Positions 1 to 64,000 of a stretch of 64,000 nt of DNA are shown one piece after another. Both the position numbers and the translations under genes were made by a program. This DNA comes from a virus: positions 58,970 through 122,969 of IMG/VR virus record IMGVR_UViG_3300045538_000426; one strand, given 5' to 3'. The notes under the pieces are model-generated. The model saw nothing but the letters and a program-made list of their open reading frames with translations. It was not told where the DNA came from and searched no databases. Position 1 is the first letter of the stretch; every line of letters begins with the position of its first letter.

Positions 1-2
1 TC

Positions 3-242
3 AATGGTCAAAAAATCAAATGGGTGTATTTGAAACAGAATGAATACGGAATCGATGCTCTCGCGTTTAAGGCTGACGGAAATGATTCGAAAGAGATATT
101 GAGTTTTATAGATACCTACATAGACAGATCAGCGATGTACGACCAAGAACTGAAGACCAAACTCCAGGACTTTTACGCTGTATTGAAGTGGCAGTATCCA
201 AGTTTGGAGAGCCGTAAAGCAGAAGAGTTTTTTAGTTTTTGA
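3..242 (+). CDS. Hypothetical protein, 5' end outside window
   Basis: The reading frame is open to the left edge and ends at 242, so only the C-terminal 79 residues are visible. They are mostly helical and charged, ending in a Phe/Glu-rich tail. A GTG at 24 could be an internal start but nothing favours it. I do not recognise the family. The gene lies upstream of, and on the same strand as, a run of small genes leading to the sliding clamp. Confidence 0.6.
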   Translation, partial: NGQKIKWVYLKQNEYGIDALAFKADGNDSKEILSFIDTYIDRSAMYDQELKTKLQDFYAVLKWQYPSLESRKAEEFFSF

Positions 243-283
243 TTTATGTTATACTTCGAACGCAAAAACAACGATAAATAATT

Positions 284-541
284 ATGAAATTCAGAACCCG
301 CGCCGAAGATCCAGATTCACCGATGATTGATACCGACAATCTTCCTGACATGGACGCCTTGATTACGGAAAAAGTGATGGAACTCCGTAACTTATGTTAT
401 TCTGCTGGATACAGGTGTGTATTGACGGTACAACAGAGATACAACGCCACTCTACGTAATGCTTGGTGCATCCATGATTTAGACGACGGTGAAAGTATAT
501 GTGACACTGTAAAGTCCGCCATGCAGGAAAGACTGAAATAG
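284..541 (+). CDS. Hypothetical protein, 85 aa
   Basis: Small acidic protein with no recognised domain. It starts at an ATG behind an A/T-rich stretch without a Shine-Dalgarno sequence and is followed 5 nt later by the next gene, suggesting one transcript. It contains an LCYSAGYRC segment with two Cys residues, too few for a zinc site. Confidence 0.6.
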   Translation: MKFRTRAEDPDSPMIDTDNLPDMDALITEKVMELRNLCYSAGYRCVLTVQQRYNATLRNAWCIHDLDDGESICDTVKSAMQERLK

Positions 542-546
542 GATAA

Positions 547-912
547 ATGATTATGAAAATGCCAAATGCAATTCTTATAAATAAGACCGATTCTTCCACT
601 GGAAAAAGGTGGAATGTAGTTTACATAAAAACCGGTGTGGAGACTTATACTCACGTTGGTTCGGAATATGTAAAGACAGATGACATCACAAACTTTGACC
701 CATTTGTAAATTGGTTGGATTATATACCCGATAAGGAATGGGTTCATCCTGTGGTAGCCACTCCGTCTAATAATGGAGGTTGGAATTTATGTGCATTCGA
801 TGGATTCCACAACGCCACTTACAATGGGAAAGATACTACATTGGATTTCTTGTATAGTAACAATCTTCTATTTAAAATGTTCGATAAACTTCTGAAATCG
901 TATGAAAAGTGA
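547..912 (+). CDS. Hypothetical protein, 121 aa
   Basis: Unknown protein with mixed beta/alpha character and several aromatic residues in the central part (WLDY, WVHP, WNLC). Two in-frame ATGs at 547 and 553 are possible starts. It overlaps the next gene by 11 nt, which supports translational coupling. No family recognised. Confidence 0.6.
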   Translation: MIMKMPNAILINKTDSSTGKRWNVVYIKTGVETYTHVGSEYVKTDDITNFDPFVNWLDYIPDKEWVHPVVATPSNNGGWNLCAFDGFHNATYNGKDTTLDFLYSNNLLFKMFDKLLKSYEK

Positions 913-1114
913 CTTGCTGCATGCGTGTTTGCCACCTGATAGGGATGAAATTTATAGGTTATTAGATCTGTTTGAAAACGCCAAATACACGGAAAATTAT
1001 ATTGTTTCGTCGGTGATGAAACATTTTAGAGGAAGATGTAACCCTGTATTAGTGAGGGAGATTGTGTCGGAATATCTTGCTGCCCGCCCACGGCAGAAAA
1101 TAAGAATAGTATGA
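902..1114 (+). CDS. Hypothetical protein, 70 aa
   Basis: Short basic, mainly helical protein of unknown function. It overlaps the gene before it by 11 nt and the methyltransferase after it by 4 nt, so it is part of one tightly packed operon. Confidence 0.6.
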   Translation: MKSDLLHACLPPDRDEIYRLLDLFENAKYTENYIVSSVMKHFRGRCNPVLVREIVSEYLAARPRQKIRIV

Positions 1115-1986
1115 ATTACAGAAAATTACTTCCGTTTCACGATGACGTTAAAGTCATGACGCAGTTTGGCATGCTTCCTCTTTCCGTGATGGAGTTTTCC
1201 AATGATGATAAATGGGACATGGCTTATTTTAAACAAGACGATTCCGAAAAGCGAAGAAGCGACGATTGTGAGTATCTTTCCGGATTGGGGATGAGCGAGT
1301 TTAGCAGTGCTATCTGTGAATTTATTGTAAAGTATTGGAGTTTGGAGAATGCCAACGTCGTTGACCCGTTCGCCGGGCGTTCAACTAGAGCCATAATAAG
1401 TTCAAAGTTGGGTAGGAATTACCAAGGTTACGAAATTTCACCACACACTTTCAATCGTAGTTTGGAACAATACAAAGTCGCGGGGGTAAATCCATTGCTT
1501 CATTTGTCAGATGGTCGGTATATGTTAGAAACCGAAAATGACTTCGCCCACCTCGTCATGACGTGTCCTCCGTATGGATCGATCGAAAAGTATGAGAGTG
1601 TCCCGGGACAATTAAGCGACATTAGAAAATACGACGAGTTTCTCTCTAACATAAGTGTTTGTATATCCAATATATACAGAGTTTTAAAGCCAGGAGGGTT
1701 CTGTTGTTGGGTGGTAGCTGATTGGAGAGATGGTCATGGATACCATCAGTTCAGTAACGACAGCATTCAATTGTTTAAAATGAACGGATTGATACCTCAC
1801 GACACGGTTATTATAAAGAACAATTCTCCATTTGCCGCACTTCAAGCGGGCAAGGCAGCTGCTAAACGGATAACCTCAAAGACACATGAATATCTATTGG
1901 TCTTCCGCAAGGAAGGTGAGCTGAATATAGACGGATTAAAACTAACGGAAATAAACAAATCGGCAAATGCTTTTTTTGAATTATGA
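1111..1986 (+). CDS. DNA methyltransferase (adenine-N6 or cytosine-N4)
   Basis: Rossmann-type site-specific DNA methyltransferase. The SAM-binding motif I is seen as VVDPFAGRSTR near residue 85 and the catalytic motif IV as TCPPYGS near residue 150. A motif VIII-like LKPGGFCCWVVADW follows near residue 190. The order motif I before motif IV, and TCPPY in place of DPPY, fit the phage N6/N4 DNA methylases. At 291 aa it is complete and no restriction partner is adjacent, so it is an orphan. Likely roles are protecting phage DNA from restriction or marking it. The base and site cannot be told from sequence. Confidence 0.85.
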   Translation: MNYRKLLPFHDDVKVMTQFGMLPLSVMEFSNDDKWDMAYFKQDDSEKRRSDDCEYLSGLGMSEFSSAICEFIVKYWSLENANVVDPFAGRSTRAIISSKLGRNYQGYEISPHTFNRSLEQYKVAGVNPLLHLSDGRYMLETENDFAHLVMTCPPYGSIEKYESVPGQLSDIRKYDEFLSNISVCISNIYRVLKPGGFCCWVVADWRDGHGYHQFSNDSIQLFKMNGLIPHDTVIIKNNSPFAALQAGKAAAKRITSKTHEYLLVFRKEGELNIDGLKLTEINKSANAFFEL

Positions 1987-2138
1987 GAATGTCAGATACG
2001 ATTTTACTTGAATGGGAGGATTTGGTACTAGATTTTATAAAGATAGGATTTACCAGAGTTGAAGCAAGAATTTGTGCCACTGCAATAATGGAAGATAGGT
2101 ATAAAAAATTTACAACCCTCGATGATGTGGTAGACTGA
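1983..2138 (+). CDS. Hypothetical protein, 51 aa
   Basis: Short reading frame overlapping the methyltransferase stop by 4 nt (ATGA type junction) and ending 21 nt before the sliding clamp. It is acidic and helical. A second ATG at 1989 is equally possible. Position and tight overlap are the main support. Confidence 0.55.
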   Translation: MRMSDTILLEWEDLVLDFIKIGFTRVEARICATAIMEDRYKKFTTLDDVVD

Positions 2139-2159
2139 TGGAGATATAAAACTAAAATC

Positions 2160-2903
2160 ATGAAAAAACAAACTGTAGAGACATTCATCAAGAAGTATTC
2201 ACTTAACGGACTCGTTGACTCTGTCAAGTGGACCGTTGATTCCGATAAAAAGACACTTACCACCAACGCTATCACGGAGGAAAAGAACGTCTTGATTGCT
2301 GTGGAGATTGCTAATTTCGACGCGATTGATGAGAAGTGTGAATTAGGAGTCTTCGAGACATCTCGTCTATCTAAGATGTTATCGGTTCTCTCCGATACGG
2401 TTACACTTTCTCTCAATAAGAAGGACGATAAGATTACTTCTGTTGGACTTTCTGACGACAATGACACCGTAGCACAATTCATCACATCCGACCTCGCGGT
2501 TATCCCATCCGCTCCGGCGTTGAAGAAACTCCCTGACTTCGGTGTGGAGATACTCTTGGACACCGACTTTGTCTCACGTTTCGTAAAAGCGAAGAATGCT
2601 CTTCCCGAAGTAGATACGTTTACTTTACTGATGAACAAGAAGTCTAAGTTGGAGATGGTCTTAGGTCATTCCACTTTAAATAGCAATCGTATCACGTTGG
2701 GTGTAGATGCGGTCGATGGTAAGGACGTGGTCAAGAAAAGCGTTAGCTTTAATGCTAAGTATTTCAAGGAAATCTTAGTGGCCAACAGCGACTGCCCATC
2801 TGCCGTGTTGAGAGTAAGTGATGCGGGTTTGTCAACGGTGGAATTCATAAATTCCGATTTCAAGTCGACTTATTACATGGTCGAGGTTAAGATGGTTGAC
2901 TAA
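2160..2903 (+). CDS. Sliding clamp, T4 gp45 / PCNA-like
   Basis: 247-residue processivity clamp. It has the two-domain, beta-rich, acidic pattern of T4 gp45 (228 aa), with a short N-terminal helix (VETFIKKYSLNG) and a closing strand with an acidic C-terminus. Identification rests partly on the directly following clamp loader, the same order as T4 genes 45-44. In T4-like phages the ring tethers the replicative polymerase to DNA and also activates late transcription. That is relevant here because late-type TATTTATA promoters are present. The start has an A-rich leader and no clear Shine-Dalgarno sequence. Confidence 0.85.
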   Translation: MKKQTVETFIKKYSLNGLVDSVKWTVDSDKKTLTTNAITEEKNVLIAVEIANFDAIDEKCELGVFETSRLSKMLSVLSDTVTLSLNKKDDKITSVGLSDDNDTVAQFITSDLAVIPSAPALKKLPDFGVEILLDTDFVSRFVKAKNALPEVDTFTLLMNKKSKLEMVLGHSTLNSNRITLGVDAVDGKDVVKKSVSFNAKYFKEILVANSDCPSAVLRVSDAGLSTVEFINSDFKSTYYMVEVKMVD

Positions 2904-2921
2904 GTTGACTAATAACAAGTT

Positions 2922-3878
2922 ATGAATTTTTCGTTTGAGGAAGAGGTTCCCAAATCTACGGTTGTAAATTCTCTATGGGTAGAGAAATACCGACCCGATA
3001 AATTGGATGGGTATATAGGAAATGACCAACTTAAACAGACGGTTTCATCCTTTATTACGCGAAATGACATACCACATCTACTGTTTTATGGAACGGCTGG
3101 CACAGGAAAGACGACTCTCGCTAAGTTGATAACTAAGAACGTCGAATGTGATGTCCTTTATATTAACGCGAGTGATGAAAACTCCGTTGACACGGTCAGA
3201 TCGAAGATTAAGGGGTTCGCTTCGACTACAGGATTTACATCGTTAAAGGTGATTATTCTGGATGAGTCAGACTTTTTGTCTCAGGAAGCTCAGGCGGCTC
3301 TACGAAATCTGATGGAGACATTCAGTCTCACTACTCGGTTTATATTGACATGTAACTATCAGGAAAAGATTATCCCCGCGTTAATCTCCCGTTGTCAGAC
3401 GTATCAAATAAATCCAATTAGTAAGAAAGAGGTGGCGATTCACCTCAAATCAATCTTCGAGAAGGAATCGGTCAAATTCTCGATGGAAGACTTGGGATAT
3501 ATAGTGAACACGTATTATCCCGATATCCGTAAGATATTGAATTTCTCCCAACAAAGTGTGTTGGACGGAACTATCAAAATCAATACTTACGATGCCGTAG
3601 GAACTGATTTGAAGAATAAGATAATAAGTTCACTGTCAAATTCGAATAACATATCCACTACGTTCAACGAAATACGTCAGATAGTTGCTGATAATGACAT
3701 TCGTTCGTTCGACGAGTATTATTCATTACTCTACGAAAGATGTTCGGATTACTCCAAGGGAAAGGATGTTCCTGTAATTATTACAATCGCTGAATACGTT
3801 CATCAAAGTAGTTTGGTGGTCGATAAGGAGATTACATTCATGGCGTGTATCGCAGCGGTTCTAAAGTCAATAAAATGA
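2922..3878 (+). CDS. Clamp loader ATPase subunit (gp44 / RFC small-subunit type)
   Basis: AAA+ ATPase of 318 aa, the usual length of T4 gp44. Visible motifs are the RFC box WVEKYRPDKLDG near residue 20, Walker A GTAGTGKTT near residue 57, Walker B VIILDESD near residue 110 and the sensor/arginine-finger SRC near residue 155. It would load the clamp at primer-template junctions using ATP. It begins 18 nt after the clamp gene and is followed by a strong terminator, so clamp and loader end one transcription unit. No gp62-like small subunit is recognisable in the window. Confidence 0.93.
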   Translation: MNFSFEEEVPKSTVVNSLWVEKYRPDKLDGYIGNDQLKQTVSSFITRNDIPHLLFYGTAGTGKTTLAKLITKNVECDVLYINASDENSVDTVRSKIKGFASTTGFTSLKVIILDESDFLSQEAQAALRNLMETFSLTTRFILTCNYQEKIIPALISRCQTYQINPISKKEVAIHLKSIFEKESVKFSMEDLGYIVNTYYPDIRKILNFSQQSVLDGTIKINTYDAVGTDLKNKIISSLSNSNNISTTFNEIRQIVADNDIRSFDEYYSLLYERCSDYSKGKDVPVIITIAEYVHQSSLVVDKEITFMACIAAVLKSIK

Positions 3879-3911
3879 GACAGTAGTAATCTTTATAAGA
3901 ACTAACATGGA

Positions 3912-3934
3912 AACCGGCCTCTGGCCGGTTTTTT
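3912..3934 (+). terminator. Rho-independent terminator after clamp loader
   Basis: A perfect 8-bp stem AACCGGCC/GGCCGGTT with a 3-nt loop (TCT) is followed by a T run. It sits between the replication genes and the first late-type promoter. Confidence 0.92.
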
Positions 3935-3960
3935 AGTTTGTAGAAACGATAACTGATTGA

Positions 3961-3968
3961 TATTTATA
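3961..3968 (+). promoter_or_regulatory. Late-type promoter box TATTTATA
   Basis: TATTTATA lies exactly 6 nt before the ATG at 3975 and directly after a terminator. The same octamer or a one-base variant precedes other fibre/structural genes in this window. No -35 element is seen. It is probably a -10-like late promoter giving an mRNA that starts at the ATG. Confidence 0.65.
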
Positions 3969-3974
3969 GGATAA

Positions 3975-4553
3975 ATGAAACAAAAACTACACGAAAACGA
4001 CCTCGGTGATAGAATGGCTCTTGGGTTGCCGTATGGAACATCTGGTGTGGTCAATCCAGGAGCAGGCACATTTAGTTCACCTGACGCATCTCAGACTCCA
4101 TCTAGTTTTTATCAAGATGGTCCTAACAAAGTAAGCTCTTATAACAACGATAAAGCAATCGGTATAAATAAAGACGATATTGCTTTGTTGAAGGGAAGAG
4201 TCACTCCCGATGAGATACTGTGTGGAATGGAGTATGAACTCAAGCGAATGGTCGACCGAAACAAAGGAAAGGCGAAGGAAATCGTAGTGGCGAATCTAAA
4301 GAGAGATCCTAAGTATTATTCTAGTCTCGGTATGCTTATTCACGGAGACGAACGTATAAACGAGTCGGTTGACCCGGAAAAAATGGCTGCGGAAAAGAAG
4401 AAAGCATTTGAAGAGATATTCTCCGGTATGATGGCTAGTCAAGGAAAGACCACGGTCAGAAACGTTGATGAGAGAGTGGTAAATGCATATAAGGAAACCG
4501 CTGCTCGTTCAAACGAACGTCGGAAGCCATTTGGAACGATTATAAAATTATGA
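3975..4553 (+). CDS. Phage protein with DUF5661-like segment
   Basis: 192 aa. The N-terminal 70 residues are Gly/Ser/Asn-rich and probably disordered. A central helical segment (residues 75-120) carries GMEYELKRM ... NLKRDPKYYSSL, which matches the helix/DPKYY pattern of the next gene and of DUF5661. The C-terminus is basic. It starts behind a late-type box, so a virion or assembly role is likely. The exact function is unknown. Confidence 0.6.
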   Translation: MKQKLHENDLGDRMALGLPYGTSGVVNPGAGTFSSPDASQTPSSFYQDGPNKVSSYNNDKAIGINKDDIALLKGRVTPDEILCGMEYELKRMVDRNKGKAKEIVVANLKRDPKYYSSLGMLIHGDERINESVDPEKMAAEKKKAFEEIFSGMMASQGKTTVRNVDERVVNAYKETAARSNERRKPFGTIIKL

Positions 4554-5185
4554 GACTATTTGAGTTTTACCCCGATATATCAACTGACAAATTATCTGGC
4601 GGAAAGGGAGATGGCGCATTGCCGAGTCATACGGACACCGCTGAACTTGCATTAGGCGTTCAGATAGAATCCGAACACACGGATGACCCCGACATAGCCA
4701 CGGAAATTGCCACCGATCACCTCACTGAAGACCCGAAGTATTACTCCAAACTTATATCTGCTGGACTTTCTGATGAATTTCCTTCGATGGTTAATTCTGG
4801 ATTGGGTGATCCGAATGCACCATTGAATAAAGTATCCAAGATTGGTAATGACGTGACATATTGTAAGCCTGGGAATAATATAGGCAAAATTACTAAGACA
4901 TCGGACGGTAATATACCCGGCAGATCAGACAAGCCCATCGTTGATAAGTCTATATCGGAGATAAAGTCGGATACGACATATGGTGATTATGCTAAGATAG
5001 CACAAAGAGTCATTGATGCTCTCATGGTTATGGCTAGGAAGACTCCGAAGAACTTCACGGAAGCGGAAAAAATGATAACTCCGAGTTTTGTGAAAAGCGT
5101 TCTATTAGGATTGGGTCAGTCACATCCGGAACTTAGTGAAAAGTTGACGTCGTTAGCAGCGATTGCAAGAAAACCGAAATTCTAA
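4550..5185 (+). CDS. DUF5661-family protein
   Basis: 211 aa, overlapping the preceding gene by 4 nt. Residues ~35-65 hold the DUF5661 hallmark ALGVQIESEHTDD ... ATDHLTEDPKYYSKL. The middle is Gly/Pro/Asn-rich and the C-terminal 60 residues are helical. DUF5661 proteins are common in large phages with no known biochemical role. The two neighbouring copies of the DPKYY segment suggest an old duplication. Confidence 0.65.
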   Translation: MRLFEFYPDISTDKLSGGKGDGALPSHTDTAELALGVQIESEHTDDPDIATEIATDHLTEDPKYYSKLISAGLSDEFPSMVNSGLGDPNAPLNKVSKIGNDVTYCKPGNNIGKITKTSDGNIPGRSDKPIVDKSISEIKSDTTYGDYAKIAQRVIDALMVMARKTPKNFTEAEKMITPSFVKSVLLGLGQSHPELSEKLTSLAAIARKPKF

Positions 5186-5186
5186 C

Positions 5187-6491
5187 ATGTTAAACGAGAG
5201 TCCTGATAAGTTAATATTGAAGGGAAAGAAGCTTTCGTGGCACGCGGGCATTACATTCTTTGCATTCAAGACACCCGGTGGAAAGTTTCATATAGCTCTA
5301 TCTCATGGATCGACATCTGACTTTCATATGCAGATAAATGAAATAGATCTTACTTCATATATCAAGAAAAATCACACCGAATTCATGACTTATTTGGATC
5401 ATGAAAGTATGGCTGCGGTAATCCATGCTATAAAGCCGGACATAATCAAGAAGGAAATGAACCGGGAGGAATTTGAATTCAGTGGTCGGATGTGGCAGGA
5501 CAGTGGGAAGAATTATCTATCGTTCTGGAACAGTCGTCAAAGAGTTGAGGAGAACCGTTCATTGTTAGACCGATTGATGGCTTTGCTTAAAATCAAATTC
5601 GACAATTCACTATTCGAATTTCCTCAAAATCAGGGAGATTATCGTCCATATGATCAAATAGGAGGAACTGCGGAACTTCCGAAGAAAGATATGGCTAAAT
5701 TCATGTCACAGCTTCACACTCTTCCTCCCGGAGCAAAGAAGTGGGCCATGCAAGGGTTATCTATGAAAGAGGCACTCATGAGTGAGAACCCCGACGTCAT
5801 ATACATGGATGATTCTGGAAAGGAATCTTATAGTTGGGGTTCTATCCAAGTCAGTTCAGTATTCTCCGTATTTAATAATTTAAGAGACGGTGTCGATTCA
5901 CAATACATCGTCGCCGTGTGTTCCGGTGCAAATCAGTATATAACCACTGGAGACGATAGGTTTGATAGAGAATTGCAGTTGGATAAGTATGCTCGTGAAA
6001 CGGCTGGTGAGTACATGAATCACGATACGTTGCTTAGTCCACTTGCTGATTATTTAATAGGTGACGATGATGAGGACGTGTGGAACCTCAGAGCGGCTAC
6101 GTTAGTGTCAGGTCGAAGTTGGAAGTTGGATAGTGGATCGGTTTTTTCGTTCTGGAATAAACAGTCGGTAGTTCAACGATATAAAAAACAGATAGATGAA
6201 ATTATGAATAAGATAGGGGCTCGTGCAGAGAGTTCCAAATTTGAATCTATAGATCATCAAAACGAAATGAAATCGTATGAAGAGTTTTTCGGTGGACAAC
6301 TTCAAAAATCTAAACTATCGGATGTTCAGATACGAGAATTGATGAAGATACAACACTTGGATCCGAGAGCAAAGAAAATCCTCCACGCGTTGGCGAATAG
6401 AGGGGATTATGCGGATTCCATGAAAAGCGCAGCTGCATCCATGAATATAACGGTAGCTCAACTTAAAAATCGAATTACACAGGGAGACTGA
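5187..6491 (+). CDS. Hypothetical protein, 434 aa, likely virion-associated
   Basis: Large soluble protein without a family I recognise. It shows two related halves: FEFSGRMWQDSGKNYLSFWNSRQRVEEN near residue 100 and AATLVSGRSWKLDSGSVFSFWNKQSV near residue 300. This suggests an internal duplication of a W..SG...SFWN motif. The ATG at 5187 is preferred to an upstream TTG because it directly follows the previous stop. The C-terminus is helical and carries PRAKKILHAL. Its context between DUF5661 and a wall hydrolase suggests a structural gene cluster. Confidence 0.6.
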   Translation: MLNESPDKLILKGKKLSWHAGITFFAFKTPGGKFHIALSHGSTSDFHMQINEIDLTSYIKKNHTEFMTYLDHESMAAVIHAIKPDIIKKEMNREEFEFSGRMWQDSGKNYLSFWNSRQRVEENRSLLDRLMALLKIKFDNSLFEFPQNQGDYRPYDQIGGTAELPKKDMAKFMSQLHTLPPGAKKWAMQGLSMKEALMSENPDVIYMDDSGKESYSWGSIQVSSVFSVFNNLRDGVDSQYIVAVCSGANQYITTGDDRFDRELQLDKYARETAGEYMNHDTLLSPLADYLIGDDDEDVWNLRAATLVSGRSWKLDSGSVFSFWNKQSVVQRYKKQIDEIMNKIGARAESSKFESIDHQNEMKSYEEFFGGQLQKSKLSDVQIRELMKIQHLDPRAKKILHALANRGDYADSMKSAAASMNITVAQLKNRITQGD

Positions 6492-6493
6492 CG

Positions 6494-7099
6494 ATGAATC
6501 GAAGGGACATAATAAACAGATACAAGACACGTTCCACGTTGAATGAGAGTGGAATCAATGAGATTGACTATAAAAGCCTCGCCGTCGCTGGTATGATAGG
6601 AGCCGCTTCTATGTTTCCCGGACAATCTAAAGCGTCACAGGAACCAACCTCAACGGTTCAGAAAGTTTCTTATCCATATACTTTGGAGGATATTATAGCA
6701 GCGACCATCGTCGATGAAGCGGGTGGAGAAAAAGATGCCGCGCGGGATATGCAATCTGTTTTGAATGTTATAATGAAACGTGGGAATGGTGATATACGGT
6801 CCGCCGCGGCAGCATGTTTGAAAGAAAAACAATTTAGCGGATGGAATCCCATAAAGAAGTCTGACATCAAGAGCGTCAATAGTTTTATAGAGAAGAAGAG
6901 AAAACACGGAAAATATTCCGTCGCTCTGAAATTGGTCGCTCAGGCTCGTGCCGGAACACTGAAGGATATCACCAATGGAGCAGATCATTTTCTCAATCTG
7001 GAATTGACAAAATCTCAAAGTGGAAAGATTCCGTCTTGGTATGACCCTAAAAAAGTGACGGGTAAGATAGGAAGGACCACGTTCCTGAAATTGAATTGA
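6494..7099 (+). CDS. Cell wall hydrolase, SleB-like
   Basis: 201 aa. Residues ~60-195 match the SleB/Hydrolase_2 pattern: LEDIIAATIVDEAGGE (catalytic Glu region), QSVLNVIMKR, KQFSGW, GADHFLN near residue 160 and a terminal IPSWYDPKKV ... GRTTFLKL. The family cuts peptidoglycan glycan strands. The N-terminus has a short hydrophobic stretch (LAVAGMIGAASMF) that may be a weak membrane or virion-targeting segment. It sits 2 nt after the previous gene in a late-type operon, so it could be the endolysin or a tail-associated lysozyme. Confidence 0.8.
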   Translation: MNRRDIINRYKTRSTLNESGINEIDYKSLAVAGMIGAASMFPGQSKASQEPTSTVQKVSYPYTLEDIIAATIVDEAGGEKDAARDMQSVLNVIMKRGNGDIRSAAAACLKEKQFSGWNPIKKSDIKSVNSFIEKKRKHGKYSVALKLVAQARAGTLKDITNGADHFLNLELTKSQSGKIPSWYDPKKVTGKIGRTTFLKLN

Positions 7100-7100
7100 T

Positions 7101-7358
7101 ATGGAAGAATACCCTGTTATTAACTCTGACATGATCCGTAATATGATGATAAGACGGAATCAGTCTAATGAATTTCAACAAGTCGTTCAATATGATCCCT
7201 CGGAGGTAACGGAGTTAGAAGAGTTTTGTGCCAAATATGGAATATTAGGTGTAAATTTTGGTAAAATGTCTCCCAGAGCAACGTTGAGTATGTTGAAGGC
7301 TAAAATGGGAATACGTGATTCTGTGAATGAGAATAAAAAGATTTTGTTGAAAGGATAA
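7101..7358 (+). CDS. Hypothetical protein, 85 aa
   Basis: Small charged protein placed between the wall hydrolase and a lipoprotein, each junction only 1-4 nt. Its middle reads ELEEFCAKYGILGVNFGKMSPRATLSML in two segments, a helix-turn pattern. No family recognised. Its position suggests a lysis or virion role. Confidence 0.55.
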   Translation: MEEYPVINSDMIRNMMIRRNQSNEFQQVVQYDPSEVTELEEFCAKYGILGVNFGKMSPRATLSMLKAKMGIRDSVNENKKILLKG

Positions 7359-7362
7359 TTAT

Positions 7363-8331
7363 ATGAAAAATTACATACGTCTCGTAGTATTGATCGCGTC
7401 GTTATCGTTGGCCGGATGCACAACGTTGATGGATTCGTTTAAATCAAGTGAAACCAAAGCACAGGACAAGCTCGATAAGAAGACCTCTGAGATTCTCGTA
7501 GACAAAGATGCTTTGTCAAAAAACAACATCGTCAAGTTAAAACAAATAGGAACCGTGTCTAAAGGAGTTCAACACGCGTTGAATAAGGACACGAACAATT
7601 CTCCTCCTATAAACGTAGCCAGAGAGTTAAATGACCGGGTTATTTCTCTAGCCGGAAATCCAGACGTTAAGGATGTTGTCCGCGTGAAGCAAGTTGTGGA
7701 TGATTTGATTTCGGAGGTGGAAGCTGAACAGAAACGGGGAAAATCGGAATTGACCAGACTTGACAAGGAACTCCAATACTCACAATCCCAGCGTGACCTC
7801 ATTCAGAGTTCATTTGATAAGAAATCGGAAGAATATAGGAAAATCAGTGAAAAAATCGCATATATAAGCGACCAACAAGAGGCCGCTGTGGAACAGATGG
7901 ATAAGTGGTTTGGATTGGGAGCAGTATTCTATGGATTGAAGAAATTTGTAATATCTTCTATATGGATTCTCTCAATCGGAACGATTTTATTCATGGGTCT
8001 TAGGATATTGTCACAGACCAATCCGATTGCTGCGTCTGTTTTTAGTATATTTGAGTTAATGGGAAGTGGAGTGCTTCGTGTAATTAAGTCGATACTTCCA
8101 AATTCATTCGGTCATGCCAAGTTCGTCGATACATCCACGTCGGAAAAGTATAGAATCACACTGGATAGAATAATCGATACACTACAGTCGTTGAAAGAGC
8201 AGAATGCTGTGCTTCCCAACGAGTCTAAATTTGACTTAGCTAAGACGTTCTTGGAACTTGACAAGAAAATGGATAGCGTCGAGAAGAAAGTTGTCTATGA
8301 CCGACTCGTTTCGATGGGTTGGAAAATATAA
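7363..8331 (+). CDS. Lipoprotein with coiled coil and membrane helix
   Basis: 322 aa. The N-terminus is a lipoprotein signal (positively charged start, hydrophobic core, lipobox LAGC at residues 16-19). Residues ~120-180 are highly charged and heptad-like, indicating a coiled coil. Residues ~195-218 (ISSIWILSIGTILFMG) form a transmembrane helix, and a cytosolic-type tail follows. The sequence is preceded by AAAGGATAATTAT. Near a wall hydrolase this could be an envelope-spanning lysis factor, but it does not match known spanins. It is a distinct membrane-anchored protein of unknown function. Confidence 0.7.
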   Translation: MKNYIRLVVLIASLSLAGCTTLMDSFKSSETKAQDKLDKKTSEILVDKDALSKNNIVKLKQIGTVSKGVQHALNKDTNNSPPINVARELNDRVISLAGNPDVKDVVRVKQVVDDLISEVEAEQKRGKSELTRLDKELQYSQSQRDLIQSSFDKKSEEYRKISEKIAYISDQQEAAVEQMDKWFGLGAVFYGLKKFVISSIWILSIGTILFMGLRILSQTNPIAASVFSIFELMGSGVLRVIKSILPNSFGHAKFVDTSTSEKYRITLDRIIDTLQSLKEQNAVLPNESKFDLAKTFLELDKKMDSVEKKVVYDRLVSMGWKI

Positions 8332-8374
8332 TTTCTTGAATCTAACATGTTGTGGTATATATTGTTATCTGGAT

Positions 8375-8674
8375 ATGAGATATTACATTGTAGACACAAC
8401 CCAATCCAACGAACCTAGGATTTTTGATTCTTTGCCATCGTTGGTTTTTCACCTAGAAGGATCTGTGCAGCGAAAATTTGGACTTACGAGGGACGCATAT
8501 ATGCACAATCTCATAAGTTTGGGTTATGGATACGATGATAGGGAAGGTGCCACTTTTACTACCGCCATGTCGGAGGAATTCAACATCGGTGTAGTTCGTT
8601 CCGGTAAGTTATTGAGAACAAACGTCCACGAAGCGGCATATGGAAACAAATACCGCCAACAACACGGAGATTAA
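8375..8674 (+). CDS. Hypothetical protein, 99 aa
   Basis: The start is set at the ATG 8375 (MRYYIVD) because an upstream extension would overlap the lipoprotein gene. A TTGAAT-16 bp-TATATT promoter candidate ends 11 nt before it. The protein is mixed alpha/beta with no recognised domain. The stop overlaps the helicase start by one base (TAATG). Confidence 0.6.
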   Translation: MRYYIVDTTQSNEPRIFDSLPSLVFHLEGSVQRKFGLTRDAYMHNLISLGYGYDDREGATFTTAMSEEFNIGVVRSGKLLRTNVHEAAYGNKYRQQHGD

Positions 8675-10314
8675 TGATTTCTCTGGACGTAAAGTGGTCA
8701 GAGCCTTACCAGTTCAACACCGAACATGGCAAGTGGTGGAAACGTGATTGGATGATACCCTCGGATCATAGGTCTGAGTTCTTTGTGTATTGGAGGAGTA
8801 ACTCTTTTAAGTTGAAAGAACGGGGGTTCGGTGTTTTTAAGAAGGACGAGGAGTGGTATCTAAGTGAATCTAAGCCAGAAAAACACTTTTTCAAGGAATT
8901 CTCACATTTAACGCCGGTGGAGAAACCACGGGCTGATTTTTTTCTCATTCCATATAAAGTCAAGGATGAGTCATGTCTTCGTCCGTGGCAGGTAGGAGCG
9001 GTTGGCAAGATTTGTGCGGCGCTGGAAAAGTGGGGATGTGCGATAGACGGTTCGGACGTCGGAATAGGTAAAACTTATACGGCATGTGGTGTGGCAAGAG
9101 AACTTGAGATGGATATTTTAGTGGTATGCCCGAAAGCCGTCAAAGAGTCTTGGAGGAGGGTCATCAAGGACCATTTTAAAATGGCCGGACGGATGGTAGG
9201 TATCATCAACTACGAATTGCTGACACGAGGGAGGTCGGATTCTGAGATAGCGTCCTATGTTAGAAATAAAAAGACCCACGTTAATGAATTTATTTGGAAG
9301 ATTCCCAAAAACACATTGATAGTGTGGGATGAGAGTCAGAAGTTGAAGGGAAGCGCAACCAAAAACAGCAAAGTGTGTCTGTTAGCGTTGAAACAGGGTT
9401 ACAAAATGCTGTTTTGCAGTGCTACAAACGCCACGAACCCACTTGAATTGAGAACCGTCGGCATGTCTCTCAAACTCTTCGAGAATAACAAACAATATTA
9501 TCAGTGGTTGTATCTCCACGGAGTAAATAAGGGGAGATTTGGACTTGAATTCAACAATAATAAAGACGTATTGACGAAGTTGAACCGAGATATATTTGTA
9601 GACCGGGGAATCAGACTTACACGAGATACAATTCCAAACTTCCCAGAGAGTCAGATAACGGCTCAGTGTTATGACATGGAAGAAGAGAGTCAGAAAAAGA
9701 TAAATTCTTTATATGACGAGATGAAATCCGAATTAAAGCGGTTGACCAGCAAGGTGAAGAAAGAAGGGAAGGATAATACATCCCAACTCACCGCGATTTT
9801 ACGGGCGAGACAGAAGATAGAGTTGGTAAAGGTCCCATTGTTCATCGAAATGATAGAAGATGGTATTGAAAATGGTATGAGCGTGGTTGTTTTCGTGAAT
9901 TTTACCGATACAATTGAGGCTCTATCGAAGAGACTCAACACGAGATGTATCGTCAATGGTCAGGTGAAAGACAAGGAGAGGCAAGATAACATCGATAATT
10001 TCCAAGCCGATAAAGAACGAGTTATATTGGTAAATATCGCGGCAGGTGGCGCGGGATTAAGTTTACATGACCTGAATGGAAAATATCCTAGACTATCGAT
10101 CATTTCTCCGTCATACTCGGCCGTACAAATGAGACAGGCTACAGGACGAGTTTGGAGAGACAGTGCTAAAAGCAAGAGCATTCAGAATATTGTTTTCGTG
10201 GCGAATACGGTAGAGGTGCAGGTGTGTGAGGCTGTCAATAAGAAATTGGATAACTTGGATTTGCTCAACGATGGGGATATGGATAACTATGAAACCACAG
10301 GAAATAACAGTTAA
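8674..10314 (+). CDS. SNF2-like superfamily 2 DNA helicase/translocase
   Basis: 546 aa. Helicase motifs are visible in order: Q-like LRPWQVGAV near residue 97, Walker A SDVGIGKTYT near 127, motif Ia VVCPKAVKESW, Walker B variant VWDESQKLKG near 217, motif III FCSATNATNP near 248, motif IV/V VVFVNFTD ... NIAAGGAGLSL near 455 and motif VI RQATGRVWR near 490. DESQ in place of DEAH/DEGH is a variant also seen in phage SNF2 enzymes. A role like T4 UvsW (branch migration, recombination-dependent replication) is plausible. Confidence 0.88.
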   Translation: MISLDVKWSEPYQFNTEHGKWWKRDWMIPSDHRSEFFVYWRSNSFKLKERGFGVFKKDEEWYLSESKPEKHFFKEFSHLTPVEKPRADFFLIPYKVKDESCLRPWQVGAVGKICAALEKWGCAIDGSDVGIGKTYTACGVARELEMDILVVCPKAVKESWRRVIKDHFKMAGRMVGIINYELLTRGRSDSEIASYVRNKKTHVNEFIWKIPKNTLIVWDESQKLKGSATKNSKVCLLALKQGYKMLFCSATNATNPLELRTVGMSLKLFENNKQYYQWLYLHGVNKGRFGLEFNNNKDVLTKLNRDIFVDRGIRLTRDTIPNFPESQITAQCYDMEEESQKKINSLYDEMKSELKRLTSKVKKEGKDNTSQLTAILRARQKIELVKVPLFIEMIEDGIENGMSVVVFVNFTDTIEALSKRLNTRCIVNGQVKDKERQDNIDNFQADKERVILVNIAAGGAGLSLHDLNGKYPRLSIISPSYSAVQMRQATGRVWRDSAKSKSIQNIVFVANTVEVQVCEAVNKKLDNLDLLNDGDMDNYETTGNNS

Positions 10315-10594
10315 AAGCGCTGGTTGGTCACGAGTCATCATCATTGACAAGTCTCTCTTCGATGATGTTTACGTCGAGGCTTGTACTCAAGTAATTGAAT
10401 TGAATTTCAAGGAAAAGAATATGTTAGTGGCACCTTTCATAGAAGCATCTTTAAAGAATGGAAAACGATTTTTCATCTTCAATTCCTATAAGATATTATC
10501 AAACGCGGGGTATCATACTTTCGCTGAAAATCTCAGACGAAATGTAAAACAGAATATGTGCGTAGACTTGAAAAACGAACCTATTAGGGGATAA
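10289..10594 (+). CDS. Hypothetical protein, 101 aa
   Basis: The start at ATG 10289 overlaps the helicase end by 26 nt, and the stop shares a base with the next start. A hydrophobic strand SRVIIIDKSLF and a central helix are visible. Family not recognised. The packed context suggests co-translation with the helicase. Confidence 0.55.
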   Translation: MKPQEITVKSAGWSRVIIIDKSLFDDVYVEACTQVIELNFKEKNMLVAPFIEASLKNGKRFFIFNSYKILSNAGYHTFAENLRRNVKQNMCVDLKNEPIRG

Positions 10595-11304
10595 TGGAAC
10601 AAGAAAACACAGACAGTCTTCTACGGTCGCTCATGGAACAAGTTTCCAAGCTTTCAACGGAGGTGGCCGATCTCAAACGAGATATACCCACCAATGAGGA
10701 CGTCATCAAAGAGATATCAATAACGAAGAATGCCAATTTTAAGATACTTCCGTTTAGAACAAAGAGAAAACGAGGATTGGGCGCATCGCCGTTGTTGGAA
10801 TCGGAGATAAGAGAAGCGCAATCGAAGTCAAAGAGCGCCGCACAGGCAGCGAAACATCTTAACGTATCGTTTGTCACGTATAAGAAGTATGCAACTCTCT
10901 ACGGAATACACTCTACGTTTTCAAACCGATGTGGGAAGGGAGTTCCGAAGCCCAAGAATCCTAACTACGGAAAATATCCGTTGAATGATATACTAGAAGG
11001 AAAATTTCCAGAATATCCACTTTGGAAATTGAAAGACAGGTTGATTAGGGCCGGGCTCAAACAGCCCCTCTGTGAGTTGTGTGGATATTCTGAACGCAGA
11101 ATTACCGACGGTAAGATACCGTTGCTTCTGGTTTTTGAGGATGATAATCCGAAAAATCACAAACTTCTAAATATTAAAGTTTATTGTTATAATTGTTCCT
11201 TCACCGCTGGTAAAATATGGGTCAAGATAAAAGACAGAACCCGTTGGATAAACGACCCGGATAGACTACAGGGTTCAAAATACGACACGGAACAAAGATT
11301 TTAA
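10594..11304 (+). CDS. HTH plus degenerate HNH-like zinc-finger protein
   Basis: 236 aa. Residues 1-30 are a short coiled coil, residues ~65-105 contain a helix-turn-helix-like AAQAAKHLNVSFVTYKKYA, and residues ~160-205 hold CELCGYSERR ... VYCYNCSF, a CxxC...CxxC zinc-binding frame like that of HNH endonucleases. The catalytic DH of HNH is replaced by VFEDD, so nuclease activity is doubtful. It may be a DNA-binding descendant of a homing endonuclease. Confidence 0.65.
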   Translation: MEQENTDSLLRSLMEQVSKLSTEVADLKRDIPTNEDVIKEISITKNANFKILPFRTKRKRGLGASPLLESEIREAQSKSKSAAQAAKHLNVSFVTYKKYATLYGIHSTFSNRCGKGVPKPKNPNYGKYPLNDILEGKFPEYPLWKLKDRLIRAGLKQPLCELCGYSERRITDGKIPLLLVFEDDNPKNHKLLNIKVYCYNCSFTAGKIWVKIKDRTRWINDPDRLQGSKYDTEQRF

Positions 11305-11324
11305 GTGTTATTGAAACCGACTTC

Positions 11325-11332
11325 TATTTATC
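11325..11332 (+). promoter_or_regulatory. Late-type promoter box TATTTATC
   Basis: TATTTATC, one base from TATTTATA, ends 6 nt before the ATG at 11339. The spacing is identical to the box at 3961. Confidence 0.55.
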
Positions 11333-11338
11333 CTATAG

Positions 11339-11860
11339 ATGGATAACGGAGTAAATCACATTTTAAATGTTACCGGCGTTTTAAAAAACTTCGGTATCGC
11401 CAAGAAGATATCTGCCTCCGAATTGCGGAAAATAAAGAAACGTGCAAAAGACGCATGTTCTTCGTCGGACGATTATACTGAATTGCTTAAGTCGGAGATA
11501 TTGAAATACACGGATGATTATGTAAAGCGGAATAAGATTCCGGGGTTAATCACGTCGAAGGGAAATGGACTTAAAAACTTCAACATCAAGGATAAAGCAT
11601 ACGCAAAGATTTATAATGAGGCTGCCCAGATGGCTAAGGGGTTGTTGGCCGGCAGAACTCTCTCGAAGAAAGAGTTGACTTTTTTTATAATGTCTCTTGT
11701 AGGGGCGTTAAATCTCACTCAAGAAGATTTTGATGCTTTTAATAAAGAAATAAGAGAGAGTGCTGATTTCGAAGAATCCGATGAATCCGATGAATGGGGT
11801 GGATTTGGAGAGTATGGGTCGGACGACGATGATGACGATGGGCCAGAACAAAATGCGTGA
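11339..11860 (+). CDS. Hypothetical protein with acidic tail, 173 aa
   Basis: Helical protein with a basic N-terminal half and a strongly acidic C-terminal tail (residues ~140-173, runs of Asp/Glu). A late-type box sits 6 nt before its ATG and fibre genes follow, so it may be a scaffold-like or virion protein. The charge split is reminiscent of scaffolding or internal head proteins, but this is inference. Confidence 0.6.
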   Translation: MDNGVNHILNVTGVLKNFGIAKKISASELRKIKKRAKDACSSSDDYTELLKSEILKYTDDYVKRNKIPGLITSKGNGLKNFNIKDKAYAKIYNEAAQMAKGLLAGRTLSKKELTFFIMSLVGALNLTQEDFDAFNKEIRESADFEESDESDEWGGFGEYGSDDDDDDGPEQNA

Positions 11861-11926
11861 TTGGAGTAAGTGTCCAATGTGGTGAACAATGATTTAATTA
11901 TTGTTGGTTAAAGTGCATCTTCCGTA

Positions 11927-11934
11927 TATTTATA
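11927..11934 (+). promoter_or_regulatory. Late-type promoter box TATTTATA
   Basis: TATTTATA ends 7 nt before the ATG at 11942, the first large fibre gene. It lies in a short noncoding gap. Confidence 0.65.
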
Positions 11935-11941
11935 GTGGAAT

Positions 11942-13780
11942 ATGGCACTCAAAGTCAAGATCAGTGAATTTGTCTCCGCATCCTTTGTCTCGGGAAGCGA
12001 CTTGATTCCAATTGTCCGATACGAATCCGGCAGTTACAGTAACAAGAAGACTGATTTATCTGCTGTGAAGGATTGGTTAGTCACATCCGTGCCAATCGGA
12101 ATACCCGCAGATGGTGTTTATACTGATGGGTTTTTTGATACGTTCACGAATACCACTCGGATTTCCGATGCCATCGATGATATAAGCGAAGCCTTTCTCG
12201 ATTTGGCACCAGTAAAAGCCGGATTGCTCACGGGAACAAACCTATCCATCTCGGGTGTAACGGAATATTCTGCTTATCTTGCATCGGGACTAAATTCCCA
12301 TTGGTATAGCGGGTCTATATCCGCTGGAAGTCAAGTTTCTAAGTTTGTTAATGGTACCGCTTTGACGTTGTCGACCACGGGCTCTGGGCAATCTTCGCCG
12401 ATGAATTTCCGTTCGGGAAAATACAGCGACTTCTCCTCTTTAACGGGGGGAGTCACCGCCAGTTTCTCCACTGGAAGTAACGCGGTAGTTCAAGCATCGA
12501 GTGCATCTATATTAAACTCCACGGCATCGGTTGTATCAAGTAGTTTGGCGATTGGAACTGGAATACTACCATCCACCTATATAAATGGAACTTCCCGATA
12601 TAATACATTCTGGACGCAAACATCAGCGTCCGTAAAACACACACTTTCTGTCACTGGTTCTTCTACCTACCGAGTCACCGCCGATAATGGTGCCGGAACC
12701 ACTAACGGATATACGATTTGGTTTGCTACAAATACGGGCAATGATTATCCCAATCAAACTGTTTCAGCGACCGCTAGTGTGTCAACTGTTAATTTGAAAT
12801 ACATTAGCGGCATGGCATATCTATCCGGGTCCTCGACGGTACAAGTTAGGCTGAATGCTAATAATTTACATAATCCGGTATACAATTCAACTCCCATATC
12901 GTTTGCATTCTCAAACCCAACGATAGGATCGATATCGGCCACAGGAAGCACGTCTACACCGGCGCATGGTGACCAGTTGGCTATAACAACCTCGTTGAAT
13001 GTCACCACCGCGAATCAAGTTTCTTCTACACCTTGGACGACGAATCCAACCTTTGTAGTCACCGCCACGAAACCGGGAAAATCAAATGTGACATCTGGAA
13101 CAGTGACGGTTTATTCCCGTCCGGTTAACACTTATTCAAATCCGTCGTCGGGAACCACAAACGCGGCCAACACCATAACAGAACTGTTCTTGGATGAATA
13201 TTATAGAATAGGAAATTTGAAAAGCGGTTCGACGTCAACATATACGACGAATTTCCCATCTTCATCGAACCTACAGACATCAGTTTCCAGCGCAGATAAT
13301 GCTCATTTACAGGTTCAGAACGGTAGATTGATAGCTGCTGGAAGCGGAGATTACAGTGGATTTACACCGGGTGCTTCCGCTGGTGGATATGCTAATTATT
13401 TCCGTAGATTAGACATTCTCTCCGATAACGTTGAGAGTGGACAGTTGACTATGTCATTCTCCGGATTCTCAACGGTTGAGGCGTGGGGTTCGTCTACCGG
13501 AGTCGGTCCAGAAGTAGCGATTGTATTGTCATCCAGCATAGCCTCCAATCTAACCGCGAGTAGTATATTCGATTTGGGATTGGGCACTGGTCTATATTCG
13601 GGAACAAACGTAACCGGTTCTCAGAACGCGGCTAATTCATCATTGGGTTCCGGTCGAGTTTATTGGGCTCTGCCATTGGGAACAAACACCGGCCCAGCAA
13701 CAACAAATCATCTCGTTTTATGGATACGTTACAAGAACGCATCCACTAATTATATAGACGACCTGACTTTCAAAGTTTAA
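11942..13780 (+). CDS. Tail fibre / virion surface protein, 612 aa
   Basis: Ser/Thr/Gly/Asn-rich beta protein typical of phage fibres. The first ~50 residues (MALKVKISEFVSASFVSGSD then a short turn) are clearly related to the N-termini of the fibres at 17833 and 39960, so they probably form the common attachment domain. Residues ~190-400 look like repeated beta-sandwich (Ig-like) modules with TV/VT strands. Residues ~440-612 form a distinct C-terminal domain, probably receptor-binding. It is followed 9 nt later by the next fibre. Confidence 0.75.
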   Translation: MALKVKISEFVSASFVSGSDLIPIVRYESGSYSNKKTDLSAVKDWLVTSVPIGIPADGVYTDGFFDTFTNTTRISDAIDDISEAFLDLAPVKAGLLTGTNLSISGVTEYSAYLASGLNSHWYSGSISAGSQVSKFVNGTALTLSTTGSGQSSPMNFRSGKYSDFSSLTGGVTASFSTGSNAVVQASSASILNSTASVVSSSLAIGTGILPSTYINGTSRYNTFWTQTSASVKHTLSVTGSSTYRVTADNGAGTTNGYTIWFATNTGNDYPNQTVSATASVSTVNLKYISGMAYLSGSSTVQVRLNANNLHNPVYNSTPISFAFSNPTIGSISATGSTSTPAHGDQLAITTSLNVTTANQVSSTPWTTNPTFVVTATKPGKSNVTSGTVTVYSRPVNTYSNPSSGTTNAANTITELFLDEYYRIGNLKSGSTSTYTTNFPSSSNLQTSVSSADNAHLQVQNGRLIAAGSGDYSGFTPGASAGGYANYFRRLDILSDNVESGQLTMSFSGFSTVEAWGSSTGVGPEVAIVLSSSIASNLTASSIFDLGLGTGLYSGTNVTGSQNAANSSLGSGRVYWALPLGTNTGPATTNHLVLWIRYKNASTNYIDDLTFKV

Positions 13781-13789
13781 TTCGTAAGT

Positions 13790-16700
13790 ATGTCACTTAA
13801 CAAAACAGACCTGGCCTTTAAGAAGCTGATAAACCGTCAGTTTACTACACCAAATCGTGCGTTCTATCAAGAGGTCGGTGCTAATACTCTTGAGATAGAT
13901 TCTGGGATGGTTTATACAAGCCCGATACCCACCTCAAGGGCCGAGGCTATATCCGCGAGTGTGGTGAGAGTAGTAAAATGTGCATTAACTAAAGATTACA
14001 GTGGAACCGTATCCACTTCATCTTACTATATGATTTCCGGCAGCGGATACTCTGTAGACGCAAGCAACTATAACGCTAATTTCACATCATTGGGCGCTAA
14101 CTTCTTCGTGATAAGTAGTTCATACGTTCAGAGGAATTTTTTAAGTGAAAAATACGGAAGTCAATATGCCGTGGAAGTGAGAGATAGTTCCGGTACACAA
14201 CTGTCATCGGATTCTTCTATAAATTGGTATTTCGACTACAAAAGTGGTGTGTTACACGTAGCTGACCCGTCACCGTCGACTTTGCCGTATTCTATAACAG
14301 CGTCTCAATACATTGGTTCGTTTTTGAGTGACTCGTCGCTGAACGGTAACGTAGGTACTCCCGAAATGTACGGAGCGGTTGGAGACGGAACCACTGATGA
14401 TTTCTTGGCATTTAAGCATGCTTTGGTGAGTCATAGTATAGTAGAATTGGGTGCTAAGACTTACGCCGTCCGTGGTTACATCGGTATGCCTTCTAACAGA
14501 TCCCTCGTTGGAAAAGGAAAGGATAGATCTGTAATTAAATTGATGGATAATTCACCGTATGGATATGGTTCACAGATATATGTGATTCAAAACACGGTGA
14601 TGCAAGATGATGTTTATTGGACCGGTTCTTCGGTAGGAACATCCACCGGAACAGGATCAATCGTGGTCGACTACAGAGACACGTCTGTAAGAGATCAATC
14701 ACCGTCAAGTCCATATTACCAACAGTCACAGGCACAAGCTTTTGCTGGTATGGGTTACTGGCAACATGACACGAGTGTAGCGAAAATCGGCGCACGTAGA
14801 AACGTTTTGATCGAAGGATTGACGGTCGATTGTAATTTTGATTATCAGGCTAGACACGGAAGCATAAATCATTCCGACAACCCATATTCGGCGTCCAGAG
14901 TCGCGGGTGGATATTATTACATACCGGATTACAGAGAAAGAGTCCGCCCTACCATCCACGCTATAGTGTTGAATGGAGAGAATATCGTAGTCAAGGATGT
15001 CAAAATTGTAAATTATGGATACGGCGTGGCTTATGCTACATCGGGCCCACTGAACTACGCGGACTCAGCCACGTTGCCGGTTTATAACGAAAACTTTCCG
15101 CTTTTGATAAATGGTGACATCAGTGTAGATTACACGTCTTCAACTCACCACCGTCCATCGGATCAAGCAGGCCTTTCGCTTTTCCGTGGAAACTACGCTA
15201 TTGATTGCGAAGTTTTGGATATTGCTAATGTAAATTTGATGAATCCGTTCTCGAATACAACGGCCATCTATGTAACAAATCAATCGTTGAACACCAGCAA
15301 TGGACAAAGCAGTTTTTCTTCCGAGGGTGGAATTTTCAATTGCGTGGTCGATCCTGGTCGCAGAATAAAGACTCCGACTGCGAGTTTGTGGAGTGGTTCT
15401 TATTTGGATAGTTATAGTTACGTAAGTTCAAGTTTAAAACAATCCGCAGCAACTTTAGCCGAGTGGTTGTATACATCACAGGGATCTTTGACTGGATCGA
15501 ATGGAGATATAGCTATATCAGAGGGTTCTCCTGCGGGAGCTTACACCTCACATATGAGGAAGGTGAGTGGAAGTTGGAAACCTATTGGATCTGGTTACGC
15601 TGTTCAGGAACATTATGTCCATGCATTCTCCGGATACAGAGTGTTTAATAGCTTAGCGAGAAATGCGGAGACAGGATTTTATCTGGATAGTTGGAGAAAC
15701 AACGCGTTCGTTGAAAACAATCAGTTCGTCGACGTTTCGAGTGGATTTAGAACCGTGGTATCTGACATCATATTGACATCCAGTTATAAAAACGTAGTCA
15801 TTAAAGATAATTATGTTAAATTGACTGATCAGAGCAGAGCTTATGTCTATGGTCACGGTGCAATATTCTATGGAGCCGGCATGGCAACAGCAGATGGTTC
15901 TTCGTTAAGACACATAGATAATTTGACGATTGAAAACAATTTATTCGAATTGCCGATATCCGGAAGCACAGACGTATATGGTTCAGGTAATGTGGTGTTT
16001 AGGACGTATCCGAGATACGCTGGAATTTGGTTTGGTTCGGAAACCTCACTTTCCGGTTCATCACAACGGAAACATCGTTCGGTTTCTGTAAAAAACAACC
16101 ATTTCTCAAACTGGAATCCGGTCAGGTCTCGACTCGAATCTACTGAAGCGTTTGGGTATAATTTACCAATTTGGTTCGCATACAGCACGTCTTCATTAGA
16201 AGCTGATATAGATGACCCGGCAGCAGGACCGTTTCCATTGTCGATAAACAAGTTCAAGACGAATTTTTTACCTAACTATAACATTTCGGAAAACACCTAT
16301 AGTGATGCAATTTATCCAGCTACATCGTCTCTGGTCCCAATCATCGTTTCGCTGCAAGGCAACGGTAATACATTTTATTATCCAATTGATCAAGTAAGCA
16401 AGCTTGCCACTTTTACCGCGACGAGTGGAAGTATAGGAATATTATTTGCAACCGGAAGTTTATATGGAACAGCGAGTTATTCTCTGAATGGAAGCGGCGG
16501 TTCCTCAACCGGATTCCAACCTTGGTCGTCCGGTTCAATGACAATTGAAATGGACGGTTCGGGGAACCTCCAAGATGAAGATGGAAACCCAATTGAATCG
16601 GAAGAATCCTCCTCTTTCATAACCTATGCCGGATCTGTATCTATCGGAACGACCGCTTCGGCAGCTGGATATTCATTGTATGTAAGTCGTTCAATTAAAA

Positions 16701-17785
16701 TAGACGGTGAGTTAAGTCAAGGAACGGCCTCGATTGCATTTGGAAACTGGTCCCACGCAGAAGGAGATCTTACTTATGCTGGAGGAATAGCAGCTCACGC
16801 TGAAGGATATAACACTAATTCTAGTGGAAGTTATTCTCACTCTGAAGGTGGACTCACTCATGCTAGCGGATTATATGCCCATTCTGAGGGTTCATATACG
16901 TCGGCAAGCAACTACGCAGCTCACGCTGAAGGATATAACACTATTGCAAGTGGTCAACAGAGTCATGCTGAAGGATCTTCCACATTGGCGTCTGGTAATG
17001 GTTCTCATTCTGAGGGACAGCACACCACGGCAAGCGCACATTACCAACACGTATCTGGAAAATACAATGTAGCCAGTTCCAACAATGACGACCTCTTCAT
17101 CATCGGATCAGGAACAGAAAATTCACGACGGTCTAATATAATGGTTGTAAATAGAAAAACTGTATATCTTAATAACGGCGGCTATGTATCAGGTAGTGGA
17201 TTCAATATTGTTTCCGGAAGTTCTTTGTGTGTTAACACAACAGAGTCTTTCTTTGACAGAACATATTGGAGCGCTTCACTGTCTGTTGGCGGAGGGGTAA
17301 TTGTAAAGAATGGTATATTATTGGTGACTGGTTCCGAATCTAACGGCGGTGGAAACAACGCCGGAAGTATTTTTGTTAAAGGTTGTGAAGATGCTCCGTT
17401 TTTGACATTGGGTTCAAAGAACGACGGAGCATCCTCTGTTCAGAAATATGGACTTATTCAATCGTCCGGAAAAAGACTGTGGTTAGCCGCTGGAACATCA
17501 GCTGGCATCTTATGTATAGGACCTGATGACGAAAACAATGCCACATCAATTGGAACCACGCCAGACAGTGATTATACACTTAATATAGGTCCTGGAGCAG
17601 GAACATATGCTTTGAGAGTGCAGGGTGGTATATCCTCAAGTTTCTTCAAGACTCCGGCGAGCAGTTCTGTGGTTGTGAATGTCACCGGTTCTATGTTCTA
17701 TAGCGGAAGTAATTTGTTCATATTTACTGGAAACGGATCTGCTGGAGGATTGGTTGGATGGAAAACCGCTTCACTAGGCGGATAA
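13790..17785 (+). CDS. Tail spike/fibre with pectate-lyase-like beta helix
   Basis: 1331 aa. Residues ~195-260 show the Pectate_lyase_3 entry motif EMYGAVGDGTTDDFLAF and later SLVGKGKDRSVIKL. These introduce a right-handed beta helix of ~600 residues, the fold of depolymerising tail spikes. Residues ~975-1090 contain ~8 repeats of the S/AHAEG type separated by ~14 residues, resembling YadA-type trimeric head repeats. The last ~40 residues (VTGSMFYSGSNLF ... GLVGWK) recur at the C-terminus of the next gene. It probably binds or trims host surface polysaccharide. Confidence 0.82.
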   Translation: MSLNKTDLAFKKLINRQFTTPNRAFYQEVGANTLEIDSGMVYTSPIPTSRAEAISASVVRVVKCALTKDYSGTVSTSSYYMISGSGYSVDASNYNANFTSLGANFFVISSSYVQRNFLSEKYGSQYAVEVRDSSGTQLSSDSSINWYFDYKSGVLHVADPSPSTLPYSITASQYIGSFLSDSSLNGNVGTPEMYGAVGDGTTDDFLAFKHALVSHSIVELGAKTYAVRGYIGMPSNRSLVGKGKDRSVIKLMDNSPYGYGSQIYVIQNTVMQDDVYWTGSSVGTSTGTGSIVVDYRDTSVRDQSPSSPYYQQSQAQAFAGMGYWQHDTSVAKIGARRNVLIEGLTVDCNFDYQARHGSINHSDNPYSASRVAGGYYYIPDYRERVRPTIHAIVLNGENIVVKDVKIVNYGYGVAYATSGPLNYADSATLPVYNENFPLLINGDISVDYTSSTHHRPSDQAGLSLFRGNYAIDCEVLDIANVNLMNPFSNTTAIYVTNQSLNTSNGQSSFSSEGGIFNCVVDPGRRIKTPTASLWSGSYLDSYSYVSSSLKQSAATLAEWLYTSQGSLTGSNGDIAISEGSPAGAYTSHMRKVSGSWKPIGSGYAVQEHYVHAFSGYRVFNSLARNAETGFYLDSWRNNAFVENNQFVDVSSGFRTVVSDIILTSSYKNVVIKDNYVKLTDQSRAYVYGHGAIFYGAGMATADGSSLRHIDNLTIENNLFELPISGSTDVYGSGNVVFRTYPRYAGIWFGSETSLSGSSQRKHRSVSVKNNHFSNWNPVRSRLESTEAFGYNLPIWFAYSTSSLEADIDDPAAGPFPLSINKFKTNFLPNYNISENTYSDAIYPATSSLVPIIVSLQGNGNTFYYPIDQVSKLATFTATSGSIGILFATGSLYGTASYSLNGSGGSSTGFQPWSSGSMTIEMDGSGNLQDEDGNPIESEESSSFITYAGSVSIGTTASAAGYSLYVSRSIKIDGELSQGTASIAFGNWSHAEGDLTYAGGIAAHAEGYNTNSSGSYSHSEGGLTHASGLYAHSEGSYTSASNYAAHAEGYNTIASGQQSHAEGSSTLASGNGSHSEGQHTTASAHYQHVSGKYNVASSNNDDLFIIGSGTENSRRSNIMVVNRKTVYLNNGGYVSGSGFNIVSGSSLCVNTTESFFDRTYWSASLSVGGGVIVKNGILLVTGSESNGGGNNAGSIFVKGCEDAPFLTLGSKNDGASSVQKYGLIQSSGKRLWLAAGTSAGILCIGPDDENNATSIGTTPDSDYTLNIGPGAGTYALRVQGGISSSFFKTPASSSVVVNVTGSMFYSGSNLFIFTGNGSAGGLVGWKTASLGG

Positions 17786-17811
17786 AACAGTCGAAATCAA
17801 AAAACAATCAA

Positions 17812-17819
17812 TATTTATA
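17812..17819 (+). promoter_or_regulatory. Late-type promoter box TATTTATA
   Basis: TATTTATA lies 13 nt before the ATG at 17833, in the 47-nt gap between two fibre genes. Confidence 0.55.
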
Positions 17820-17832
17820 GGAAAGATAATTT

Positions 17833-19467
17833 ATGGCAAAAATCAGTGAACTAACGACACTTACCGCACCGATAACATCCTCTGATCTCGGAGTGATGAT
17901 ACGTCCCGCATCTGGTGGAGGATATAATTCCTTCAAAAGCAAGATGAATAATTTCGGAGATTTGACCGCATCTGTTTTAAATAATGGACAGGCAAATGTT
18001 GCTAGCGGTATAATTTCTCATGCCGAGGGCGGGGGCACTCTAGCGGATGGGCTTGGTTCTCACACCGAGGGATATTACACCACCGCAAGTATAAGTTATT
18101 CGCACGCAGAGGGGGCTCATTGTATCGCTCCTGGAAATTATACCCACGCGGAAGGTTCGGGGTCATGGGCAGGCATTTTGTTTGGGAATCCATCCTCCTT
18201 AGCTCCCGGCAGTCATGCTGAAGGTCTTTTCACACGAACTGCTGCTCCTGGAGCACACTCGGAGGGAAGCGGAAGTTTGGCCAGAGGAACAGTTTCTCAC
18301 GCAGAGGGAAATAATACTTGGACAATAGGTGAATCGTCCCACGCAGAGGGGCTAAAAACCACTGCTAGCGGAGAGTTTTCCCATGCGGAGGGAAATGGTT
18401 CATACACATTCGGGACAGCTTCTCACGCGGAAGGTCAATACACTTATGCTTCCGGAAATTATTCCCATGCTGAGGGATATTATACGACTGCGAGTGGAAA
18501 TTATTCCCATGCTGAGGGAGAGGGAACCGTTGCTTCAAGCACCATTGCGCATGCTGAAGGATATTATTCTATAGCATCTAACAACGTAGCACATGCTGAG
18601 GGAAATAGGACCACTGCGTCGGGAGTAGGTGCACACACGGAAGGCGACTCTACTACAGCGACCGGAAATTATGCCCACGCGGAGGGATATGGGTCGACTG
18701 CCACGGGAATCTTGGCTCATGCTGAAGGTGCGTTGACTTTAGCTTCCGGCGTGGCGTCTCATGCTGAAGGTCGTTATACGACTGCTTCATCTGACTACGC
18801 CCACTCCGAAGGAATTGCAAGCATAGCATCGACATATGCCGCCCACGCAGAGGGAAGTGGGTCGACGGCAGTTGGTACAGGATCTCATTCTGAAGGAAAT
18901 AAGACGTTGTCATTCGGTGATTTTTCTCATGCTGAGGGATATTATACGACTGCGAGTGGAAATTATTCCCACGCTGAAGGCACATACTCTACAGCCAGTG
19001 GATTATATTCTCACGCAGAGGGATTTTATGGGGCTGCACCGGGTCTCGCCGCTCACGCTGAAGGCGGTGAGTGTGTTGCCCTTGCTGGGTATGGACATGC
19101 TGAGGGATACAGAACATTAGCATCAGGCGTCGCGTCACATGCTCAAGGAGCACACGTAACAGCGTCAGGGGATTATCAACAGGCAATGGGACGTTATAAC
19201 GCCGCAATCTCAGATCAGTATCATTTAGTCTTGGTAGGAAATGGTTCATCTCCTTTTGCTAAATCTAATATACTGGTGCTCACCACTTCCAGTCTTTTCT
19301 TGAATGGATATGTGACCTCAAGTGGTTTAGTTGCTCCACAGACAAGCTCTTTACAGCCTGTGACCGGCTCGATGTTCTATAGCAGTGCTTTATCTAAACT
19401 ATTCGTTTTCACTGGAGTAACTGGAACCGACGGGCTTGTCGGATGGAAAGGAACTACCCTAAGTTAA
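17833..19467 (+). CDS. Tail fibre made of HAEG (YadA-head-like) repeats
   Basis: 544 aa. An N-terminal domain shared with other fibres (MAKISELTTLTAPITSSD) is followed by ~26 repeats of about 14 residues with the core SHAEG..T.ASG (residues ~60-460). The C-terminus has VTGSMFYSS ... GLVGWK, the same tip as the preceding fibre. The repeats resemble the trimeric left-handed beta-roll of YadA heads, so a long trimeric fibre is likely. It ends convergently with a small minus-strand gene, overlapping it by 4 nt. Confidence 0.8.
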   Translation: MAKISELTTLTAPITSSDLGVMIRPASGGGYNSFKSKMNNFGDLTASVLNNGQANVASGIISHAEGGGTLADGLGSHTEGYYTTASISYSHAEGAHCIAPGNYTHAEGSGSWAGILFGNPSSLAPGSHAEGLFTRTAAPGAHSEGSGSLARGTVSHAEGNNTWTIGESSHAEGLKTTASGEFSHAEGNGSYTFGTASHAEGQYTYASGNYSHAEGYYTTASGNYSHAEGEGTVASSTIAHAEGYYSIASNNVAHAEGNRTTASGVGAHTEGDSTTATGNYAHAEGYGSTATGILAHAEGALTLASGVASHAEGRYTTASSDYAHSEGIASIASTYAAHAEGSGSTAVGTGSHSEGNKTLSFGDFSHAEGYYTTASGNYSHAEGTYSTASGLYSHAEGFYGAAPGLAAHAEGGECVALAGYGHAEGYRTLASGVASHAQGAHVTASGDYQQAMGRYNAAISDQYHLVLVGNGSSPFAKSNILVLTTSSLFLNGYVTSSGLVAPQTSSLQPVTGSMFYSSALSKLFVFTGVTGTDGLVGWKGTTLS

Positions 19468-19628
19468 AAAGAAAATTTTTTCAGAAGGTTACTGAAAAAT
19501 TTAGATAAACCACGTTTGGTGATACGAATTCGCCTGGTTTCTTGTTTATAAAACAAGATAGTGGTTTCAGTTAATTCGACGTTTTCCTTTTCTCCCGCCG
19601 AGTTTATAATAGAGATGGTTTTTTTCAT
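19464..19628 (-). CDS. Hypothetical basic protein, 54 aa
   Basis: Reading frame starting MKKTISIINSAGEKENVEL and ending in a Lys/Phe-rich amphipathic helix (LSKFFSNLLKKFSF). It begins just downstream of a hairpin after the HNH gene and its stop overlaps the fibre stop by 4 nt. The cationic amphipathic tail could be membrane-active, but no family is recognised. Confidence 0.5.
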   Translation of the reverse strand: MKKTISIINSAGEKENVELTETTILFYKQETRRIRITKRGLSKFFSNLLKKFSF

Positions 19629-19635
19629 AAAAGGG

Positions 19636-19669
19636 TTTCTCCCGAACAGAATTAACTGTTCGGGAGAAA
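19636..19669 (-). terminator. Hairpin after HNH gene, possible terminator
   Basis: A 14-bp perfect inverted repeat (TTTCTCCCGAACAG with CTGTTCGGGAGAAA, loop AATTAA) lies 7 nt beyond the HNH stop, with an imperfect T run on the minus strand. It may attenuate read-through into the 54-aa gene. Confidence 0.7.
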
Positions 19670-19675
19670 TTTGTT

Positions 19676-20329
19676 CTAATTTGTTCCGTTTGATTCGAGG
19701 AAGTGCTTCCAGTCAGCGTGTTTTGCCTCTGTGATTAAATCACAGACTTTAATAGGACCGGGAGCGAACGGCTTACGGATTAACTTCAATCCGACTTCCT
19801 CATTCATCCGGTTTCCCTTTCGGGTGTTAATTTCCTTCGAAGTAACAACCATGTTAGTCCAGCTATCCTGACCGCCTCTGCTCGATGGGATAATGTGGTC
19901 GATGTTAGCGTCGTTTTTATTCAATGGTTTACCTGTGTATTGGTCAATGCCTCCGTCACGTCTCCAGAGAGCTTCCTTGGTGGGCTTTCCACGAAACATC
20001 CTAAGCGGCATCTTCGTGTAATTAGTTGCAACCACAACCGTAGGAACTCTAATTTCACTGTGAGCACTGTTGATGGTTACATCCCAAGGACGGATAGGAA
20101 GTTTAATCCAATCATCCCATGTTAAAGGAATGATTTGCGTTGGCTTATCAAAGTCCGGGTTACCATCTACATCGAGTTCATAGTGAATATCCAATGCAAC
20201 CGAAGACGGTTCCCGTTCGGTGGATGCTCCACAGAGCTGAATTATCGTGTCTTTGACGGTTTTGTAACCAACCACTTTCCAGCTTCGGTTAAGACTCAAA
20301 CAGATTAATTTTTGTGCGATGTTGCTCAT
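19676..20329 (-). CDS. HNH endonuclease domain protein
   Basis: 217 aa. The C-terminal third has the HNH/HNH_5 signature DQYTGKPLNKNDANIDHIIPSSRGG followed by NMVVTSKEINTRKGNR, with the catalytic DH and Asn/His residues present. The N-terminal ~120 residues are a beta-rich domain also found in stand-alone bacterial HNH proteins. The start is at MSNIAQK, behind a TTGACT-16 bp-TATATT promoter. It could be a free-standing homing or DNA-processing nuclease. Confidence 0.85.
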   Translation of the reverse strand: MSNIAQKLICLSLNRSWKVVGYKTVKDTIIQLCGASTEREPSSVALDIHYELDVDGNPDFDKPTQIIPLTWDDWIKLPIRPWDVTINSAHSEIRVPTVVVATNYTKMPLRMFRGKPTKEALWRRDGGIDQYTGKPLNKNDANIDHIIPSSRGGQDSWTNMVVTSKEINTRKGNRMNEEVGLKLIRKPFAPGPIKVCDLITEAKHADWKHFLESNGTN

Positions 20330-20339
20330 AACAAGGTTA

Positions 20340-20367
20340 AATATACCTCACTTTGAAAAAAAGTCAA
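20340..20367 (-). promoter_or_regulatory. Sigma70-like promoter for HNH gene
   Basis: Read on the minus strand: TTGACT, 16 bp, TATATT, ending 10 nt before the ATG at 20329. Confidence 0.6.
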
Positions 20368-20443
20368 CGATTTTTTTTAAGTTCCAACTGAAGATGATGG
20401 AAAATATCCTACACGGGAATAAAAACTGGCGGGTGTCTATCGG

Positions 20444-21091
20444 CTAGATTATTTCATCTATTAGTCCGTATTTCAAACATTCTTCTGGAGACAGACAGAG
20501 GTCGTGTTTCAACATTTCATTCAATTCTTTTTCCTTAAATTTGGTGTGTTTTAGATAGACTTTTTTTATCATTGACATGACCAAATCTAGGTTTTTTATC
20601 TCGTCTTGGAATTGTGCGTAATTTCCCCACATTGCTGAACTTACCTGATGAATCAACATATTAGCATTCTTCCTCATGTAACGTCGGCGACCCACTACAC
20701 TTATCAAGGTCGCTGCGGATGCGGCTATTCCCTCAACATACGTGTCAACCGGAACCTTGCTTGCAATAATTCTATCAACGGTTGTGAAGCTACTATAAAC
20801 TTCTCCGCCTTCACTTGAGATGAACAACTCGATTGGAGGAATCGATGTGAGGTTATATTGAAGTTGAATTAATCGGATTTGTCTCTCCGTCTCGGATAAT
20901 TGTCGGTTAAGCATATAGATGCTGTCCCGTGTGACGTCACTGTAAAAATAGAGTTGATTTGTCTGACTGGATAAGGAAATGCTTTCCCGTTGAGGTTTTA
21001 CATCGTCACATTCATCGGCGGTGACGGAGAGGGAATATTTTCGGTTATCACGTAGGGGGGATTTCATAATGATAGGAGAACGACCATTCAT
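20444..21091 (-). CDS. ClpP-like serine protease
   Basis: 215 aa from ATG 21091. The Clp protease fold is visible: LFISSEGGEVYSSF near residue 90, catalytic Ser in EGIAASAATL near residue 118, catalytic His in NMLIHQVSSAMWG near residue 145 and the C-terminal LSPEECLKYGLIDEI. The start at 21091 is chosen because a TATTTATA box precedes it by 6 nt. An earlier TTG/GTG start would swallow that box. Late-type control suggests a prohead or virion maturation role rather than a host-like housekeeping protease. The N-terminal ~45 residues are unusual. Confidence 0.85.
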   Translation of the reverse strand: MNGRSPIIMKSPLRDNRKYSLSVTADECDDVKPQRESISLSSQTNQLYFYSDVTRDSIYMLNRQLSETERQIRLIQLQYNLTSIPPIELFISSEGGEVYSSFTTVDRIIASKVPVDTYVEGIAASAATLISVVGRRRYMRKNANMLIHQVSSAMWGNYAQFQDEIKNLDLVMSMIKKVYLKHTKFKEKELNEMLKHDLCLSPEECLKYGLIDEII

Positions 21092-21097
21092 GCTACG

Positions 21098-21105
21098 TAT
21101 AAATA
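21098..21105 (-). promoter_or_regulatory. Late-type promoter box TATTTATA (minus strand)
   Basis: On the minus strand TATTTATA ends 6 nt before the ClpP ATG, the same geometry as at 3961 on the other strand. Confidence 0.6.
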
Positions 21106-21135
21106 TGAGACGACCGACCAATTCACTTTTATTAG

Positions 21136-21600
21136 TTAGACTAAAATGACATCGTCGAATCCCTCCGCTGTGGTTGGTCGAACATATTTTGCTAACATCT
21201 TATCAATAACGAATTCCGGAACCTCTCGTCCTCCGCTGGATTTCCTTTTAGCTTGATTTCTCATCAATGTAGCCTTATTTCTTTCGAGGACATATGCAAT
21301 TATCTCCACGCCGTGTTTTCTCCCCGATAAAATGTAATCTTTACGTTCCTTCGGATTCAGACTCGTAGCGTCGATCATAACATCTTTCCCTGACGCCAGG
21401 TCACGGTTGAGGTTGTATTTGATTGTAGAAAAGACCTGTGCTGTAACGGATTGGTCAGATTCATCTCTACCCAATATACCCCTCAATTTGTCGCTGCTGT
21501 GGACAATTACATTCGGGTGAGATTTTAAAAAGTTTTCGATGAATGTGGATTTTCCTGATCCAGACACTCCTACCATTATGTATAATTTTTTCTTTTCCAT
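21136..21600 (-). CDS. Polynucleotide kinase-like P-loop protein
   Basis: 154 aa AAA_33/PNK-type kinase: Walker A GVSGSGKST at residues 11-19, DKLRGILGRD after strand 2, DATSLNPKER (Asp for Mg/substrate) near residue 83, and a lid Arg cluster MRNQAKRK near 115. The length fits the kinase domain of T4 Pnkp without its phosphatase domain. It likely adds phosphate to a 5'-OH end of RNA or DNA. It lies next to the cyclic-phosphate receiver-domain gene, suggesting RNA end repair. Confidence 0.83.
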   Translation of the reverse strand: MEKKKLYIMVGVSGSGKSTFIENFLKSHPNVIVHSSDKLRGILGRDESDQSVTAQVFSTIKYNLNRDLASGKDVMIDATSLNPKERKDYILSGRKHGVEIIAYVLERNKATLMRNQAKRKSSGGREVPEFVIDKMLAKYVRPTTAEGFDDVILV

Positions 21601-21605
21601 ATAGA

Positions 21606-22010
21606 TTATAACAAAGACGCTGCCCGCTTGTAATTCTCAATGTAACTTTCGATATTTTCTTTGCCGATTGGATTCATCGAGTGGACGGCATACTCCGGAA
21701 ACTTTAACCTGTTATCCATACAGTATTCTACTGCCCACTTGGCGCAATCGTATCCGGTCTTATCTTTGAAGGTATCATAGAGTCGGTTATAATCCTCCTT
21801 ATTATTTCTATACATAGCGGGGTTATAATGTTCAGCTCCCAGGTCATGGTCAAACGAAATGAACAACGGCATGCCGAGGCTGTCTATGGTACTAACGAAA
21901 TCTTTGTAATTTCGGACAACAGTCCATGGAAACGGTGGAAGATTTACCCAAGTTACATTCTTCGGCCACCTCTCATCGTCGAGGAAAATATAATAAACAG
22001 ACGTATTCAT
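21606..22010 (-). CDS. Cyclic-phosphate-processing receiver domain protein
   Basis: 134 aa receiver-like domain with YIFLDDERWPKN at the N-terminus, FISFDHDLGAE near residue 55, TGYDCAKWAVEYC near 87 and a final VHSMNPIGKENI. This set fits the cREC family predicted to act on cyclic phosphate ends. The start at ATG 22010 is placed 6 nt after a TAGACT -10 box. The function in phage is unproven. Adjacency to a PNK-like gene supports nucleic acid end processing. Confidence 0.8.
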   Translation of the reverse strand: MNTSVYYIFLDDERWPKNVTWVNLPPFPWTVVRNYKDFVSTIDSLGMPLFISFDHDLGAEHYNPAMYRNNKEDYNRLYDTFKDKTGYDCAKWAVEYCMDNRLKFPEYAVHSMNPIGKENIESYIENYKRAASLL

Positions 22011-22016
22011 CACCGA

Positions 22017-22044
22017 AGTCTATCAGGTTGTTTTGAATTGTCAA
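22017..22044 (-). promoter_or_regulatory. Sigma70-like promoter before cREC gene
   Basis: Minus strand TTGACA, 16 bp, TAGACT, with the -10 ending 6 nt before ATG 22010. The -35 overlaps the stop of the upstream large gene. Confidence 0.65.
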
Positions 22045-25000
22045 TTTACAAATACCATCTCATTGCTTAGTATTAATATATGAGTGTATCTTTCCCAACT
22101 ATTAAGCTCTCGGTCGGATTTTTTCAATGGTCCTTTGAAATCTAATTTTGAATCCCAAGTGACCGGTGTGATTGAATTCACGTCTTTTATCTCCGATACC
22201 TTTATTACCAGTGTATAATCTTTATTAAAATTGGTTTCATTTGCCATCACGAACTCCAATTTGTCATTCACGTTTATGGTGAGGTCGAGGTTGAACGGAA
22301 CTTCAGCGGGTTTGTTCAATACAACTTGAGTTTGTATCACGCCGTTTTTATAAACAAACAACTTCGTCACGTCGCCTGGTTTACCAACAACACCCACGGA
22401 ACCCGAGACTGTGAACGTTCCGCTTCTAGGTGAAATCCACTGACGGGAAGGTTTTATACTTGTATTTTTTGACAACGAACCACCGGTTCGGTTTATATTG
22501 ACTCCCTTGAAAAATTCATTGGTAGAACTATAAATGTCTCGATTAAACGATTGAAACTCGAAAAAGTTGGATGTTGATTTTGTTTTGTCATTTGTGACGC
22601 GGTATCCATACTTCCAATTATACTCCTTTTTTACATCCGACATATCTTCCTTCATCGCACCTTCGATGTAACGAATTCCGATTTTGATTTCCAAATCAGA
22701 CGGTTCTCGTTGGAAGCAGATTCTATACAATGTTCTAATTTTATCTTCCTCTGTTATTATACGGACGAATTCCGGCCTAGATACCATGTTTCTAACTTGT
22801 TCGATTACCATGGCGTTATTCATCAAGAACAATGCTTGTTTCGGAACAGTGGTCTGGAATCTTCTTCCCGTGGTCATTTCGGGAGTAGCAAAGTCGAACG
22901 TTGTGAATACTTCCGGCAGACGACCTCTATCAACTAATCCATATACTGTTCTACGAGTAGAATACTCTCCACCAGCAGAAGCAATCAAATTGACCGACTG
23001 ACCGCCCATATTCGTGTCTAATTTCCCACCCAAGAATAAAATGGTATCCCTTAACGTTTCAAATCCAATTCGGGTGGTGTTCATTTTCCAGTGAAGTCGA
23101 TTATATGGGTCAATTAAAGACTTTCTGCCGTCACTATTGGATAACTGACGGTATGTTGAGGAATTCATAATAAGCCTGTGCATATCTTTCACCGACCATC
23201 CGTTTTTAATAAATGTGTAAGCCAGGTAGTTCAGTAATTCATAATGAACTGGTTTCGGTGTATTGATTCCGAAATCATCCACGGACGTTACCAATCCCTC
23301 ACCAAAATGGAATTGCCAAATTCGATTGATGATAACCCGTGACGTAAGTGGGTTGAGTGGATTTGCGATACTCTTTGCCAATTCAAGTCTTCCACTTCCA
23401 TTGGTGAAAAGATTTGGATTAAGATAATCAAACGTCGATATAAAACGCCTCGTTACTATCGGTCCACGAGTGCCGGGATCACCTTTGATTAACACGGGCG
23501 AATCGGTTGCTCTCGGTTTATCACCCAATGCCATTGCTCTAGGCGGAGTCGATGGGTGGGCGATTTCGTGAGTGATTAATTTTCCACGTTGTTGTCTGAG
23601 TTCATTGTCATACTGCATCGTTTTTTGATTACTGGCATAGAATCTCGGAAACGAGTCACGGTCTATGTCAAGTGGACCTCCATTTTTAAAAATTGCTGAG
23701 ATGAATCCTTCCAATCCAACCGTGTTAGTCGGCGTCACACTCACAGTAATGACTGCGTTGTGATATGCTGACGCCAAATCTTTCATGTTCTTTATCACGC
23801 CTATCTTTTTTATGTGGGATAGGAGATATGGGTTTACGTTAGTTCCGTTCTCTGATATAAACGTAGAGAATTCCTCTTTGAATTTGGTATCGTCTACGTT
23901 ATACATCGAACCGAATGGTAAAAATACAGCTGACGTCGGAGTTACAGAAGACTTCTTCGGCACTTTTGGCGTGGATTGAACTGCTACCCCAGCATCGTTC
24001 GAAACAACTGTAACTTCCATTCCACCCCTCATATTTGGTTGACGGACATTTATCATCGACGTCCACCTCTGAATCATTCTTATGTTCAGACCGGAGTCTC
24101 GGATGTAATCGGTTCTGTTAGATGACGCCACTGAATTTAGAGCATATCCACCATACACATTTTTGAAAGTGTTTGTTTTAAATTCGTTTAGTGCGGCAAG
24201 GTAACGAGAGTTTATGAAACCCTCAATCTCTCCTTCTATCACAGTTCGTTTGTTTAAATAATCCTTGTAACCACTCGTCTCCACTACGGGATTTAGGAGA
24301 GGTTTTTCGGAATCATTTGGAAAATATGAACTATTCAACACTCCATGTAGAGCATAATAATCTTTTGTGCTGATCGGGTCGAACTTGTGGTCATGGCAAC
24401 GAGCACAAACAACCGTTGTGGCCATGAATCCTTTGAATATTACATCTATTTGGTCGTCAATAATGTCATTGGCGTTTCCGGAATTTTTACCAAGGGTCAG
24501 AAATCCAAGTCCCGCTAAATCTGGCCGTTTAATATCGTCCAATTTATCTCCGGCTATCTGCTCTAATATGAATCGGTTGAATGGTTTGTTTTCGTTAAAA
24601 CTTCGGATAACATAATCACGGTAGGTGTAAGAGTATGTGTAACGAGGTTCTCGATTTCCATTAACTGTTCCAGTGGTGTCGCTGTATCTGGCAGTATCCA
24701 ACCAGTGCCTTCCCCACCTTTCGCCATACATGGGATTGTCTAACAATCGGTCTATTAGTTTGGAATATGCATCTGAGGAGGAATCCGATAAAAACAATTC
24801 CACGTCTTTTTCGGAAGGCGGCAGACCTATCAAGTCAAAATACGCTCGTCGAATTAAAATCTTTTTGTCAGCTATCTGTGACGGCATCAGATTAGTTTTT
24901 GCAAGTTCTGTGAATACAAAGTTATCGATTGGGTTTGATATCCATTTACTAGATGACTTCGGTATCTCCGGCAATGTCAAAGGCTTGTAAGCCCAATGTT

Positions 25001-25406
25001 CTCTGGATTCTTTACCTAAGTCGACTAACTTTGTTTTTTCCACTCGTGGATCAGGTGCGCCATTTTTAATCCATGTCTCAAAATCTGATATTACCTGTGG
25101 AGATAATTTCCCATCGGGCGGCATTTGCAGATCTTTATCTGAATATCGCATAGCCTTTATAATCAAACTCTGCTCTATGTCGTTTGGAACCACGGCCGGC
25201 CCGTTTTCTCCTCCCTTTAAGGATGCGTCTCTGTTATCCAATAACAGCTGGCCCTTAGCCTTCTTCCCCTCGGCGCTGTGACACTTATAACATTCCTTGA
25301 TTAAAACTGGACGGATTTTCTTCTCAAAGAAGTCAGATTCATCTTTAGTGATTGCTGTGACGTTTAATGTCAGCAGATAAATGCACAATAGTATAATTTT
25401 GTTCAT
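22041..25406 (-). CDS. PSCyt1-DUF1549-DUF1553 secreted cytochrome-like protein
   Basis: 1121 aa. A signal peptide (residues 1-18) is followed by a Planctomycete cytochrome C domain with the haem c motif CYKCH at residues 39-43 and a distal Met candidate in LQMPPDGKLS. Next come DUF1549 (HWAYKPL ... DLIGLPPSEKDVE ... NPMYGERWGRHWLD) and, in the C-terminal half, DUF1553 (RVIINRIWQFHFGEGLV ... YRQLSNSDGR). A final ~150-residue beta-rich segment may be an extra binding domain. These domains are hallmarks of Planctomycetes and Verrucomicrobia and are usually paired with DUF1501, as here. No break or frameshift is seen. The function is unknown even in hosts. Confidence 0.9.
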   Translation of the reverse strand: MNKIILLCIYLLTLNVTAITKDESDFFEKKIRPVLIKECYKCHSAEGKKAKGQLLLDNRDASLKGGENGPAVVPNDIEQSLIIKAMRYSDKDLQMPPDGKLSPQVISDFETWIKNGAPDPRVEKTKLVDLGKESREHWAYKPLTLPEIPKSSSKWISNPIDNFVFTELAKTNLMPSQIADKKILIRRAYFDLIGLPPSEKDVELFLSDSSSDAYSKLIDRLLDNPMYGERWGRHWLDTARYSDTTGTVNGNREPRYTYSYTYRDYVIRSFNENKPFNRFILEQIAGDKLDDIKRPDLAGLGFLTLGKNSGNANDIIDDQIDVIFKGFMATTVVCARCHDHKFDPISTKDYYALHGVLNSSYFPNDSEKPLLNPVVETSGYKDYLNKRTVIEGEIEGFINSRYLAALNEFKTNTFKNVYGGYALNSVASSNRTDYIRDSGLNIRMIQRWTSMINVRQPNMRGGMEVTVVSNDAGVAVQSTPKVPKKSSVTPTSAVFLPFGSMYNVDDTKFKEEFSTFISENGTNVNPYLLSHIKKIGVIKNMKDLASAYHNAVITVSVTPTNTVGLEGFISAIFKNGGPLDIDRDSFPRFYASNQKTMQYDNELRQQRGKLITHEIAHPSTPPRAMALGDKPRATDSPVLIKGDPGTRGPIVTRRFISTFDYLNPNLFTNGSGRLELAKSIANPLNPLTSRVIINRIWQFHFGEGLVTSVDDFGINTPKPVHYELLNYLAYTFIKNGWSVKDMHRLIMNSSTYRQLSNSDGRKSLIDPYNRLHWKMNTTRIGFETLRDTILFLGGKLDTNMGGQSVNLIASAGGEYSTRRTVYGLVDRGRLPEVFTTFDFATPEMTTGRRFQTTVPKQALFLMNNAMVIEQVRNMVSRPEFVRIITEEDKIRTLYRICFQREPSDLEIKIGIRYIEGAMKEDMSDVKKEYNWKYGYRVTNDKTKSTSNFFEFQSFNRDIYSSTNEFFKGVNINRTGGSLSKNTSIKPSRQWISPRSGTFTVSGSVGVVGKPGDVTKLFVYKNGVIQTQVVLNKPAEVPFNLDLTINVNDKLEFVMANETNFNKDYTLVIKVSEIKDVNSITPVTWDSKLDFKGPLKKSDRELNSWERYTHILILSNEMVFVN

Positions 25407-25438
25407 AATTTATTAACCGAACGACGTGCGTTCTTTGA

Positions 25439-26827
25439 TTAGGCGATTACCTTCGTTGCAACTTCACCGAAAACATCCGTGAGGCGGAAATCTCTTCCAT
25501 TATAACGATAAGAAAGTTTCTTATGGTCGTATCCGGTCAATCGGAGAATGGTAGCATGTAGATCGTGAACCGACATTTTATCCTCGACGACTTGTCCACC
25601 GAATTCGTCAGTTGCACCATATACTGTGCCACCCTTGACACCACCGCCGACCAATACAGAAGACATAGCACGGTTCCAGTGACTTCTTCCGAATCCATTG
25701 GCTCCACCGACACCATCACGAGCAGGTGTTCGTCCGAACTCGCCTGTCATGACGATTAGAGTGGAATCTAATAGACCACGGGATTTCAAGTCTTGGATAA
25801 GAGCTGCAATCGGTCCGTCCACTTGGTCAGCTGCATTTTTAAGAGAACGGCTGATTCCGTCGTGGGTATCCCATCCACCAGTCCACACTTGAACGAATCG
25901 GACTCCCTTTTCAACCAATCTACGAGCAATAAGCATTTGTTTTCCTTGACTCGTGGTTCCATATGAGTCACGGACTGATTGAGACTCTTTGCTTATATCG
26001 AATACGTCAGTGGCCTCGGTCTGCATCTTGAATGCTAGTTCGAAACTCTGAATACGTGCGTCAAATGCCTCGTCCTTTTGAAAATTCTGACGGTGGATTT
26101 CATTGAGAGATGATAATGTGTCTAATTGACTACGTTGCTCTTTGAGAGACGCATATTGACTTTTGATGTTTTGAATCATCTTATCAACCGATCCAAGTGA
26201 CGTGTCAATCGGCGTTCCCTGATACATTCCTGGGAGGAAAGAACTTCCGAAATTTTGTGTTCCACCGGTTGGCATTCCACCGGAACGGAGACTGATGAAT
26301 GCTGGAAGGTTGTCGTTTCCGCTTCCCAGTCCATATACCACCCACGAACCCAAACTCGGTCGTACCAATCGAAGATTTCCGGTATTCATGAAAATCGTCG
26401 CTGTTTCGTGTGCTGGAACGTCGGTTGTCATTCCACGGAGAACCGCTGCGTGGTCAATGTGTTGTCCAATCTTCGAGAACACTTCACTGACTTCGATTCC
26501 AGATTTTCCACACTTATTGAACTTGAATGGAGATCCACATGCAAGTCCACCCATTCCAGGAAGAGGCTGACCGTCCATTTCTACCAATTTTGGCTTCGGA
26601 TCCCACGTATCAATGTGGGATTGGCCGCCGCTGAAGAAAATGTGGATGATATGTTTTGCTTTAGATGGGAAATGAGTGGCGACACCTTGTGCACCAGACA
26701 AGTCTCCCTCGAAAAGAGATGTCGCTCCCAACATTCCCATTCCCATGCCAAATTTGGATAAGAATTGTCGCTTGGTCATGATTAAATCCAACGGGGATAC
26801 GGAGTCTTGGTTACAGTATTCTTTCAT
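25439..26827 (-). CDS. DUF1501 family secreted protein
   Basis: About 462 aa. DUF1501 (alkaline-phosphatase-like superfamily) is shown by HIFFSGGQSHIDTWDPKP near the N-terminus, PAHETATIFMNTGN, SLGSWVVYGLGSGN, VQVWTGGWDTHDG, LIVMTGEFGRTPAR and SVHDLHATILRLTGYDH. A Tat-like signal (TKRQFLSKFG followed by Gly/Met-rich hydrophobics) starts at an internal ATG at 26779, which is the alternative start. It lies 32 nt upstream of the PSCyt1/DUF1553 gene on the same strand. The pair is characteristic of PVC bacteria, where the proteins are exported. Confidence 0.9.
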   Translation of the reverse strand: MKEYCNQDSVSPLDLIMTKRQFLSKFGMGMGMLGATSLFEGDLSGAQGVATHFPSKAKHIIHIFFSGGQSHIDTWDPKPKLVEMDGQPLPGMGGLACGSPFKFNKCGKSGIEVSEVFSKIGQHIDHAAVLRGMTTDVPAHETATIFMNTGNLRLVRPSLGSWVVYGLGSGNDNLPAFISLRSGGMPTGGTQNFGSSFLPGMYQGTPIDTSLGSVDKMIQNIKSQYASLKEQRSQLDTLSSLNEIHRQNFQKDEAFDARIQSFELAFKMQTEATDVFDISKESQSVRDSYGTTSQGKQMLIARRLVEKGVRFVQVWTGGWDTHDGISRSLKNAADQVDGPIAALIQDLKSRGLLDSTLIVMTGEFGRTPARDGVGGANGFGRSHWNRAMSSVLVGGGVKGGTVYGATDEFGGQVVEDKMSVHDLHATILRLTGYDHKKLSYRYNGRDFRLTDVFGEVATKVIA

Positions 26828-26884
26828 AGTGATTATGGTGTTTAGTATAACTATCAAATTGTGGAGTAAAGAAATGAATAAAAT

Positions 26885-27145
26885 TCAATAACTGGTTTGT
26901 CGTTTTAACATGAATCCAAAACCTACGATTCTAAATGAAAATACCCAAAAATACTTCTCACCGTCTTCAAATCTTGTATCGAGATATAATAGTTCAGTTG
27001 GGGCACTTACCGAAAATTGACTTCCTCTGTCATCTTCCATTACACATTCCCTTTTTTTGGTAAAAACGAAATTCGGAAAATAGAACACGGTTAATGAAAG
27101 ATAATTAAAATCCCCCCGCTTGAAAATGTATTTAGTTACTTCCAC
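26885..27145 (-). CDS. Hypothetical protein, 86 aa
   Basis: Beta-rich small protein (VTKYIFKRGDFNYLSLTVFYFP) with many aromatic residues and no recognised family. It lies between DUF1501 and further small minus-strand genes. Confidence 0.5.
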   Translation of the reverse strand: MEVTKYIFKRGDFNYLSLTVFYFPNFVFTKKRECVMEDDRGSQFSVSAPTELLYLDTRFEDGEKYFWVFSFRIVGFGFMLKRQTSY

Positions 27146-27158
27146 AAAGTTGTGCTTT

Positions 27159-27422
27159 CTATTTAAAAATTGTACACCGTAAGTTAACCGATATTAAATT
27201 ACATTTCTTTATCGACAGTGAATCAAAAATCGTAATAATTTCCTCATCCTTTGCGTTTTTAATCACATCTCCGTTTATTTTAATCTGAGCCTGCCAGCGG
27301 GTTAGTTTTGATGCATAATCAGCAGCGTCCTTGCACTTAACATCGGATATGTATTCATGTATTCTATGTCTTCCATGTTCCCCGGAATAACCTTTATATG
27401 TTATATACTCCAACGGAACCAA
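27159..27422 (-). CDS. Hypothetical protein, 87 aa
   Basis: Small alpha/beta protein of unknown function. It starts MVPLEYITYKGYSG and holds a central charged helix. It is one of a run of small genes on the minus strand. No domain seen. Confidence 0.5.
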   Translation of the reverse strand: MVPLEYITYKGYSGEHGRHRIHEYISDVKCKDAADYASKLTRWQAQIKINGDVIKNAKDEEIITIFDSLSIKKCNLISVNLRCTIFK

Positions 27423-27452
27423 AGTCTTTTTTGTTTCGGTTAAAAAACATAA

Positions 27453-27851
27453 TTAAATTTCCCCATCGACGAGATGAAGATGACAAATTTGTTGTTTGTC
27501 TGCCCATTCCAAAATCTGCGCATAAACCTTCATTAGATGGTCATAATCATAATCATCTTCGGAAGCAAATCGGCCGGGCAACGCCGGATCGGTCTTGTAT
27601 TTGGCCATGTTAACTAAAGATTTAACGTTACCGGTCCAATCCCAACGTGGTTCATCTGGGCCCTCGTCGTCACTGATTCCTCCGCCGGTGATAGATGCCC
27701 ATGTATCGTAACAAGAACAGTGTCCGTATTTAGTTAAAGCTGCCCAGTCGTCAATTACAACTGCGACCCAACCAGACTCCTGATAGTCACAGTCGTCATC
27801 CTGTGCTATGATTGAGTTTCGAAATAACTCACTTTGTCCTTTAGTTATCAT
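27453..27851 (-). CDS. Hypothetical protein, 132 aa
   Basis: Acidic protein with GHCSCYDTWASITGGG in the middle and several Trp residues. The two close Cys plus flanking His could bind metal. It is preceded by a strong promoter whose -10 box ends 6 nt before the ATG, so this gene probably opens an operon that reads towards 26885. Family not recognised. Confidence 0.6.
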   Translation of the reverse strand: MITKGQSELFRNSIIAQDDDCDYQESGWVAVVIDDWAALTKYGHCSCYDTWASITGGGISDDEGPDEPRWDWTGNVKSLVNMAKYKTDPALPGRFASEDDYDYDHLMKVYAQILEWADKQQICHLHLVDGEI

Positions 27852-27857
27852 GATTGA

Positions 27858-27886
27858 AGATTAAACTAATTCCATCGGATTGTCAA
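27858..27886 (-). promoter_or_regulatory. Sigma70-like promoter, leaderless geometry
   Basis: Minus strand TTGACA, 17 bp, TAATCT, ending 6 nt before ATG 27851. Confidence 0.7.
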
Positions 27887-27887
27887 C

Positions 27888-28073
27888 TTAAAAGCTGGAC
27901 GGCTTCACGACTTCTCCATCTATAATGGGAAGGGGGATCGGTTCCTCGCTCCACATACAATTCCGTTCTTTCTCTACAGTGAATGAATATTCCTCGTTGC
28001 TTGCGTAGAGTTTTCCACCTGACTTTTCTACACATAGAATACACGGGTGTGTTCGCCGAAGTCCGTCCACCAA
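27888..28073 (-). CDS. Hypothetical protein, 61 aa (uncertain)
   Basis: Open frame with a CILC motif near the N-terminus and CMW further on. The start is a TTG or adjacent GTG, which lowers certainty. It fits neatly between the 48-aa zinc-ribbon gene and the promoter at 27858. Confidence 0.4.
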   Translation of the reverse strand: MVDGLRRTHPCILCVEKSGGKLYASNEEYSFTVEKERNCMWSEEPIPLPIIDGEVVKPSSF

Positions 28074-28085
28074 TAATATCCCGCT

Positions 28086-28232
28086 TTAGTGGGAATTTTT
28101 TTTGTCATTTTCATATTTTTTTGCTTTCTTACATTTTTTACATATACCGTCAAATCTAATATAGTTCATCTTGTAGAATTTGTTTTCTGACATCGATTCT
28201 CTACATTCTCTACACGTTATTTTGACAGTCAT
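28086..28232 (-). CDS. Zinc-ribbon microprotein, 48 aa
   Basis: Starts MTVKITCRECRESM and carries a second pair CKKC at residues 31-34, giving CxxC-20-CxxC, a complete zinc-ribbon frame. It is strongly basic (Lys-rich C-terminus) and so possibly nucleic-acid binding. It lies 7 nt from the YopX-like gene and on the same strand. Confidence 0.6.
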   Translation of the reverse strand: MTVKITCRECRESMSENKFYKMNYIRFDGICKKCKKAKKYENDKKNSH

Positions 28233-28239
28233 ATAATGT

Positions 28240-28683
28240 TTAAAATGAAAAATCTGGGTTTTGATGTATATTTCCGACCACTTTTCTATAAGCTCCTAGT
28301 GGATTGCCGGAATAACGGTCCGATCCACCTGTCTCCAACATACGCCGTGTAAATCCTCGCCACCCCGATTGAATAAAACTCCATTTTACCAGATATGTTA
28401 CGTTATAGAGACGGTCGTTGCTCCAATCATCGTGAACTTTGGTTTGAACTAGATCGTCCTCGTAAATTTCTCTGCCATTCGAATCATCGAATTCACAATA
28501 TCGATTGAAGATATAATCAGATGTACCGGATTCTGTATCCAAACCATCCGTTCTACTTAGAGAAATTTCATTTCCCGTGTGGTGCCATAGAAGATGGTGT
28601 CCATCTGAACTGTGATATGGAATATCCGAAAATATTCTCAGGTTTTTACACCAAACTCGTGATTTATTCTTTAATTTTCTCAT
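28240..28683 (-). CDS. YopX-like protein
   Basis: 147 aa. The N-terminus RVWCKNLRIFS, the central DSNGREIYEDDLVQT and the C-terminal YRKVVGNIHQNPDF fit the YopX family (consensus: nGk.IYEGDiV and GNIyenPEL). YopX proteins are common in phages and form small beta-barrel domains. The function is unknown. Confidence 0.75.
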   Translation of the reverse strand: MRKLKNKSRVWCKNLRIFSDIPYHSSDGHHLLWHHTGNEISLSRTDGLDTESGTSDYIFNRYCEFDDSNGREIYEDDLVQTKVHDDWSNDRLYNVTYLVKWSFIQSGWRGFTRRMLETGGSDRYSGNPLGAYRKVVGNIHQNPDFSF

Positions 28684-28702
28684 AAATCTTGATTATATCC
28701 CC

Positions 28703-28879
28703 TCATTCTAATCCCCAAAACTTTCTCATATCTGGATTTGGATGATTTTTGTAAGCAGAAGCTGCACAGTCATGTAGTTCGTCTTTCATATCATCTAGTG
28801 ATCTTGACCTCTCACGGAAGATTTTGTGGGCCACATCAATATCGAACCAATATTCCGTTGGATGTGTTATATTATCCAT
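28703..28879 (-). CDS. Hypothetical protein, 58 aa
   Basis: Starts MDNITHPTEYWF and ends KFWGLE. Its ATG overlaps the stop of the upstream 168-aa gene by 8 nt (ATGGATAA arrangement), which supports it as a real coupled gene. Helical, charged, unknown. Confidence 0.55.
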   Translation of the reverse strand: MDNITHPTEYWFDIDVAHKIFRERSRSLDDMKDELHDCAASAYKNHPNPDMRKFWGLE

Positions 28880-29378
28880 TTAGATGCCTTTCTAAAAATT
28901 TCCGTATCTTAGAACCTATTCTTTTGAAGAAACCTACGTCTTCTTTCATTTCTCCGAAAAGATTGTCCAATGCCGCGTCTGATTTGGCGCGATTCTTCCC
29001 TCTAAATTCAAGAAGTTTTACATTCGACACAACTGAATCCCGGAATTCTACTTCGTATTTTACCCAATAATCGTTTTTAAGACGAAGGTCGTCCTCATAA
29101 CCAGCGCAATACAAATCATATATTTCCATGACGAGGTTGTGTGGATTGTAACGTAACCATGTGGGATTTTTTCTCTCATATTCACCGTTCACGACTACAG
29201 CGTCAAAACTTTGAATCCACATAGTCCCATCTTCACGGATTTCGTAATTGGACATTCTTTTTCCTAGATTCTTGGTCTGAAACGTAAAAATCTTATTAAA
29301 ATCAGCCTTCTCTAATTCTTGTCGGTCTTTGGGGAAAGGCAAAGGAAATTTACATTTTATTGTATCGTATAATCCCAT
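28872..29378 (-). CDS. Hypothetical protein, 168 aa
   Basis: Begins MGLYDTIKCKFPLPFP with FTFQTKNLGKRMSNYEI after it, a start pattern I associate with a widespread phage protein family of unknown function. The middle is beta-rich and the C-terminal third is helical and basic (GSKIRKFLERHLNG). No catalytic motif is seen. Confidence 0.65.
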   Translation of the reverse strand: MGLYDTIKCKFPLPFPKDRQELEKADFNKIFTFQTKNLGKRMSNYEIREDGTMWIQSFDAVVVNGEYERKNPTWLRYNPHNLVMEIYDLYCAGYEDDLRLKNDYWVKYEVEFRDSVVSNVKLLEFRGKNRAKSDAALDNLFGEMKEDVGFFKRIGSKIRKFLERHLNG

Positions 29379-29380
29379 AT

Positions 29381-29659
29381 TTATTGTCGGTTGAACACCA
29401 AATTCGAAAAGTGTTGATTTATCTGCGTCAGCGCGATTTGTTTTCCCGACTGAATTCCGTAGTTATAAGATTGGTCGTTGACGAATCGTAACAAATCCAT
29501 CAAATTGTGAATTGGTTCTCTCAATGGGATGTAAATTCTCAATCCAAGCGCCCATACGGAATGATTCTCTGAACAATCTGGAACTTGAACGGCTCCTATG
29601 GAAAGCAAGAAATCAACCGTAGCAACATCGGCGTGTTCTCTGTGTGTGTAATGTGCCAT
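29381..29659 (-). CDS. Hypothetical protein, 92 aa
   Basis: The start is set at MAHYTHREHADV, because an upstream extension would overlap the MazG-like gene. Helical protein, no recognised domain. Confidence 0.55.
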   Translation of the reverse strand: MAHYTHREHADVATVDFLLSIGAVQVPDCSENHSVWALGLRIYIPLREPIHNLMDLLRFVNDQSYNYGIQSGKQIALTQINQHFSNLVFNRQ

Positions 29660-29663
29660 ATTA

Positions 29664-29963
29664 CTAATTTTGTGGTGGGGGAGGGACTTCAAATCCACTC
29701 TTACGTCTAACTGTCGGATCTACTCTAGTCCCATCTTCAAATGCAGACCTAGTTGTTTCAGACATTTTAATCAAATCGGACAATTCAATGCTGTGGTGTT
29801 TTTTGGAAAATTCCGCAATTGCTCCTAATAGGTCAGACAGTTCCATGAGTGCCATGATAGGATTGTTTGATTCCATCGCGTCTTTAAATTCCAGATACTC
29901 TTCGTCTATTTTAGTAATTTCTCCGAGTATTCCTTTAGGAATTGGTTTTGTGTGATATGGCAT
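29664..29963 (-). CDS. MazG-like nucleotide pyrophosphohydrolase domain
   Basis: 99 aa all-alpha protein with GEITKIDEEYLEFKDA and MELSDLLGAI, the paired EExxE and ExxD metal-binding helices of MazG-like NTP pyrophosphohydrolases. Such phage enzymes are thought to trim (d)NTPs or alarmones. The C-terminus is Pro-rich. It overlaps the aaRS-like gene by 29 nt, so the two are probably co-translated. Confidence 0.7.
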   Translation of the reverse strand: MPYHTKPIPKGILGEITKIDEEYLEFKDAMESNNPIMALMELSDLLGAIAEFSKKHHSIELSDLIKMSETTRSAFEDGTRVDPTVRRKSGFEVPPPPQN

Positions 29964-30513
29964 ATTTTTCTATAACTTTTGAGAGTCTTGGTTCCGCTAC
30001 ACCGGTTCCATAAATCCATTCCAAGAACTCACAACTACGAATACCATAACTCCCAAGTTCGATTTTGTCAAACATAATATCATAAGAAGGCATATCCGAT
30101 GAAGACCGAGTTGGTGTTATGTATACACCTTCACCGAGTTTTGATTCAAAAAAATCAAATGCCAAAGAAATGACATAATCTAACGAATCCCCGTTTACAT
30201 GGTCGGTTTTTATTAGTTCATTTTTTATGAAATATTTCGAATGATACGCATCAAACGCATCTTCTCGGAAGCACGGTGTAATTGTTTGAAACTGTCCCTT
30301 TGGTAAGAACCCCTTGTTGTATTGATATAGGAAAGATTGTTCTCCCGAAGCAACCAACACCTTTCCCTTTTCCAATACCGTGAAATCCGGTATATCCGAT
30401 GGTTTGGTTATGTCCGATATTGACTTGGTAACTAACCACGGTGTTTCTACTCGCTTGAATCCTCTATGTTCATAGAAGCTTAATGAATCATCCAATATTT
30501 TGTAGCTTATCAT
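29935..30513 (-). CDS. Class II aminoacyl-tRNA synthetase-like catalytic core
   Basis: 192 aa. Motif 2-like TPCFREDAFDAYHSKYFIKNEL (two segments), a motif 1-like FYEHRGFKRVETPWL, a flipping-loop-like SGEQSFL, and motif 3-like IYGTGVAEPRLSKV give the class II fold in the right order. There is no anticodon-binding domain, and the length is less than half that of a full synthetase. It may aminoacylate another acceptor or modify tRNA, or be a paralogue such as those that adenylate amino acids. It overlaps the GIY-YIG gene by 26 nt. Confidence 0.7.
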   Translation of the reverse strand: MISYKILDDSLSFYEHRGFKRVETPWLVTKSISDITKPSDIPDFTVLEKGKVLVASGEQSFLYQYNKGFLPKGQFQTITPCFREDAFDAYHSKYFIKNELIKTDHVNGDSLDYVISLAFDFFESKLGEGVYITPTRSSSDMPSYDIMFDKIELGSYGIRSCEFLEWIYGTGVAEPRLSKVIEKYAISHKTNS

Positions 30514-30754
30514 ATTTTAGAATCAATTGAATTTTCTCGTTCCGCGTAATTTGTTTGATTTGATATTCACGCTTCATTGCTTCCGACTTGGTATCGAATG
30601 CTTCGGAGTAAACCATAACCACTGGTCGTCTTGTTTTTGTGTATTTTGCTCCTTTGCCGTCATTGTGAGTTTTTATCCGTTTCTCAAGGTTGTTGCTGTA
30701 ACCACAGTAAAACGTACCGTCCGAACACCTAATCAAGTAACAGTAATGTTGCAT
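30488..30754 (-). CDS. GIY-YIG nuclease domain protein
   Basis: 88 aa UvrC-type GIY-YIG domain: HYCYLIRCSDGTFYCGYSNNLEKRI at the N-terminus (CYL and YCG for GIY/YIG, catalytic Arg in EKRI), then KGAKYTKTRRPV and a Glu in the EAMKREYQIK helix. The length is that of stand-alone GIY-YIG proteins (YhbQ type). The start is at MQHYCYL. Confidence 0.85.
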   Translation of the reverse strand: MQHYCYLIRCSDGTFYCGYSNNLEKRIKTHNDGKGAKYTKTRRPVVMVYSEAFDTKSEAMKREYQIKQITRNEKIQLILKYDKLQNIG

Positions 30755-30977
30755 TAAAAATAGAATCTGTGATAGAATTCCAAGTGGCCCTATCGGTTGC
30801 ATTACATACATCAATTTCAGTGGAACAGAAAATTGTATTATCATCCGGCCATTGAACGGATGAGACACATGATTTGTTGATTTTTATCATCCATTCCGAT
30901 TCCGCTACCAAAACTCTTTCGTATCTTTGCTTTAATTCAATGATTTTTTCGTCTTCCACGATTGATTTAGTTATCAT
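30729..30977 (-). CDS. Hypothetical protein, 82 aa
   Basis: N-terminal charged helix (EDEKIIELKQRYERVL) followed by a beta-rich half. It overlaps both neighbours, by 26 and 11 nt. No family recognised. Confidence 0.5.
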   Translation of the reverse strand: MITKSIVEDEKIIELKQRYERVLVAESEWMIKINKSCVSSVQWPDDNTIFCSTEIDVCNATDRATWNSITDSIFNATLLLLD

Positions 30978-31404
30978 ACGGTTTGAATGTGATTTTACCA
31001 AGTTCATTTATCATGACGGATTCTCTGAAAAGACAGTCTTTGCTCATGATTGTAAATTCACATGGAGTTATATACCCATCGGAATAAAATTCTATGCCCA
31101 TCACGTCATCTTCTATTATGGATAATGATACCACCGAATCGGAGTAAACCTTTAGGAATTCATTGGTTATAGAAATTATGTGGTTTGTGATTCCGATGCT
31201 TGCATTTGCCCCCGAGGTAATCGCATTTGCTCGGTAGTGGATAATCAGCGTTTCCAAATTAGTTTTTGCAGTTTCGTATTCATGTCTAGGATTCGGAGAT
31301 ATATTTGAGATCATACCAACGAAAATAATCCCAATGATAAAAATAACCAACAGAACTTCGATGAGTGTATATGCGGAGGATTTACGACGCGTAAGTTTGG
31401 TCAT
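30967..31404 (-). CDS. Type IV prepilin-like (pseudopilin) protein
   Basis: 145 aa with a prepilin N-terminus: a basic leader of ~10 residues, then AYTLIEVLLVIFIIGIIFVGM, in which Glu5 and the hydrophobic helix match the TLIEV methylation motif. The usual Gly before the cleavage site is replaced (SSAY), so processing by the host prepilin peptidase is uncertain. The rest is beta-rich like GspH-type minor pseudopilins. Such proteins are very common in PVC bacteria but rare in phages. It is embedded in overlapping phage genes. Confidence 0.75.
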   Translation of the reverse strand: MTKLTRRKSSAYTLIEVLLVIFIIGIIFVGMISNISPNPRHEYETAKTNLETLIIHYRANAITSGANASIGITNHIISITNEFLKVYSDSVVSLSIIEDDVMGIEFYSDGYITPCEFTIMSKDCLFRESVMINELGKITFKPYDN

Positions 31405-31588
31405 ATAAAGTAAATCTCCATTCCACTGAAGCCATCGTGCGGTCTGTTACTTTTCTAAGAAGTTCGGCGTCTATGTAATTTTCAGTTGAATGTTCCAATT
31501 CCTCGCTAATGTTATCATGTACGTCTATAGGAATTAAATTTGTTCTTCCGAACAACTGCTTATTGTTTTTTAAAAAGTCAGCGTTCAT
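31382..31588 (-). CDS. Hypothetical protein, 68 aa
   Basis: The start is at MNADFLKNN, directly after the thymidylate synthase stop. It overlaps the prepilin-like gene by 23 nt. Charged, helical, unknown. Confidence 0.5.
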   Translation of the reverse strand: MNADFLKNNKQLFGRTNLIPIDVHDNISEELEHSTENYIDAELLRKVTDRTMASVEWRFTLYDQTYAS

Positions 31589-31589
31589 A

Positions 31590-32774
31590 TTAAACCGCAA
31601 CGTCCGCTTTGATGGCCGATTGCGGGTTGTAACCAATCAACTCTATGTCCTCGAATTTAGTATCAAATATAGATTTTCCCAAGGTCTTTAACTTTAACGA
31701 TGGAAGTTCGCCGATGGTCCTACATAGCTGCAATTCGGCCTGTTCGACGTGATTCTCATATAAATGGAAATCGGCGATACTCGCGACCAATGTTCCGACA
31801 ATCATGTTTAATTGATTGGCCACCAGATGTGTAAGTAAAGCATAAAATGCATCATTATACGGCTTTCCTAAGAAAGCGTCGTTACTACGCATGGAATAGT
31901 AGCAGTTAAGTCTATATTTGGGGATATTCATTTGGTCACAGATTCGATACAGTGGTTCTTCGGCACACCTATGTCTCCCATCCGTAATGCCTAGGCATTT
32001 ATGTAACAAAACTTCTCTTTCACTGACCGATAACTCTTCCGTCCCGAATTGAATATAATTGTGGCAAGCAGGAAGAACAGCATCCTCTTTTCTGTTACTG
32101 TGATATGGATGCCACGACGAAATGATTATCCTACGGCTATCTGGATTTGTTTTTAATTCGTTTAGGGCAGCGGTTAGTTGATCTACATATCCAACTTCAC
32201 ACGATTCGCCATAACTTGTCTCATAATGAACGTCCCACTCGGTTCCAAATGGTTGTTGGGGGTTTTTATTATTACAAAGTGGGTCCGAGTTGTCGTGACA
32301 TGGAAACCGTCTCCACAAACCACCGTAAGCAAAGTTTCCTACACTTCCGAACTGATGAGCAAATTTTTCGTTTTCAACGATTCGTTTTTCAAATTCCTTT
32401 TGAGTAAACGGACGATGACTTCTAGCGCCGATATCTACACCGTAGAATGTCCCACCTTCGGTACAAATAGCCATGCCATTATCCTCATAATACTTGAGAT
32501 ATGATTGATATGGCCACTCTGTCCAGAAAGTCACTCCGTTTTGAAGAAGGTAACGGATATTGGTGTCACCTGAAATCATCCACAATAGTTCGTGAACGAC
32601 GCTTTTCCAGTGAATTTTTTTGGTGGTCAGTAACGGAAACCCTCGATTTAAATCGATATGGGTTTGTCTTCCCCAAACTTTGCGGGTGTTTATTCCAGTT
32701 CTATTTGAAGATTTTTTTCCATTTGATAGAACGTCGAACAATAACTTGAAATAATCAGACTCATATTTATTCAT
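31590..32774 (-). CDS. thyA: Thymidylate synthase with insertions
   Basis: 394 aa, longer than the ~264-290 usual for ThyA. Key elements: SNRTGINTRKVWG (phosphate-binding Arg), catalytic Cys in LPACHNYIQF, RRIIISSWHP (Arg pair), RSNDAFLGKPYNDAFYALL with the Asn that selects dUMP over dCMP, and ASIADFHLYENHVEQ. The extra length lies in two inserts, around residues 85-140 and near the His/Cys-rich segment after the catalytic Cys (HKCLGITDGRHRCAE). It makes dTMP from dUMP and methylene-folate. A dihydrofolate reductase remnant lies 1.2 kb upstream. Confidence 0.92.
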   Translation of the reverse strand: MNKYESDYFKLLFDVLSNGKKSSNRTGINTRKVWGRQTHIDLNRGFPLLTTKKIHWKSVVHELLWMISGDTNIRYLLQNGVTFWTEWPYQSYLKYYEDNGMAICTEGGTFYGVDIGARSHRPFTQKEFEKRIVENEKFAHQFGSVGNFAYGGLWRRFPCHDNSDPLCNNKNPQQPFGTEWDVHYETSYGESCEVGYVDQLTAALNELKTNPDSRRIIISSWHPYHSNRKEDAVLPACHNYIQFGTEELSVSEREVLLHKCLGITDGRHRCAEEPLYRICDQMNIPKYRLNCYYSMRSNDAFLGKPYNDAFYALLTHLVANQLNMIVGTLVASIADFHLYENHVEQAELQLCRTIGELPSLKLKTLGKSIFDTKFEDIELIGYNPQSAIKADVAV

Positions 32775-32961
32775 ATTCTTCTTTAATGATATTTAAGATG
32801 TTTTGTAAATCCTCTTGATCCAGCCCGACTGAACAATAACCCACAATTGGGTATTTTCCCTTTTCAATTTCCACCGTGCATAAATGGTCTTTGTAAAGAG
32901 ATGTATTATCCACAAGACTCCATTGATGTCCTCCGATATACTCCCATGTTCTATCTTTCAT
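32767..32961 (-). CDS. Hypothetical protein, 64 aa
   Basis: Small beta-rich protein ending in an acidic helix (LQNILNIIKEEYE). It overlaps thyA by 8 nt and the next gene by 11 nt, typical of early phage operons. Function unknown. Confidence 0.55.
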   Translation of the reverse strand: MKDRTWEYIGGHQWSLVDNTSLYKDHLCTVEIEKGKYPIVGYCSVGLDQEDLQNILNIIKEEYE

Positions 32962-33160
32962 AGGCTTCTTCGGAAATTTCCTGTGTAATATCTACCGGTT
33001 TGATACCAGTGTTGTTGTCTCTAAATCTCAAAACAGTATAATATGCCAGGAACTCCTCCTTGAACGGTGGAAGAGAATCAATAAGTTCGTGTTTAACGGT
33101 ATACGCCTCCGATGGTATATTATCGTAAAACAAAAGGTAAATATAGGTTGAACGTGCCAT
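32951..33160 (-). CDS. Hypothetical protein, 69 aa
   Basis: Starts MARSTYIYLLFYDNIPSEAYTVK in two strands and then a helix. No family recognised. Co-directional and overlapping with the 64-aa gene. Confidence 0.55.
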   Translation of the reverse strand: MARSTYIYLLFYDNIPSEAYTVKHELIDSLPPFKEEFLAYYTVLRFRDNNTGIKPVDITQEISEEAYER

Positions 33161-33198
33161 TATTATTTTACAAATTTTTGATCTTTTTTAGGACGGAT

Positions 33199-33498
33199 TC
33201 AACTTTCGTATTCATACACTACATCTTCTATTTCAAGCCACTTTGAATTGGCTTTCTTTATTGCCGATAGTTCCACTCCCATGTGGCCAACTACCACTGC
33301 AATTTGACTTTCTATTGAATTAATCTTTTCCGTAAAATTCAAATCAAACCTCTCGTCGGATTTTTCCATTCGGTCACGGAGTTCCATTAACCTGTCGAAC
33401 TCTGCTAACCAAAACCCAGTTGACGCATTCAACATGGTATCGGATTCGCCTTGGATGATAAGATTTTCTTTAGATTTTTTTGTAAGTTTCTTTTTCAT
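33199..33498 (-). CDS. Hypothetical protein, 99 aa
   Basis: Helical protein with a Lys-rich N-terminus and a likely coiled coil (FDRLMELRDRMEKSDERF). It overlaps the DUF5662 gene by 4 nt. Confidence 0.55.
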   Translation of the reverse strand: MKKKLTKKSKENLIIQGESDTMLNASTGFWLAEFDRLMELRDRMEKSDERFDLNFTEKINSIESQIAVVVGHMGVELSAIKKANSKWLEIEDVVYEYES

Positions 33499-33968
33499 TC
33501 GGTGAAGTATTCTCTAACGGTGTTTTCTAGGATTTTACGAAGTTGTGGAGGAATGTTGTATTTTTGGGAATTTATGTCGATGGATTTTCTTATGTTACCG
33601 TCTTTATTTCTCATAGTGGCTGCTTTCCAGTCAGCCAACATTTCTAAAACATCTACCAACGTCATGTCTTCCACGCCGTTCGGCCAGTGTTCGGGGTGAT
33701 GACGATTTTTTGCATAATGGTGAGTTATAGCTGGTCGGACCTCATCTAATAACTTCTTGTATTCCTCACTGCCATAGACGGTTGCACCTAGTTTGTGGGT
33801 ATTAGCCGCGAAAATACTAAGTTCAGGTTCCTCGAATTTTGAGTTGTCGTGATTTTCTCCCCTTTTGATTAAATCAACGACAAATAGATTTAAGTTTCCT
33901 TGGACGGTTCTTACGTGTTTGTGAGTTTCGGCTAGACAGTGGCTCACTTCTTGTTCGGTAACGTTCAT
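33495..33968 (-). CDS. DUF5662 family protein (HD-like)
   Basis: 157 aa. The DUF5662 signatures are clear: ETHKHVRTVQGNLN, RGENHDNSKF (HD-type His-Asp), SEEYKKLLDEVRPAITHHY, RHHPEHWPNG, DVLEMLADWKAATM and a C-terminal LENTVREYF. Conserved His/Asp residues suggest a metal-dependent HD-type hydrolase, but the activity is unproven. Confidence 0.82.
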   Translation of the reverse strand: MNVTEQEVSHCLAETHKHVRTVQGNLNLFVVDLIKRGENHDNSKFEEPELSIFAANTHKLGATVYGSEEYKKLLDEVRPAITHHYAKNRHHPEHWPNGVEDMTLVDVLEMLADWKAATMRNKDGNIRKSIDINSQKYNIPPQLRKILENTVREYFTE

Positions 33969-34010
33969 GTCAACGACTGTATTTCACAACTCGGTGTCCG
34001 TCAAATTCTT

Positions 34011-34148
34011 TTACAAGTTCTTGATTCGGCAGTAGATGTTCAGAGTTAGTTCTCTAAACCATTTAAAATCTTCTTTTATAGGGGACCAAGGAAGCTTACC
34101 GGCGAGTCCAATCGTTCTACCCTCCGACATTGCTGCTACGGCTATCAC
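34011..34148 (-). pseudogene. Dihydrofolate reductase N-terminal remnant
   Basis: From a GTG at 34148 the frame reads VIAVAAMSEGRTIG then LAGKLPWSPIKEDFKWFREL, which is the start of DHFR (strand A, the ...IG...LPW loop, and the DFKxFxxLT helix). After ~36 residues the match ends and the frame stops at 34011. A full DHFR needs ~160 aa and only 42 nt remain before the next gene, so ~75% is deleted rather than frameshifted. The position near thyA fits the usual frd-td pairing in T4-like phages. Confidence 0.75.
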
Positions 34149-34297
34149 TCGACCAAAACCATTCTCTTAGATACGCCGTTTAACCCATATGCGTAATTAA
34201 TCGTGATTACTTCTTCTAGGCTGAGTGTGTATACGGTGGAGTCAATTCTCTCGCCTGTGCTAGTGTTCACCAACTTATATGTTTGATATGTTTTCAT
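34145..34297 (-). CDS. Hypothetical protein, 50 aa
   Basis: Starts MKTYQTYKLVNTSTGE and overlaps the upstream gene by 4 nt (ATGA junction). Its 3' end runs into the start of the DHFR remnant. Unknown function. The tight upstream overlap argues for a real gene. Confidence 0.5.
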   Translation of the reverse strand: MKTYQTYKLVNTSTGERIDSTVYTLSLEEVITINYAYGLNGVSKRMVLVE

Positions 34298-34695
34298 GTT
34301 GTTTTAATTGTCAATACTCTATAGACCGACTCGAATCCGTTTTTGTCCGAGATTTTCACCACTAAGTCTTTTTCGGGAGAGAAATAATGGCTAACAAATT
34401 TGAAGTCGGAACTTTTTTCACCCAACGAGGATTTCAGAGAACGGTGGATTAGTTCACAAAATTCCGATTCGGTAAGTTCCTTCTTTTTCAATACGGTTTC
34501 CCGGATTTCGTATTTTTGTTTGACTGATTTGATGAAATCATTAGTTTTCTTGTCGTTTCTAAACAAATTCTCACGCAAAAACGAGAATACACATTCCTCG
34601 TTATTGGATTTCGTCACTAACTCAAGCCGTGGATTCTTTTTGATATCGGACTCAAGTTCAATGACAATTTTCTCTAAAAGTTCAGTTAGTTCCAT
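34294..34695 (-). CDS. Hypothetical protein, 133 aa
   Basis: The start is chosen at MELTELLEKIV, with a -10 box ending 8 nt before it. Charged helical N-terminal two-thirds and a beta-rich end (DLVVKISDKNGFESVYRVL). No recognised domain. First gene of an operon reading through the DHFR remnant. Confidence 0.55.
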   Translation of the reverse strand: MELTELLEKIVIELESDIKKNPRLELVTKSNNEECVFSFLRENLFRNDKKTNDFIKSVKQKYEIRETVLKKKELTESEFCELIHRSLKSSLGEKSSDFKFVSHYFSPEKDLVVKISDKNGFESVYRVLTIKTT

Positions 34696-34703
34696 ATGTT
34701 TTA

Positions 34704-34731
34704 ATAGTATCACCAAAATCAGGACTGTCAA
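34704..34731 (-). promoter_or_regulatory. Sigma70-like promoter
   Basis: Minus strand TTGACA, 16 bp, TACTAT, ending 8 nt before ATG 34695. Confidence 0.6.
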
Positions 34732-34747
34732 TTAAGTAATTATACAA

Positions 34748-35338
34748 TCAATCCCAAAGTGCTAAAAAGTGACGTCCGAACAAATCAAATCCCTCTTGAA
34801 CCCGTTTGCTATGTTCTTCACATGGAGTCCAGTCAATCCGACGGTCATCGGCGGGTTTATATCCAATGGAATGTTCGTCGACGGAGACGACCAACTGACG
34901 ACTATCATAATTCTCGGGATAAATAGGGTCAGGTTCGTTGTCGAAGTTTTCCATAGACCAGATGATTTTATCCAAAACTTCTTCCCAACGTTGGCTTCCC
35001 GTTTTTACAACGGCGACGTCTTTAATGAAATCAAAATAGAGTTGGTCCGTTGTATTCAACTCGTCGGCCTCTTCCATAAATGAAATCGGATAACCACTCA
35101 AATTATTTCTCATTTGTTTTAACCTGGGCAAACTCCACTTTGCACAATGACTGTGGAAATCAAATGATTCTTCGGATGGGAAACCATCCCGAATTCTTTG
35201 CCCCTGTTTTCTGAAAAAATACATCACATCCCTCGTCCACCACTTAGGTTTCATGTAGAGAAGTTCCCACCAGCGTAGAGGTTCAAAATTAAATCCCCAG
35301 TGTTTTACTACGTCGCCTACTTTTAGTTCTTGTTTCAT
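34748..35338 (-). CDS. Conserved phage protein, 196 aa
   Basis: The pattern FPSEESFDFHSHCAKWSLPRLKQMRN then GYPISF and WEEVLDKIIWSMENF resembles a phage family that I know only as hypothetical. Rich in Trp and acidic residues, no catalytic motif. It shares a 4-nt overlap with the upstream Cys-rich gene. Confidence 0.65.
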   Translation of the reverse strand: MKQELKVGDVVKHWGFNFEPLRWWELLYMKPKWWTRDVMYFFRKQGQRIRDGFPSEESFDFHSHCAKWSLPRLKQMRNNLSGYPISFMEEADELNTTDQLYFDFIKDVAVVKTGSQRWEEVLDKIIWSMENFDNEPDPIYPENYDSRQLVVSVDEHSIGYKPADDRRIDWTPCEEHSKRVQEGFDLFGRHFLALWD

Positions 35339-35706
35339 AGATTATACTTTATACCATTCAATTTATAAAAATTGAGTTCGTCTTTTTCTGCAACATAACC
35401 ATCCGAAGAATAGTCAAATTCACAACATGGAAATTGTCTACCGGATTCATCAGTCAGACACCAACTATGGGGTTCTTCTAACCATTTCCATCCAACTCCA
35501 TCGTTGGTTGGTGGGAATTCACCGAAACCGTTTCCAATTCCCGCGGGGGAATCCGGAGTGTGTTCGTGATTACATGTACATCCTCTTGGAACGCAATCGT
35601 CACAGAAATAAGGATATACGATGTTTTTTGAACTGGGCATGTAACACCACTTAGCCGATGTATGTTTTTCACAATCACATTTAAATCGATGATACATAAT
35701 ACTCAT
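35335..35706 (-). CDS. Cys-rich hypothetical protein, 123 aa
   Basis: Contains about ten Cys: CDCEKH, CYM, CDDC, RGCTCNHEH, then SWCL and CCEFDY. Two zinc-finger-like clusters in the N-terminal half are likely. Both ends overlap neighbouring genes by 4 nt. Function unknown, possibly nucleic-acid or protein binding. Confidence 0.6.
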   Translation of the reverse strand: MSIMYHRFKCDCEKHTSAKWCYMPSSKNIVYPYFCDDCVPRGCTCNHEHTPDSPAGIGNGFGEFPPTNDGVGWKWLEEPHSWCLTDESGRQFPCCEFDYSSDGYVAEKDELNFYKLNGIKYNL

Positions 35707-36179
35707 TTAAAAGAGATGTATTTCAACTCTTCCTTGGTTAGTTTCGATTCTATTATTCTGTGGAATTTTTCTTTTCTTTTCTCAAGTTCGATTCGTTTCA
35801 ATTTCTTGTCTAACTTGACCGTCACCAGTTCTTCATTATAGTCGTCAACTGACTTTTTGAACTCATCTTCAAAATCTTCCCATAACCATCTAGTAGGAAA
35901 TGAGTTATTACATCCATAAGGTTCCGGCAAAAACGCATACTCCCCACCCACCGTTATTTCCTTCTTATATTCATCTAAATCAAATTTGCCTTCAGATGCA
36001 TCACCCTCGTAACCACAGTTTCCATAATCAAACCAACCTTTTTTGGTAACATCGGGAATGATGGTCAATACAATTTCACCGAATCGTTCATCGATTTTTG
36101 ATAAAATTTCATTGTATTTTCTAATAGTTGTCTTTGGGTTATATAAAGACTCGAATTCTTTTTTAGTTATTTTGCTCAT
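35703..36179 (-). CDS. Hypothetical protein, 158 aa
   Basis: Acidic N-terminal two-thirds and a Lys/Glu-rich coiled-coil-like end (KLDKKLKRIELEKRKEKF). Overlaps both neighbours by 4 nt. No family recognised. Confidence 0.6.
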   Translation of the reverse strand: MSKITKKEFESLYNPKTTIRKYNEILSKIDERFGEIVLTIIPDVTKKGWFDYGNCGYEGDASEGKFDLDEYKKEITVGGEYAFLPEPYGCNNSFPTRWLWEDFEDEFKKSVDDYNEELVTVKLDKKLKRIELEKRKEKFHRIIESKLTKEELKYISFK

Positions 36180-36589
36180 TTTTGTGAAAATTCAACGTAA
36201 CCCGCTTTTTTCAACACTGACAAGGCTTTCGCTGGACTTTTGTCCACTATCCGAAGTCCCCGTTTATCTCTTTTAGCGGTAGGTGAGTGATATTCATAGA
36301 CGCTTTCACAAGTCTCCACGAAATTATCTGGTATTAACTTTTGGAATTCTCCATATGGGATTCCCGAATTGTAATAGAAATCAAAAAACTTCCCATCTTT
36401 TACAATACCTAACATGAAGTTCGGTCCATATGTCAAGTCTTCGTCATCAACTATTACTGCACAGGTTAGTTTCTTAGACTTAATTCGTTTTCTTATAGTA
36501 TCTAAAGAATTTTCGTTCTTATGTTCGCCCCTACGAGTAAGTTCGGCCAGTAGTTGTTCCGTGGGTGTGGATTCTAAATCAGACTTCAT
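36176..36589 (-). CDS. Hypothetical protein, 137 aa
   Basis: N-terminal TPTEQLLAELTRRGE is a short helical motif common at the start of small phage proteins. It is followed by an alpha/beta domain (CAVIVDDEDLTYGPNFMLG). Function unknown. Overlaps the dCMP deaminase gene by 11 nt. Confidence 0.55.
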   Translation of the reverse strand: MKSDLESTPTEQLLAELTRRGEHKNENSLDTIRKRIKSKKLTCAVIVDDEDLTYGPNFMLGIVKDGKFFDFYYNSGIPYGEFQKLIPDNFVETCESVYEYHSPTAKRDKRGLRIVDKSPAKALSVLKKAGYVEFSQK

Positions 36590-37103
36590 AAATATCCCCG
36601 TTAATCATAGTTTTTACTCCCAATTTTCCAGAAAATATTCTGACGTTTACATGTGATTCGTATATCATAATATCACTTCGTTGACCGCTTTCCGTCCATT
36701 TGTCTCGTGTAATTCCCACCGATACATCGTGTTCCCATCCTTCGTGTAGAACAATCTCCTTTATTCCTGATTGGATTATAGCACGAGTACAATCGCTGCA
36801 TGGAAGTCCTTGTGTGTATAACACGGTTCCTAATGTAGAAATTCCGTTGCGGGCACAATGAAAGATGCAATTACGTTCTGCGTGTTCTGACCAGAAGTAT
36901 TTCTCTGGCCTTTCATGACGTTCAGGTATATCGTCAATTATTCCTCGACAGAACCCATTATACCCTTCGCTTATAACTGAATTGTCCCTCACCAATACTG
37001 CTCCGACTTTTGTCTTCTTGTCTTTGCTCTTTGATGCTATCAAATAGACGTGTCGCATGAAGAGTTCGTCCCAACTAGGCGCTGGCCATTCAGAATGGAC
37101 CAT
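36579..37103 (-). CDS. Deoxycytidylate deaminase-like protein
   Basis: 174 aa. The zinc-dependent CDA fold shows SKDKKTKVGAVLV, the catalytic HAE in SEHAERNCIF near residue 75, and PCSDCTRAII near residue 100 supplying the two zinc-binding Cys. The length and the GYNGFCRGI loop fit dCMP deaminases. It would make dUMP for the ThyA encoded 4 kb downstream. It begins within the end of the 56-aa gene (14-nt overlap). Confidence 0.88.
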   Translation of the reverse strand: MVHSEWPAPSWDELFMRHVYLIASKSKDKKTKVGAVLVRDNSVISEGYNGFCRGIIDDIPERHERPEKYFWSEHAERNCIFHCARNGISTLGTVLYTQGLPCSDCTRAIIQSGIKEIVLHEGWEHDVSVGITRDKWTESGQRSDIMIYESHVNVRIFSGKLGVKTMINGDIYEV

Positions 37104-37260
37104 ATGCCTCCTCGTTATAATAACCCGATTCTTCCAGATGCGTCTCTATTTCCTGTTCAATGTCAATTTTTAATTGATAAGCGGCCCCATCCACCTCGGT
37201 TGTGAAACCGTGTGATTCCATGAGTACCAGAATCCGGTCGGTTAGTTTACATACGTTCAT
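37090..37260 (-). CDS. Hypothetical protein, 56 aa
   Basis: Starts MNVCKLTDRILVLMESHGF. Its ATG lies exactly 6 nt after the -10 of a TTGACG-16-TATCAT promoter, and its end overlaps the dCMP deaminase start. It therefore heads the operon that continues to about 34.7 kb. Acidic, helical, unknown. Confidence 0.6.
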   Translation of the reverse strand: MNVCKLTDRILVLMESHGFTTEVDGAAYQLKIDIEQEIETHLEESGYYNEEAYGPF

Positions 37261-37266
37261 ATTGTT

Positions 37267-37294
37267 ATGATAACTTAAAGTCTGTCACCGTCAA
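37267..37294 (-). promoter_or_regulatory. Sigma70-like promoter, leaderless geometry
   Basis: Minus strand TTGACG, 16 bp, TATCAT, ending 6 nt before ATG 37260. Confidence 0.7.
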
Positions 37295-37303
37295 CTTAAT
37301 TCA

Positions 37304-37957
37304 TTATTCACCATGATGGTCAACTATTTCCACTGATTTTCTTGCCATGATTTTATTGATGTCATCCATGCTATATGGAGCCGCATTGCCGTCCCAACCA
37401 ACGTCCAGTATCAATCCATCCTTTGAATCGGCTCTCGTCTTGGCGAAACTATAATGACTATGTCCACAGAGCATATATGCACCCGATGACATGAAGTTCC
37501 ACACATTTATAGGGTAATGCATCATAACTACGATTTTCCCATCAATTAAAGCTTCCTGATAATCTCCTAGAAACGTTACGTTTTTGTAACGAAATGGATA
37601 AACTTTAATGTTTTCGCTGTATTTAGCAAGAACTTCTCGTTCGTATACTTTCTGAATAGGATTGTTGTGATTTCCCCAAAGCATATAAATATTCTGACAC
37701 AGTATACGAGAGAGATACGATTCAAATTGGCCTTCGTTTGTGTTCAAGCAGAAATCGCCTAAATAAAACAGGTAATCATTCGGCTTTACGGTGTCGTTTA
37801 CCGTATCAATTACGAAATTCGTATGGTCATCGGAACTTTTGTGTCCACGGGACTCCCACACGAACGGACGATTGTGTCCGAGGTGGAAGTCACTGGAAAA
37901 ATAAACGGTCGAATCAACCGTGGACCTTAGTTTAATCATTTGTGATGTATTTGACAT
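37304..37957 (-). CDS. Calcineurin-like metallophosphoesterase
   Basis: 217 aa with all five metal-binding blocks: SSDFHLGH near residue 20, LGDFC near 60, WGNHNN near 85, MHYP near 130 and CGHSHYSF near 150. The start at ATG 37957 is 6 nt after a TACCAT box. An internal ATG at 37939 is the alternative. Phage homologues may act on cyclic nucleotides, RNA ends or phosphoproteins. The substrate cannot be inferred. Confidence 0.85.
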   Translation of the reverse strand: MSNTSQMIKLRSTVDSTVYFSSDFHLGHNRPFVWESRGHKSSDDHTNFVIDTVNDTVKPNDYLFYLGDFCLNTNEGQFESYLSRILCQNIYMLWGNHNNPIQKVYEREVLAKYSENIKVYPFRYKNVTFLGDYQEALIDGKIVVMMHYPINVWNFMSSGAYMLCGHSHYSFAKTRADSKDGLILDVGWDGNAAPYSMDDINKIMARKSVEIVDHHGE

Positions 37958-37963
37958 TATCCG

Positions 37964-37992
37964 ATGGTAACGCATGGAGTTCCAATTGTCAA
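37964..37992 (-). promoter_or_regulatory. Minus-strand promoter of divergent pair
   Basis: TTGACA, 17 bp, TACCAT on the minus strand, ending 6 nt before ATG 37957. It is back to back with the plus-strand promoter at 38005. Confidence 0.6.
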
Positions 37993-38004
37993 CGAAATTA
38001 TAAA

Positions 38005-38032
38005 TTGACCTTTTCCAACGGAGGTATACACT
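38005..38032 (+). promoter_or_regulatory. Plus-strand promoter of divergent pair
   Basis: TTGACC, 16 bp, TACACT, ending 6 nt before the GTG at 38039. The spacing supports that GTG as a start. Confidence 0.6.
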
Positions 38033-38038
38033 AAGTAA

Positions 38039-38458
38039 GTGAAAATCATCCAAAATGTGTATCGGCCAGTGACTCTTAAAATGAATGGGTCATTTCACCG
38101 ATTTGGAGAGGAGATAACCAAACTTCTCATTGCCTACCCCATGATAAATAAAGTGTGGATGGTCAATGGAGAAGAATTCATAACGTCTCTGTCGGAATGT
38201 GGCGGAGACACGCATCTTACAGACCCGTGGCTTCGGAATTTTCCAGAGGAGATGTTAAATGAATCAAAAACGGTGGAACTTCCGGAAAAGCATGTAAAAG
38301 TTCAGACGACGGTAGCAGGTATCGGCGTCATTTGTAATGTATACGCGCGAAAGCTCAATAAAGTAGAGGTGGATTGTAAAATATGTGAGGGTAACGATGT
38401 GTGTCTGGAATGTAACAAGACACTCAGAAAAATAGTATGTTTCCCACAGATGAATTAA
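38039..38458 (+). CDS. Hypothetical protein with CxxC pair, 139 aa
   Basis: The C-terminal CKICEGNDVCLECNK has CxxC...CxxC spacing compatible with a small zinc knuckle. The GTG start is chosen because the promoter -10 ends 6 nt before it. The ATG at 38081 would leave a 47-nt leader. Function unknown. Confidence 0.55.
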   Translation: MKIIQNVYRPVTLKMNGSFHRFGEEITKLLIAYPMINKVWMVNGEEFITSLSECGGDTHLTDPWLRNFPEEMLNESKTVELPEKHVKVQTTVAGIGVICNVYARKLNKVEVDCKICEGNDVCLECNKTLRKIVCFPQMN

Positions 38459-38492
38459 AATTTATAATTCACGTCGGAATATGTATCCGTAT

Positions 38493-38870
38493 ATGAAAGA
38501 AATCTTTACAAAAATCCTAACAGTAGTTAGTTTAGCCGCTTTGTCCGTGTGGCTGAGTGTATTGGTCGTAGAACACCGTCTTTCCGAACGACAACTTCCA
38601 CCGGTGAAGGTTGCGTGGTCGGTCACGAACTATGTGACATTAACAAACTACTACGTGACAGTCACCAATTTCGTTCCGGTTGTGGTTTCGACAAACGAGA
38701 CATCGACATCGGAACCGATATTGAGCCCCGGCATACCGTTCATATTTAACACACAATCGGTGATAGTTACATCGATCGATCCACCGACGGAAAAAACAGG
38801 TCGTCTTAGACAGATTTCAGAGGAATTAAAAACGATATTGGAAGATTTGAAAGAAAAAGAAAAGAAATGA
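38493..38870 (+). CDS. Small membrane-anchored protein, 125 aa
   Basis: Residues ~5-28 form a signal-anchor helix (ILTVVSLAALSVWLSVLVV), followed by a Thr/Val/Asn-rich beta segment and a Lys/Glu-rich C-terminal helix. The start at MKEIFTKIL fits a signal anchor. It overlaps the next gene by 4 nt. Unknown function at the envelope. Confidence 0.6.
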   Translation: MKEIFTKILTVVSLAALSVWLSVLVVEHRLSERQLPPVKVAWSVTNYVTLTNYYVTVTNFVPVVVSTNETSTSEPILSPGIPFIFNTQSVIVTSIDPPTEKTGRLRQISEELKTILEDLKEKEKK

Positions 38871-39913
38871 TAAAATTAAAGAAAATTGTAGAATCGATTA
38901 TAACTCCGTCGAAGAAGATTTCTGAGGGAGGTAAGCTCTTTGGCCCAAGGGCCGTTAGAGTGACCACTGATGAGATGAACAAGGTGTTTCGTGAAATTTC
39001 TTCAGTTTTGGCGCCGTTCATCACTCGTATGGAACTAAGTCGTGCGCTTAAGACAAAAGCAGACCACGGCGACATTGATATAGTAGTTCTCAATGACAAG
39101 AATCATGATTTATCTGTCCTATTAAAAACAAAATTGGGAGACGGAGTGAAGGATTACAGTAAGAATGGAAACATTTACAGCATTCTCTATGCATCCTCTG
39201 CCATCGGTAAAACCGTCCACGTTGATATTCTGAACACGGTTTCACAGGAACAATTCGACCCACATTGGGAGTATCTTAGTTACAATGATTTCAGTGGAAT
39301 ACTTGGCGTGTTATCACGGAGAGTAAAATTTAACTATGGGACTGGTGGATTTTTCAAAATCTATGTAGATAAGAAAGGGCAGTTCCACTATATTCATATA
39401 ACCAATGACTTGAGAAAAGGTTTGAAGATTCTTGGATACAATAACATCGAAAGATATGATAGTATAGAAACGGTGGATGACATTGTTGAGTTTATATCAT
39501 CCTCGCCACTATTTGATAGTGAGTATTATGTCGGTCAAGACATGAACCACAGTGACCGGAAACGTGTTAGGACGGGAAGACCAATCGCGGATTATATTCG
39601 AAAAAAACTCATAGAACTGAACGTGCGTCGTAAAATTGACGACGATGACCATTTTTTCAAGACTTTATTTCCATCGGAATATTCCAAATACGTCGCTGAG
39701 ACAGAGAAAATTGAAAATACTGTCATTCCAAAGAGTAAATATAACGGAGAATGGTTGATGAAGAACTTTCCAGAGGTCAAACCAGGCCCTCGTGTGGGTA
39801 AGGTGTTGAAATTCTGGTTTGACACCTATAAAGATAAAATGGATGAGGTGCCGGAAGAGGAACTTCTGTCTGTAACTAAAGACTTTTTACACAAACAATC
39901 TCAGGTCAAATAA
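38867..39913 (+). CDS. Nucleotidyltransferase-fold protein
   Basis: 348 aa. Residues ~60-75 (TKADHGDIDIVVL) supply the DxD pair of the polymerase-beta-type nucleotidyltransferase fold, and VHVDIL near residue 125 could be the third carboxylate. A helical C-terminal half with RKRVRTGRPIADYIRKKL follows. Substrates could be RNA ends, tRNA or protein. The family is often annotated only as hypothetical in large phages. It is followed by the late-type box for the big fibre gene. Confidence 0.65.
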   Translation: MIKLKKIVESIITPSKKISEGGKLFGPRAVRVTTDEMNKVFREISSVLAPFITRMELSRALKTKADHGDIDIVVLNDKNHDLSVLLKTKLGDGVKDYSKNGNIYSILYASSAIGKTVHVDILNTVSQEQFDPHWEYLSYNDFSGILGVLSRRVKFNYGTGGFFKIYVDKKGQFHYIHITNDLRKGLKILGYNNIERYDSIETVDDIVEFISSSPLFDSEYYVGQDMNHSDRKRVRTGRPIADYIRKKLIELNVRRKIDDDDHFFKTLFPSEYSKYVAETEKIENTVIPKSKYNGEWLMKNFPEVKPGPRVGKVLKFWFDTYKDKMDEVPEEELLSVTKDFLHKQSQVK

Positions 39914-39938
39914 TGCCATCTATTTCGAGGTTCGATTC

Positions 39939-39946
39939 TATTTATA
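39939..39946 (+). promoter_or_regulatory. Late-type promoter box TATTTATA
   Basis: TATTTATA lies 13 nt before ATG 39960, the same spacing as for the fibre at 17833. Confidence 0.6.
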
Positions 39947-39959
39947 GAGAGAACTTGAT

Positions 39960-42900
39960 ATGGCAAATGTAAAAATCTCCAATTTATCGACCGTCTGGAC
40001 ATCGTCGTTAACGGAACATGATGGTATAAAGCTGACCGTGACCGATACTGCGTCTTCGGGTTCGAGCAAGCTCATCAATCTGTTGATTGGTACAACGAGC
40101 AAGTTTTCCGTTGGAAAAGACAGTGTGGTTACTGCTGACAGTTTTGTCGGACAATTTACAGGTCCATTATCTGGGACAGCTAGTTATTCTAACTCAGCCA
40201 GTTACGCCTTAAATGCTCCTAATTTAGCCACTGGAAGTTCACATAATATTACAAGCAGTTGGTCATCGAGAGCCGTCACCGCGAGTTATGTTGGAATCCA
40301 ATCAACATCAAGTTATTCCGACAATTCCAAAACATCTAGTTATGCATTAAATGCTCCGAATTTTTCGACTGGAAGTTCACACAATATCACAAGCAGTTGG
40401 TCATTGACAGCAAGTCATTCCAACACAGCTAGTTATGCGTTAAATGCTCCTAATTTAGCCACCGGAAGTTCATATAACATCACAAGCAGCTGGGCATCAA
40501 ACGCATCTACCGCTAGTTACGTTTCCACACAATCGACGTCAAGTTATTCCGATAATTCCAAAACATCTAGTTACGCGTTAAATGCGCCCAATTTTTCAAC
40601 AGGAAGTTCCCATAATATAACGAGTAGTTGGGCCACACGTTCCGTTTCAAGCAGCCACTCGACGAATTCTGATATTTCCATTACAGCGAGTTATGTGACG
40701 TCGTCTAACGTGTTTGGCACAGTGTCTTCAGCTAGTTATGCCTTAAATGCACCTAACTTTTCAACAGGAAGTTCACACAATATCACAAGCAGTTGGTCGG
40801 CGATGGCTTCAACTGCGAGTTATGTATCCGTTCAAAATTCGGCTAGTTACTCCGTCACATCCAGTTATGCACTGAATGCTCCGAATTTGACGACCGGAAG
40901 TTCATATAACATAACATCTAGCTGGTCAGCCAACGCTTCAACCGCGAGTTATGTATCCAGTTCCGCTGTATTCGGAACGGTGACTTCCGCTAGTTATGCG
41001 TTAAATGCTCCTAATTTATCCACCGGAAGTTCACATAGTATCACAAGTAGTTGGTCGACTAACTCGGTTTCCTCAAGTGCGGCAGTCAGTTCGAGCGCTG
41101 CCTTGTATTCGGTATCTTCTAGTTATTCCACAACCTCTGGAACATCAAACACGTCCAGTTATGTATCCAGTTCCGCTGTATTCGGAACGGTGACTTCTGC
41201 TAGTCACTCGTTGACGTCTTCATTTGCACTGAATTCTTCCAATGGGGGGACTGTATTGGGAAGTGGAAGTATATACAACATAACGGCCAGTTGGAGTTCC
41301 AATTCATCTACCGCTAGTTATGCTTCGACCAGTGTTTCCGCAAGTTATGCTCCTGGCTCACCGTCCGTATCGGCAAGTTATGCAACATCCGCTGCGACCA
41401 GCATTTCTGCTAGTTATGCTCCTGGTTCACCTACGTTGTCATCTAGTTATGCTTCGACCAGTGTTTCCGCGAGTTATGCCTCACAAGCGCTCTCTGCGAG
41501 TTATGCTCCCGGTTCACCATCGATATCGTCAAGTTATGCTTTATCCGCAAGTTATGCTCCTGGCTCACCTTCGGTTTCCGCAAGTTATGCACTGACCTCC
41601 AGCTTTTCATTGAATGGAGTCGGTGCGGGGACTACTTTGGGGAGTGGGAGTACATACAACATCACCAGCAGTTGGTCGACCAATTCTATATCAAGCAGTT
41701 ATGCTTTAACAAGCACCTCCGCAAGTTATGCTCCTGGCTCTCCGTCGGTGTCAGCCAGTTATGCCTTATCCGCAAGCTATGCTCCCGGCTCACCGTCCGT
41801 ATCGGCAAGTTATGCTCTCTCGGCCAGCTACGCACCCGGCTCACCTTCAGTTTCCGCGAGTTATGCACTTTCGGCTAGCTACGCAATCAGTTCAAGTCAC
41901 TCAATCACATCAAGTTTTTCAATTAGCGCAAGTCACGCACTTTCGGCTAGCTACGCAATCAGTTCAAGTCACTCAATCACATCAAGTTTTTCAATTAGCG
42001 CAAGTCACGCACTTTCATCCAGTCGCACAATTACTGCTAGTTATGCTGATCGTTATGCTCCACTGTGGCCATCAAGTGTTCAGATAACCGGATCGGGTTT
42101 CACTGAACAGAGTGGAATTAATTATATTGCTACCAGTGCTTCATTCACACTTATTGCTAGTGCTTTGGGAGACACTCCGATGTATTATAATTGGTATATC
42201 AATTCATCGTCTTTGTTGCAATCCGGAAGTGCTAATAGTTACAATGTAACGGAATCCGTGAAGAATATTCACAGTGGATATTACACATGTAACGTAACCA
42301 ATAGTTTCGGCACCTCGACGTCGGCCAACTTCACCATCACAGTATTAGACCCGGTGGTTATTACAAGCGAGACGCCACCATCTGCAACGCCAACTATAAA
42401 TTCAGTCGTGACCTTCGCCGTCACTGCTACGGGTGACCAATTATCATATATCTGGAGGCGAACGAGCAACAGTTCATATTTGGTTAATGGAACTCCGAAC
42501 ATATTCACAACCGGAACCACAACGCCGACGATGACCCTACAAGCCCTAGCTAGTGTGCCACCGAATGGCATGGAGGGGTCATATGCATGTGAGGTTTCGA
42601 ATATCGTAAGTGAGGCCAGTTCTTCGGAAATGCCTATTTATACATCGGCACCAACGATTTTGACTAATCCGTCCAGTATAAACTCAAGTGGATTTGCAGC
42701 ACTTACTGCTACCGGATCGGCTATCAGTTATTCGTGGGAATATGGCGGAATCGCAGTAACCGGACAGACCGCAGCTACTTTGGATCTGACTACAGCGGTT
42801 AACGATGGATATTTTACACAAACAATGATCGACCAGGGTTTAAACTTGAGAGCTCGTGTATACAATCAAGTCGGTTCGGTTTATGGTAATAATATTCAGA

Positions 42901-44006
42901 TAAAGCCTTTTAGAAAGTCTGGTGCAGCCACTCCATCTGGTGCAGGCACTACAACTCGTGGAAATGGAGGCCCGATTGTGGCCGGAAACGCTACGAATTG
43001 CTTTGTTTATCCAAGTGACACTGTTTTTGCGTGGTATCGTGACGGTGTCAGCGTTGGAGCGGATATAAATGCTTTCGGAGAAACCACACCGAAACTTACT
43101 TTATATAACGTCCAAACTGCTGATCAGGGGAGTTATATATGTAGCGCAAGTAACGCCAATGGAAGCGCAGCGAGTGATGTGGTGACACTCACCGTTAGCG
43201 CCACCAACACTCATCACAACAGTAGCCCTTCACAGTTATACATATACGATGATGAAACCTACACTCTGTTGAGAGATGACGATACAAACATTTCTACCCG
43301 AGGATCGTCGATGGGGGCGACTACTTACGATAACATCAACATGAATTTCGGTGCGGGTTTTATAAGAATAGATTACGGTTGGAGGAGTCCGACGTTCGGA
43401 CCTACTACGGTATTCTCCCCAACTCAGACTACCATCACTGCTCCGTGCCCGGACGGCGTAACGATACCGATGACCAACACCTTTACTACGGCTACGAAGG
43501 TCTTAACCGGATCCACAATTTCAGAAAATCAGAATTGGTATTATCAGTGGATAGGAGCCAGCGGGGTCGCTGCGATTGACTGTGTAAATGGCAACGGCCC
43601 GTATTCATTACCTTATATATGGCCGTTTTCCACATCCATCCTCGATCTTACGGCCCACGCTGGTAGTCAAATTCTGACCGATTCTGGGTCTGTGGGCGGA
43701 CAGACTCTCTACACTGTCAGTGTGATGCCGAAGAACAGTCCTGGTATATCCTCTCAACCAGCAACTTCTCAGAGCGCAGTCGTTGGCGATTCCGTTAGTA
43801 TGACGGTATCAGTCGTTGAAGGTGATTATGTGAGATGGTATAAAAATGGAGTGTTACAACCAGCTGAAACTTCTACTACTTACACAATCCCTGCGGTTTC
43901 ATTATCCGACAGCGGATCTTATTATTGCAAAGTTGCAAACAAATCCACCTTTAGTTACAAGGTTATGAATTCCAGTAGTTCCCGTTTAGATGTTGCTCCT
44001 GCCTAA
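39960..44006 (+). CDS. Giant tail fibre with short repeats and Ig-like domains
   Basis: 1348 aa. The N-terminal ~50 residues match the other fibre N-termini (KISNLSTVWTSSLTEHDGIK). Residues ~70-690 are low-complexity repeats of ASYALNAPN..TGSSHNITSSW and ASYAPGSPSVS type, predicted to form a long thin beta shaft. From ~700 onward at least three or four Ig-like domains appear, with W and YxC pairs (SGYYTCNV, GSYACEVSN, GSYICSASN, GSYYCKVAN). Such domains usually decorate phage tips and bind host glycans. It lacks the GLVGWK tip of the other fibres. Confidence 0.85.
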   Translation: MANVKISNLSTVWTSSLTEHDGIKLTVTDTASSGSSKLINLLIGTTSKFSVGKDSVVTADSFVGQFTGPLSGTASYSNSASYALNAPNLATGSSHNITSSWSSRAVTASYVGIQSTSSYSDNSKTSSYALNAPNFSTGSSHNITSSWSLTASHSNTASYALNAPNLATGSSYNITSSWASNASTASYVSTQSTSSYSDNSKTSSYALNAPNFSTGSSHNITSSWATRSVSSSHSTNSDISITASYVTSSNVFGTVSSASYALNAPNFSTGSSHNITSSWSAMASTASYVSVQNSASYSVTSSYALNAPNLTTGSSYNITSSWSANASTASYVSSSAVFGTVTSASYALNAPNLSTGSSHSITSSWSTNSVSSSAAVSSSAALYSVSSSYSTTSGTSNTSSYVSSSAVFGTVTSASHSLTSSFALNSSNGGTVLGSGSIYNITASWSSNSSTASYASTSVSASYAPGSPSVSASYATSAATSISASYAPGSPTLSSSYASTSVSASYASQALSASYAPGSPSISSSYALSASYAPGSPSVSASYALTSSFSLNGVGAGTTLGSGSTYNITSSWSTNSISSSYALTSTSASYAPGSPSVSASYALSASYAPGSPSVSASYALSASYAPGSPSVSASYALSASYAISSSHSITSSFSISASHALSASYAISSSHSITSSFSISASHALSSSRTITASYADRYAPLWPSSVQITGSGFTEQSGINYIATSASFTLIASALGDTPMYYNWYINSSSLLQSGSANSYNVTESVKNIHSGYYTCNVTNSFGTSTSANFTITVLDPVVITSETPPSATPTINSVVTFAVTATGDQLSYIWRRTSNSSYLVNGTPNIFTTGTTTPTMTLQALASVPPNGMEGSYACEVSNIVSEASSSEMPIYTSAPTILTNPSSINSSGFAALTATGSAISYSWEYGGIAVTGQTAATLDLTTAVNDGYFTQTMIDQGLNLRARVYNQVGSVYGNNIQIKPFRKSGAATPSGAGTTTRGNGGPIVAGNATNCFVYPSDTVFAWYRDGVSVGADINAFGETTPKLTLYNVQTADQGSYICSASNANGSAASDVVTLTVSATNTHHNSSPSQLYIYDDETYTLLRDDDTNISTRGSSMGATTYDNINMNFGAGFIRIDYGWRSPTFGPTTVFSPTQTTITAPCPDGVTIPMTNTFTTATKVLTGSTISENQNWYYQWIGASGVAAIDCVNGNGPYSLPYIWPFSTSILDLTAHAGSQILTDSGSVGGQTLYTVSVMPKNSPGISSQPATSQSAVVGDSVSMTVSVVEGDYVRWYKNGVLQPAETSTTYTIPAVSLSDSGSYYCKVANKSTFSYKVMNSSSSRLDVAPA
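41865..42008 (+). repeat. Perfect 72-bp tandem duplication in fibre gene
   Basis: Two identical 72-bp units starting GCACTTTCGGCTAGCTACGC at 41865 and 41937 encode a 24-residue block (ALSASYAISSSH then SITSSFSISASH). The lack of any difference means a recent duplication, consistent with length variation of the fibre shaft. Confidence 0.9.
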
Positions 44007-44026
44007 TTCTTGACTATATATTAGTT

Positions 44027-44185
44027 ATGAAACAACAAATTGGAATAGTCACATTGAAGCCCATCGGTGGGCTCGTCACAAACAATCCCGCCACTACCGT
44101 TCAAGAGCAGATAGAGGCAACGAAAAGAGTTGAAGCTGCTAGACAGGCTGAACTTCTACGTCAATCTTCCAAGAAGGTAAAGTAA
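44027..44185 (+). CDS. Hypothetical protein, 52 aa
   Basis: Starts MKQQIGIVTLKPIGG and ends in an Arg/Glu/Lys-rich helix. Its stop is immediately followed by the ATG of the 2H phosphoesterase, so the two are co-transcribed. Unknown. Confidence 0.55.
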   Translation: MKQQIGIVTLKPIGGLVTNNPATTVQEQIEATKRVEAARQAELLRQSSKKVK

Positions 44186-44692
44186 ATGATAAATGGTGAA
44201 TCATATGGCTGTCTGATGTGTTATATTTCCCGAGACACGGTACCAAAACTAATCAGCGTCGGAAAGAAACTGGTGAAAGATTCTCAACTTTACACCGAAC
44301 CGAATGAGGATTACGGTAGAGAAACCGATCCCCATGTGACTATAAAATACGGATTTACACCTGACCTGACCGACGATGAAGTGAAGAAAATGCTGTCCGG
44401 TGTCAAGAAATTTTCAGTCACCGTGTCTGGCATCTCCACCTTCTCACCGGAGAAATTTGATGTTGTGAAATTTGACGTCGTCCCGAACGGACAGTTGCTC
44501 GATCTCCGAAAACTGGCGGACAAGTTTCCAAATAAAGATAGTCACCCGAACTACCATCCGCACATCACAATTGCGTATGTAAAAAAAGGGTCTTTCCCAA
44601 ACAAAGTCGAGGGAAAGAACTTTACTTTCCTTATAGATAAGATGGTTTATTCGACGAAATCGAACGTTAAAACCGACTATAACCTCCAGTAA
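44186..44692 (+). CDS. 2H phosphoesterase (2'-5' RNA ligase-like)
   Basis: 168 aa with the two HxT motifs of the 2H superfamily: PHVTIKYG near residue 50 and PHITIAYV near residue 125. The family opens cyclic phosphodiesters or 2'-5' bonds. Phage members include anti-CBASS Acb1 enzymes that destroy cyclic oligonucleotide signals. The sequence alone does not separate an anti-defence from an RNA-repair role. Confidence 0.82.
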   Translation: MINGESYGCLMCYISRDTVPKLISVGKKLVKDSQLYTEPNEDYGRETDPHVTIKYGFTPDLTDDEVKKMLSGVKKFSVTVSGISTFSPEKFDVVKFDVVPNGQLLDLRKLADKFPNKDSHPNYHPHITIAYVKKGSFPNKVEGKNFTFLIDKMVYSTKSNVKTDYNLQ

Positions 44693-44730
44693 AGTCTGTC
44701 TAATTCATTATCTCACAACGAGATAAAAAC

Positions 44731-44758
44731 TTTACTGTAGCGCAAACTCGGTTATACT
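44731..44758 (+). promoter_or_regulatory. Sigma70-like promoter
   Basis: TTTACT, 16 bp, TATACT, ending 8 nt before ATG 44767. Confidence 0.55.
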
Positions 44759-44766
44759 TATTGAAG

Positions 44767-45315
44767 ATGACTGATGAGACTGTATTTTTCGTAGAAACAG
44801 GAAATTGGAGAGCCAGAGTAATCCTTCCCGTAAAACTCTCCTCTGTGAGCAACTATGATTATATAGAATCAGCTACCCGTGCAATAGAATGTGTATTCGA
44901 TGATAGGAAAGACATTGGGAAGACTTTCGAAATGGTGCATCTATATGACCAGAATAGAAAAGATTATTTTGATGCCGAGTATTCTGGTAACTTAAGCGAT
45001 ATACCAGACCCACTGTTCGGTATGCTTACGGCCTGTTTTTTGGAAAAGGATAAAAACTCCGAAGAGAATTGGTGGTACTTCCTTAGCAGCAAAATTTTTG
45101 CCAATGCGGGGCAACACCGTAACGCATCACTAGCTGAATCGGTTGAGAAAAATTACGAAGCGGAAGTTTCCGAGTTCAAATCCAGAGAAAATGAACTCGT
45201 AGAGTTGGATAAAAAAGGAAAGCTTGGGAAGAAATTAGAAGGCGACCGCAAGAATTACAAAGCTTCGAAGAAAAAGAAGAAATCCCCGCCTAAAAAAGAC
45301 CCGCCTGAAAAATGA
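44767..45315 (+). CDS. Hypothetical protein with basic tail, 182 aa
   Basis: N-terminal alpha/beta domain (FFVETGNWRARVILP) and a C-terminal tail very rich in Lys and Pro (KKKKSPPKKDPPEK), likely to bind nucleic acid. It overlaps the next gene by 4 nt. Family unknown. Confidence 0.6.
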   Translation: MTDETVFFVETGNWRARVILPVKLSSVSNYDYIESATRAIECVFDDRKDIGKTFEMVHLYDQNRKDYFDAEYSGNLSDIPDPLFGMLTACFLEKDKNSEENWWYFLSSKIFANAGQHRNASLAESVEKNYEAEVSEFKSRENELVELDKKGKLGKKLEGDRKNYKASKKKKKSPPKKDPPEK

Positions 45316-45605
45316 ACTTGATTATAAGTTGTGAACTGACCGCTCCTCCTAGCGAAGTGAGTGCTTTTAGAAGTCTCACGATGTACGCAACTATCTTCAA
45401 GAAAATGGATTGTCTCATTGAAGCTGATCCGGAAGAAATCGATTTTTATTATACTTGGTTGAAAAGAAATTATGCTCACGATTTCATTCGACAATTCGTT
45501 AGACGTAAAGAAGTAACCGGCGTGGAATTCAGATACGATAGCATCCAAAGAATAACTCACAACAATTTGAATGAGTTAATTCTTGCGGTAAATACGGTCA
45601 AGTAA
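45312..45605 (+). CDS. Hypothetical protein, 97 aa
   Basis: Mixed alpha/beta protein with an acidic centre (EADPEEIDFYYTWLKRNYA). Unknown. Middle gene of a three-gene unit. Confidence 0.55.
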   Translation: MNLIISCELTAPPSEVSAFRSLTMYATIFKKMDCLIEADPEEIDFYYTWLKRNYAHDFIRQFVRRKEVTGVEFRYDSIQRITHNNLNELILAVNTVK

Positions 45606-45607
45606 CG

Positions 45608-45826
45608 ATGGATTCTATGAAAATGAAACTACGACGTAAGGTAAAATTGTTTAATATCAAGGAAAGGGAAGATGGTGATTCGACGTTATGTCCTCTCTGT
45701 GATTCTAAGTTGAGTGGATGCCATATTGGTGTATTTTGTTCTGATGAAAAATGTCATTATGTAGATGGCGTCGCGTTTTTAAATGCCGAGGAACAACGAC
45801 GGTATAGTAAAAAAATTGACATTTGA
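45608..45826 (+). CDS. Zinc-ribbon protein, 72 aa
   Basis: CPLCDSKLSGCHIG ... FCSDEKCHY gives four or five Cys plus His in a zinc-ribbon arrangement. The N-terminus is basic (KLRRKVKLFNIK). Probably nucleic-acid binding. Last gene before the tRNA array. Confidence 0.6.
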   Translation: MDSMKMKLRRKVKLFNIKEREDGDSTLCPLCDSKLSGCHIGVFCSDEKCHYVDGVAFLNAEEQRRYSKKIDI

Positions 45827-45987
45827 TGTGATTTTTTGGCCGTTTTCAAAAATTGTTAATATGTATTGGATAATGAACGTAGAATCGTATATACCGTCAC
45901 TGTCTGTGTGGGCACCAGTTGCCCTCGGGAGTGCTGTATTATCAGCCCCTCTCGGGTAACTTTCTAACGGCATATCTTTACATGAAG

Positions 45988-46015
45988 ACCGTTGGAAAAA
46001 CTTCCAACGGTTTTT
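45988..46015 (+). terminator. Rho-independent terminator
   Basis: A 9-bp stem CCGTTGGAA/TTCCAACGG with a 4-nt loop is followed by five T. It separates the 44.8-45.8 kb genes from the tRNA array. Confidence 0.88.
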
Positions 46016-46044
46016 GACATTTTTGGCGTCAGTGAAGAAAGTAG

Positions 46045-46072
46045 TTGACGGATTTGAAAAGAAGTGTAAGAT
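46045..46072 (+). promoter_or_regulatory. Promoter of tRNA array
   Basis: TTGACG, 16 bp, TAAGAT, about 145 bp before the first tRNA. It is the only good promoter candidate between the terminator and the array. Confidence 0.65.
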
Positions 46073-46218
46073 AGTAACAGTTGAATTTGAAACAAGACGT
46101 TCGGTTGAAATTCCGAACCGTAGAGGCAGAGTCTAAAAGAGACAGAGCCGGTCGGGCTAGTCCCGGTCACCACACGATAGGTCAAGCGGCGTCGCTCACC
46201 GAATAGAAAAGAGCTTGT

Positions 46219-46292
46219 GCGGGTATGATGTAATGGTAGCCTATAACTTTGCCAAAGTTGATGCGAGGGTTCGATTCCCTCTACCCGCTCCA
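46219..46292 (+). tRNA. tRNA-Gly(GCC)
   Basis: 7-bp acceptor GCGGGTA/TACCCGC, anticodon loop TTGCCAA, T-loop TTCGATT, CCA encoded. First tRNA of the array. Confidence 0.9.
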
Positions 46293-46303
46293 GTAAATTT
46301 AAT

Positions 46304-46378
46304 GGGAGTATAGCTCAGAGGAAGAGCAGGTCCTTTACACGGACAAGGTCGGGATTTCAAAATTCTCTACTCCTACCA
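46304..46378 (+). tRNA. tRNA-Val(TAC)
   Basis: Acceptor GGGAGTA/TACTCCT with one wobble pair, anticodon loop TTTACAC, CCA encoded. The T-loop TTCAAAA is a variant. Confidence 0.82.
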
Positions 46379-46474
46379 TTTCAAAAAAAGTAAGGGTTCG
46401 ATTCCCCTGTTCGTCAATGGCCGCTAAATGAAAATAGCCAGTGTAGTTTATGGAGAACGTTTTTGAAATTAAAT

Positions 46475-46551
46475 GGCCTCGTCGTCTACGAATGGATATA
46501 GGATTCTGGATTCTCAATCCGGAGAACTCGGTTCGACTCCGAGCGGGGCTA
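46475..46551 (+). tRNA. tRNA-Glu(CTC)
   Basis: Acceptor GGCCTCG/CGGGGCT (wobbles), TCGTCTA D-arm typical of tRNA-Glu, anticodon loop TTCTCAA, T-arm CTCGG/CCGAG. CCA not encoded. Confidence 0.75.
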
Positions 46552-46859
46552 CAGTAGTTAAGGCAAAGTATCCTTTATAATCCTACGCCACACGTACTGT
46601 GGATATGGAAACTTGACAGCTGGAGAGAAAGCACCAATTTAAAAACACCGTCTCTGCATGGAGACGTGAGATATGCCACACACGGGCGATAGTAGTCGGT
46701 TTACGATATGAACAAAATTTTGACTGTAATGGTCACTATTCAAAAGCCGTATAAACTCCATCAATTTAAATCACGGAAGTTAGGGTTCGAGGTCCTTGGG
46801 TCTTCTTGTAGGGAAGACACTTAATGTAAACGGCAGCATAACGTGGTTTGAATATTTTT
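46552..46859 (+). other. Spacer with tRNA-like fragments
   Basis: Noncoding. It includes short hairpins and a T-arm-like AGGGTTCGAGGTCCT near 46780 without a matching 5' half. Probably a decayed tRNA or precursor spacer. Confidence 0.4.
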
Positions 46860-46934
46860 GGGGTGCTGGTGATAATGGTAGCACAGTAGCTTTGCAAGCT
46901 TCGGGTAAGGGTTCGATTCCCTTGCGCTCCACCA
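46860..46934 (+). tRNA. tRNA-Ala(TGC)
   Basis: Acceptor GGGGTGC/GCGCTCC, anticodon loop TTTGCAA, T-arm AAGGG/CCCTT with TTCGATT, CCA encoded. The anticodon stem has one mismatch. Confidence 0.8.
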
Positions 46935-46936
46935 AT

Positions 46937-47009
46937 CGGTTCGTAGGATAATGGTTATTCCGCCTGCTTTGGGAGCAGGATATTGTGAGTTCGAGTCTCA
47001 CCGAGCCGA
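46937..47009 (+). tRNA. tRNA-Pro(TGG)
   Basis: Acceptor CGGTTCG/CGAGCCG, anticodon stem CCTGC/GCAGG with loop TTTGGGA, T-loop TTCGAGT. CCA not encoded. Confidence 0.88.
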
Positions 47010-47033
47010 CCCGTGTTAGTAGTGTAAATAAAC

Positions 47034-47102
47034 AGTCATAGGTGTTTCGGTAGCATGCAAGTTCTGGAAACTTGGGGGATCCGTTCGACTCGGATATGGC
47101 TG
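47034..47102 (+). tRNA. tRNA, anticodon uncertain (TGG or CTG)
   Basis: Acceptor AGTCATA/TATGGCT and T-arm ATCCG/CGGAT are good. The 7-nt anticodon loop is TCTGGAA, which puts C at position 33. A one-base shift would give CTG (Gln). Short, 69 nt. Confidence 0.55.
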
Positions 47103-47171
47103 ACAGCGTAGCGCCGGGTTGGATATTGCTCCAGCGGTGATGTGTTAGTGTTAACACCCGGCGGTCACGTA

Positions 47172-47247
47172 TGCTCAGGTGATGTAACTGGAAAACATCC
47201 GGGTTTTAGAAGCCTGGTTTTGTGGGTTCAACTCCCACCTTGAGCAC
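47172..47247 (+). tRNA. tRNA with Leu anticodon TAG, short variable loop
   Basis: Acceptor TGCTCAG/TTGAGCA, anticodon stem CGGGT/GCCTG with loop TTTAGAA, T-arm GTGGG/CCCAC. The variable region is only ~5 nt, unlike bacterial tRNA-Leu. Its scaffold resembles the tRNA at 51897. Confidence 0.75.
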
Positions 47248-47269
47248 CTTAATTCAGCTGAATTTTAAT

Positions 47270-47347
47270 GGTCACGTAGCCCAATTGGCAGGAGGCAACA
47301 GTTTCAAAAACTGTACAGTGTCGGTTCAAATCCGACCGTGACCACCA
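47270..47347 (+). tRNA. tRNA with Leu anticodon CAA, short variable loop
   Basis: Acceptor GGTCACG/CGTGACC, anticodon stem ACAGT/ACTGT with loop TTCAAAA, T-arm GTCGG/CCGAC, CCA encoded. Near-copy of the scaffold at 49783. Confidence 0.82.
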
Positions 47348-47408
47348 CAGCCCAAAGGCCATTCTTCCTTCGTTTTATACGAATAGAATCTTTGGTGTGT
47401 TTCAAAAT

Positions 47409-47481
47409 GCGGATGTAGCTCAATTGGCAGAGCGCTTGCCTTCCAAGCAGGCTGTTGTGGGTTCAACTCCCATCATCCGCT
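47409..47481 (+). tRNA. tRNA-Gly(TCC)
   Basis: Acceptor GCGGATG/CATCCGC, anticodon loop CTTCCAA, T-arm GTGGG/CCCAT with TTCAACT. CCA not encoded. Confidence 0.9.
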
Positions 47482-47492
47482 CAGATAAATTT

Positions 47493-47583
47493 GGTCGATG
47501 TTCCCTATGGCCGTCTGTAAAACGGTTGCATAATAATAAATAGGGCGGACATGCGAGAGGTTCGACTCCTTCATTGACCACCA
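47493..47583 (+). tRNA. Aberrant tRNA-Tyr(GTA)-like
   Basis: Acceptor GGTCGAT/ATTGACC plus CCA and a T-arm are present, and CCGT-CTGTAAA-ACGG is a Tyr anticodon arm. However, it follows the acceptor after only ~11 nt, and a D-arm-like GCATAATAATAAATAG comes after it. The same arrangement is seen at 53559. A normal tRNA-Tyr is at 52145. Confidence 0.55.
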
Positions 47584-47679
47584 AACATCACGCTCACCCT
47601 GTATTACACAGCCTATAGCTAGGGCCATATAATGGTGTATTAACCGATTGGATCGGACGTGCCTCTGATGTCTTTGATT

Positions 47680-47763
47680 GCGGAGACAAGCCGTGGGATG
47701 CTAACTGCGCTCATAACGCAGGCGACGAAAGTCTCTATGGACGGTTCGACTCCGTCCTCCGCT
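47680..47763 (+). tRNA. tRNA with CAT anticodon and long variable arm
   Basis: Acceptor GCGGAG/CTCCGC, anticodon stem CTGCG/CGCAG with loop CTCATAA, T-arm GGACGG with TTCGACT. A ~17-nt variable arm containing GAC-GAAA-GTC is unusual for Met or Ile2. Confidence 0.7.
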
Positions 47764-47931
47764 ACATTTTAAACAGGCCAGCGTTTCGGGCTAGCCTGGT
47801 GAAACGAGATAGATTTCTGGAGTAGGGCACGAAACAGAAGAACATCGGTGAAATCCTCGGGAAACCATTTCTTGACTCTTACGGAGATTGATGTAAGATG
47901 TTCAATGTCGGTTGTGAGAGACTCTTTAATT

Positions 47932-48022
47932 GGTTCCATGATGTAATGGTAACATGGCAGACTTATAATCTGTATATGCTCTAGATTGGAGCGCTATCTC
48001 GGTTCGACTCCGGGTGGAACCA
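47932..48022 (+). tRNA. tRNA with TAT anticodon and long variable arm
   Basis: Acceptor GGTTCCA/TGGAACC, anticodon stem GCAGA/TCTGT with loop CTTATAA (Ile), T-arm CTCGG/CCGGG. The ~24-nt variable arm (GCTC...GAGC) is atypical for Ile. Its 3' part overlaps the antisense end of the HNH gene. Confidence 0.7.
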
Positions 48023-48488
48023 CCTTCGAATGATTTGTGACTTTTAGACACATTTCAATAAACTCTTGGGGAGTCATATTAAATTTGGATTGATTGACTA
48101 TTCTTTTGGTTATTGCCAAGTTAGAGAGAGAACTTTCTCCTCCCCTAGAAGCAGGTAGAATATGGTCAAGACTAAAATCATCCTTATCCAATAGATTGAT
48201 TGGTTCTCCAGTCAAATAACATTTTGGCGATGGTCCCAATTTCTTCTTTAAATCCAAAAGAGAGAAATCTACAACTACATTTTTTCGACTTGACCGTAGA
48301 AATTCTTTCCGTTTATAAAACAGAGGATCCGTGGTCTGTTTCTTTTTTGTATATTTATCTTGATTCCTCTTCCTATTTGGATTAAGGTTGTAGTGAACGG
48401 TCCACTCAGAACAACCTAATGTTCTCGCTATTTGTTTATATGTTTTTCCCGACGAGTGAAGTTCTTTAATTTGAGATTGATAATTCAT
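47994..48488 (-). CDS. HNH homing endonuclease inside tRNA array
   Basis: 164 aa from MNYQSQIKELH. The N-terminal resolvase-like HTH (SSGKTYKQIARTLGCSEWTVHYNL) binds DNA. The HNH core is CYLTGEPINLLDKDDFSLDH with ILPASRGG and NLAITKRIVNQSK. It is antisense to the array, and its last ~10 codons lie over the T-arm and acceptor of the TAT tRNA. It is probably a mobile endonuclease that inserted next to a tRNA target. Confidence 0.85.
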   Translation of the reverse strand: MNYQSQIKELHSSGKTYKQIARTLGCSEWTVHYNLNPNRKRNQDKYTKKKQTTDPLFYKRKEFLRSSRKNVVVDFSLLDLKKKLGPSPKCYLTGEPINLLDKDDFSLDHILPASRGGESSLSNLAITKRIVNQSKFNMTPQEFIEMCLKVTNHSKVVPPGVEPR

Positions 48489-48558
48489 GATGTAAATTAC
48501 TTGTTGTAATATACATATCAAAAATAATAGAAATAGTTAGATATTTCGATAATAAAAT

Positions 48559-48640
48559 GGCCCTGTGACCTAATTGCGAATTGGCACAGCATACAGACTT
48601 AAAATCTGGAGTTTTACGAGTTCGAGTCTCGTCAGGGCTA
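48559..48640 (+). tRNA. tRNA with Leu anticodon TAA, short variable loop
   Basis: Acceptor GGCCCTG/CAGGGCT, anticodon arm CAGA-CTTAAAA-TCTG, T-arm ACGAG/CTCGT with TTCGAGT. Variable region about 5-7 nt. Confidence 0.78.
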
Positions 48641-49042
48641 CCGTTTTCTTATGCCTGTTATGCAGTGAGTTCGATTCTCATACATTCCATAGATGGGATG
48701 GCTGGTGCAGAAATGCTTTGGTTACGTGTTAGATCAACATAATCGGTTCAATTCCGATAATAGGTTCAGTTGAGTGTATATGACATAATGAATAACGTTT
48801 ATTTGTGTCAAAATGTGGAATAGATTGGGCACGAAACTTCGAATTGAGCTGACCAATCACACTTGACTTTTAGAATCTACGTTGGGCCGCACGGTTTTGG
48901 TTCCGATGTAAGCAGAGGCCGCGGGTGGTGTCCTCGGATGGGTTTAAGTCCCAGACCACCAAATTTAGAATTTCTAAACGAAATATACGATTCGCTGTGT
49001 AGGCTGAATTGTTCGTGTAGAAAAAACACAAAAAAAAAACAT
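48641..49042 (+). other. Spacer with orphan T-arm-like segments
   Basis: Noncoding. T-arm-like sequences GTGAGTTCGATTCTCAT near 48672 and ATCGGTTCAATTCCGAT near 48745 have no clear 5' partners. Near 48923-48960, GGTGGTG...GACCACCA folds as an acceptor plus T-arm minihelix. These look like decayed or very unusual tRNAs. Confidence 0.4.
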
Positions 49043-49420
49043 ATGAATACATTAGTAAAATACAACGGCGTAACCTCAGACTTGTCAGACATCGTGGATA
49101 GATTTCACGATTGTTTTTGGTCAGATCCTGTGTTTCAACTAAATAGAAACTGGAGACCAACCGATGTATCGGAGACGGACAAATCTGTGGTTGTTGAGGT
49201 GGAACTCCCCCGCTTTAAACGAGAAGATGTAAAGGTGGAAGTTTCCAGCGGAAAATTGTCAATCATAGCAAAAAATCAAAAATCCTCCTACCTAAGAGAA
49301 TTTAGTTATACTGGGTTGGATCTTGACTTAGCTGACGTAAAGCTTCAAGACGGTGTTCTAAGAATTGAAATCCCAAAGATTTCTTCCGAGAAGACCAAGA
49401 AATATCTTGAAGTCAAATAA
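49043..49420 (+). CDS. Small heat shock protein, Hsp20 family
   Basis: 125 aa. The alpha-crystallin domain runs from RNWRPTDVSETDKSVVVEV through LPRFKREDVKVEVSSGKLSI to GVLRIEIPKI, the I/V-x-I/V C-terminal region. The N-terminal arm is short. The start is at MNTLVKYNG after an A-rich leader. An upstream extension would run into tRNA-like RNA. Phage Hsp20 (as in cyanophages) may aid capsid or tail assembly. It sits alone among tRNAs. Confidence 0.9.
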   Translation: MNTLVKYNGVTSDLSDIVDRFHDCFWSDPVFQLNRNWRPTDVSETDKSVVVEVELPRFKREDVKVEVSSGKLSIIAKNQKSSYLREFSYTGLDLDLADVKLQDGVLRIEIPKISSEKTKKYLEVK

Positions 49421-49426
49421 CAATAT

Positions 49427-49445
49427 GGACCGGTCTTTCCGGTCC
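49427..49445 (+). terminator. Hairpin after hsp20
   Basis: 7-bp GGACCGG/CCGGTCC stem with 5-nt loop, without a T run, directly before tRNA-Val(GAC). It may be a processing or 3'-stabilising hairpin rather than a terminator. Confidence 0.5.
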
Positions 49446-49449
49446 TAAT

Positions 49450-49524
49450 GGGAATGTAACTCAACGGTAGAGTGTTGCGGTGACAACGCAAAAGTAGTTG
49501 GTTCGACTCCAACCATTCCCACCA
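49450..49524 (+). tRNA. tRNA-Val(GAC)
   Basis: Acceptor GGGAATG/CATTCCC, anticodon arm TTGCG-GTGACAA-CGCAA, T-arm GTTGG/CCAAC, CCA encoded. Confidence 0.88.
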
Positions 49525-49611
49525 GATTGAAGAAAATGGTGCTAGATTTGAGAGGTAAACGTAACCCGCTCTTCCCCGATAGGGAAAAATTTCAAATCAC
49601 TTCAACATTTT

Positions 49612-49772
49612 GTAGATGTAGCGGTGGAGAAGTGCCACTAGAACATGAGTAGTTCGTAAATAGGTGTGTGATGTTCCCGACAGTGGGGAAAAACGGAAAC
49701 GGCCGTAACAACGGTGTAGCCGCCCGCGATAGTCAAAAATACGCCATGGAGGTTCAATCCTTCCCATCTACA
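49612..49772 (+). tRNA. Possible tRNA gene with large insertion
   Basis: A 7-bp acceptor GTAGATG/CATCTAC and a T-arm GGAGG-TTCAATC-CTTCC lie 161 nt apart, about 75 nt more than a tRNA needs. The interior holds hairpins (TTCCCGACAGTGGGGAA, CGGAAACGGCCG) and no obvious anticodon arm. It could be an intron-bearing or disrupted tRNA. Confidence 0.4.
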
Positions 49773-49782
49773 ATCCCTTTAT

Positions 49783-49860
49783 GGTCACGTAGCCCAATTG
49801 GCAGGAGGCGCAACATTGAGCGTGTTGACAGTGTGAGTTCAAATCTCACCGTGACTACCA
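49783..49860 (+). tRNA. tRNA with Leu anticodon GAG, short variable loop
   Basis: Same scaffold as 47270 (GGTCACGTAGCCCAATTGGC) but anticodon arm CAACA-TTGAGCG-TGTTG. T-arm GTGAG/CTCAC, CCA encoded. Clearly a duplicated and re-coded copy. Confidence 0.8.
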
Positions 49861-50282
49861 CGATGCAGAGGTCGGTAATTACAGTAATGGATTCTTTGTA
49901 AAGGCCTTCAAAAGAAACCAACCGTAGGCAACAATTTGAAAACGTGGTGCGTGATAAAACGCAATGGGAACTAGACCACAACGATCCGGGACGAAAGAAA
50001 AGGATTGATAAATTATAGTTCTCATGTCGATTGAGACGGTGCGAAAATCCGATGGTGTCGCGACAGACATATTGAACATACCAAAATCGATTGTAAGTGT
50101 TCAGTCTATGGGGAACCAAGCGGTGAGGAGATAGGGGTGGATGGCAAGCTGTGACGGCCGACCTCATTACTATCCAACAATCACAAGGCACCCATAACGC
50201 AGGGCCAGTCTTAGACATATGCGGGTCCGAATCCCGCCGTTTTCATCATTGACTTTAGAAAATCACACTATATCATAGATTC
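49861..50282 (+). other. Noncoding spacer, 3' tRNA-like end and promoter
   Basis: No convincing gene. A T-arm GCGGG-TCCGAAT-CCCGC at ~50219-50236 lacks a recognisable 5' acceptor partner. Several purine-rich hairpins precede it. A promoter at 50249-50276 serves the following gene. Confidence 0.4.
50249..50276 (+). promoter_or_regulatory. Sigma70-like promoter, leaderless geometry
   Basis: TTGACT, 16 bp, TATCAT, ending 6 nt before ATG 50283. Confidence 0.7.
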
Positions 50283-50993
50283 ATGTCATACAACAAAAAC
50301 AACGTAGGTACAGCGATGCACACGGTTCGGAATGTGAACCAACTTTCCTCGGAACATACTCCTCAAATGACAGTTGAGGAAAGGTTAAGAGAAGGGGCTG
50401 TTACACACGTTCGATTGAAAGCCAGAAATTCTACTGATGCAAGTATTTTAGAATCTCTGTCATCGAAATTGGTAAAATCTGTATCAGATGAACAAAAAAA
50501 GGAAAATATCCACAGATGGTTCAAGGACAAAATTAAGAATTCTTATTACGATTTTTTCAAATCAGACGAGGGCAGATTGGATATTAAAATTTGGTGTCAT
50601 AACTGTCAGACTTACATGAAAAGTTCCGAATTAAATTGGGACGTTGAAGGAAACGCCTACTGTAAAAAATACCCAATATGTTATTCACAGTATTACGAAT
50701 TTGATTTGTGGTTAATTTCACAAATTTGGAATATTCCACTTAAAGTAAAGTATTCAAATGAAGAAGAACAATACTTTGAACTTTTGAAGAGACAAGACCA
50801 GATTGAAAAGAACATATCGTTCCTTTACCGTAAAGGTATAGAAAATCAACGAATGAAAGATTATAGATTAGAATCTAAGGAAGTGAGAAAAAAGATAAAG
50901 GAATTTGAGAACATCATAGCAGACTCCTTACACGAACAGTTTCCTCCTGGCGCTCCTGAGGTAGAGATGTTGTCTTCATTACAACATTTTTAA
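50283..50993 (+). CDS. Hypothetical protein, 236 aa
   Basis: N-terminal ~60 residues low-complexity, central helical region with WCHNCQTYM and CKKYPICY (possible zinc site), C-terminal coiled coil (KRQDQIEKNISFLYRKG ... KEVRKKIKEFEN), ending in a Pro-containing tail. Unrecognised. It stands alone inside the tRNA array with its own promoter. Confidence 0.65.
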   Translation: MSYNKNNVGTAMHTVRNVNQLSSEHTPQMTVEERLREGAVTHVRLKARNSTDASILESLSSKLVKSVSDEQKKENIHRWFKDKIKNSYYDFFKSDEGRLDIKIWCHNCQTYMKSSELNWDVEGNAYCKKYPICYSQYYEFDLWLISQIWNIPLKVKYSNEEEQYFELLKRQDQIEKNISFLYRKGIENQRMKDYRLESKEVRKKIKEFENIIADSLHEQFPPGAPEVEMLSSLQHF

Positions 50994-51101
50994 TTGACCT
51001 TCAATTTCCGACTCCTCTGGGATCATAAAGACTATATGCAGCCATCTAAGCGATACAGGTCGGAACAATTTGATTAGAAGGAAACTTCTAATCGATTTTA
51101 T

Positions 51102-51169
51102 AGCGTGGCTACTGGGTAGTGCGGAAACTCCAAATCTCTGCTTCGTCGGTTCGATTCCGACTCACGCTG
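51102..51169 (+). tRNA. tRNA-Trp(CCA)
   Basis: Acceptor AGCGTGG/TCACGCT, anticodon loop CTCCAAA with an imperfect stem, T-arm GTCGG/CCGAC with TTCGATT. The D-arm is short. Confidence 0.7.
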
Positions 51170-51191
51170 CCGTGTCAAAGTAGTTTATAAT

Positions 51192-51275
51192 TGGTATGTG
51201 GCGTAATGGCAGCCGCGCTAGTTTTAGAAGCTAGTGGAGAAATCCGTGCAGGTTCAAGTCCTGTCATACCAACCA
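51192..51275 (+). tRNA. tRNA-Leu(TAG), normal long variable arm
   Basis: Acceptor TGGTATG/CATACCA, anticodon arm CTAGT-TTTAGAA-GCTAG, ~13-nt variable arm, T-arm GCAGG/CCTGT, CCA encoded. This is the only class II Leu tRNA seen. Confidence 0.85.
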
Positions 51276-51276
51276 T

Positions 51277-51352
51277 CGGGGTATAATGTCAATGGTAGAC
51301 GGTCTGGTCCGGAGCCAGAAGGTTGCGAGTTCAAGTCCCGCTACCCCGACCA
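51277..51352 (+). tRNA. tRNA, probable Pro(CGG)
   Basis: Acceptor CGGGGTA/TACCCCG, anticodon arm TCTGG-TCCGGAG-CCAGA, T-arm GCGAG.. with TTCAAGT, CCA encoded. C at position 33 is odd. A one-base shift would read CCG (Arg). Confidence 0.65.
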
Positions 51353-51357
51353 GTGTT

Positions 51358-51389
51358 AGTTGGGTATTCATCAAATTAAAAACTCAACT
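51358..51389 (+). ncRNA. Hairpin element shared with giant RNA 5' end
   Basis: AGTTGGGT pairs with ACTCAACT across a loop containing AAATTAAAA. The same element with base-pair-preserving changes is at 55714-55752. It lies in a spacer of the tRNA array. Confidence 0.5.
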
Positions 51390-51495
51390 GCATGTTTAAT
51401 TGGATTTAGAGCGAAAACGTAAATCTGGGTCGTGGTGCTGAACCCGGTTATAACCAAACCAGCCACGGGGTGTCTATTTCCTCTAAAAATAGAAT

Positions 51496-51566
51496 GGCCC
51501 ATTCGTCTAGTAGTTAGGACGGATCCCTTTCAAGAATTAGAAGACGGAGCGTAACCGTCATGGGCT
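51496..51566 (+). tRNA. tRNA-Glu(TTC), degenerate T-loop
   Basis: Acceptor GGCCCAT/ATGGGCT, TCGTCTA D-arm, anticodon loop CTTTCAA. The T-stem GACGG/CCGTC is intact but the T-loop is AGCGTAA rather than TTCRANY. The anticodon stem has one mismatch. Confidence 0.7.
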
Positions 51567-51896
51567 ACAGTTTAACACGGTCGATCTATAGCGGGTGTAG
51601 AAATACATCTGAGGAAGTTCGCGCCACCAAAGCAGATGATTGGGAGAATATGTTCACTCATTAGAGTGATAAAATAGACGGTGTATAATCGGAGTGAAAG
51701 TCTCTGAGGGATGGTCGGTTACAAAATAATCCAATACACGGCCGTTAGTTCCGACCACATATTCATTAATACCACATATTAGGTGCAAGCCAAACAGAAC
51801 CGAGGGTAGTGCTTCCCGTTATGGTAGGTTCGGGTTGGCGCATAGTCAAATTATAGAATAAAACAGAAGCGCGGCTACATGATACGTTAAACTAAT
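51567..51896 (+). other. Noncoding spacer with paired segments
   Basis: No reading frame. At ~51786-51840, GCCAA...TTGGC encloses GAACC...GGTTC and a GGGTAGTGCTTCCC hairpin, a compact fold of ~55 nt resembling a shortened tRNA. The rest shows weak hairpins only. Confidence 0.4.
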
Positions 51897-51973
51897 GGTC
51901 AGGTGATGTAATTGGAAAACATCTTTGTCTCAGAAACAGAGTTTTGTGGGTTCAACTCCCATCTTGACCACCA
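51897..51973 (+). tRNA. tRNA with Leu anticodon CAG, short variable loop
   Basis: Acceptor GGTCAGG/CTTGACC, anticodon arm TTTGT-CTCAGAA-ACAGA, variable ~5 nt, T-arm GTGGG/CCCAT, CCA encoded. Scaffold like 47172. Confidence 0.8.
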
Positions 51974-51974
51974 T

Positions 51975-52141
51975 ATGAAATCGAAACAAGACAGAATCAA
52001 ACATGAGACTGAATACGTCGCATTTCTTGAGAAACGGTTAGCAAGCAAAAATTTTCATAATAACTCGACCAACGGGGAAATTGAAACTACCAAGGTAAAG
52101 TTAAAGAAAGCAAAGTTGGTTTTGAGAATGTTGGCGAATTA
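51975..52141 (+). CDS. Hypothetical basic peptide, 55 aa
   Basis: From ATG 51975 the frame reads MKSKQDRIKHETEYVAFLEKRL and ends at 52141, all helical and Lys-rich. It sits between two tRNAs, starting 1 nt after a CCA end. Unknown, but the tight fit between tRNAs resembles the gene at 52232. Confidence 0.5.
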
Positions 52142-52144
52142 AAT

Positions 52145-52232
52145 GGGCGGTTATCCCGTAGGGGTAGCGGTACGCGCTGTAAACGCGTTGTCTTAACGGA
52201 CTCGGGTGGTTCAACTCCATCACCGCCCACCA
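52145..52232 (+). tRNA. tRNA-Tyr(GTA)
   Basis: Acceptor GGGCGGT/ACCGCCC, anticodon arm CGCG-CTGTAAA-CGCG, class II variable arm, T-loop TTCAACT, CCA encoded. The final A of CCA is the A of the next gene's ATG. Confidence 0.9.
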
Positions 52233-52453
52233 TGAAAAATAAAAACAAGGTTTTGTCGGAAATGCTCGATAAATACAACGCCAATAGAGAAGAACACCAA
52301 CGAGTTCATCTTTGGACATTGGGTTTGATGACTGCTGGCTTGATTGGCAAGACTATTAACACTCGTCGTCCGGTGGATAGTCCTCGGATGAAAGCGAATA
52401 TAGCTAATTCACATATGAAAACATTGGAAGGAACGGTGGTTTTAAATAAATGA
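52232..52453 (+). CDS. Hypothetical protein, 73 aa
   Basis: Basic protein with a short hydrophobic helix (LGLMTAGLIGKTI). Its ATG begins on the last base of the tRNA-Tyr CCA. RNase Z/P processing at that end would therefore produce a leaderless mRNA or remove the start. Unknown function. Confidence 0.6.
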   Translation: MKNKNKVLSEMLDKYNANREEHQRVHLWTLGLMTAGLIGKTINTRRPVDSPRMKANIANSHMKTLEGTVVLNK

Positions 52454-52457
52454 TTAC

Positions 52458-52465
52458 TATTTATA
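52458..52465 (+). promoter_or_regulatory. TATTTATA box before lipoprotein gene
   Basis: TATTTATA ends 3 nt before ATG 52469. The spacing is shorter than for other late boxes. Confidence 0.45.
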
Positions 52466-52468
52466 ACC

Positions 52469-53032
52469 ATGAGACAATTTAAATCATGGTTATTTATAGG
52501 ATTGGTTGTATGTCTATCGTTACTCCCCATCGGATGTGGGAATGGTGAGAGCAACTCAACCAAAGTCGCTTTACCACCACCGCCGACAAAAACATTCAGT
52601 TCGACGGAAATTTACAACTCAATGGCGAGTATTGGAATACTCACAGAGAAAGCGGTAATATCCGATGGTCTGTATGTTCTAGCTAAACGTGAATGGGTGG
52701 AAAAAGAGTTTTCATCAGGTTTATCCGCTTTTCAATTTCAGTTTGGAATAAACAACTGGAACGCAGAATCCAATGATTGTGATAAATTTTCAGGGGCTGC
52801 TTCGTTTTATTTAAGATGGTTGAACCATTCTTCTCCGAATCGAAATGTAAAGGCTGCCTTAGCAGCCGGGGAAGTTTACTATCGTACAGACCAGGGGCAA
52901 AATCACGCCATCAATCTTTTCATATTGGAGAAGGACGGTGTATTGACGCCCAGCTTCTACGAACCGCAGACTCGTCGTTTCGTGACATTATCACAGTCGG
53001 AAATATTTTCGGTGTTTTTTTGGAAATTATGA
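52469..53032 (+). CDS. Lipoprotein with papain-like (Agglutinin_C-type) domain
   Basis: 187 aa. Lipoprotein signal with lipobox LPIGC at residues 20-24. The mature part has NDCDKFSGAASFYLRW, AAGEVYYRTDQGQNHAINLF and PSFYEPQTRRF. The Cys, His and Glu in this order and the DC..F / HAIN / EPQT pattern resemble the cysteine-protease-like domain of the MOA lectin family. It would act at the outer membrane or periplasm, possibly in superinfection exclusion or lysis. The assignment is tentative. Confidence 0.6.
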   Translation: MRQFKSWLFIGLVVCLSLLPIGCGNGESNSTKVALPPPPTKTFSSTEIYNSMASIGILTEKAVISDGLYVLAKREWVEKEFSSGLSAFQFQFGINNWNAESNDCDKFSGAASFYLRWLNHSSPNRNVKAALAAGEVYYRTDQGQNHAINLFILEKDGVLTPSFYEPQTRRFVTLSQSEIFSVFFWKL

Positions 53033-53151
53033 AAAAACTAACTCTCATTCTCATGTTCTTCGTCGTTATGTTAGGTCAAGCGTGTAAGACAGTGGAAACG
53101 ATAAAACCGACAATACAGAAACCCCCGGTTAGGTTTACATTAAACGATTGA
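53029..53151 (+). CDS. Small lipoprotein, 40 aa
   Basis: MKKLTLILMFFVVMLGQAC is a complete lipoprotein signal with lipobox LGQAC, followed by only ~21 mature residues. It overlaps the preceding lipoprotein gene by 4 nt. The size and overlap recall an outer-membrane spanin subunit, but no inner-membrane partner is obvious. Confidence 0.65.
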   Translation: MKKLTLILMFFVVMLGQACKTVETIKPTIQKPPVRFTLND

Positions 53152-53175
53152 CTCATTAGATTTCCGTGATATCAT
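53148..53175 (+). promoter_or_regulatory. Sigma70-like promoter, leaderless geometry
   Basis: TTGACT, 16 bp, TATCAT, ending 6 nt before ATG 53182. The -35 overlaps the stop of the small lipoprotein gene. Confidence 0.7.
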
Positions 53176-53181
53176 CCTTCC

Positions 53182-53550
53182 ATGGGTGAACAAGAAACTT
53201 TGGACGAAATCTTCGGAGAAACTCCGATTTGGAAGAATACCTACAAGATAAAATGGTGTGAATTGTGTCGGACGGCTATCATTGTTTGTCCTGTTTGTAA
53301 AAACACTTCGTGCAACGGCAGCGGATGTAAAGAGTGCAACGATGAGTTTGATTTATTCAATAAGTCTAAGTCGTGTGTCGAAGATTATCTCACCGACAGT
53401 GAAATCGAAGCTTACAACAAAGCTATCTACATAAAACAATTCATCCTCAAGTCGCTTGGTAGAAATGAAACGGAAATTGATTTCAAACGGATGAAGGACG
53501 CGGGCGAACTTTCGGAGTTGACAGAGAAGATGTTTTCCGATAGACTATAG
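53182..53550 (+). CDS. Zinc-finger hypothetical protein, 122 aa
   Basis: CELCRTAIIVCPVCKNTSCNGSGCKECND contains seven Cys, reading as a DnaJ-type or treble-clef zinc cluster (two segments near residues 26-55). A helical C-terminus follows. Unknown function. Single gene with its own promoter. Confidence 0.62.
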   Translation: MGEQETLDEIFGETPIWKNTYKIKWCELCRTAIIVCPVCKNTSCNGSGCKECNDEFDLFNKSKSCVEDYLTDSEIEAYNKAIYIKQFILKSLGRNETEIDFKRMKDAGELSELTEKMFSDRL

Positions 53551-53558
53551 AAAGTAAT

Positions 53559-53648
53559 GGGAGTATATTGGCGGTGTTTCCTAAACACTTAGTGCATAAT
53601 TGGATAGCCGGAAGGCGGATGTGGGTTCGAGTCCCTCTACTCCCACCA
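53559..53648 (+). tRNA. Aberrant tRNA-Arg(CCT)-like
   Basis: Acceptor GGGAGTA/TACTCCC, T-arm with TTCGAGT and CCA are complete. Anticodon arm GGTGT-TTCCTAA-ACACT begins only ~7 nt after the acceptor. A D-arm-like AGTGCATAATTGGATAGC follows it instead of preceding it. Same order as at 47493. Confidence 0.55.
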
Positions 53649-53654
53649 AATAAC

Positions 53655-53852
53655 ATGAACATGGGACGAATGTTGGACGAAGGTAATTACACTCTCGACG
53701 AAGAGTTATTTATAGCAAATAACTGTTCCATTGAATTGTGTGAATCGTGTGGAGATTATTTCGCAATTCATCCCGACTATTGTTATGTCGGTAGAAACAA
53801 TTTTGTTGAATTGACATTTAGTGGACAATTTTGTTGTCAGAAATGTAAGTGA
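53655..53852 (+). CDS. Zinc-finger hypothetical protein, 65 aa
   Basis: The start is set at MNMGRMLDEG, 7 nt after the tRNA CCA. CESCGDYFAIHPDYC and FCCQKCK give a CxxC...CxxC finger. It lies between two tRNAs and is unrecognised. Confidence 0.6.
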   Translation: MNMGRMLDEGNYTLDEELFIANNCSIELCESCGDYFAIHPDYCYVGRNNFVELTFSGQFCCQKCK

Positions 53853-53857
53853 TAATT

Positions 53858-53942
53858 GGATGATAAACCCGAAAGGTTTGGGAACTGCCTCGAAAACAGA
53901 TTGCGCCCTAAAAAGCGTGGGCTTCGATTGCTCTGTCATCCG
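53858..53942 (+). tRNA. tRNA-Ser(CGA)
   Basis: Acceptor GGATGAT/GTCATCC, D-arm AAACCCGAAAGGTTTGGG, anticodon loop CTCGAAA (closing pair weak), class II variable arm, T-loop TTCGATT. Discriminator G as in tRNA-Ser. Confidence 0.75.
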
Positions 53943-53956
53943 CAGAAAACAAATCA

Positions 53957-53984
53957 TTGACTCCTTATAGAAATCGAATACTAT
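53957..53984 (+). promoter_or_regulatory. Sigma70-like promoter, leaderless geometry
   Basis: TTGACT, 16 bp, TACTAT, ending 6 nt before ATG 53991. Confidence 0.68.
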
Positions 53985-53990
53985 CAAACA

Positions 53991-54512
53991 ATGAATGTAA
54001 GAGATCATTTGAAGGATTTGAGTGTAGATGCAATCAAGAACTACTGTTCGGAAAATTGTGTCGATGCAGCGGTGGCAATGATGCACACTGAAGGTGATTT
54101 CAATCTTTCTAACGTATTTCGAACAACGAACTTCTTTGGAATTCGAGAGGCTTATTATATCGCAGGTCAGAAGCAGTGGGATAGACGCGGAGCAGTTGGT
54201 GTCCACCATTATACACCTGTCAATTACTGCAAGACGGTGGAGGATTTTTGGGCAATAATCACAGAAAAGGGTTATACCCCGGTGGCCATTGAGAATAACA
54301 CTAATTTCGATTGTCAGAACATTTTTACTTATACTTGGCCGGAGAAGCCAGTCATTATTTTAGGAGAAGAACAGACGGGTATTCCCACTGAAGTCTTGAC
54401 TAACTGCAAGAGTGTGGTTACAATTCCCGCGTTCGGTTCAGTCCGTTCTCTTAATGTGGGTAGTGCAGCAGCAATTGCTATTGCAATGTATAGGAATCAA
54501 ATTGGAAGGTAA
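53991..54512 (+). CDS. TrmH/SpoU-type RNA 2'-O-methyltransferase
   Basis: 173 aa SPOUT enzyme: NLSNVFRTTNFFGI (motif 1, catalytic Arg), IILGEEQTGIP (motif 2) and IPAFGSVRSLNVGSAAAIAIAMY (motif 3, in two parts) bind SAM in the trefoil knot. The size is that of a minimal TrmH without extra RNA-binding domains. Its place in the tRNA array suggests it methylates phage or host tRNA (for example Gm18). Its 3' end overlaps tRNA-Ser(GGA) by 9 nt. Confidence 0.88.
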   Translation: MNVRDHLKDLSVDAIKNYCSENCVDAAVAMMHTEGDFNLSNVFRTTNFFGIREAYYIAGQKQWDRRGAVGVHHYTPVNYCKTVEDFWAIITEKGYTPVAIENNTNFDCQNIFTYTWPEKPVIILGEEQTGIPTEVLTNCKSVVTIPAFGSVRSLNVGSAAAIAIAMYRNQIGR

Positions 54513-54589
54513 AACCGATAGGTTTGGTCAGTGATTGGAAATCACTTGGGCGCCTAAAAAACGCTGAGTTTCGAATACTCTGCCTTCCG
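54504..54589 (+). tRNA. tRNA-Ser(GGA)
   Basis: Acceptor GGAAGGT/GCCTTCC, anticodon arm AGTGA-TTGGAAA-TCACT, long variable arm, T-loop TTCGAAT, discriminator G. It starts inside the last codons of the methyltransferase gene. Confidence 0.87.
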
Positions 54590-54595
54590 CATCAT

Positions 54596-54814
54596 TCACT
54601 TCATTATCGAAATCATGTGAGTTCCGGTCAATGAAGGAGTGTAATAATTGTTTGTATTTCCACGTTTCTCATACAGTGGAATTGTCCGATTGCCGTCCTT
54701 GTCAGTATAACCTTTCCGTATAAGTTTATAATCTTCATTATTTACGCGGACGTTATATGGGTCAGAACAAGCCGTTAGTAAAGCCAAAGTCAAGATATAA
54801 AACATGTTTCTCAT
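54596..54814 (-). CDS. Small lipoprotein, 72 aa
   Basis: MRNMFYILTLALLTAC is a lipoprotein signal (lipobox LLTAC). The mature part is polar (YNVRVNNEDYKLIRKG). It is divergent from the gene at 54860 and one of the few minus-strand genes here. Probably exposed at the outer membrane. Function unknown. Confidence 0.6.
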   Translation of the reverse strand: MRNMFYILTLALLTACSDPYNVRVNNEDYKLIRKGYTDKDGNRTIPLYEKRGNTNNYYTPSLTGTHMISIMK

Positions 54815-54825
54815 GACAATAACTA

Positions 54826-54853
54826 TTGAAGTAATGATTGAATGTGATAAGAT
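54826..54853 (+). promoter_or_regulatory. Sigma70-like promoter, leaderless geometry
   Basis: TTGAAG, 16 bp, TAAGAT, ending 6 nt before ATG 54860. Confidence 0.6.
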
Positions 54854-54859
54854 ATAAAC

Positions 54860-55369
54860 ATGCAAACATTTCTACCTCATGCGGATTTTTACGAATCGGC
54901 CAAGTGCCTAGACGACAAGCGTTTAGGAAAGCAACGAGTTGAAGGGTATCAGATTCTAAAATCCCTATCAATCGGGCCGTATCAGAGATTTCACGATAAT
55001 AGTTGGACAAGTTGTGATGAAACGACTTACAAGTTGTTAAAATCAATGAAGATAAAGAAATTGGTCAGAAAGACACCGTGGTATAATCACCCGGCCACAA
55101 AAATGTGGCGCGGCAACGAACGTAAGTTACGAGAGTATACCGAGGTTGTATGCAACGTGTGGGTCAGTCGTGGGTTTAAAGATACTATTGTAGAAAAACT
55201 CAAAAGTATTTCATGTCAATTTTCAAAAAATCTCTCATATCCCAGCTGGCTTGGAGATGTATCATTTCACGCGTCACATCGATCTAATTTGTTAAGAAAG
55301 AATAAAGGGTGGTATTCTAAGTTTAATTGGTCGGAACGAGACGACCTACCATATGTTTGGCCACAATAA
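54860..55369 (+). CDS. MSMEG_6728 / pyrimidine-dimer glycosylase-like protein
   Basis: 169 aa. MQTFLPHADFYESAKCLDDKRLGKQRVEGYQIL (in segments), HPATKMWRGNERKLREY and VWVSRGFKD match the family annotated as MSMEG_6728 or pyrimidine dimer glycosylase/endonuclease V-related. T4 DenV-like enzymes excise UV dimers. Whether this branch has that activity is not established. Confidence 0.7.
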   Translation: MQTFLPHADFYESAKCLDDKRLGKQRVEGYQILKSLSIGPYQRFHDNSWTSCDETTYKLLKSMKIKKLVRKTPWYNHPATKMWRGNERKLREYTEVVCNVWVSRGFKDTIVEKLKSISCQFSKNLSYPSWLGDVSFHASHRSNLLRKNKGWYSKFNWSERDDLPYVWPQ

Positions 55370-55415
55370 TGTAGTTTATCAACGGTGATTTCTAAAATCA
55401 AATATAGTTATTAAT

Positions 55416-55676
55416 ATGGTTGATAGAGATGGTATAAAACAACTCAGCGTCTATCTTGATCTGTGTGGTGAACGACAGGTTTTGCTCGAAACCGTCTGGT
55501 TGGCATTTCGTTATAAAGACACTCACAAGGGATGGGACGTAAATAAGTGCTTTGAAGAAGCTCTTTGGAATGTCATGCTTGCCGAAGCCAAACGTGAGGT
55601 TAAAGTTGACCTAAAAGCCACCGTGGATAAAATTAACAGTATTTCTTCAATGGGTGCTGTCAAGAAATCCGGTTGA
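55416..55676 (+). CDS. Hypothetical protein, 86 aa
   Basis: Helical protein starting MVDRDGIKQLSVYLDLC. A TATAGT box ends 7 nt before the ATG. Its stop lies inside the -35 region of the giant RNA promoter. No family recognised. Confidence 0.55.
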   Translation: MVDRDGIKQLSVYLDLCGERQVLLETVWLAFRYKDTHKGWDVNKCFEEALWNVMLAEAKREVKVDLKATVDKINSISSMGAVKKSG

Positions 55677-55700
55677 CAGTTTTAGAATCCGGTGTATAGT
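55673..55700 (+). promoter_or_regulatory. Promoter of giant structured RNA
   Basis: TTGACA, 16 bp, TATAGT, the best consensus match in the region, directly ahead of ~1 kb of noncoding structured sequence. Confidence 0.75.
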
Positions 55701-55706
55701 TATTTC

Positions 55707-56697
55707 AAGGTTAGTTGAGTGTAAGCGAAAATCCTTAAATTAAAAACTCGACGGTGTGATAAATACCTAAAGTTATCCGTTTGCCAGTAACGACAATGCA
55801 GCAAGATTTGTGTGGTATTGACTTGACCACACCTTTTTATCGAATTTATGTCAAAATTCGACGCTTTGTAGATTGTTCTTTGTAGTAAGTAAAATTTGGG
55901 GGCCTGACCCCGTGAGATAACCCGTCGTAAGGCGGTAAAAGCAGAAACTCCCTAACGAGACTGCGCCGTAGCAATACGGACACTCAGGCAACTGACAAGA
56001 TCAGTGTCTTTCACTCAAAAGGTGGAAGTATGTCTGAAGCTGGATTGGGAAATGGTGACTGAGGGTAACACTGTAAGTCATCTACTAACGGCACCGCCGA
56101 GCTCTACCAGTTCCTTAACGGGAACAGCCAAGAATAAGATCTAAGTCAAACAAATAGATACAAGCCCGCAAGCAAGTGTTTATCTGTAGAAAGATAGAAA
56201 GTGGCCAGGGTAACCAGGACATAATCTTGAAATTCGGTGAAGTATCCGCAAGAGAAACACAAATGGTGTGTGGTATATTGGTTCCCAAAAGGAATTGATG
56301 TCACAAGTAACGCACGTCATTGTTAGGTGCATATTATATCCTTGGTAGATATTACATATTATACAAAAAGCAAAGTCGTTACTTGTGTTCGTCGAAAAGA
56401 ACGTAACTCTGAGGCCGTAAGGTAACTCAGACAACGAAGCGCTCGCAAGGTGTTAGTTGTTGATCCGAGTTTGGACGTGGTCCGCAAGACCTAATTGCTC
56501 GCAAGGCAACCGTTTGAATAGAGGTTGATTAGATGAACATTAAAGATGAAAAGCCTCATCTCTAAAAAGGCCGTTCTGTCAAATACAGACATAAACCGTA
56601 AGGTTGTGGATGTGGATATATCGGGAAAGCAGCCCGCAAGGTTGTAATAATCCGATTAAAGGTTGACACGAAACACTGTAGTCTCAGGTTTCATTTT
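55707..56697 (+). ncRNA. Giant structured noncoding RNA (GOLLD/ROOL-like candidate)
   Basis: About 990 nt without any convincing reading frame on either strand. There are at least nine hairpins capped by GNRA tetraloops within stems such as CCGTC-GTAA-GGCGG (~55922), GCCC-GCAA-GC (~56163), CTGAGGCC-GTAA-GG (~56409), CTC-GCAA-GG (~56440, ~56500), CC-GTAA-GG (~56598) and CCC-GCAA-GG (~56632). It has its own strong promoter and ends near a GAAAC...GTTTC hairpin followed by T/A residues. The size, ornate GNRA-rich helices and place next to phage tRNAs match the known behaviour of GOLLD and ROOL RNAs. Family membership cannot be tested by eye. Confidence 0.7.
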
Positions 56698-56728
56698 AAA
56701 AATTAGTCTCTTTTAGGGTTTAAAACAC

Positions 56729-56736
56729 TATTTATA
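56729..56736 (+). promoter_or_regulatory. TATTTATA box before HNH gene
   Basis: TATTTATA lies 20 nt before ATG 56757, after the end of the structured RNA. Here the leader would be ~14 nt. Confidence 0.4.
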
Positions 56737-56756
56737 GTTAAAGGAACATTAAACCA

Positions 56757-57164
56757 ATGCCAAACGTATATAGTATTAAAACATGTATAAATTGTGGAAT
56801 CTCTAAGAGAAGTAATGGAAAAAAGTTTTGTGGACCGAAGTGTCAACATGATTTCAATTACAAAGAAAAGATAAAATTGTGGTTAGACGGAAAGCACGAT
56901 GGGATGCGGGGAAAAACATCCACGGCACATTGGATTAAAAGATATATCACCGAAGTACGTGGACATCAATGTGAATGTTGTAAAATTAAAGAGTGGATGG
57001 ATAGGTCGATATCTTTAGATTTAGAACATAAAGACGGAAATTTTAAAAACAATAAAATTGACAATCTTGGTCTAATTTGTCCGAACTGTCACAGTCAGAC
57101 GGATACATATAAAGGTAGAAACAAAAAAGGAAGGCCTCGTTCTAAGTATTATAGAGGATTGTAA
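56757..57164 (+). CDS. HNH endonuclease
   Basis: 135 aa. The N-terminal zinc finger is CINCGISKRSN ... FCGPKC. The HNH core is CECCKIKEWMD, LDLEHKDGNFKNNKIDNL and LICPNCHSQTDTY, with catalytic His and Asn present. A basic tail follows. It ends 1 nt before tRNA-Ser(TGA), consistent with a homing endonuclease targeting the tRNA region. Confidence 0.88.
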   Translation: MPNVYSIKTCINCGISKRSNGKKFCGPKCQHDFNYKEKIKLWLDGKHDGMRGKTSTAHWIKRYITEVRGHQCECCKIKEWMDRSISLDLEHKDGNFKNNKIDNLGLICPNCHSQTDTYKGRNKKGRPRSKYYRGL

Positions 57165-57165
57165 T

Positions 57166-57252
57166 GGATAGGTGGCTGAGTGGATTAAAGCGGTGCTCTT
57201 GAAAAGCACAGGGGCCTAAAAACCCCCGGGGGTTCGAATCCCTCTCTATCCT
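57166..57252 (+). tRNA. tRNA-Ser(TGA)
   Basis: Acceptor GGATAGG/TCTATCC, anticodon arm GTGCT-CTTGAAA-AGCAC, long variable arm, T-arm GGGGG with TTCGAAT. Confidence 0.9.
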
Positions 57253-57279
57253 CCGTAGTTAGGTAAGTGGTGTAAATAT

Positions 57280-57368
57280 GGAACGGTGGCCGAGTCTGGC
57301 TTATGGCGGAAGTTTGCTAAACTTCTGAGGCCTAAAAACCTCCACAGGTTCGAATCCTGTTCGTTCCG
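57280..57368 (+). tRNA. tRNA-Ser(GCT)
   Basis: Acceptor GGAACGG/TCGTTCC, anticodon arm GAAGT-TTGCTAA-ACTTC, long variable arm, T-arm ACAGG/CCTGT, discriminator G. Last tRNA of the array. Confidence 0.9.
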
Positions 57369-57372
57369 CAGC

Positions 57373-57410
57373 AATTCCTCCGATGACGTAATTGTTATCG
57401 GAGGAATTTT
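57373..57410 (+). terminator. Terminator of tRNA array
   Basis: A 12-bp perfect stem AATTCCTCCGAT/ATCGGAGGAATT with a 12-nt loop and a T pair following closes the tRNA unit 5 nt after the last tRNA. Confidence 0.8.
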
Positions 57411-57457
57411 CATGTCCAAATCTATCGTAATCACGATTGTTTTGATATTTATTCAAC

Positions 57458-57835
57458 ATGGAAACCGATTTGAAAGACATTGTGAAGGAATTTGGAGCTT
57501 TTATAGTAAAGAAGCTGGCCATCAAAAAACCATTCAAAATCCAGCTCACAGTCAATCGGGACGACTTGAAGACGTATGCTCATTATAGCCCCACTGAGGG
57601 AATTGTTAAAGTATATGTCAAAGGTAGGTCAACCGCTGATGTACTTCGTTCAATTGCTCATGAAATGGTCCATCATCAACAAAATCAGAATGGGAAATTA
57701 AAACAAGACCCTAAAAACCCGATTCCAGATGTCGGCGGTGAGATTGAGGATGAAGCAAATGCCGTAGCTGGTCAGTTGGTTAAAGAATTCGGTTACAAGT
57801 TCAAAGACAGTGCCGGAAAGAGCATCTACGAATAA
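57458..57835 (+). CDS. HExxH metalloprotease-like protein
   Basis: 125 aa. SIAHEMVHHQQNQNG near residue 70 holds the zincin HExxH motif. GGEIEDEANAVAGQLV 30 residues later supplies a likely third zinc ligand (Glu or Asp). The minimal size fits SprT/M78-like phage zincins. A TATTTATT box ends 4 nt before the ATG. The substrate could be a virion or host protein. Confidence 0.75.
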   Translation: METDLKDIVKEFGAFIVKKLAIKKPFKIQLTVNRDDLKTYAHYSPTEGIVKVYVKGRSTADVLRSIAHEMVHHQQNQNGKLKQDPKNPIPDVGGEIEDEANAVAGQLVKEFGYKFKDSAGKSIYE

Positions 57836-57846
57836 ATTCGGACGTT

Positions 57847-58656
57847 ATGTATTTTTCTGAAAACCACGATAAGTTAGCCGACCTCATTAGCGATCCGTCA
57901 AACAACGACAGATTTCTATCGGAAATTTTAAGAGATTTCGAAGCATCGGGGGGAACAGTTTTAGGCCGTGGGAGATACGCGGTAGCATTGACCCGATCCA
58001 ATTGGAATCACGTTGTAAAATTATTTTTTTCCGACGATTCGTATTTGAAGTTTGTTAGATTTGTGTTGAAGAACCCAAGGCCGTCGTTTCCAAAATTCTT
58101 AGATAAACCAAGAAAGATCGTCCCTAATTTCACACGGTCCCCCGGTGAACGATATTTGTATGTGGTCAGAGTTGAGAAATTAATCCCAATCACAAAACAA
58201 GAGTTCGAAGATATACAATATTATATCTATTACGGACACACGGACTTAAATCCGAACACGGATTCCTCAGTAAATTCATATAAAAACTCATATACGTGGG
58301 CGGAAATAAGGAAGAACATCCGACGAATAGAGAGTGAATATAAAGGCATGAAATCCTTCCTATCTGACTATGACTCGTTGATGGTTGCTGATATTAATGC
58401 GTCGTTGGATATAACCCAAACAAACATTCTAAAAAGATCGAGTGGAGAATTCGTATTGAATGACCCGTTCTGGGCTGGGGAGACGCCGTATCAAACTCAC
58501 GATAGACTGGTGCAGGCTGAGATTGGTTATGATGAATACGAGGAAAAACCTAGGAAATTCATAAAAGGTGGAGAGATTAACTTACCCAAAGTTAAAGAAC
58601 GCCCAGAACCGGTCGTCAAGGCACCAGTCGATAAGGGAGAAGACGTTCCGTTTTAA
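57847..58656 (+). CDS. Protein-kinase-like fold protein
   Basis: 269 aa. GTVLGRGRYAVAL near residue 38 resembles the Gly loop, NHVVKLFF the VAIK lysine strand, DITQTNIL near residue 198 the catalytic loop (D...xN) and LNDPFW the metal-binding DFG variant. The distances are shorter than in eukaryotic-type kinases, as in phage kinase-like proteins. Catalytic activity is possible but not certain. It overlaps, tail to tail, with the minus-strand gene by 4 nt. Confidence 0.6.
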   Translation: MYFSENHDKLADLISDPSNNDRFLSEILRDFEASGGTVLGRGRYAVALTRSNWNHVVKLFFSDDSYLKFVRFVLKNPRPSFPKFLDKPRKIVPNFTRSPGERYLYVVRVEKLIPITKQEFEDIQYYIYYGHTDLNPNTDSSVNSYKNSYTWAEIRKNIRRIESEYKGMKSFLSDYDSLMVADINASLDITQTNILKRSSGEFVLNDPFWAGETPYQTHDRLVQAEIGYDEYEEKPRKFIKGGEINLPKVKERPEPVVKAPVDKGEDVPF

Positions 58657-60065
58657 AAGAAATCGACGTAGTTTTGGTGTGATTCCAATGTCAAATCACC
58701 CTCGTTAATTTTGTTACCTTCGGAATCTTTAGCTTTGACTCTCGTTAAAATAGTCTGTTTCTTTGAACCGTATTTTTGATCCCCAATTTTATGATCTTTT
58801 ACGGTTCCAACGACAGAATACTTTTTATTCTCCTCGATTCCTATATTGTTGCTACTGAACCACACCAGTAGATTTCCCAAATCATCTTTGAAATTGTATA
58901 TGGTCATGTAACCATAGGCAGATTCATAACCACGAATTGAGGTGACGGTAACATCGATAGATAATTTCTGTCCAATAACACCGACAAACTCACTCGGTCT
59001 TTGTGCCTCCGATTCAGCTTTCTTCTTTATCATTTCCTTGTCAATCAAATAGGATACCAATAATCCTCCCATGTATCCTAGATTCTTTATACCCACCGTC
59101 GATGACTTGGAAAGCACGGCTAGGTTATTGAAGTAATTAGCCATATCCGGCTTCTTCTCCGCATCCAATTTAAAATCATGAGTTTTAATCCATTCCAAAA
59201 TCCCATCAGACATTTCTTTAGCTTCCGGTTTCATTTCCTCGGCTCGAATTATGAAATCGGGAGTTTTATGTGAGTTTGGATTTCTACGATAGAACATGAT
59301 ATTGCTAGCGACGTCCGAAGTGCTATCCAAATACTCTCCGGTTGTATCGGCCACTTCTCTAGCCTTCTTTTTTGAAATATACTTCTTGCCCATCACCAAA
59401 TAAGCCAGCGACAGATAGAATATAATCTCTCCGATAGCATAATAATTACCACTGGAGCCCCCACGACCCATTCCGCCGGATTCAATCTCCTCCTCACTAA
59501 GTCCTCGTAGTTCTTCCAATATTTCCGCAAATCTAATTACTTTGCTTACACTGTCGATGGGAAGAAATCTCTTCAGACAGCCGCTTCCTACCGTCAATAG
59601 TTTGTTTTCCTTTACATCTTTAATGATGAAAGTGTTATGTCTTTCCCGTTTTGTTTTACAGACGTCACAGACGGAATCTGCATCACGGTATTCATCGGGC
59701 AAAGAAGAAATGCTGGCGTCCGGAGATATGTTTATCAAATTCCCAGAGTCGGTGTGTTCTATTTTAGCGATAAACTCAAATCCCTCGACTTGCGGTGACT
59801 TTCCTATAATTCTTACGGTGTATTGTTTTTTGAATTCGGATATATCCAAATCATCAGCGTTAGTTTTTACATTCTCTTCTTTTAGAACTTCCAATTTAAC
59901 GGCTTCCAATCCCCATTTAACTGCCTTCTTATTTATCTCATTTATTTTTGCTTTTAAGAAATTAAGTCCATTCTCACCGACTAAAATGTCGTCACGAGAA
60001 ACGTCCTCCACTCTGTTAATAGTGGATTCTGATATACGGACGATTAAATCTTTTAAGTTGATCAT
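58653..60065 (-). CDS. Zinc-finger protein with C-terminal OB-like domain, 470 aa
   Basis: The centre has VCDVCKTKRERHNTFII and LLTVGSGCLKRFLP, a CxxC ... C pattern seen in conserved phage/plasmid proteins of unknown role. Residues ~370-460 form a beta-rich, probably OB-fold domain (LSIDVTVTSIRGYESAYGYM). The start at MINLKDLIVRI is chosen because a TATTTATT box ends 3 nt before it. It could bind single-stranded nucleic acid. Confidence 0.65.
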   Translation of the reverse strand: MINLKDLIVRISESTINRVEDVSRDDILVGENGLNFLKAKINEINKKAVKWGLEAVKLEVLKEENVKTNADDLDISEFKKQYTVRIIGKSPQVEGFEFIAKIEHTDSGNLINISPDASISSLPDEYRDADSVCDVCKTKRERHNTFIIKDVKENKLLTVGSGCLKRFLPIDSVSKVIRFAEILEELRGLSEEEIESGGMGRGGSSGNYYAIGEIIFYLSLAYLVMGKKYISKKKAREVADTTGEYLDSTSDVASNIMFYRRNPNSHKTPDFIIRAEEMKPEAKEMSDGILEWIKTHDFKLDAEKKPDMANYFNNLAVLSKSSTVGIKNLGYMGGLLVSYLIDKEMIKKKAESEAQRPSEFVGVIGQKLSIDVTVTSIRGYESAYGYMTIYNFKDDLGNLLVWFSSNNIGIEENKKYSVVGTVKDHKIGDQKYGSKKQTILTRVKAKDSEGNKINEGDLTLESHQNYVDFF

Positions 60066-60068
60066 TTC

Positions 60069-60076
60069 AATAAATA
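60069..60076 (-). promoter_or_regulatory. TATTTATT box (minus strand)
   Basis: One-base variant of the late-type octamer, ending 3 nt before ATG 60065. Confidence 0.4.
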
Positions 60077-60103
60077 TAATCCCCACCGAGTAAACTGGAT
60101 AAA

Positions 60104-60316
60104 TTATGATATCGTCACAATGGCGATTTTCTTCAAATGAGCCCATGCTTTTGATTTCAACTGACGGTTGGTCAGGTTACCGTATGGATCACTCACTCGG
60201 ACATAATGTCCCCGGCCGTTTATATCAAAACACACCTCTTTGGTTTTATAGTTAATAAGAGGCAATGTATAGGTGTCGTGATTGTAAATTGCGGCTGAAT
60301 TATGCATGGGATTCAT
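60104..60316 (-). CDS. Hypothetical protein, 70 aa
   Basis: Small protein starting MNPMHNSAAIYNHD, beta-rich middle and basic helical end (NRQLKSKAWAHLKK). A clear promoter has its -10 ending 6 nt before the ATG. Unknown. Confidence 0.6.
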   Translation of the reverse strand: MNPMHNSAAIYNHDTYTLPLINYKTKEVCFDINGRGHYVRVSDPYGNLTNRQLKSKAWAHLKKIAIVTIS

Positions 60317-60322
60317 AAATTC

Positions 60323-60350
60323 ATTCTATGACACTATACATCCATGTCAA
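60323..60350 (-). promoter_or_regulatory. Sigma70-like promoter, leaderless geometry
   Basis: Minus strand TTGACA, 16 bp, TAGAAT, ending 6 nt before ATG 60316. Confidence 0.7.
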
Positions 60351-60395
60351 TCGATTTGTGATTGACTTTTTTTCATTTCAGTGGATGATTGTGAT

Positions 60396-60500
60396 ATGAA
60401 AAAAATCTACATCCTCGGTGGTGGAACGGTTTCCCATGTTTCTAGCCATCTCTCGGTGTCATCAGCCGCATACGGAAAAACCGGTGGATATAATTTGTAA
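60396..60500 (+). pseudogene. N-terminal stub of flavoprotein-like gene
   Basis: 34 codons: MKKIYILGGGTVSHVSSHL followed by a second polar stretch and a stop. The GGGT...H nucleotide-binding start resembles phage proteins annotated as phosphopantothenate/flavoprotein-like, which are several times longer. I judge it a truncated remnant, though a short functional peptide is possible. Confidence 0.45.
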
Positions 60501-60575
60501 GTGATTGACTAATCAACCATCTTACCCCATAATGTTCTTATGCAAATACACCCAGATAAAATTACCAATTGGAAA

Positions 60576-61067
60576 ATGGCGACGAAAACAAAACCGGTTA
60601 AAGCAAAACCTCTAGTCAACCTTCTCATTGACAAGACAGTTGTAAACAAATTCCTCGTGAACACGCTGGAAGGAAATGAACCTCTTGGTGACGGTGTCGT
60701 AATTTGTGTGGGAGAAGCCGGTGACGTCTGGCAACAGACACCCAAGAAACTTTTACAAAAATACAATGTAACATCAATTGACAACGACGGATGGATGGTC
60801 TGCGAACCTAAACCCGAAAATGTAGTTAATTGTATCGAAGTTGTAAACTTCGTAGGACTTCCATTTGCGTCTAAACCCCCGGATGACGCGATGTATAAAG
60901 CACATGATTTCTATATACTTGGATTGTGGGGAGCCACCGTTGCCGGATTTGGAAAAGGTGTCCAGTGGGGAGATTCCGGTGATTATGTCTGTCAAAACCA
61001 AACGGATCATAATGACGTGTGGATTGTGGAACGAAAAATCTTCGAGAACACCTACGCGATATTTTGA
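60576..61067 (+). CDS. PGDYG-like hypothetical protein, 163 aa
   Basis: GDGVVICVGEAGDVWQQTPKKLL and DGWMVCEPKPENVVNCIEV resemble PGDYG-type phage proteins of unknown function. The start at ATG 60576 (MATKTKP) follows a TTGACT-17-CATAAT promoter by ~43 nt. ATG 60540 is 7 nt after that -10 and would be leaderless. Both are possible. Confidence 0.6.
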   Translation: MATKTKPVKAKPLVNLLIDKTVVNKFLVNTLEGNEPLGDGVVICVGEAGDVWQQTPKKLLQKYNVTSIDNDGWMVCEPKPENVVNCIEVVNFVGLPFASKPPDDAMYKAHDFYILGLWGATVAGFGKGVQWGDSGDYVCQNQTDHNDVWIVERKIFENTYAIF

Positions 61068-61247
61068 ATGGAAAAGGAACATCAAATAGAGGAAGCTAAA
61101 CGAAGAGATGCAGTCGAACTAGCTGACGAAATCTTCGGGTTCGGAGTCAGACGTAAGTGTGGACACCATGAACATCACAGTGGGTTAACATCGTCTGAGA
61201 GAGATGAATTGAAATTGACAGAATGTTTCGACTGTAAACCGGATTAA
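61068..61247 (+). CDS. Hypothetical protein, 59 aa
   Basis: Directly follows the previous stop. Charged helix and then KCGHHEHHSG and CFDC, a Cys/His-rich metal-binding set. Unknown. Confidence 0.55.
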   Translation: MEKEHQIEEAKRRDAVELADEIFGFGVRRKCGHHEHHSGLTSSERDELKLTECFDCKPD

Positions 61248-61251
61248 ATTT

Positions 61252-61377
61252 ATGAATATTGTACATTCTGACCAACCAATTGAAGGAATTGCATTGACTA
61301 CCCCATCGGTATTCTTGGCAGGCCCCACCCCCAGAGACAAAGACACCAAGTCTTGGCGACCCGATGCTATCAAATAA
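61252..61377 (+). pseudogene. Nucleoside 2-deoxyribosyltransferase-like N-terminal stub
   Basis: 41 codons. The segment VFLAGPTPRDKDTKSWRPDAI matches the first beta strand and P-rich loop of nucleoside 2-deoxyribosyltransferase-like enzymes, which are normally ~140 aa or more. The frame stops right after it, and no continuation is seen in the other frames before the next promoter. It is probably a deletion remnant. Confidence 0.55.
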
Positions 61378-61386
61378 AATTCTTCA

Positions 61387-61415
61387 TTGACACTTTTAAG
61401 AAAGTCGTCTATAGT
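61387..61415 (+). promoter_or_regulatory. Promoter of NMN adenylyltransferase gene
   Basis: TTGACA, 17 bp, TATAGT. The -10 is 72 nt before ATG 61488, so this mRNA has a true leader, unlike many others here. Confidence 0.75.
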
Positions 61416-61487
61416 TATTCACAGATGGTTGATGTCTGATTTTGATAAGAACTCAATCGTCGGAAAACATAACAGATAAATAAGATT

Positions 61488-62456
61488 ATGAAAGAGAAAC
61501 AAGCAGCAGCTACAGCCGCGGGCGTCATCGTGGCAAGATTCCAACTCCACGAGCTTCACGATGCCCATCGTGATTTAATCCAAAGCGTCATTGAAAGACA
61601 CGAACGGGTTATTATCTTTTTGGGACTTTCGCCTCTAAAGAACACCCTCAACAACCCACTCGAATTCAGACAACGCAAGGCGATGATTGAAGAGGCGTTC
61701 AAGGATTGTGATAAGGCCCTTGAAATTCATTATGTCGATGATAACCGAGACGACCACGTTTGGTCGAAGAACCTCGATAAACAACTGGCTAAGTGGTTGA
61801 ACCCAGGACAGAACGCAACTCTTTATGGCAGTCGGGACAGTTTTCTAAAACGTTACCACGGAAAGTATCCGGTGTGTGAACTTGAGTCGGAAGTCTTCGT
61901 GTCGGCAAGTGAGATTCGTAAAAAAATCATAAACAACTATCCGCCAACCAAAGACTTTCGTGCCGGATTGATTGCCGGAACCGGTCTTAAATATCCAACC
62001 GCATATCAAACGGTGGACGTGGCCATTGTAAATGAAAAACGAGAGTTTTTGATGGTCAAGAAGCCGGGTGAAAAGAATTGGAGATTCGTCGGCGGGTTCA
62101 GCGATCCTCGTAGCAACAGTCTTGAGGAAGATGTTAAACGTGAGGTCCAAGAGGAAACCGGAGTTTCGATAGGTGAACCGGTTTATCTCGGAAGCACGTT
62201 GATTGACGACTGGCGATATCGTGGAGAAGTTGATAAAATCAAAACGGCGTTTTTTGTCACTAAATACGTTTTTGGTGCCCCCGTTGGCGCAGATGACGTT
62301 GAAATCGCTGGATGGGTAAATCTCAATGAATTGGTTGAGGGTAATATCATGCCAGAACACAAACCTTTGCTTGAAATTTTAGTCAAAAAGTTCATTCAAA
62401 ATGATGTCATGTGGAAACAATTTACATCGGTAGATGTTGATGGTCAGATGACTTGA
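61488..62456 (+). CDS. Bifunctional NMN adenylyltransferase / Nudix hydrolase
   Basis: 322 aa. Residues 1-~165 are a NadM-type nucleotidyltransferase: GVIVARFQLHELHDAHRDLI (HxGH-like region), GLSPLKNTLNNPLEFRQRKAMI and the ISSTxxR-like VSASEIRKKI. Residues ~185-310 are a Nudix domain with GGFSDPRSNSLEEDVKREVQEETG (Nudix box, in parts). It converts NMN and ATP to NAD. The Nudix half may hydrolyse ADP-ribose or related compounds. It pairs with the NAMPT gene just downstream. Confidence 0.92.
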   Translation: MKEKQAAATAAGVIVARFQLHELHDAHRDLIQSVIERHERVIIFLGLSPLKNTLNNPLEFRQRKAMIEEAFKDCDKALEIHYVDDNRDDHVWSKNLDKQLAKWLNPGQNATLYGSRDSFLKRYHGKYPVCELESEVFVSASEIRKKIINNYPPTKDFRAGLIAGTGLKYPTAYQTVDVAIVNEKREFLMVKKPGEKNWRFVGGFSDPRSNSLEEDVKREVQEETGVSIGEPVYLGSTLIDDWRYRGEVDKIKTAFFVTKYVFGAPVGADDVEIAGWVNLNELVEGNIMPEHKPLLEILVKKFIQNDVMWKQFTSVDVDGQMT

Positions 62457-62480
62457 CATTCGGAGAAAACCAGATACAGT
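62453..62480 (+). promoter_or_regulatory. Promoter of NAMPT gene
   Basis: TTGACA, 16 bp, TACAGT. A ~60-nt leader follows, with a small hairpin (CGACC...GGTCG) at ~62489-62509. Confidence 0.7.
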
Positions 62481-62542
62481 ATTGATACGACCTGATTTAG
62501 ATGGGTCGTCAAAAAACAAAATAGAAAGATACAGATAACTCT

Positions 62543-63973
62543 ATGAATAAAGAAAACCTCATATTCCTAACTGACAGCTATAAACTTGGCCATCATGGAA
62601 TGCTCCCCATCGGAACACAGAACCTCAGCAGTTACTTGGAAAGTCGTAAAGGCGCAAAATTCGCAGAAACCGTCTTCTTCGGTCTGCAAATTATATTGAA
62701 ACGTTACTTGGAGGGCGTCGTCGTCACCAGTGCCGATATTGAAGAAGCGGACGTGTTTTGTAAGGAACACTTCCTCGGTATGGATTATTTCAATCGAGCC
62801 ATGTGGCGACGTATTGTCGACGTTCACGGTGGAAAACTTCCCCTACGTATTATGGCCGTCAAAGAGGGCACGCCGGTCCCAATCGGAAATGTAATGATGA
62901 CCGTTGAGGCCACTGATGAAACTATCAATCCAGATACGGGAATTGCATATTTCGCTCCTCTCGTTAACGTGTTCGAGACTATCCTCACTCATGTCTGGCA
63001 CCCAAGTAACGTGGCCACTATTAGTCGTGATATCAAGAAACGATTAAAAAATGGATTTGATAAGACCGTGCCGAATGAGCTAGGTTGGTTGATTGAGTTT
63101 ATGCTCCACGACTTCGGATTTCGTGGTGTAAGCAGCGTCGAGTCGGCTGGGATGGGCGGTGCAGGTCACTTGGTAAACTTCAAGGGAACTGATACTCTCG
63201 TTGCAATCACTTACGCCCGTAGATACTACAACACTACAGAAATGGTGGCTTATAGTGTAGCGGCTACGGAACATAGTATTATGACCGCCGAAGGGCCCGC
63301 TGGTGAATTCAAAGTCGTAGAGAAATTAATTGCCAAATACCCAAATGGAATCCTATCGGTGGTCAGCGATAGTTATGACATTGAAAACGCGATTCGTGTC
63401 TATGGAACCGAATTGAAAGAAAAGATTCTCGGACGAAATGACGGAGCGAAGTTTGTTATTCGACCGGACAGCCCTCGTTTCGAGGGGGATACCCCAGCCG
63501 CTCAAATCCTTTGGATTGCTCAAGAATTAGAGAAGTATTTTGGTGCCACGACAAATGACAAGGGGTATAAGATGCTTCACCCGAAGGTAGGTATCATTTA
63601 TGGAGATGGACTCAGCCGTGATGAAATCGTCGAAGCCATCGACGTATTGATTGCCAATGGTTACGCGGCAAGCACTTGTGTATTCGGTATGGGTGGCGGA
63701 TTGCTCCAAAAGCATAACCGTGACACACAGAGAAACGCGTTCAAGTGTTCGGCGCAGAAACGTGGAGATGTGTGGATCGACATCTTCAAGGATCCGAAGG
63801 ACAAGACCAAAGCATCGAAGCGAGGTCGTCTTGCCCTTGTGTTCGAAAATGGTCAGTATAAGACCGTTGCGGCGAAAGACGCAAAAAACAATCTCTTGGA
63901 GGTTGTATTTGAGAATGGTGTAATCGTCAGGGATATGACTTGGAATGAAGTCCGTGACAACGCAAAAGTTTAA
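62543..63973 (+). CDS. nadV: Nicotinamide phosphoribosyltransferase
   Basis: 476 aa, the full length of NAMPT/NadV enzymes. Motifs: FLTDSYKLGHHGMLP at the N-terminus, LHDFGFRGVSSVESAGMGGAGHL near residue 190, VAATEHSIMTAEG near 240 (His/Glu region), SVVSDSYDIENAI near 275, FVIRPDSPRF near 305 and GDGLSRDEI near 350. It makes NMN from nicotinamide and PRPP. With the NMNAT before it, it forms a two-step NAD rebuilding route of the NARP2 type. Confidence 0.95.
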   Translation: MNKENLIFLTDSYKLGHHGMLPIGTQNLSSYLESRKGAKFAETVFFGLQIILKRYLEGVVVTSADIEEADVFCKEHFLGMDYFNRAMWRRIVDVHGGKLPLRIMAVKEGTPVPIGNVMMTVEATDETINPDTGIAYFAPLVNVFETILTHVWHPSNVATISRDIKKRLKNGFDKTVPNELGWLIEFMLHDFGFRGVSSVESAGMGGAGHLVNFKGTDTLVAITYARRYYNTTEMVAYSVAATEHSIMTAEGPAGEFKVVEKLIAKYPNGILSVVSDSYDIENAIRVYGTELKEKILGRNDGAKFVIRPDSPRFEGDTPAAQILWIAQELEKYFGATTNDKGYKMLHPKVGIIYGDGLSRDEIVEAIDVLIANGYAASTCVFGMGGGLLQKHNRDTQRNAFKCSAQKRGDVWIDIFKDPKDKTKASKRGRLALVFENGQYKTVAAKDAKNNLLEVVFENGVIVRDMTWNEVRDNAKV

Positions 63974-63980
63974 TAACTAT

Positions 63981-64000
63981 ATGAAACCAATTACCGCTGA
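63981..64000 (+). CDS. Start of next gene (partial)
   Basis: ATGAAACCAATTACCGCTGA begins 7 nt after the NAMPT stop and runs off the window. Only the first six residues are seen. Identity unknown. Confidence 0.45.

What the first reader, a model, noticed from the sequence alone, without database searches (positions are those of the whole stretch)
55673..56697. Giant ornate noncoding RNA beside phage tRNAs
Roughly 1 kb has no usable reading frame but at least nine hairpins closed by GNRA tetraloops (GTAA or GCAA), a near-consensus promoter directly in front, and a hairpin plus T/A stretch at the end. Known giant phage RNAs (GOLLD, ROOL) share this size, tetraloop density and location next to tRNAs. 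The PVC-type host suggested here would extend their range, or this may be a new class.
Basis: partly seen in the sequence, partly recalled or inferred. Interest (0 to 1): 0.9.

Follow-up and report, generated by a model that had tools for sequence, protein, structure and literature searches.

The report
Divergent GOLLD RNA in large phage
The roughly 1,000-base gene-free stretch encodes a full-length member of GOLLD, a known family of giant phage RNAs that build hollow RNA cages; it belongs to a divergent branch whose relatives carry a tRNA inside the RNA, which this one has lost.

Summary
The Rfam model matches window 56261-56690 over its whole length (216.9 bits, gathering score 150, E 5e-60). 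ROOL does not match. The structured RNA spans about 55873-56690 (818 nt): a divergent 5' domain plus the conserved 3' domain. A sigma-70-like promoter (11/12) lies about 170 nt upstream, and tRNA-Ser genes follow. I found about a dozen relatives of this branch in IMG/VR phage contigs, up to 365 kb. Across them the Rfam structure is supported by covariation (66 of 104 pairs change on both sides, 0/500 shuffles), and so is a predicted 5'-domain structure (59 of 110). In nearly all relatives the variable linker, which lies inside the cage in the solved GOLLD structure, holds a tRNA; the window and its closest relative keep only a remnant. In that relative GOLLD joins tRNA-Ser directly; in the window an HNH endonuclease gene sits between. 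The host is undetermined, so the PVC idea is unsupported. Most likely the RNA self-assembles into a hollow multimer; its role is unknown, and a tRNA or translation role is my inference. A new member of a known kind.

The parts
55673..55700 (+). sigma-70-type promoter TTGACA-N16-TATAGT
   Evidence: 11 of 12; hexamers conserved and spacer diverged in G043; 9 of 10 subfamily members have a match of at least 10/12 within 300 nt upstream of the 5' domain, against 9% of window tiles
55701..55872 (+). 5' leader of about 170 nt, variable in sequence; possible H-type pseudoknot at its start (AAGG 55707-55710 with CCTT 55733-55736; GTTGAGT 55714-55720 with ACTCGAC 55746-55752)
   Evidence: read from the sequence; same arrangement visible in L176 and L209; not tested statistically
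55873..56260 (+). GOLLD 5' (cap) domain, divergent type
   Evidence: aligned with 8 relatives; 59 of 110 predicted pairs with changes on both sides, 0/500 shuffles
56049..56196 (+). core of the 5' domain (model R1), with the GAGGGTAACACTGTAAG hairpin shared with ordinary GOLLD 5' domains
   Evidence: R1 finds L216 and L214 (E 8e-13, 2e-9); in most of 22 ordinary GOLLD loci only this hairpin, at one fixed offset, with individually weak E 0.07-1
56261..56690 (+). GOLLD 3' domain, Rfam RF02032 positions 1-416
   Evidence: 216.9 bits, E 5.4e-60; 88 of 98 Rfam pairs standard in the window; covariation
56306..56383 (+). pseudoknot helix 56306-56311 with 56378-56383, closing the linker loop
   Evidence: all 6 pairs change on both sides somewhere, 98% of cells paired
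56323..56365 (+). linker: remnant of a tRNA (5' acceptor strand and D arm; anticodon and T arms missing)
   Evidence: aligned with tRNA-bearing linkers of relatives; similarity beats nearly all shuffles for L206, L207, L209, L211, L215 and for none of 5 ordinary GOLLD linkers, but not for L181, L213, L214, L180
56483..56487 (+). hairpin loop CGCAA, corresponding to L21a (self-complementary GC; predicted bridge B8)
   Evidence: mapping by Rfam position against env-38 nt 656-657; inference
56500..56504 (+). hairpin loop CGCAA, corresponding to L21b (predicted bridge B9)
   Evidence: central GC in 9 of 10 relatives, CG in L211; inference
56670..56697 (+). terminal hairpin GAAAC/GTTTC followed by ATTTT; conserved TGTARTCTCAG loop
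   Evidence: the loop sequence was part of the search pattern that fetched most relatives
56757..57164 (+). HNH endonuclease ORF, 135 aa, absent at this place in relative G043
   Evidence: PHROG HNH endonuclease E 2e-23; in L178 GOLLD ends at 16359 and tRNA-Ser starts at 16360
57166..57254 (+). tRNA-Ser(UGA)
57280..57369 (+). tRNA-Ser(GCU)

Best explanation
The stretch encodes a GOLLD RNA in the tRNA array of a large T4-like phage. Shown here: the 3' domain fits the Rfam GOLLD model; both domains are under selection for base pairing; a promoter-like site precedes the RNA in most relatives; tRNA-Ser genes follow it. Inferred from the solved structure of another GOLLD: the RNA self-assembles, probably as a 14-mer, into a hollow cage with the 5' domain as cap, the 3' domain as ring and the linker inside. 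Inferred from gene order: it is made from its own promoter, and its 3' end is set at the terminal hairpin or, as the closest relative suggests, by RNase P cutting at the adjacent tRNA-Ser. Function, low confidence (about 0.3): a chamber linked to phage tRNA supply or translation takeover. The tRNA held in the linker of relatives and the location in tRNA arrays point that way, but this lineage works without that tRNA, so it cannot be the whole function.
For: RF02032 full-length at 216.9 bits. Own-genome search: one copy, controls 0 of 14. Orthologue in G043, 88% identical over 1045 nt, in the same tRNA-array setting. Rfam-derived structure on 10 sequences: 85.9% of cells paired, 66 pairs with changes on both sides, 0/500 shuffles, slid controls 32-42%. 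5' domain: 59 of 110 pairs, 0/500. Linker tRNAs in relatives. 14-mer cage, interior linker and L21a/L21b kissing loops: Kretsch et al. 2025, PMC12286853.
Against: No transcript or particle was observed. The 5' domain is not found by a sequence profile of ordinary GOLLD 5' domains, and model R1 recovers only one shared hairpin there, so cap geometry and stoichiometry may differ from env-38. Ten of 98 Rfam pairs are non-standard in the window. The 5' structure was predicted from the same alignment it was counted on. The functional part rests on location and on relatives only.
Confidence: 0.88

Rival explanations
1. It is a new class of giant RNA that only resembles GOLLD in size and place.
For: The 5' domain has no BLASTN similarity to ordinary GOLLD 5' domains and no profile-HMM hit.
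Against: Full-length 3' domain match far over the Rfam cut-off; one 5' hairpin shared at a fixed offset with ordinary GOLLD RNAs; similar domain lengths (388 + 430 nt here, 420 + 413 in env-38).
Confidence: 0.03
2. It is a decayed GOLLD copy without function.
For: The linker tRNA is lost and 10 of 98 Rfam pairs are non-standard.
Against: 88% identity to G043 with compensatory changes, 96% identity in the 3' domain, conserved promoter hexamers, intact fold.
Confidence: 0.04
3. The cage acts as a tRNA chamber: it carries, protects or presents a tRNA-shaped cargo, for example against host tRNA-cutting defences.
For: tRNA fold in the linker of nearly all subfamily members; D- and T-stem pairs with changes on both sides; anticodons differ between relatives while the shape persists; location in tRNA arrays.
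Against: The window and G043 lack it; none of 31 ordinary GOLLD loci carries a linker tRNA; Kretsch et al. note tRNAs only sometimes present.
Confidence: 0.25
4. The RNA acts on ribosomes or another host particle, as a hibernation-like or translation-takeover factor.
For: Kretsch et al. cite pull-down binding of GOLLD to ribosomes; an abundant large noncoding RNA of similar size is the top transcript of phage ICP1.
Against: Nothing at this locus points to it specifically; GOLLD was reported dispensable for phage production in one Lactobacillus brevis prophage (cited).
Confidence: 0.25

Closest known systems
GOLLD RNA, Rfam RF02032; cryo-EM structure of GOLLD env-38 (Kretsch et al. 2025, PMC12286853)
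   Same: 3' domain over its full length, two-domain layout, about 820 nt against 833 nt, phage tRNA-array location, self-complementary L21a/L21b loops, variable linker
   Different: 5' domain of a divergent type with only one detectable hairpin shared with ordinary GOLLD RNAs; about 170-nt leader; linker with a tRNA remnant; assembly untested
GOLLD of relative G043 (IMGVR_UViG_3300042197_004918, L178:15329-16359)
   Same: 88% identity over 1045 nt, promoter hexamers with one change, same tRNA remnant, same downstream tRNA-Ser pair
   Different: joined directly to tRNA-Ser(UGA), no HNH ORF; a different gene upstream
ROOL RNA
   Same: giant ornate phage RNA near tRNAs; also forms an RNA cage (8-mer)
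   Different: no Rfam match in the window; sequence and fold unrelated to GOLLD

Membership tests
GOLLD (RF02032) | covariance-model score over the curated cut-off | tested here: met
   216.9 bits against 150, model 1-416 complete
GOLLD (RF02032) | consensus secondary structure kept by compensatory changes | tested here: met
   66 of 104 pairs, 0/500 shuffles
GOLLD (RF02032) | a structured 5' domain upstream, total over about 800 nt | tested here: met
   55873-56260 with covariation; 818 nt in all
GOLLD (RF02032) | 5' domain homologous to that of ordinary GOLLD RNAs (env-38 type) | tested here: inconclusive
   no profile-HMM hit; one shared hairpin at fixed offset in most of 22 loci, weak E-values; env-38 itself was not compared
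GOLLD (RF02032) | phage or prophage origin, often near tRNA genes | tested here: met
   20 tRNAs in the window; T4-like phage genes
GOLLD (RF02032) | self-complementary L21a and L21b loops (bridges B8, B9) | tested here: met
   CGCAA in both loops; GC or CG centre in the aligned L21b loops; loop assignment by position is an inference
GOLLD (RF02032) | assembly into a closed 14-mer | not testable with these tools
   needs cryo-EM or mass photometry
GOLLD (RF02032) | expression rising during lysis | not testable with these tools
   no transcript data
ROOL | match to the Rfam ROOL model | tested here: not met
   no ROOL hit at gathering threshold nor at E up to 1 in 55400-57400
new RNA class | no match to a described family | tested here: not met

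The most novel reading that the evidence does not exclude
A divergent branch of GOLLD in large and very large phages has a remodelled cap domain and keeps a tRNA fold inside the cage as cargo or bait, with changing anticodons; the window's lineage has shed that tRNA and kept the cage, which would separate cage function from tRNA cargo.
Probability: 0.3. Interest if true: 0.62.

Novelty: new member of a known kind. Interest (0 to 1): 0.42.

Why it matters
GOLLD RNAs form some of the largest RNA-only cages known, yet their role is unknown. This locus and its relatives give a divergent set with clean covariation over both domains, a likely promoter and 3' boundary, and a natural contrast between close relatives with and without a tRNA in the linker. 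That contrast makes the question whether the cage exists for a tRNA cargo testable.

Tried and rejected
ROOL and all other Rfam families: no match beyond GOLLD and tRNAs over the gathering score. Coding: no frame. BLASTN of the RNA against 50,697 phage records: no match. Exact-pattern search of the 5' motif in GTDB genomes: none. Host by UvsX in GTDB genomes: none. Host by phage proteins: low identities to phages of unrelated hosts; Microcystis phage Mel-JY01 has no GOLLD. GOLLD in UvsX relatives: 1 of 46 records, but most are short fragments, so absence says little. A wholly new 5' domain was considered and dropped as a firm claim after the shared hairpin. Local folding energies alone were weak (z -0.5 to -2.5) and are not relied on.

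Full report
Observation. The region 55673-56697 lacks a usable frame, is rich in C-GYAA-G motifs (nine, or ten with CGTGAG, against 1.6 per kb overall), has strict GNRA hairpins far above shuffles (4 against 0.19, maximum 3 in 1000), begins with an 11-of-12 sigma-70-like promoter and ends in a hairpin followed by ATTTT. Both flanks carry tRNA genes.

Identity. Rfam release 15 gives one answer: GOLLD, RF02032, window 56261-56690 on the + strand, 216.9 bits against a gathering score of 150, E 5.4e-60, model positions 1-416 complete (alignment). ROOL does not appear. The 416-position match corresponds to the conserved 3' half of GOLLD. Of its 98 pairs projected on the window, 88 are standard.

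The genome. The window is 58970-122969 of a 122,969-base IMG/VR contig. The phage has UvsX, gp32-like and DnaB-like proteins, a tape measure protein, a ribonucleotide reductase and thymidylate synthase, so T4-like replication. UvsX relatives at 69-98% identity are common in IMG/VR but none was found in GTDB genome contigs. The closest isolated phage for UvsX and helicase is Microcystis phage Mel-JY01, at 51% and 44%, and it has no GOLLD. The host is therefore not known and the PVC suggestion has no support here.

Relatives. A consensus 3'-end pattern found 61 IMG/VR stretches, most of which carry GOLLD (35 of 50 records; 9 of the other 11). Most are an ordinary type whose 5' domains resemble each other and not the window's. 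G043, a 173.8-kb contig with UvsX 90% identical, has an orthologue 88% identical over 1045 nt. Patterns from the shared 5' domain found L181 and about ten more, in contigs up to 365 kb. These form the window's branch.

Boundaries. The 5' domain common to the branch starts near 55873 and is closed by a helix, UUCUUUG with CAAGAGAA, near 56247-56255. With the 3' domain this makes 818 nt, close to env-38 at 833 nt (420 + 413). The first 170 nt after the promoter are a leader of variable sequence. Nine of ten members have a promoter match of at least 10 of 12 within 300 nt upstream, against 59 of 636 window tiles; in seven of them the -10 hexamer ends 145-177 nt before the 5' domain. In G043 the promoter hexamers differ at one position while the spacer has diverged.

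Covariation. With the structure taken from Rfam, independent of these sequences, plus one pseudoknot helix, 85.9% of cells pair on the MAFFT alignment of ten sequences and 66 of 104 pairs show changes on both sides; no shuffle of 500 reaches this and slid structures pair at 32-42%. The pseudoknot helix 56306-56311 with 56378-56383, which closes the linker, changes on both sides at all six pairs. For the 5' domain the structure was predicted from the alignment itself, a caution, but 59 of 110 pairs change on both sides, again beyond all shuffles. Shuffle counts are not probabilities for related sequences; the slid controls are the better guide.

The linker. ARAGORN or Rfam finds a tRNA inside the linker of L181 (Thr-UGU), L207 and L208 (Thr-UGU), L209 and L210 (Ile-UAU), L214 and L180 (Leu-UAG), L211 and L212 (unassigned), L206, L213 and L215 (Rfam only). 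D- and T-stem pairs change on both sides. The window and G043 keep the 5' acceptor strand and the D arm only. The similarity beats nearly all shuffles for five tRNA-bearing relatives and for none of five ordinary GOLLD linkers, though not for L181, L213, L214 or L180. Of 31 ordinary GOLLD loci none has a linker tRNA by ARAGORN. That GOLLD linkers sometimes hold tRNAs is known.

The 3' side. In G043 GOLLD ends at L178:16359 and tRNA-Ser(UGA) starts at 16360, so RNase P cleavage at the tRNA could form the RNA's 3' end. In the window an HNH endonuclease ORF lies between them. This reads as an insertion in the window's lineage; loss from G043 is not excluded.

How it works. From the solved structure (PMC12286853) a GOLLD RNA forms a closed 14-mer with the linker inside; two self-complementary loops, L21a and L21b, help join the half-shells. 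Both loops in the window are CGCAA with a central GC, and L211 has switched L21b to a central CG, the kind of switch reported for L21a. My loop assignment rests on position. I take cage formation as likely by homology. The purpose is unknown in the field. A link to tRNA supply or translation is suggested by location and by linker tRNAs, but the window's lineage shows that the covalent tRNA is dispensable.

Verdict. A new member, from a divergent branch, of a known family. The 5' domain differs enough that cap geometry could differ, which is the most interesting open point together with the tRNA loss.

Noticed in passing
L178:15027-15101 (G043); L207 about 803-878: tRNA with a CUA anticodon (amber-reading type, called Pyl by ARAGORN) upstream of GOLLD; possible stop-codon suppression in these phages.
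   Followed up: no
window 51277-51349: tRNA found by Rfam (47 bits) but missed by ARAGORN; by eye the anticodon loop is TCCGGAG with C where U33 is usual.
   Followed up: no
window 55707-55752; L176, L209, and another form in L181 and L211: Possible H-type pseudoknot at the very start of the GOLLD leader, with an A-rich loop; could protect the 5' end.
   Followed up: partly
L216 (G127), minus strand, about 1922-2214: GOLLD 3' domain split by about 290 extra bases, AT-rich, in the linker, where a tRNA 5' half is visible; an insertion or intron in the linker tRNA.
   Followed up: partly
L213 and L215 linkers: Two very similar GOLLD RNAs whose linker tRNAs differ in anticodon, read by eye as UCA (opal-reading) and UAU.
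   Followed up: no
G009:C1:19736-20149 and 36280-36673: One phage contig with two GOLLD copies.
   Followed up: no
window 61488-63973: NUDIX plus cytidylyltransferase-like protein next to nicotinamide phosphoribosyltransferase: probably an NAD salvage pair.
   Followed up: no
window 53991-55369: SpoU-type RNA methylase and a pyrimidine dimer glycosylase just upstream of GOLLD inside the tRNA array.
   Followed up: no
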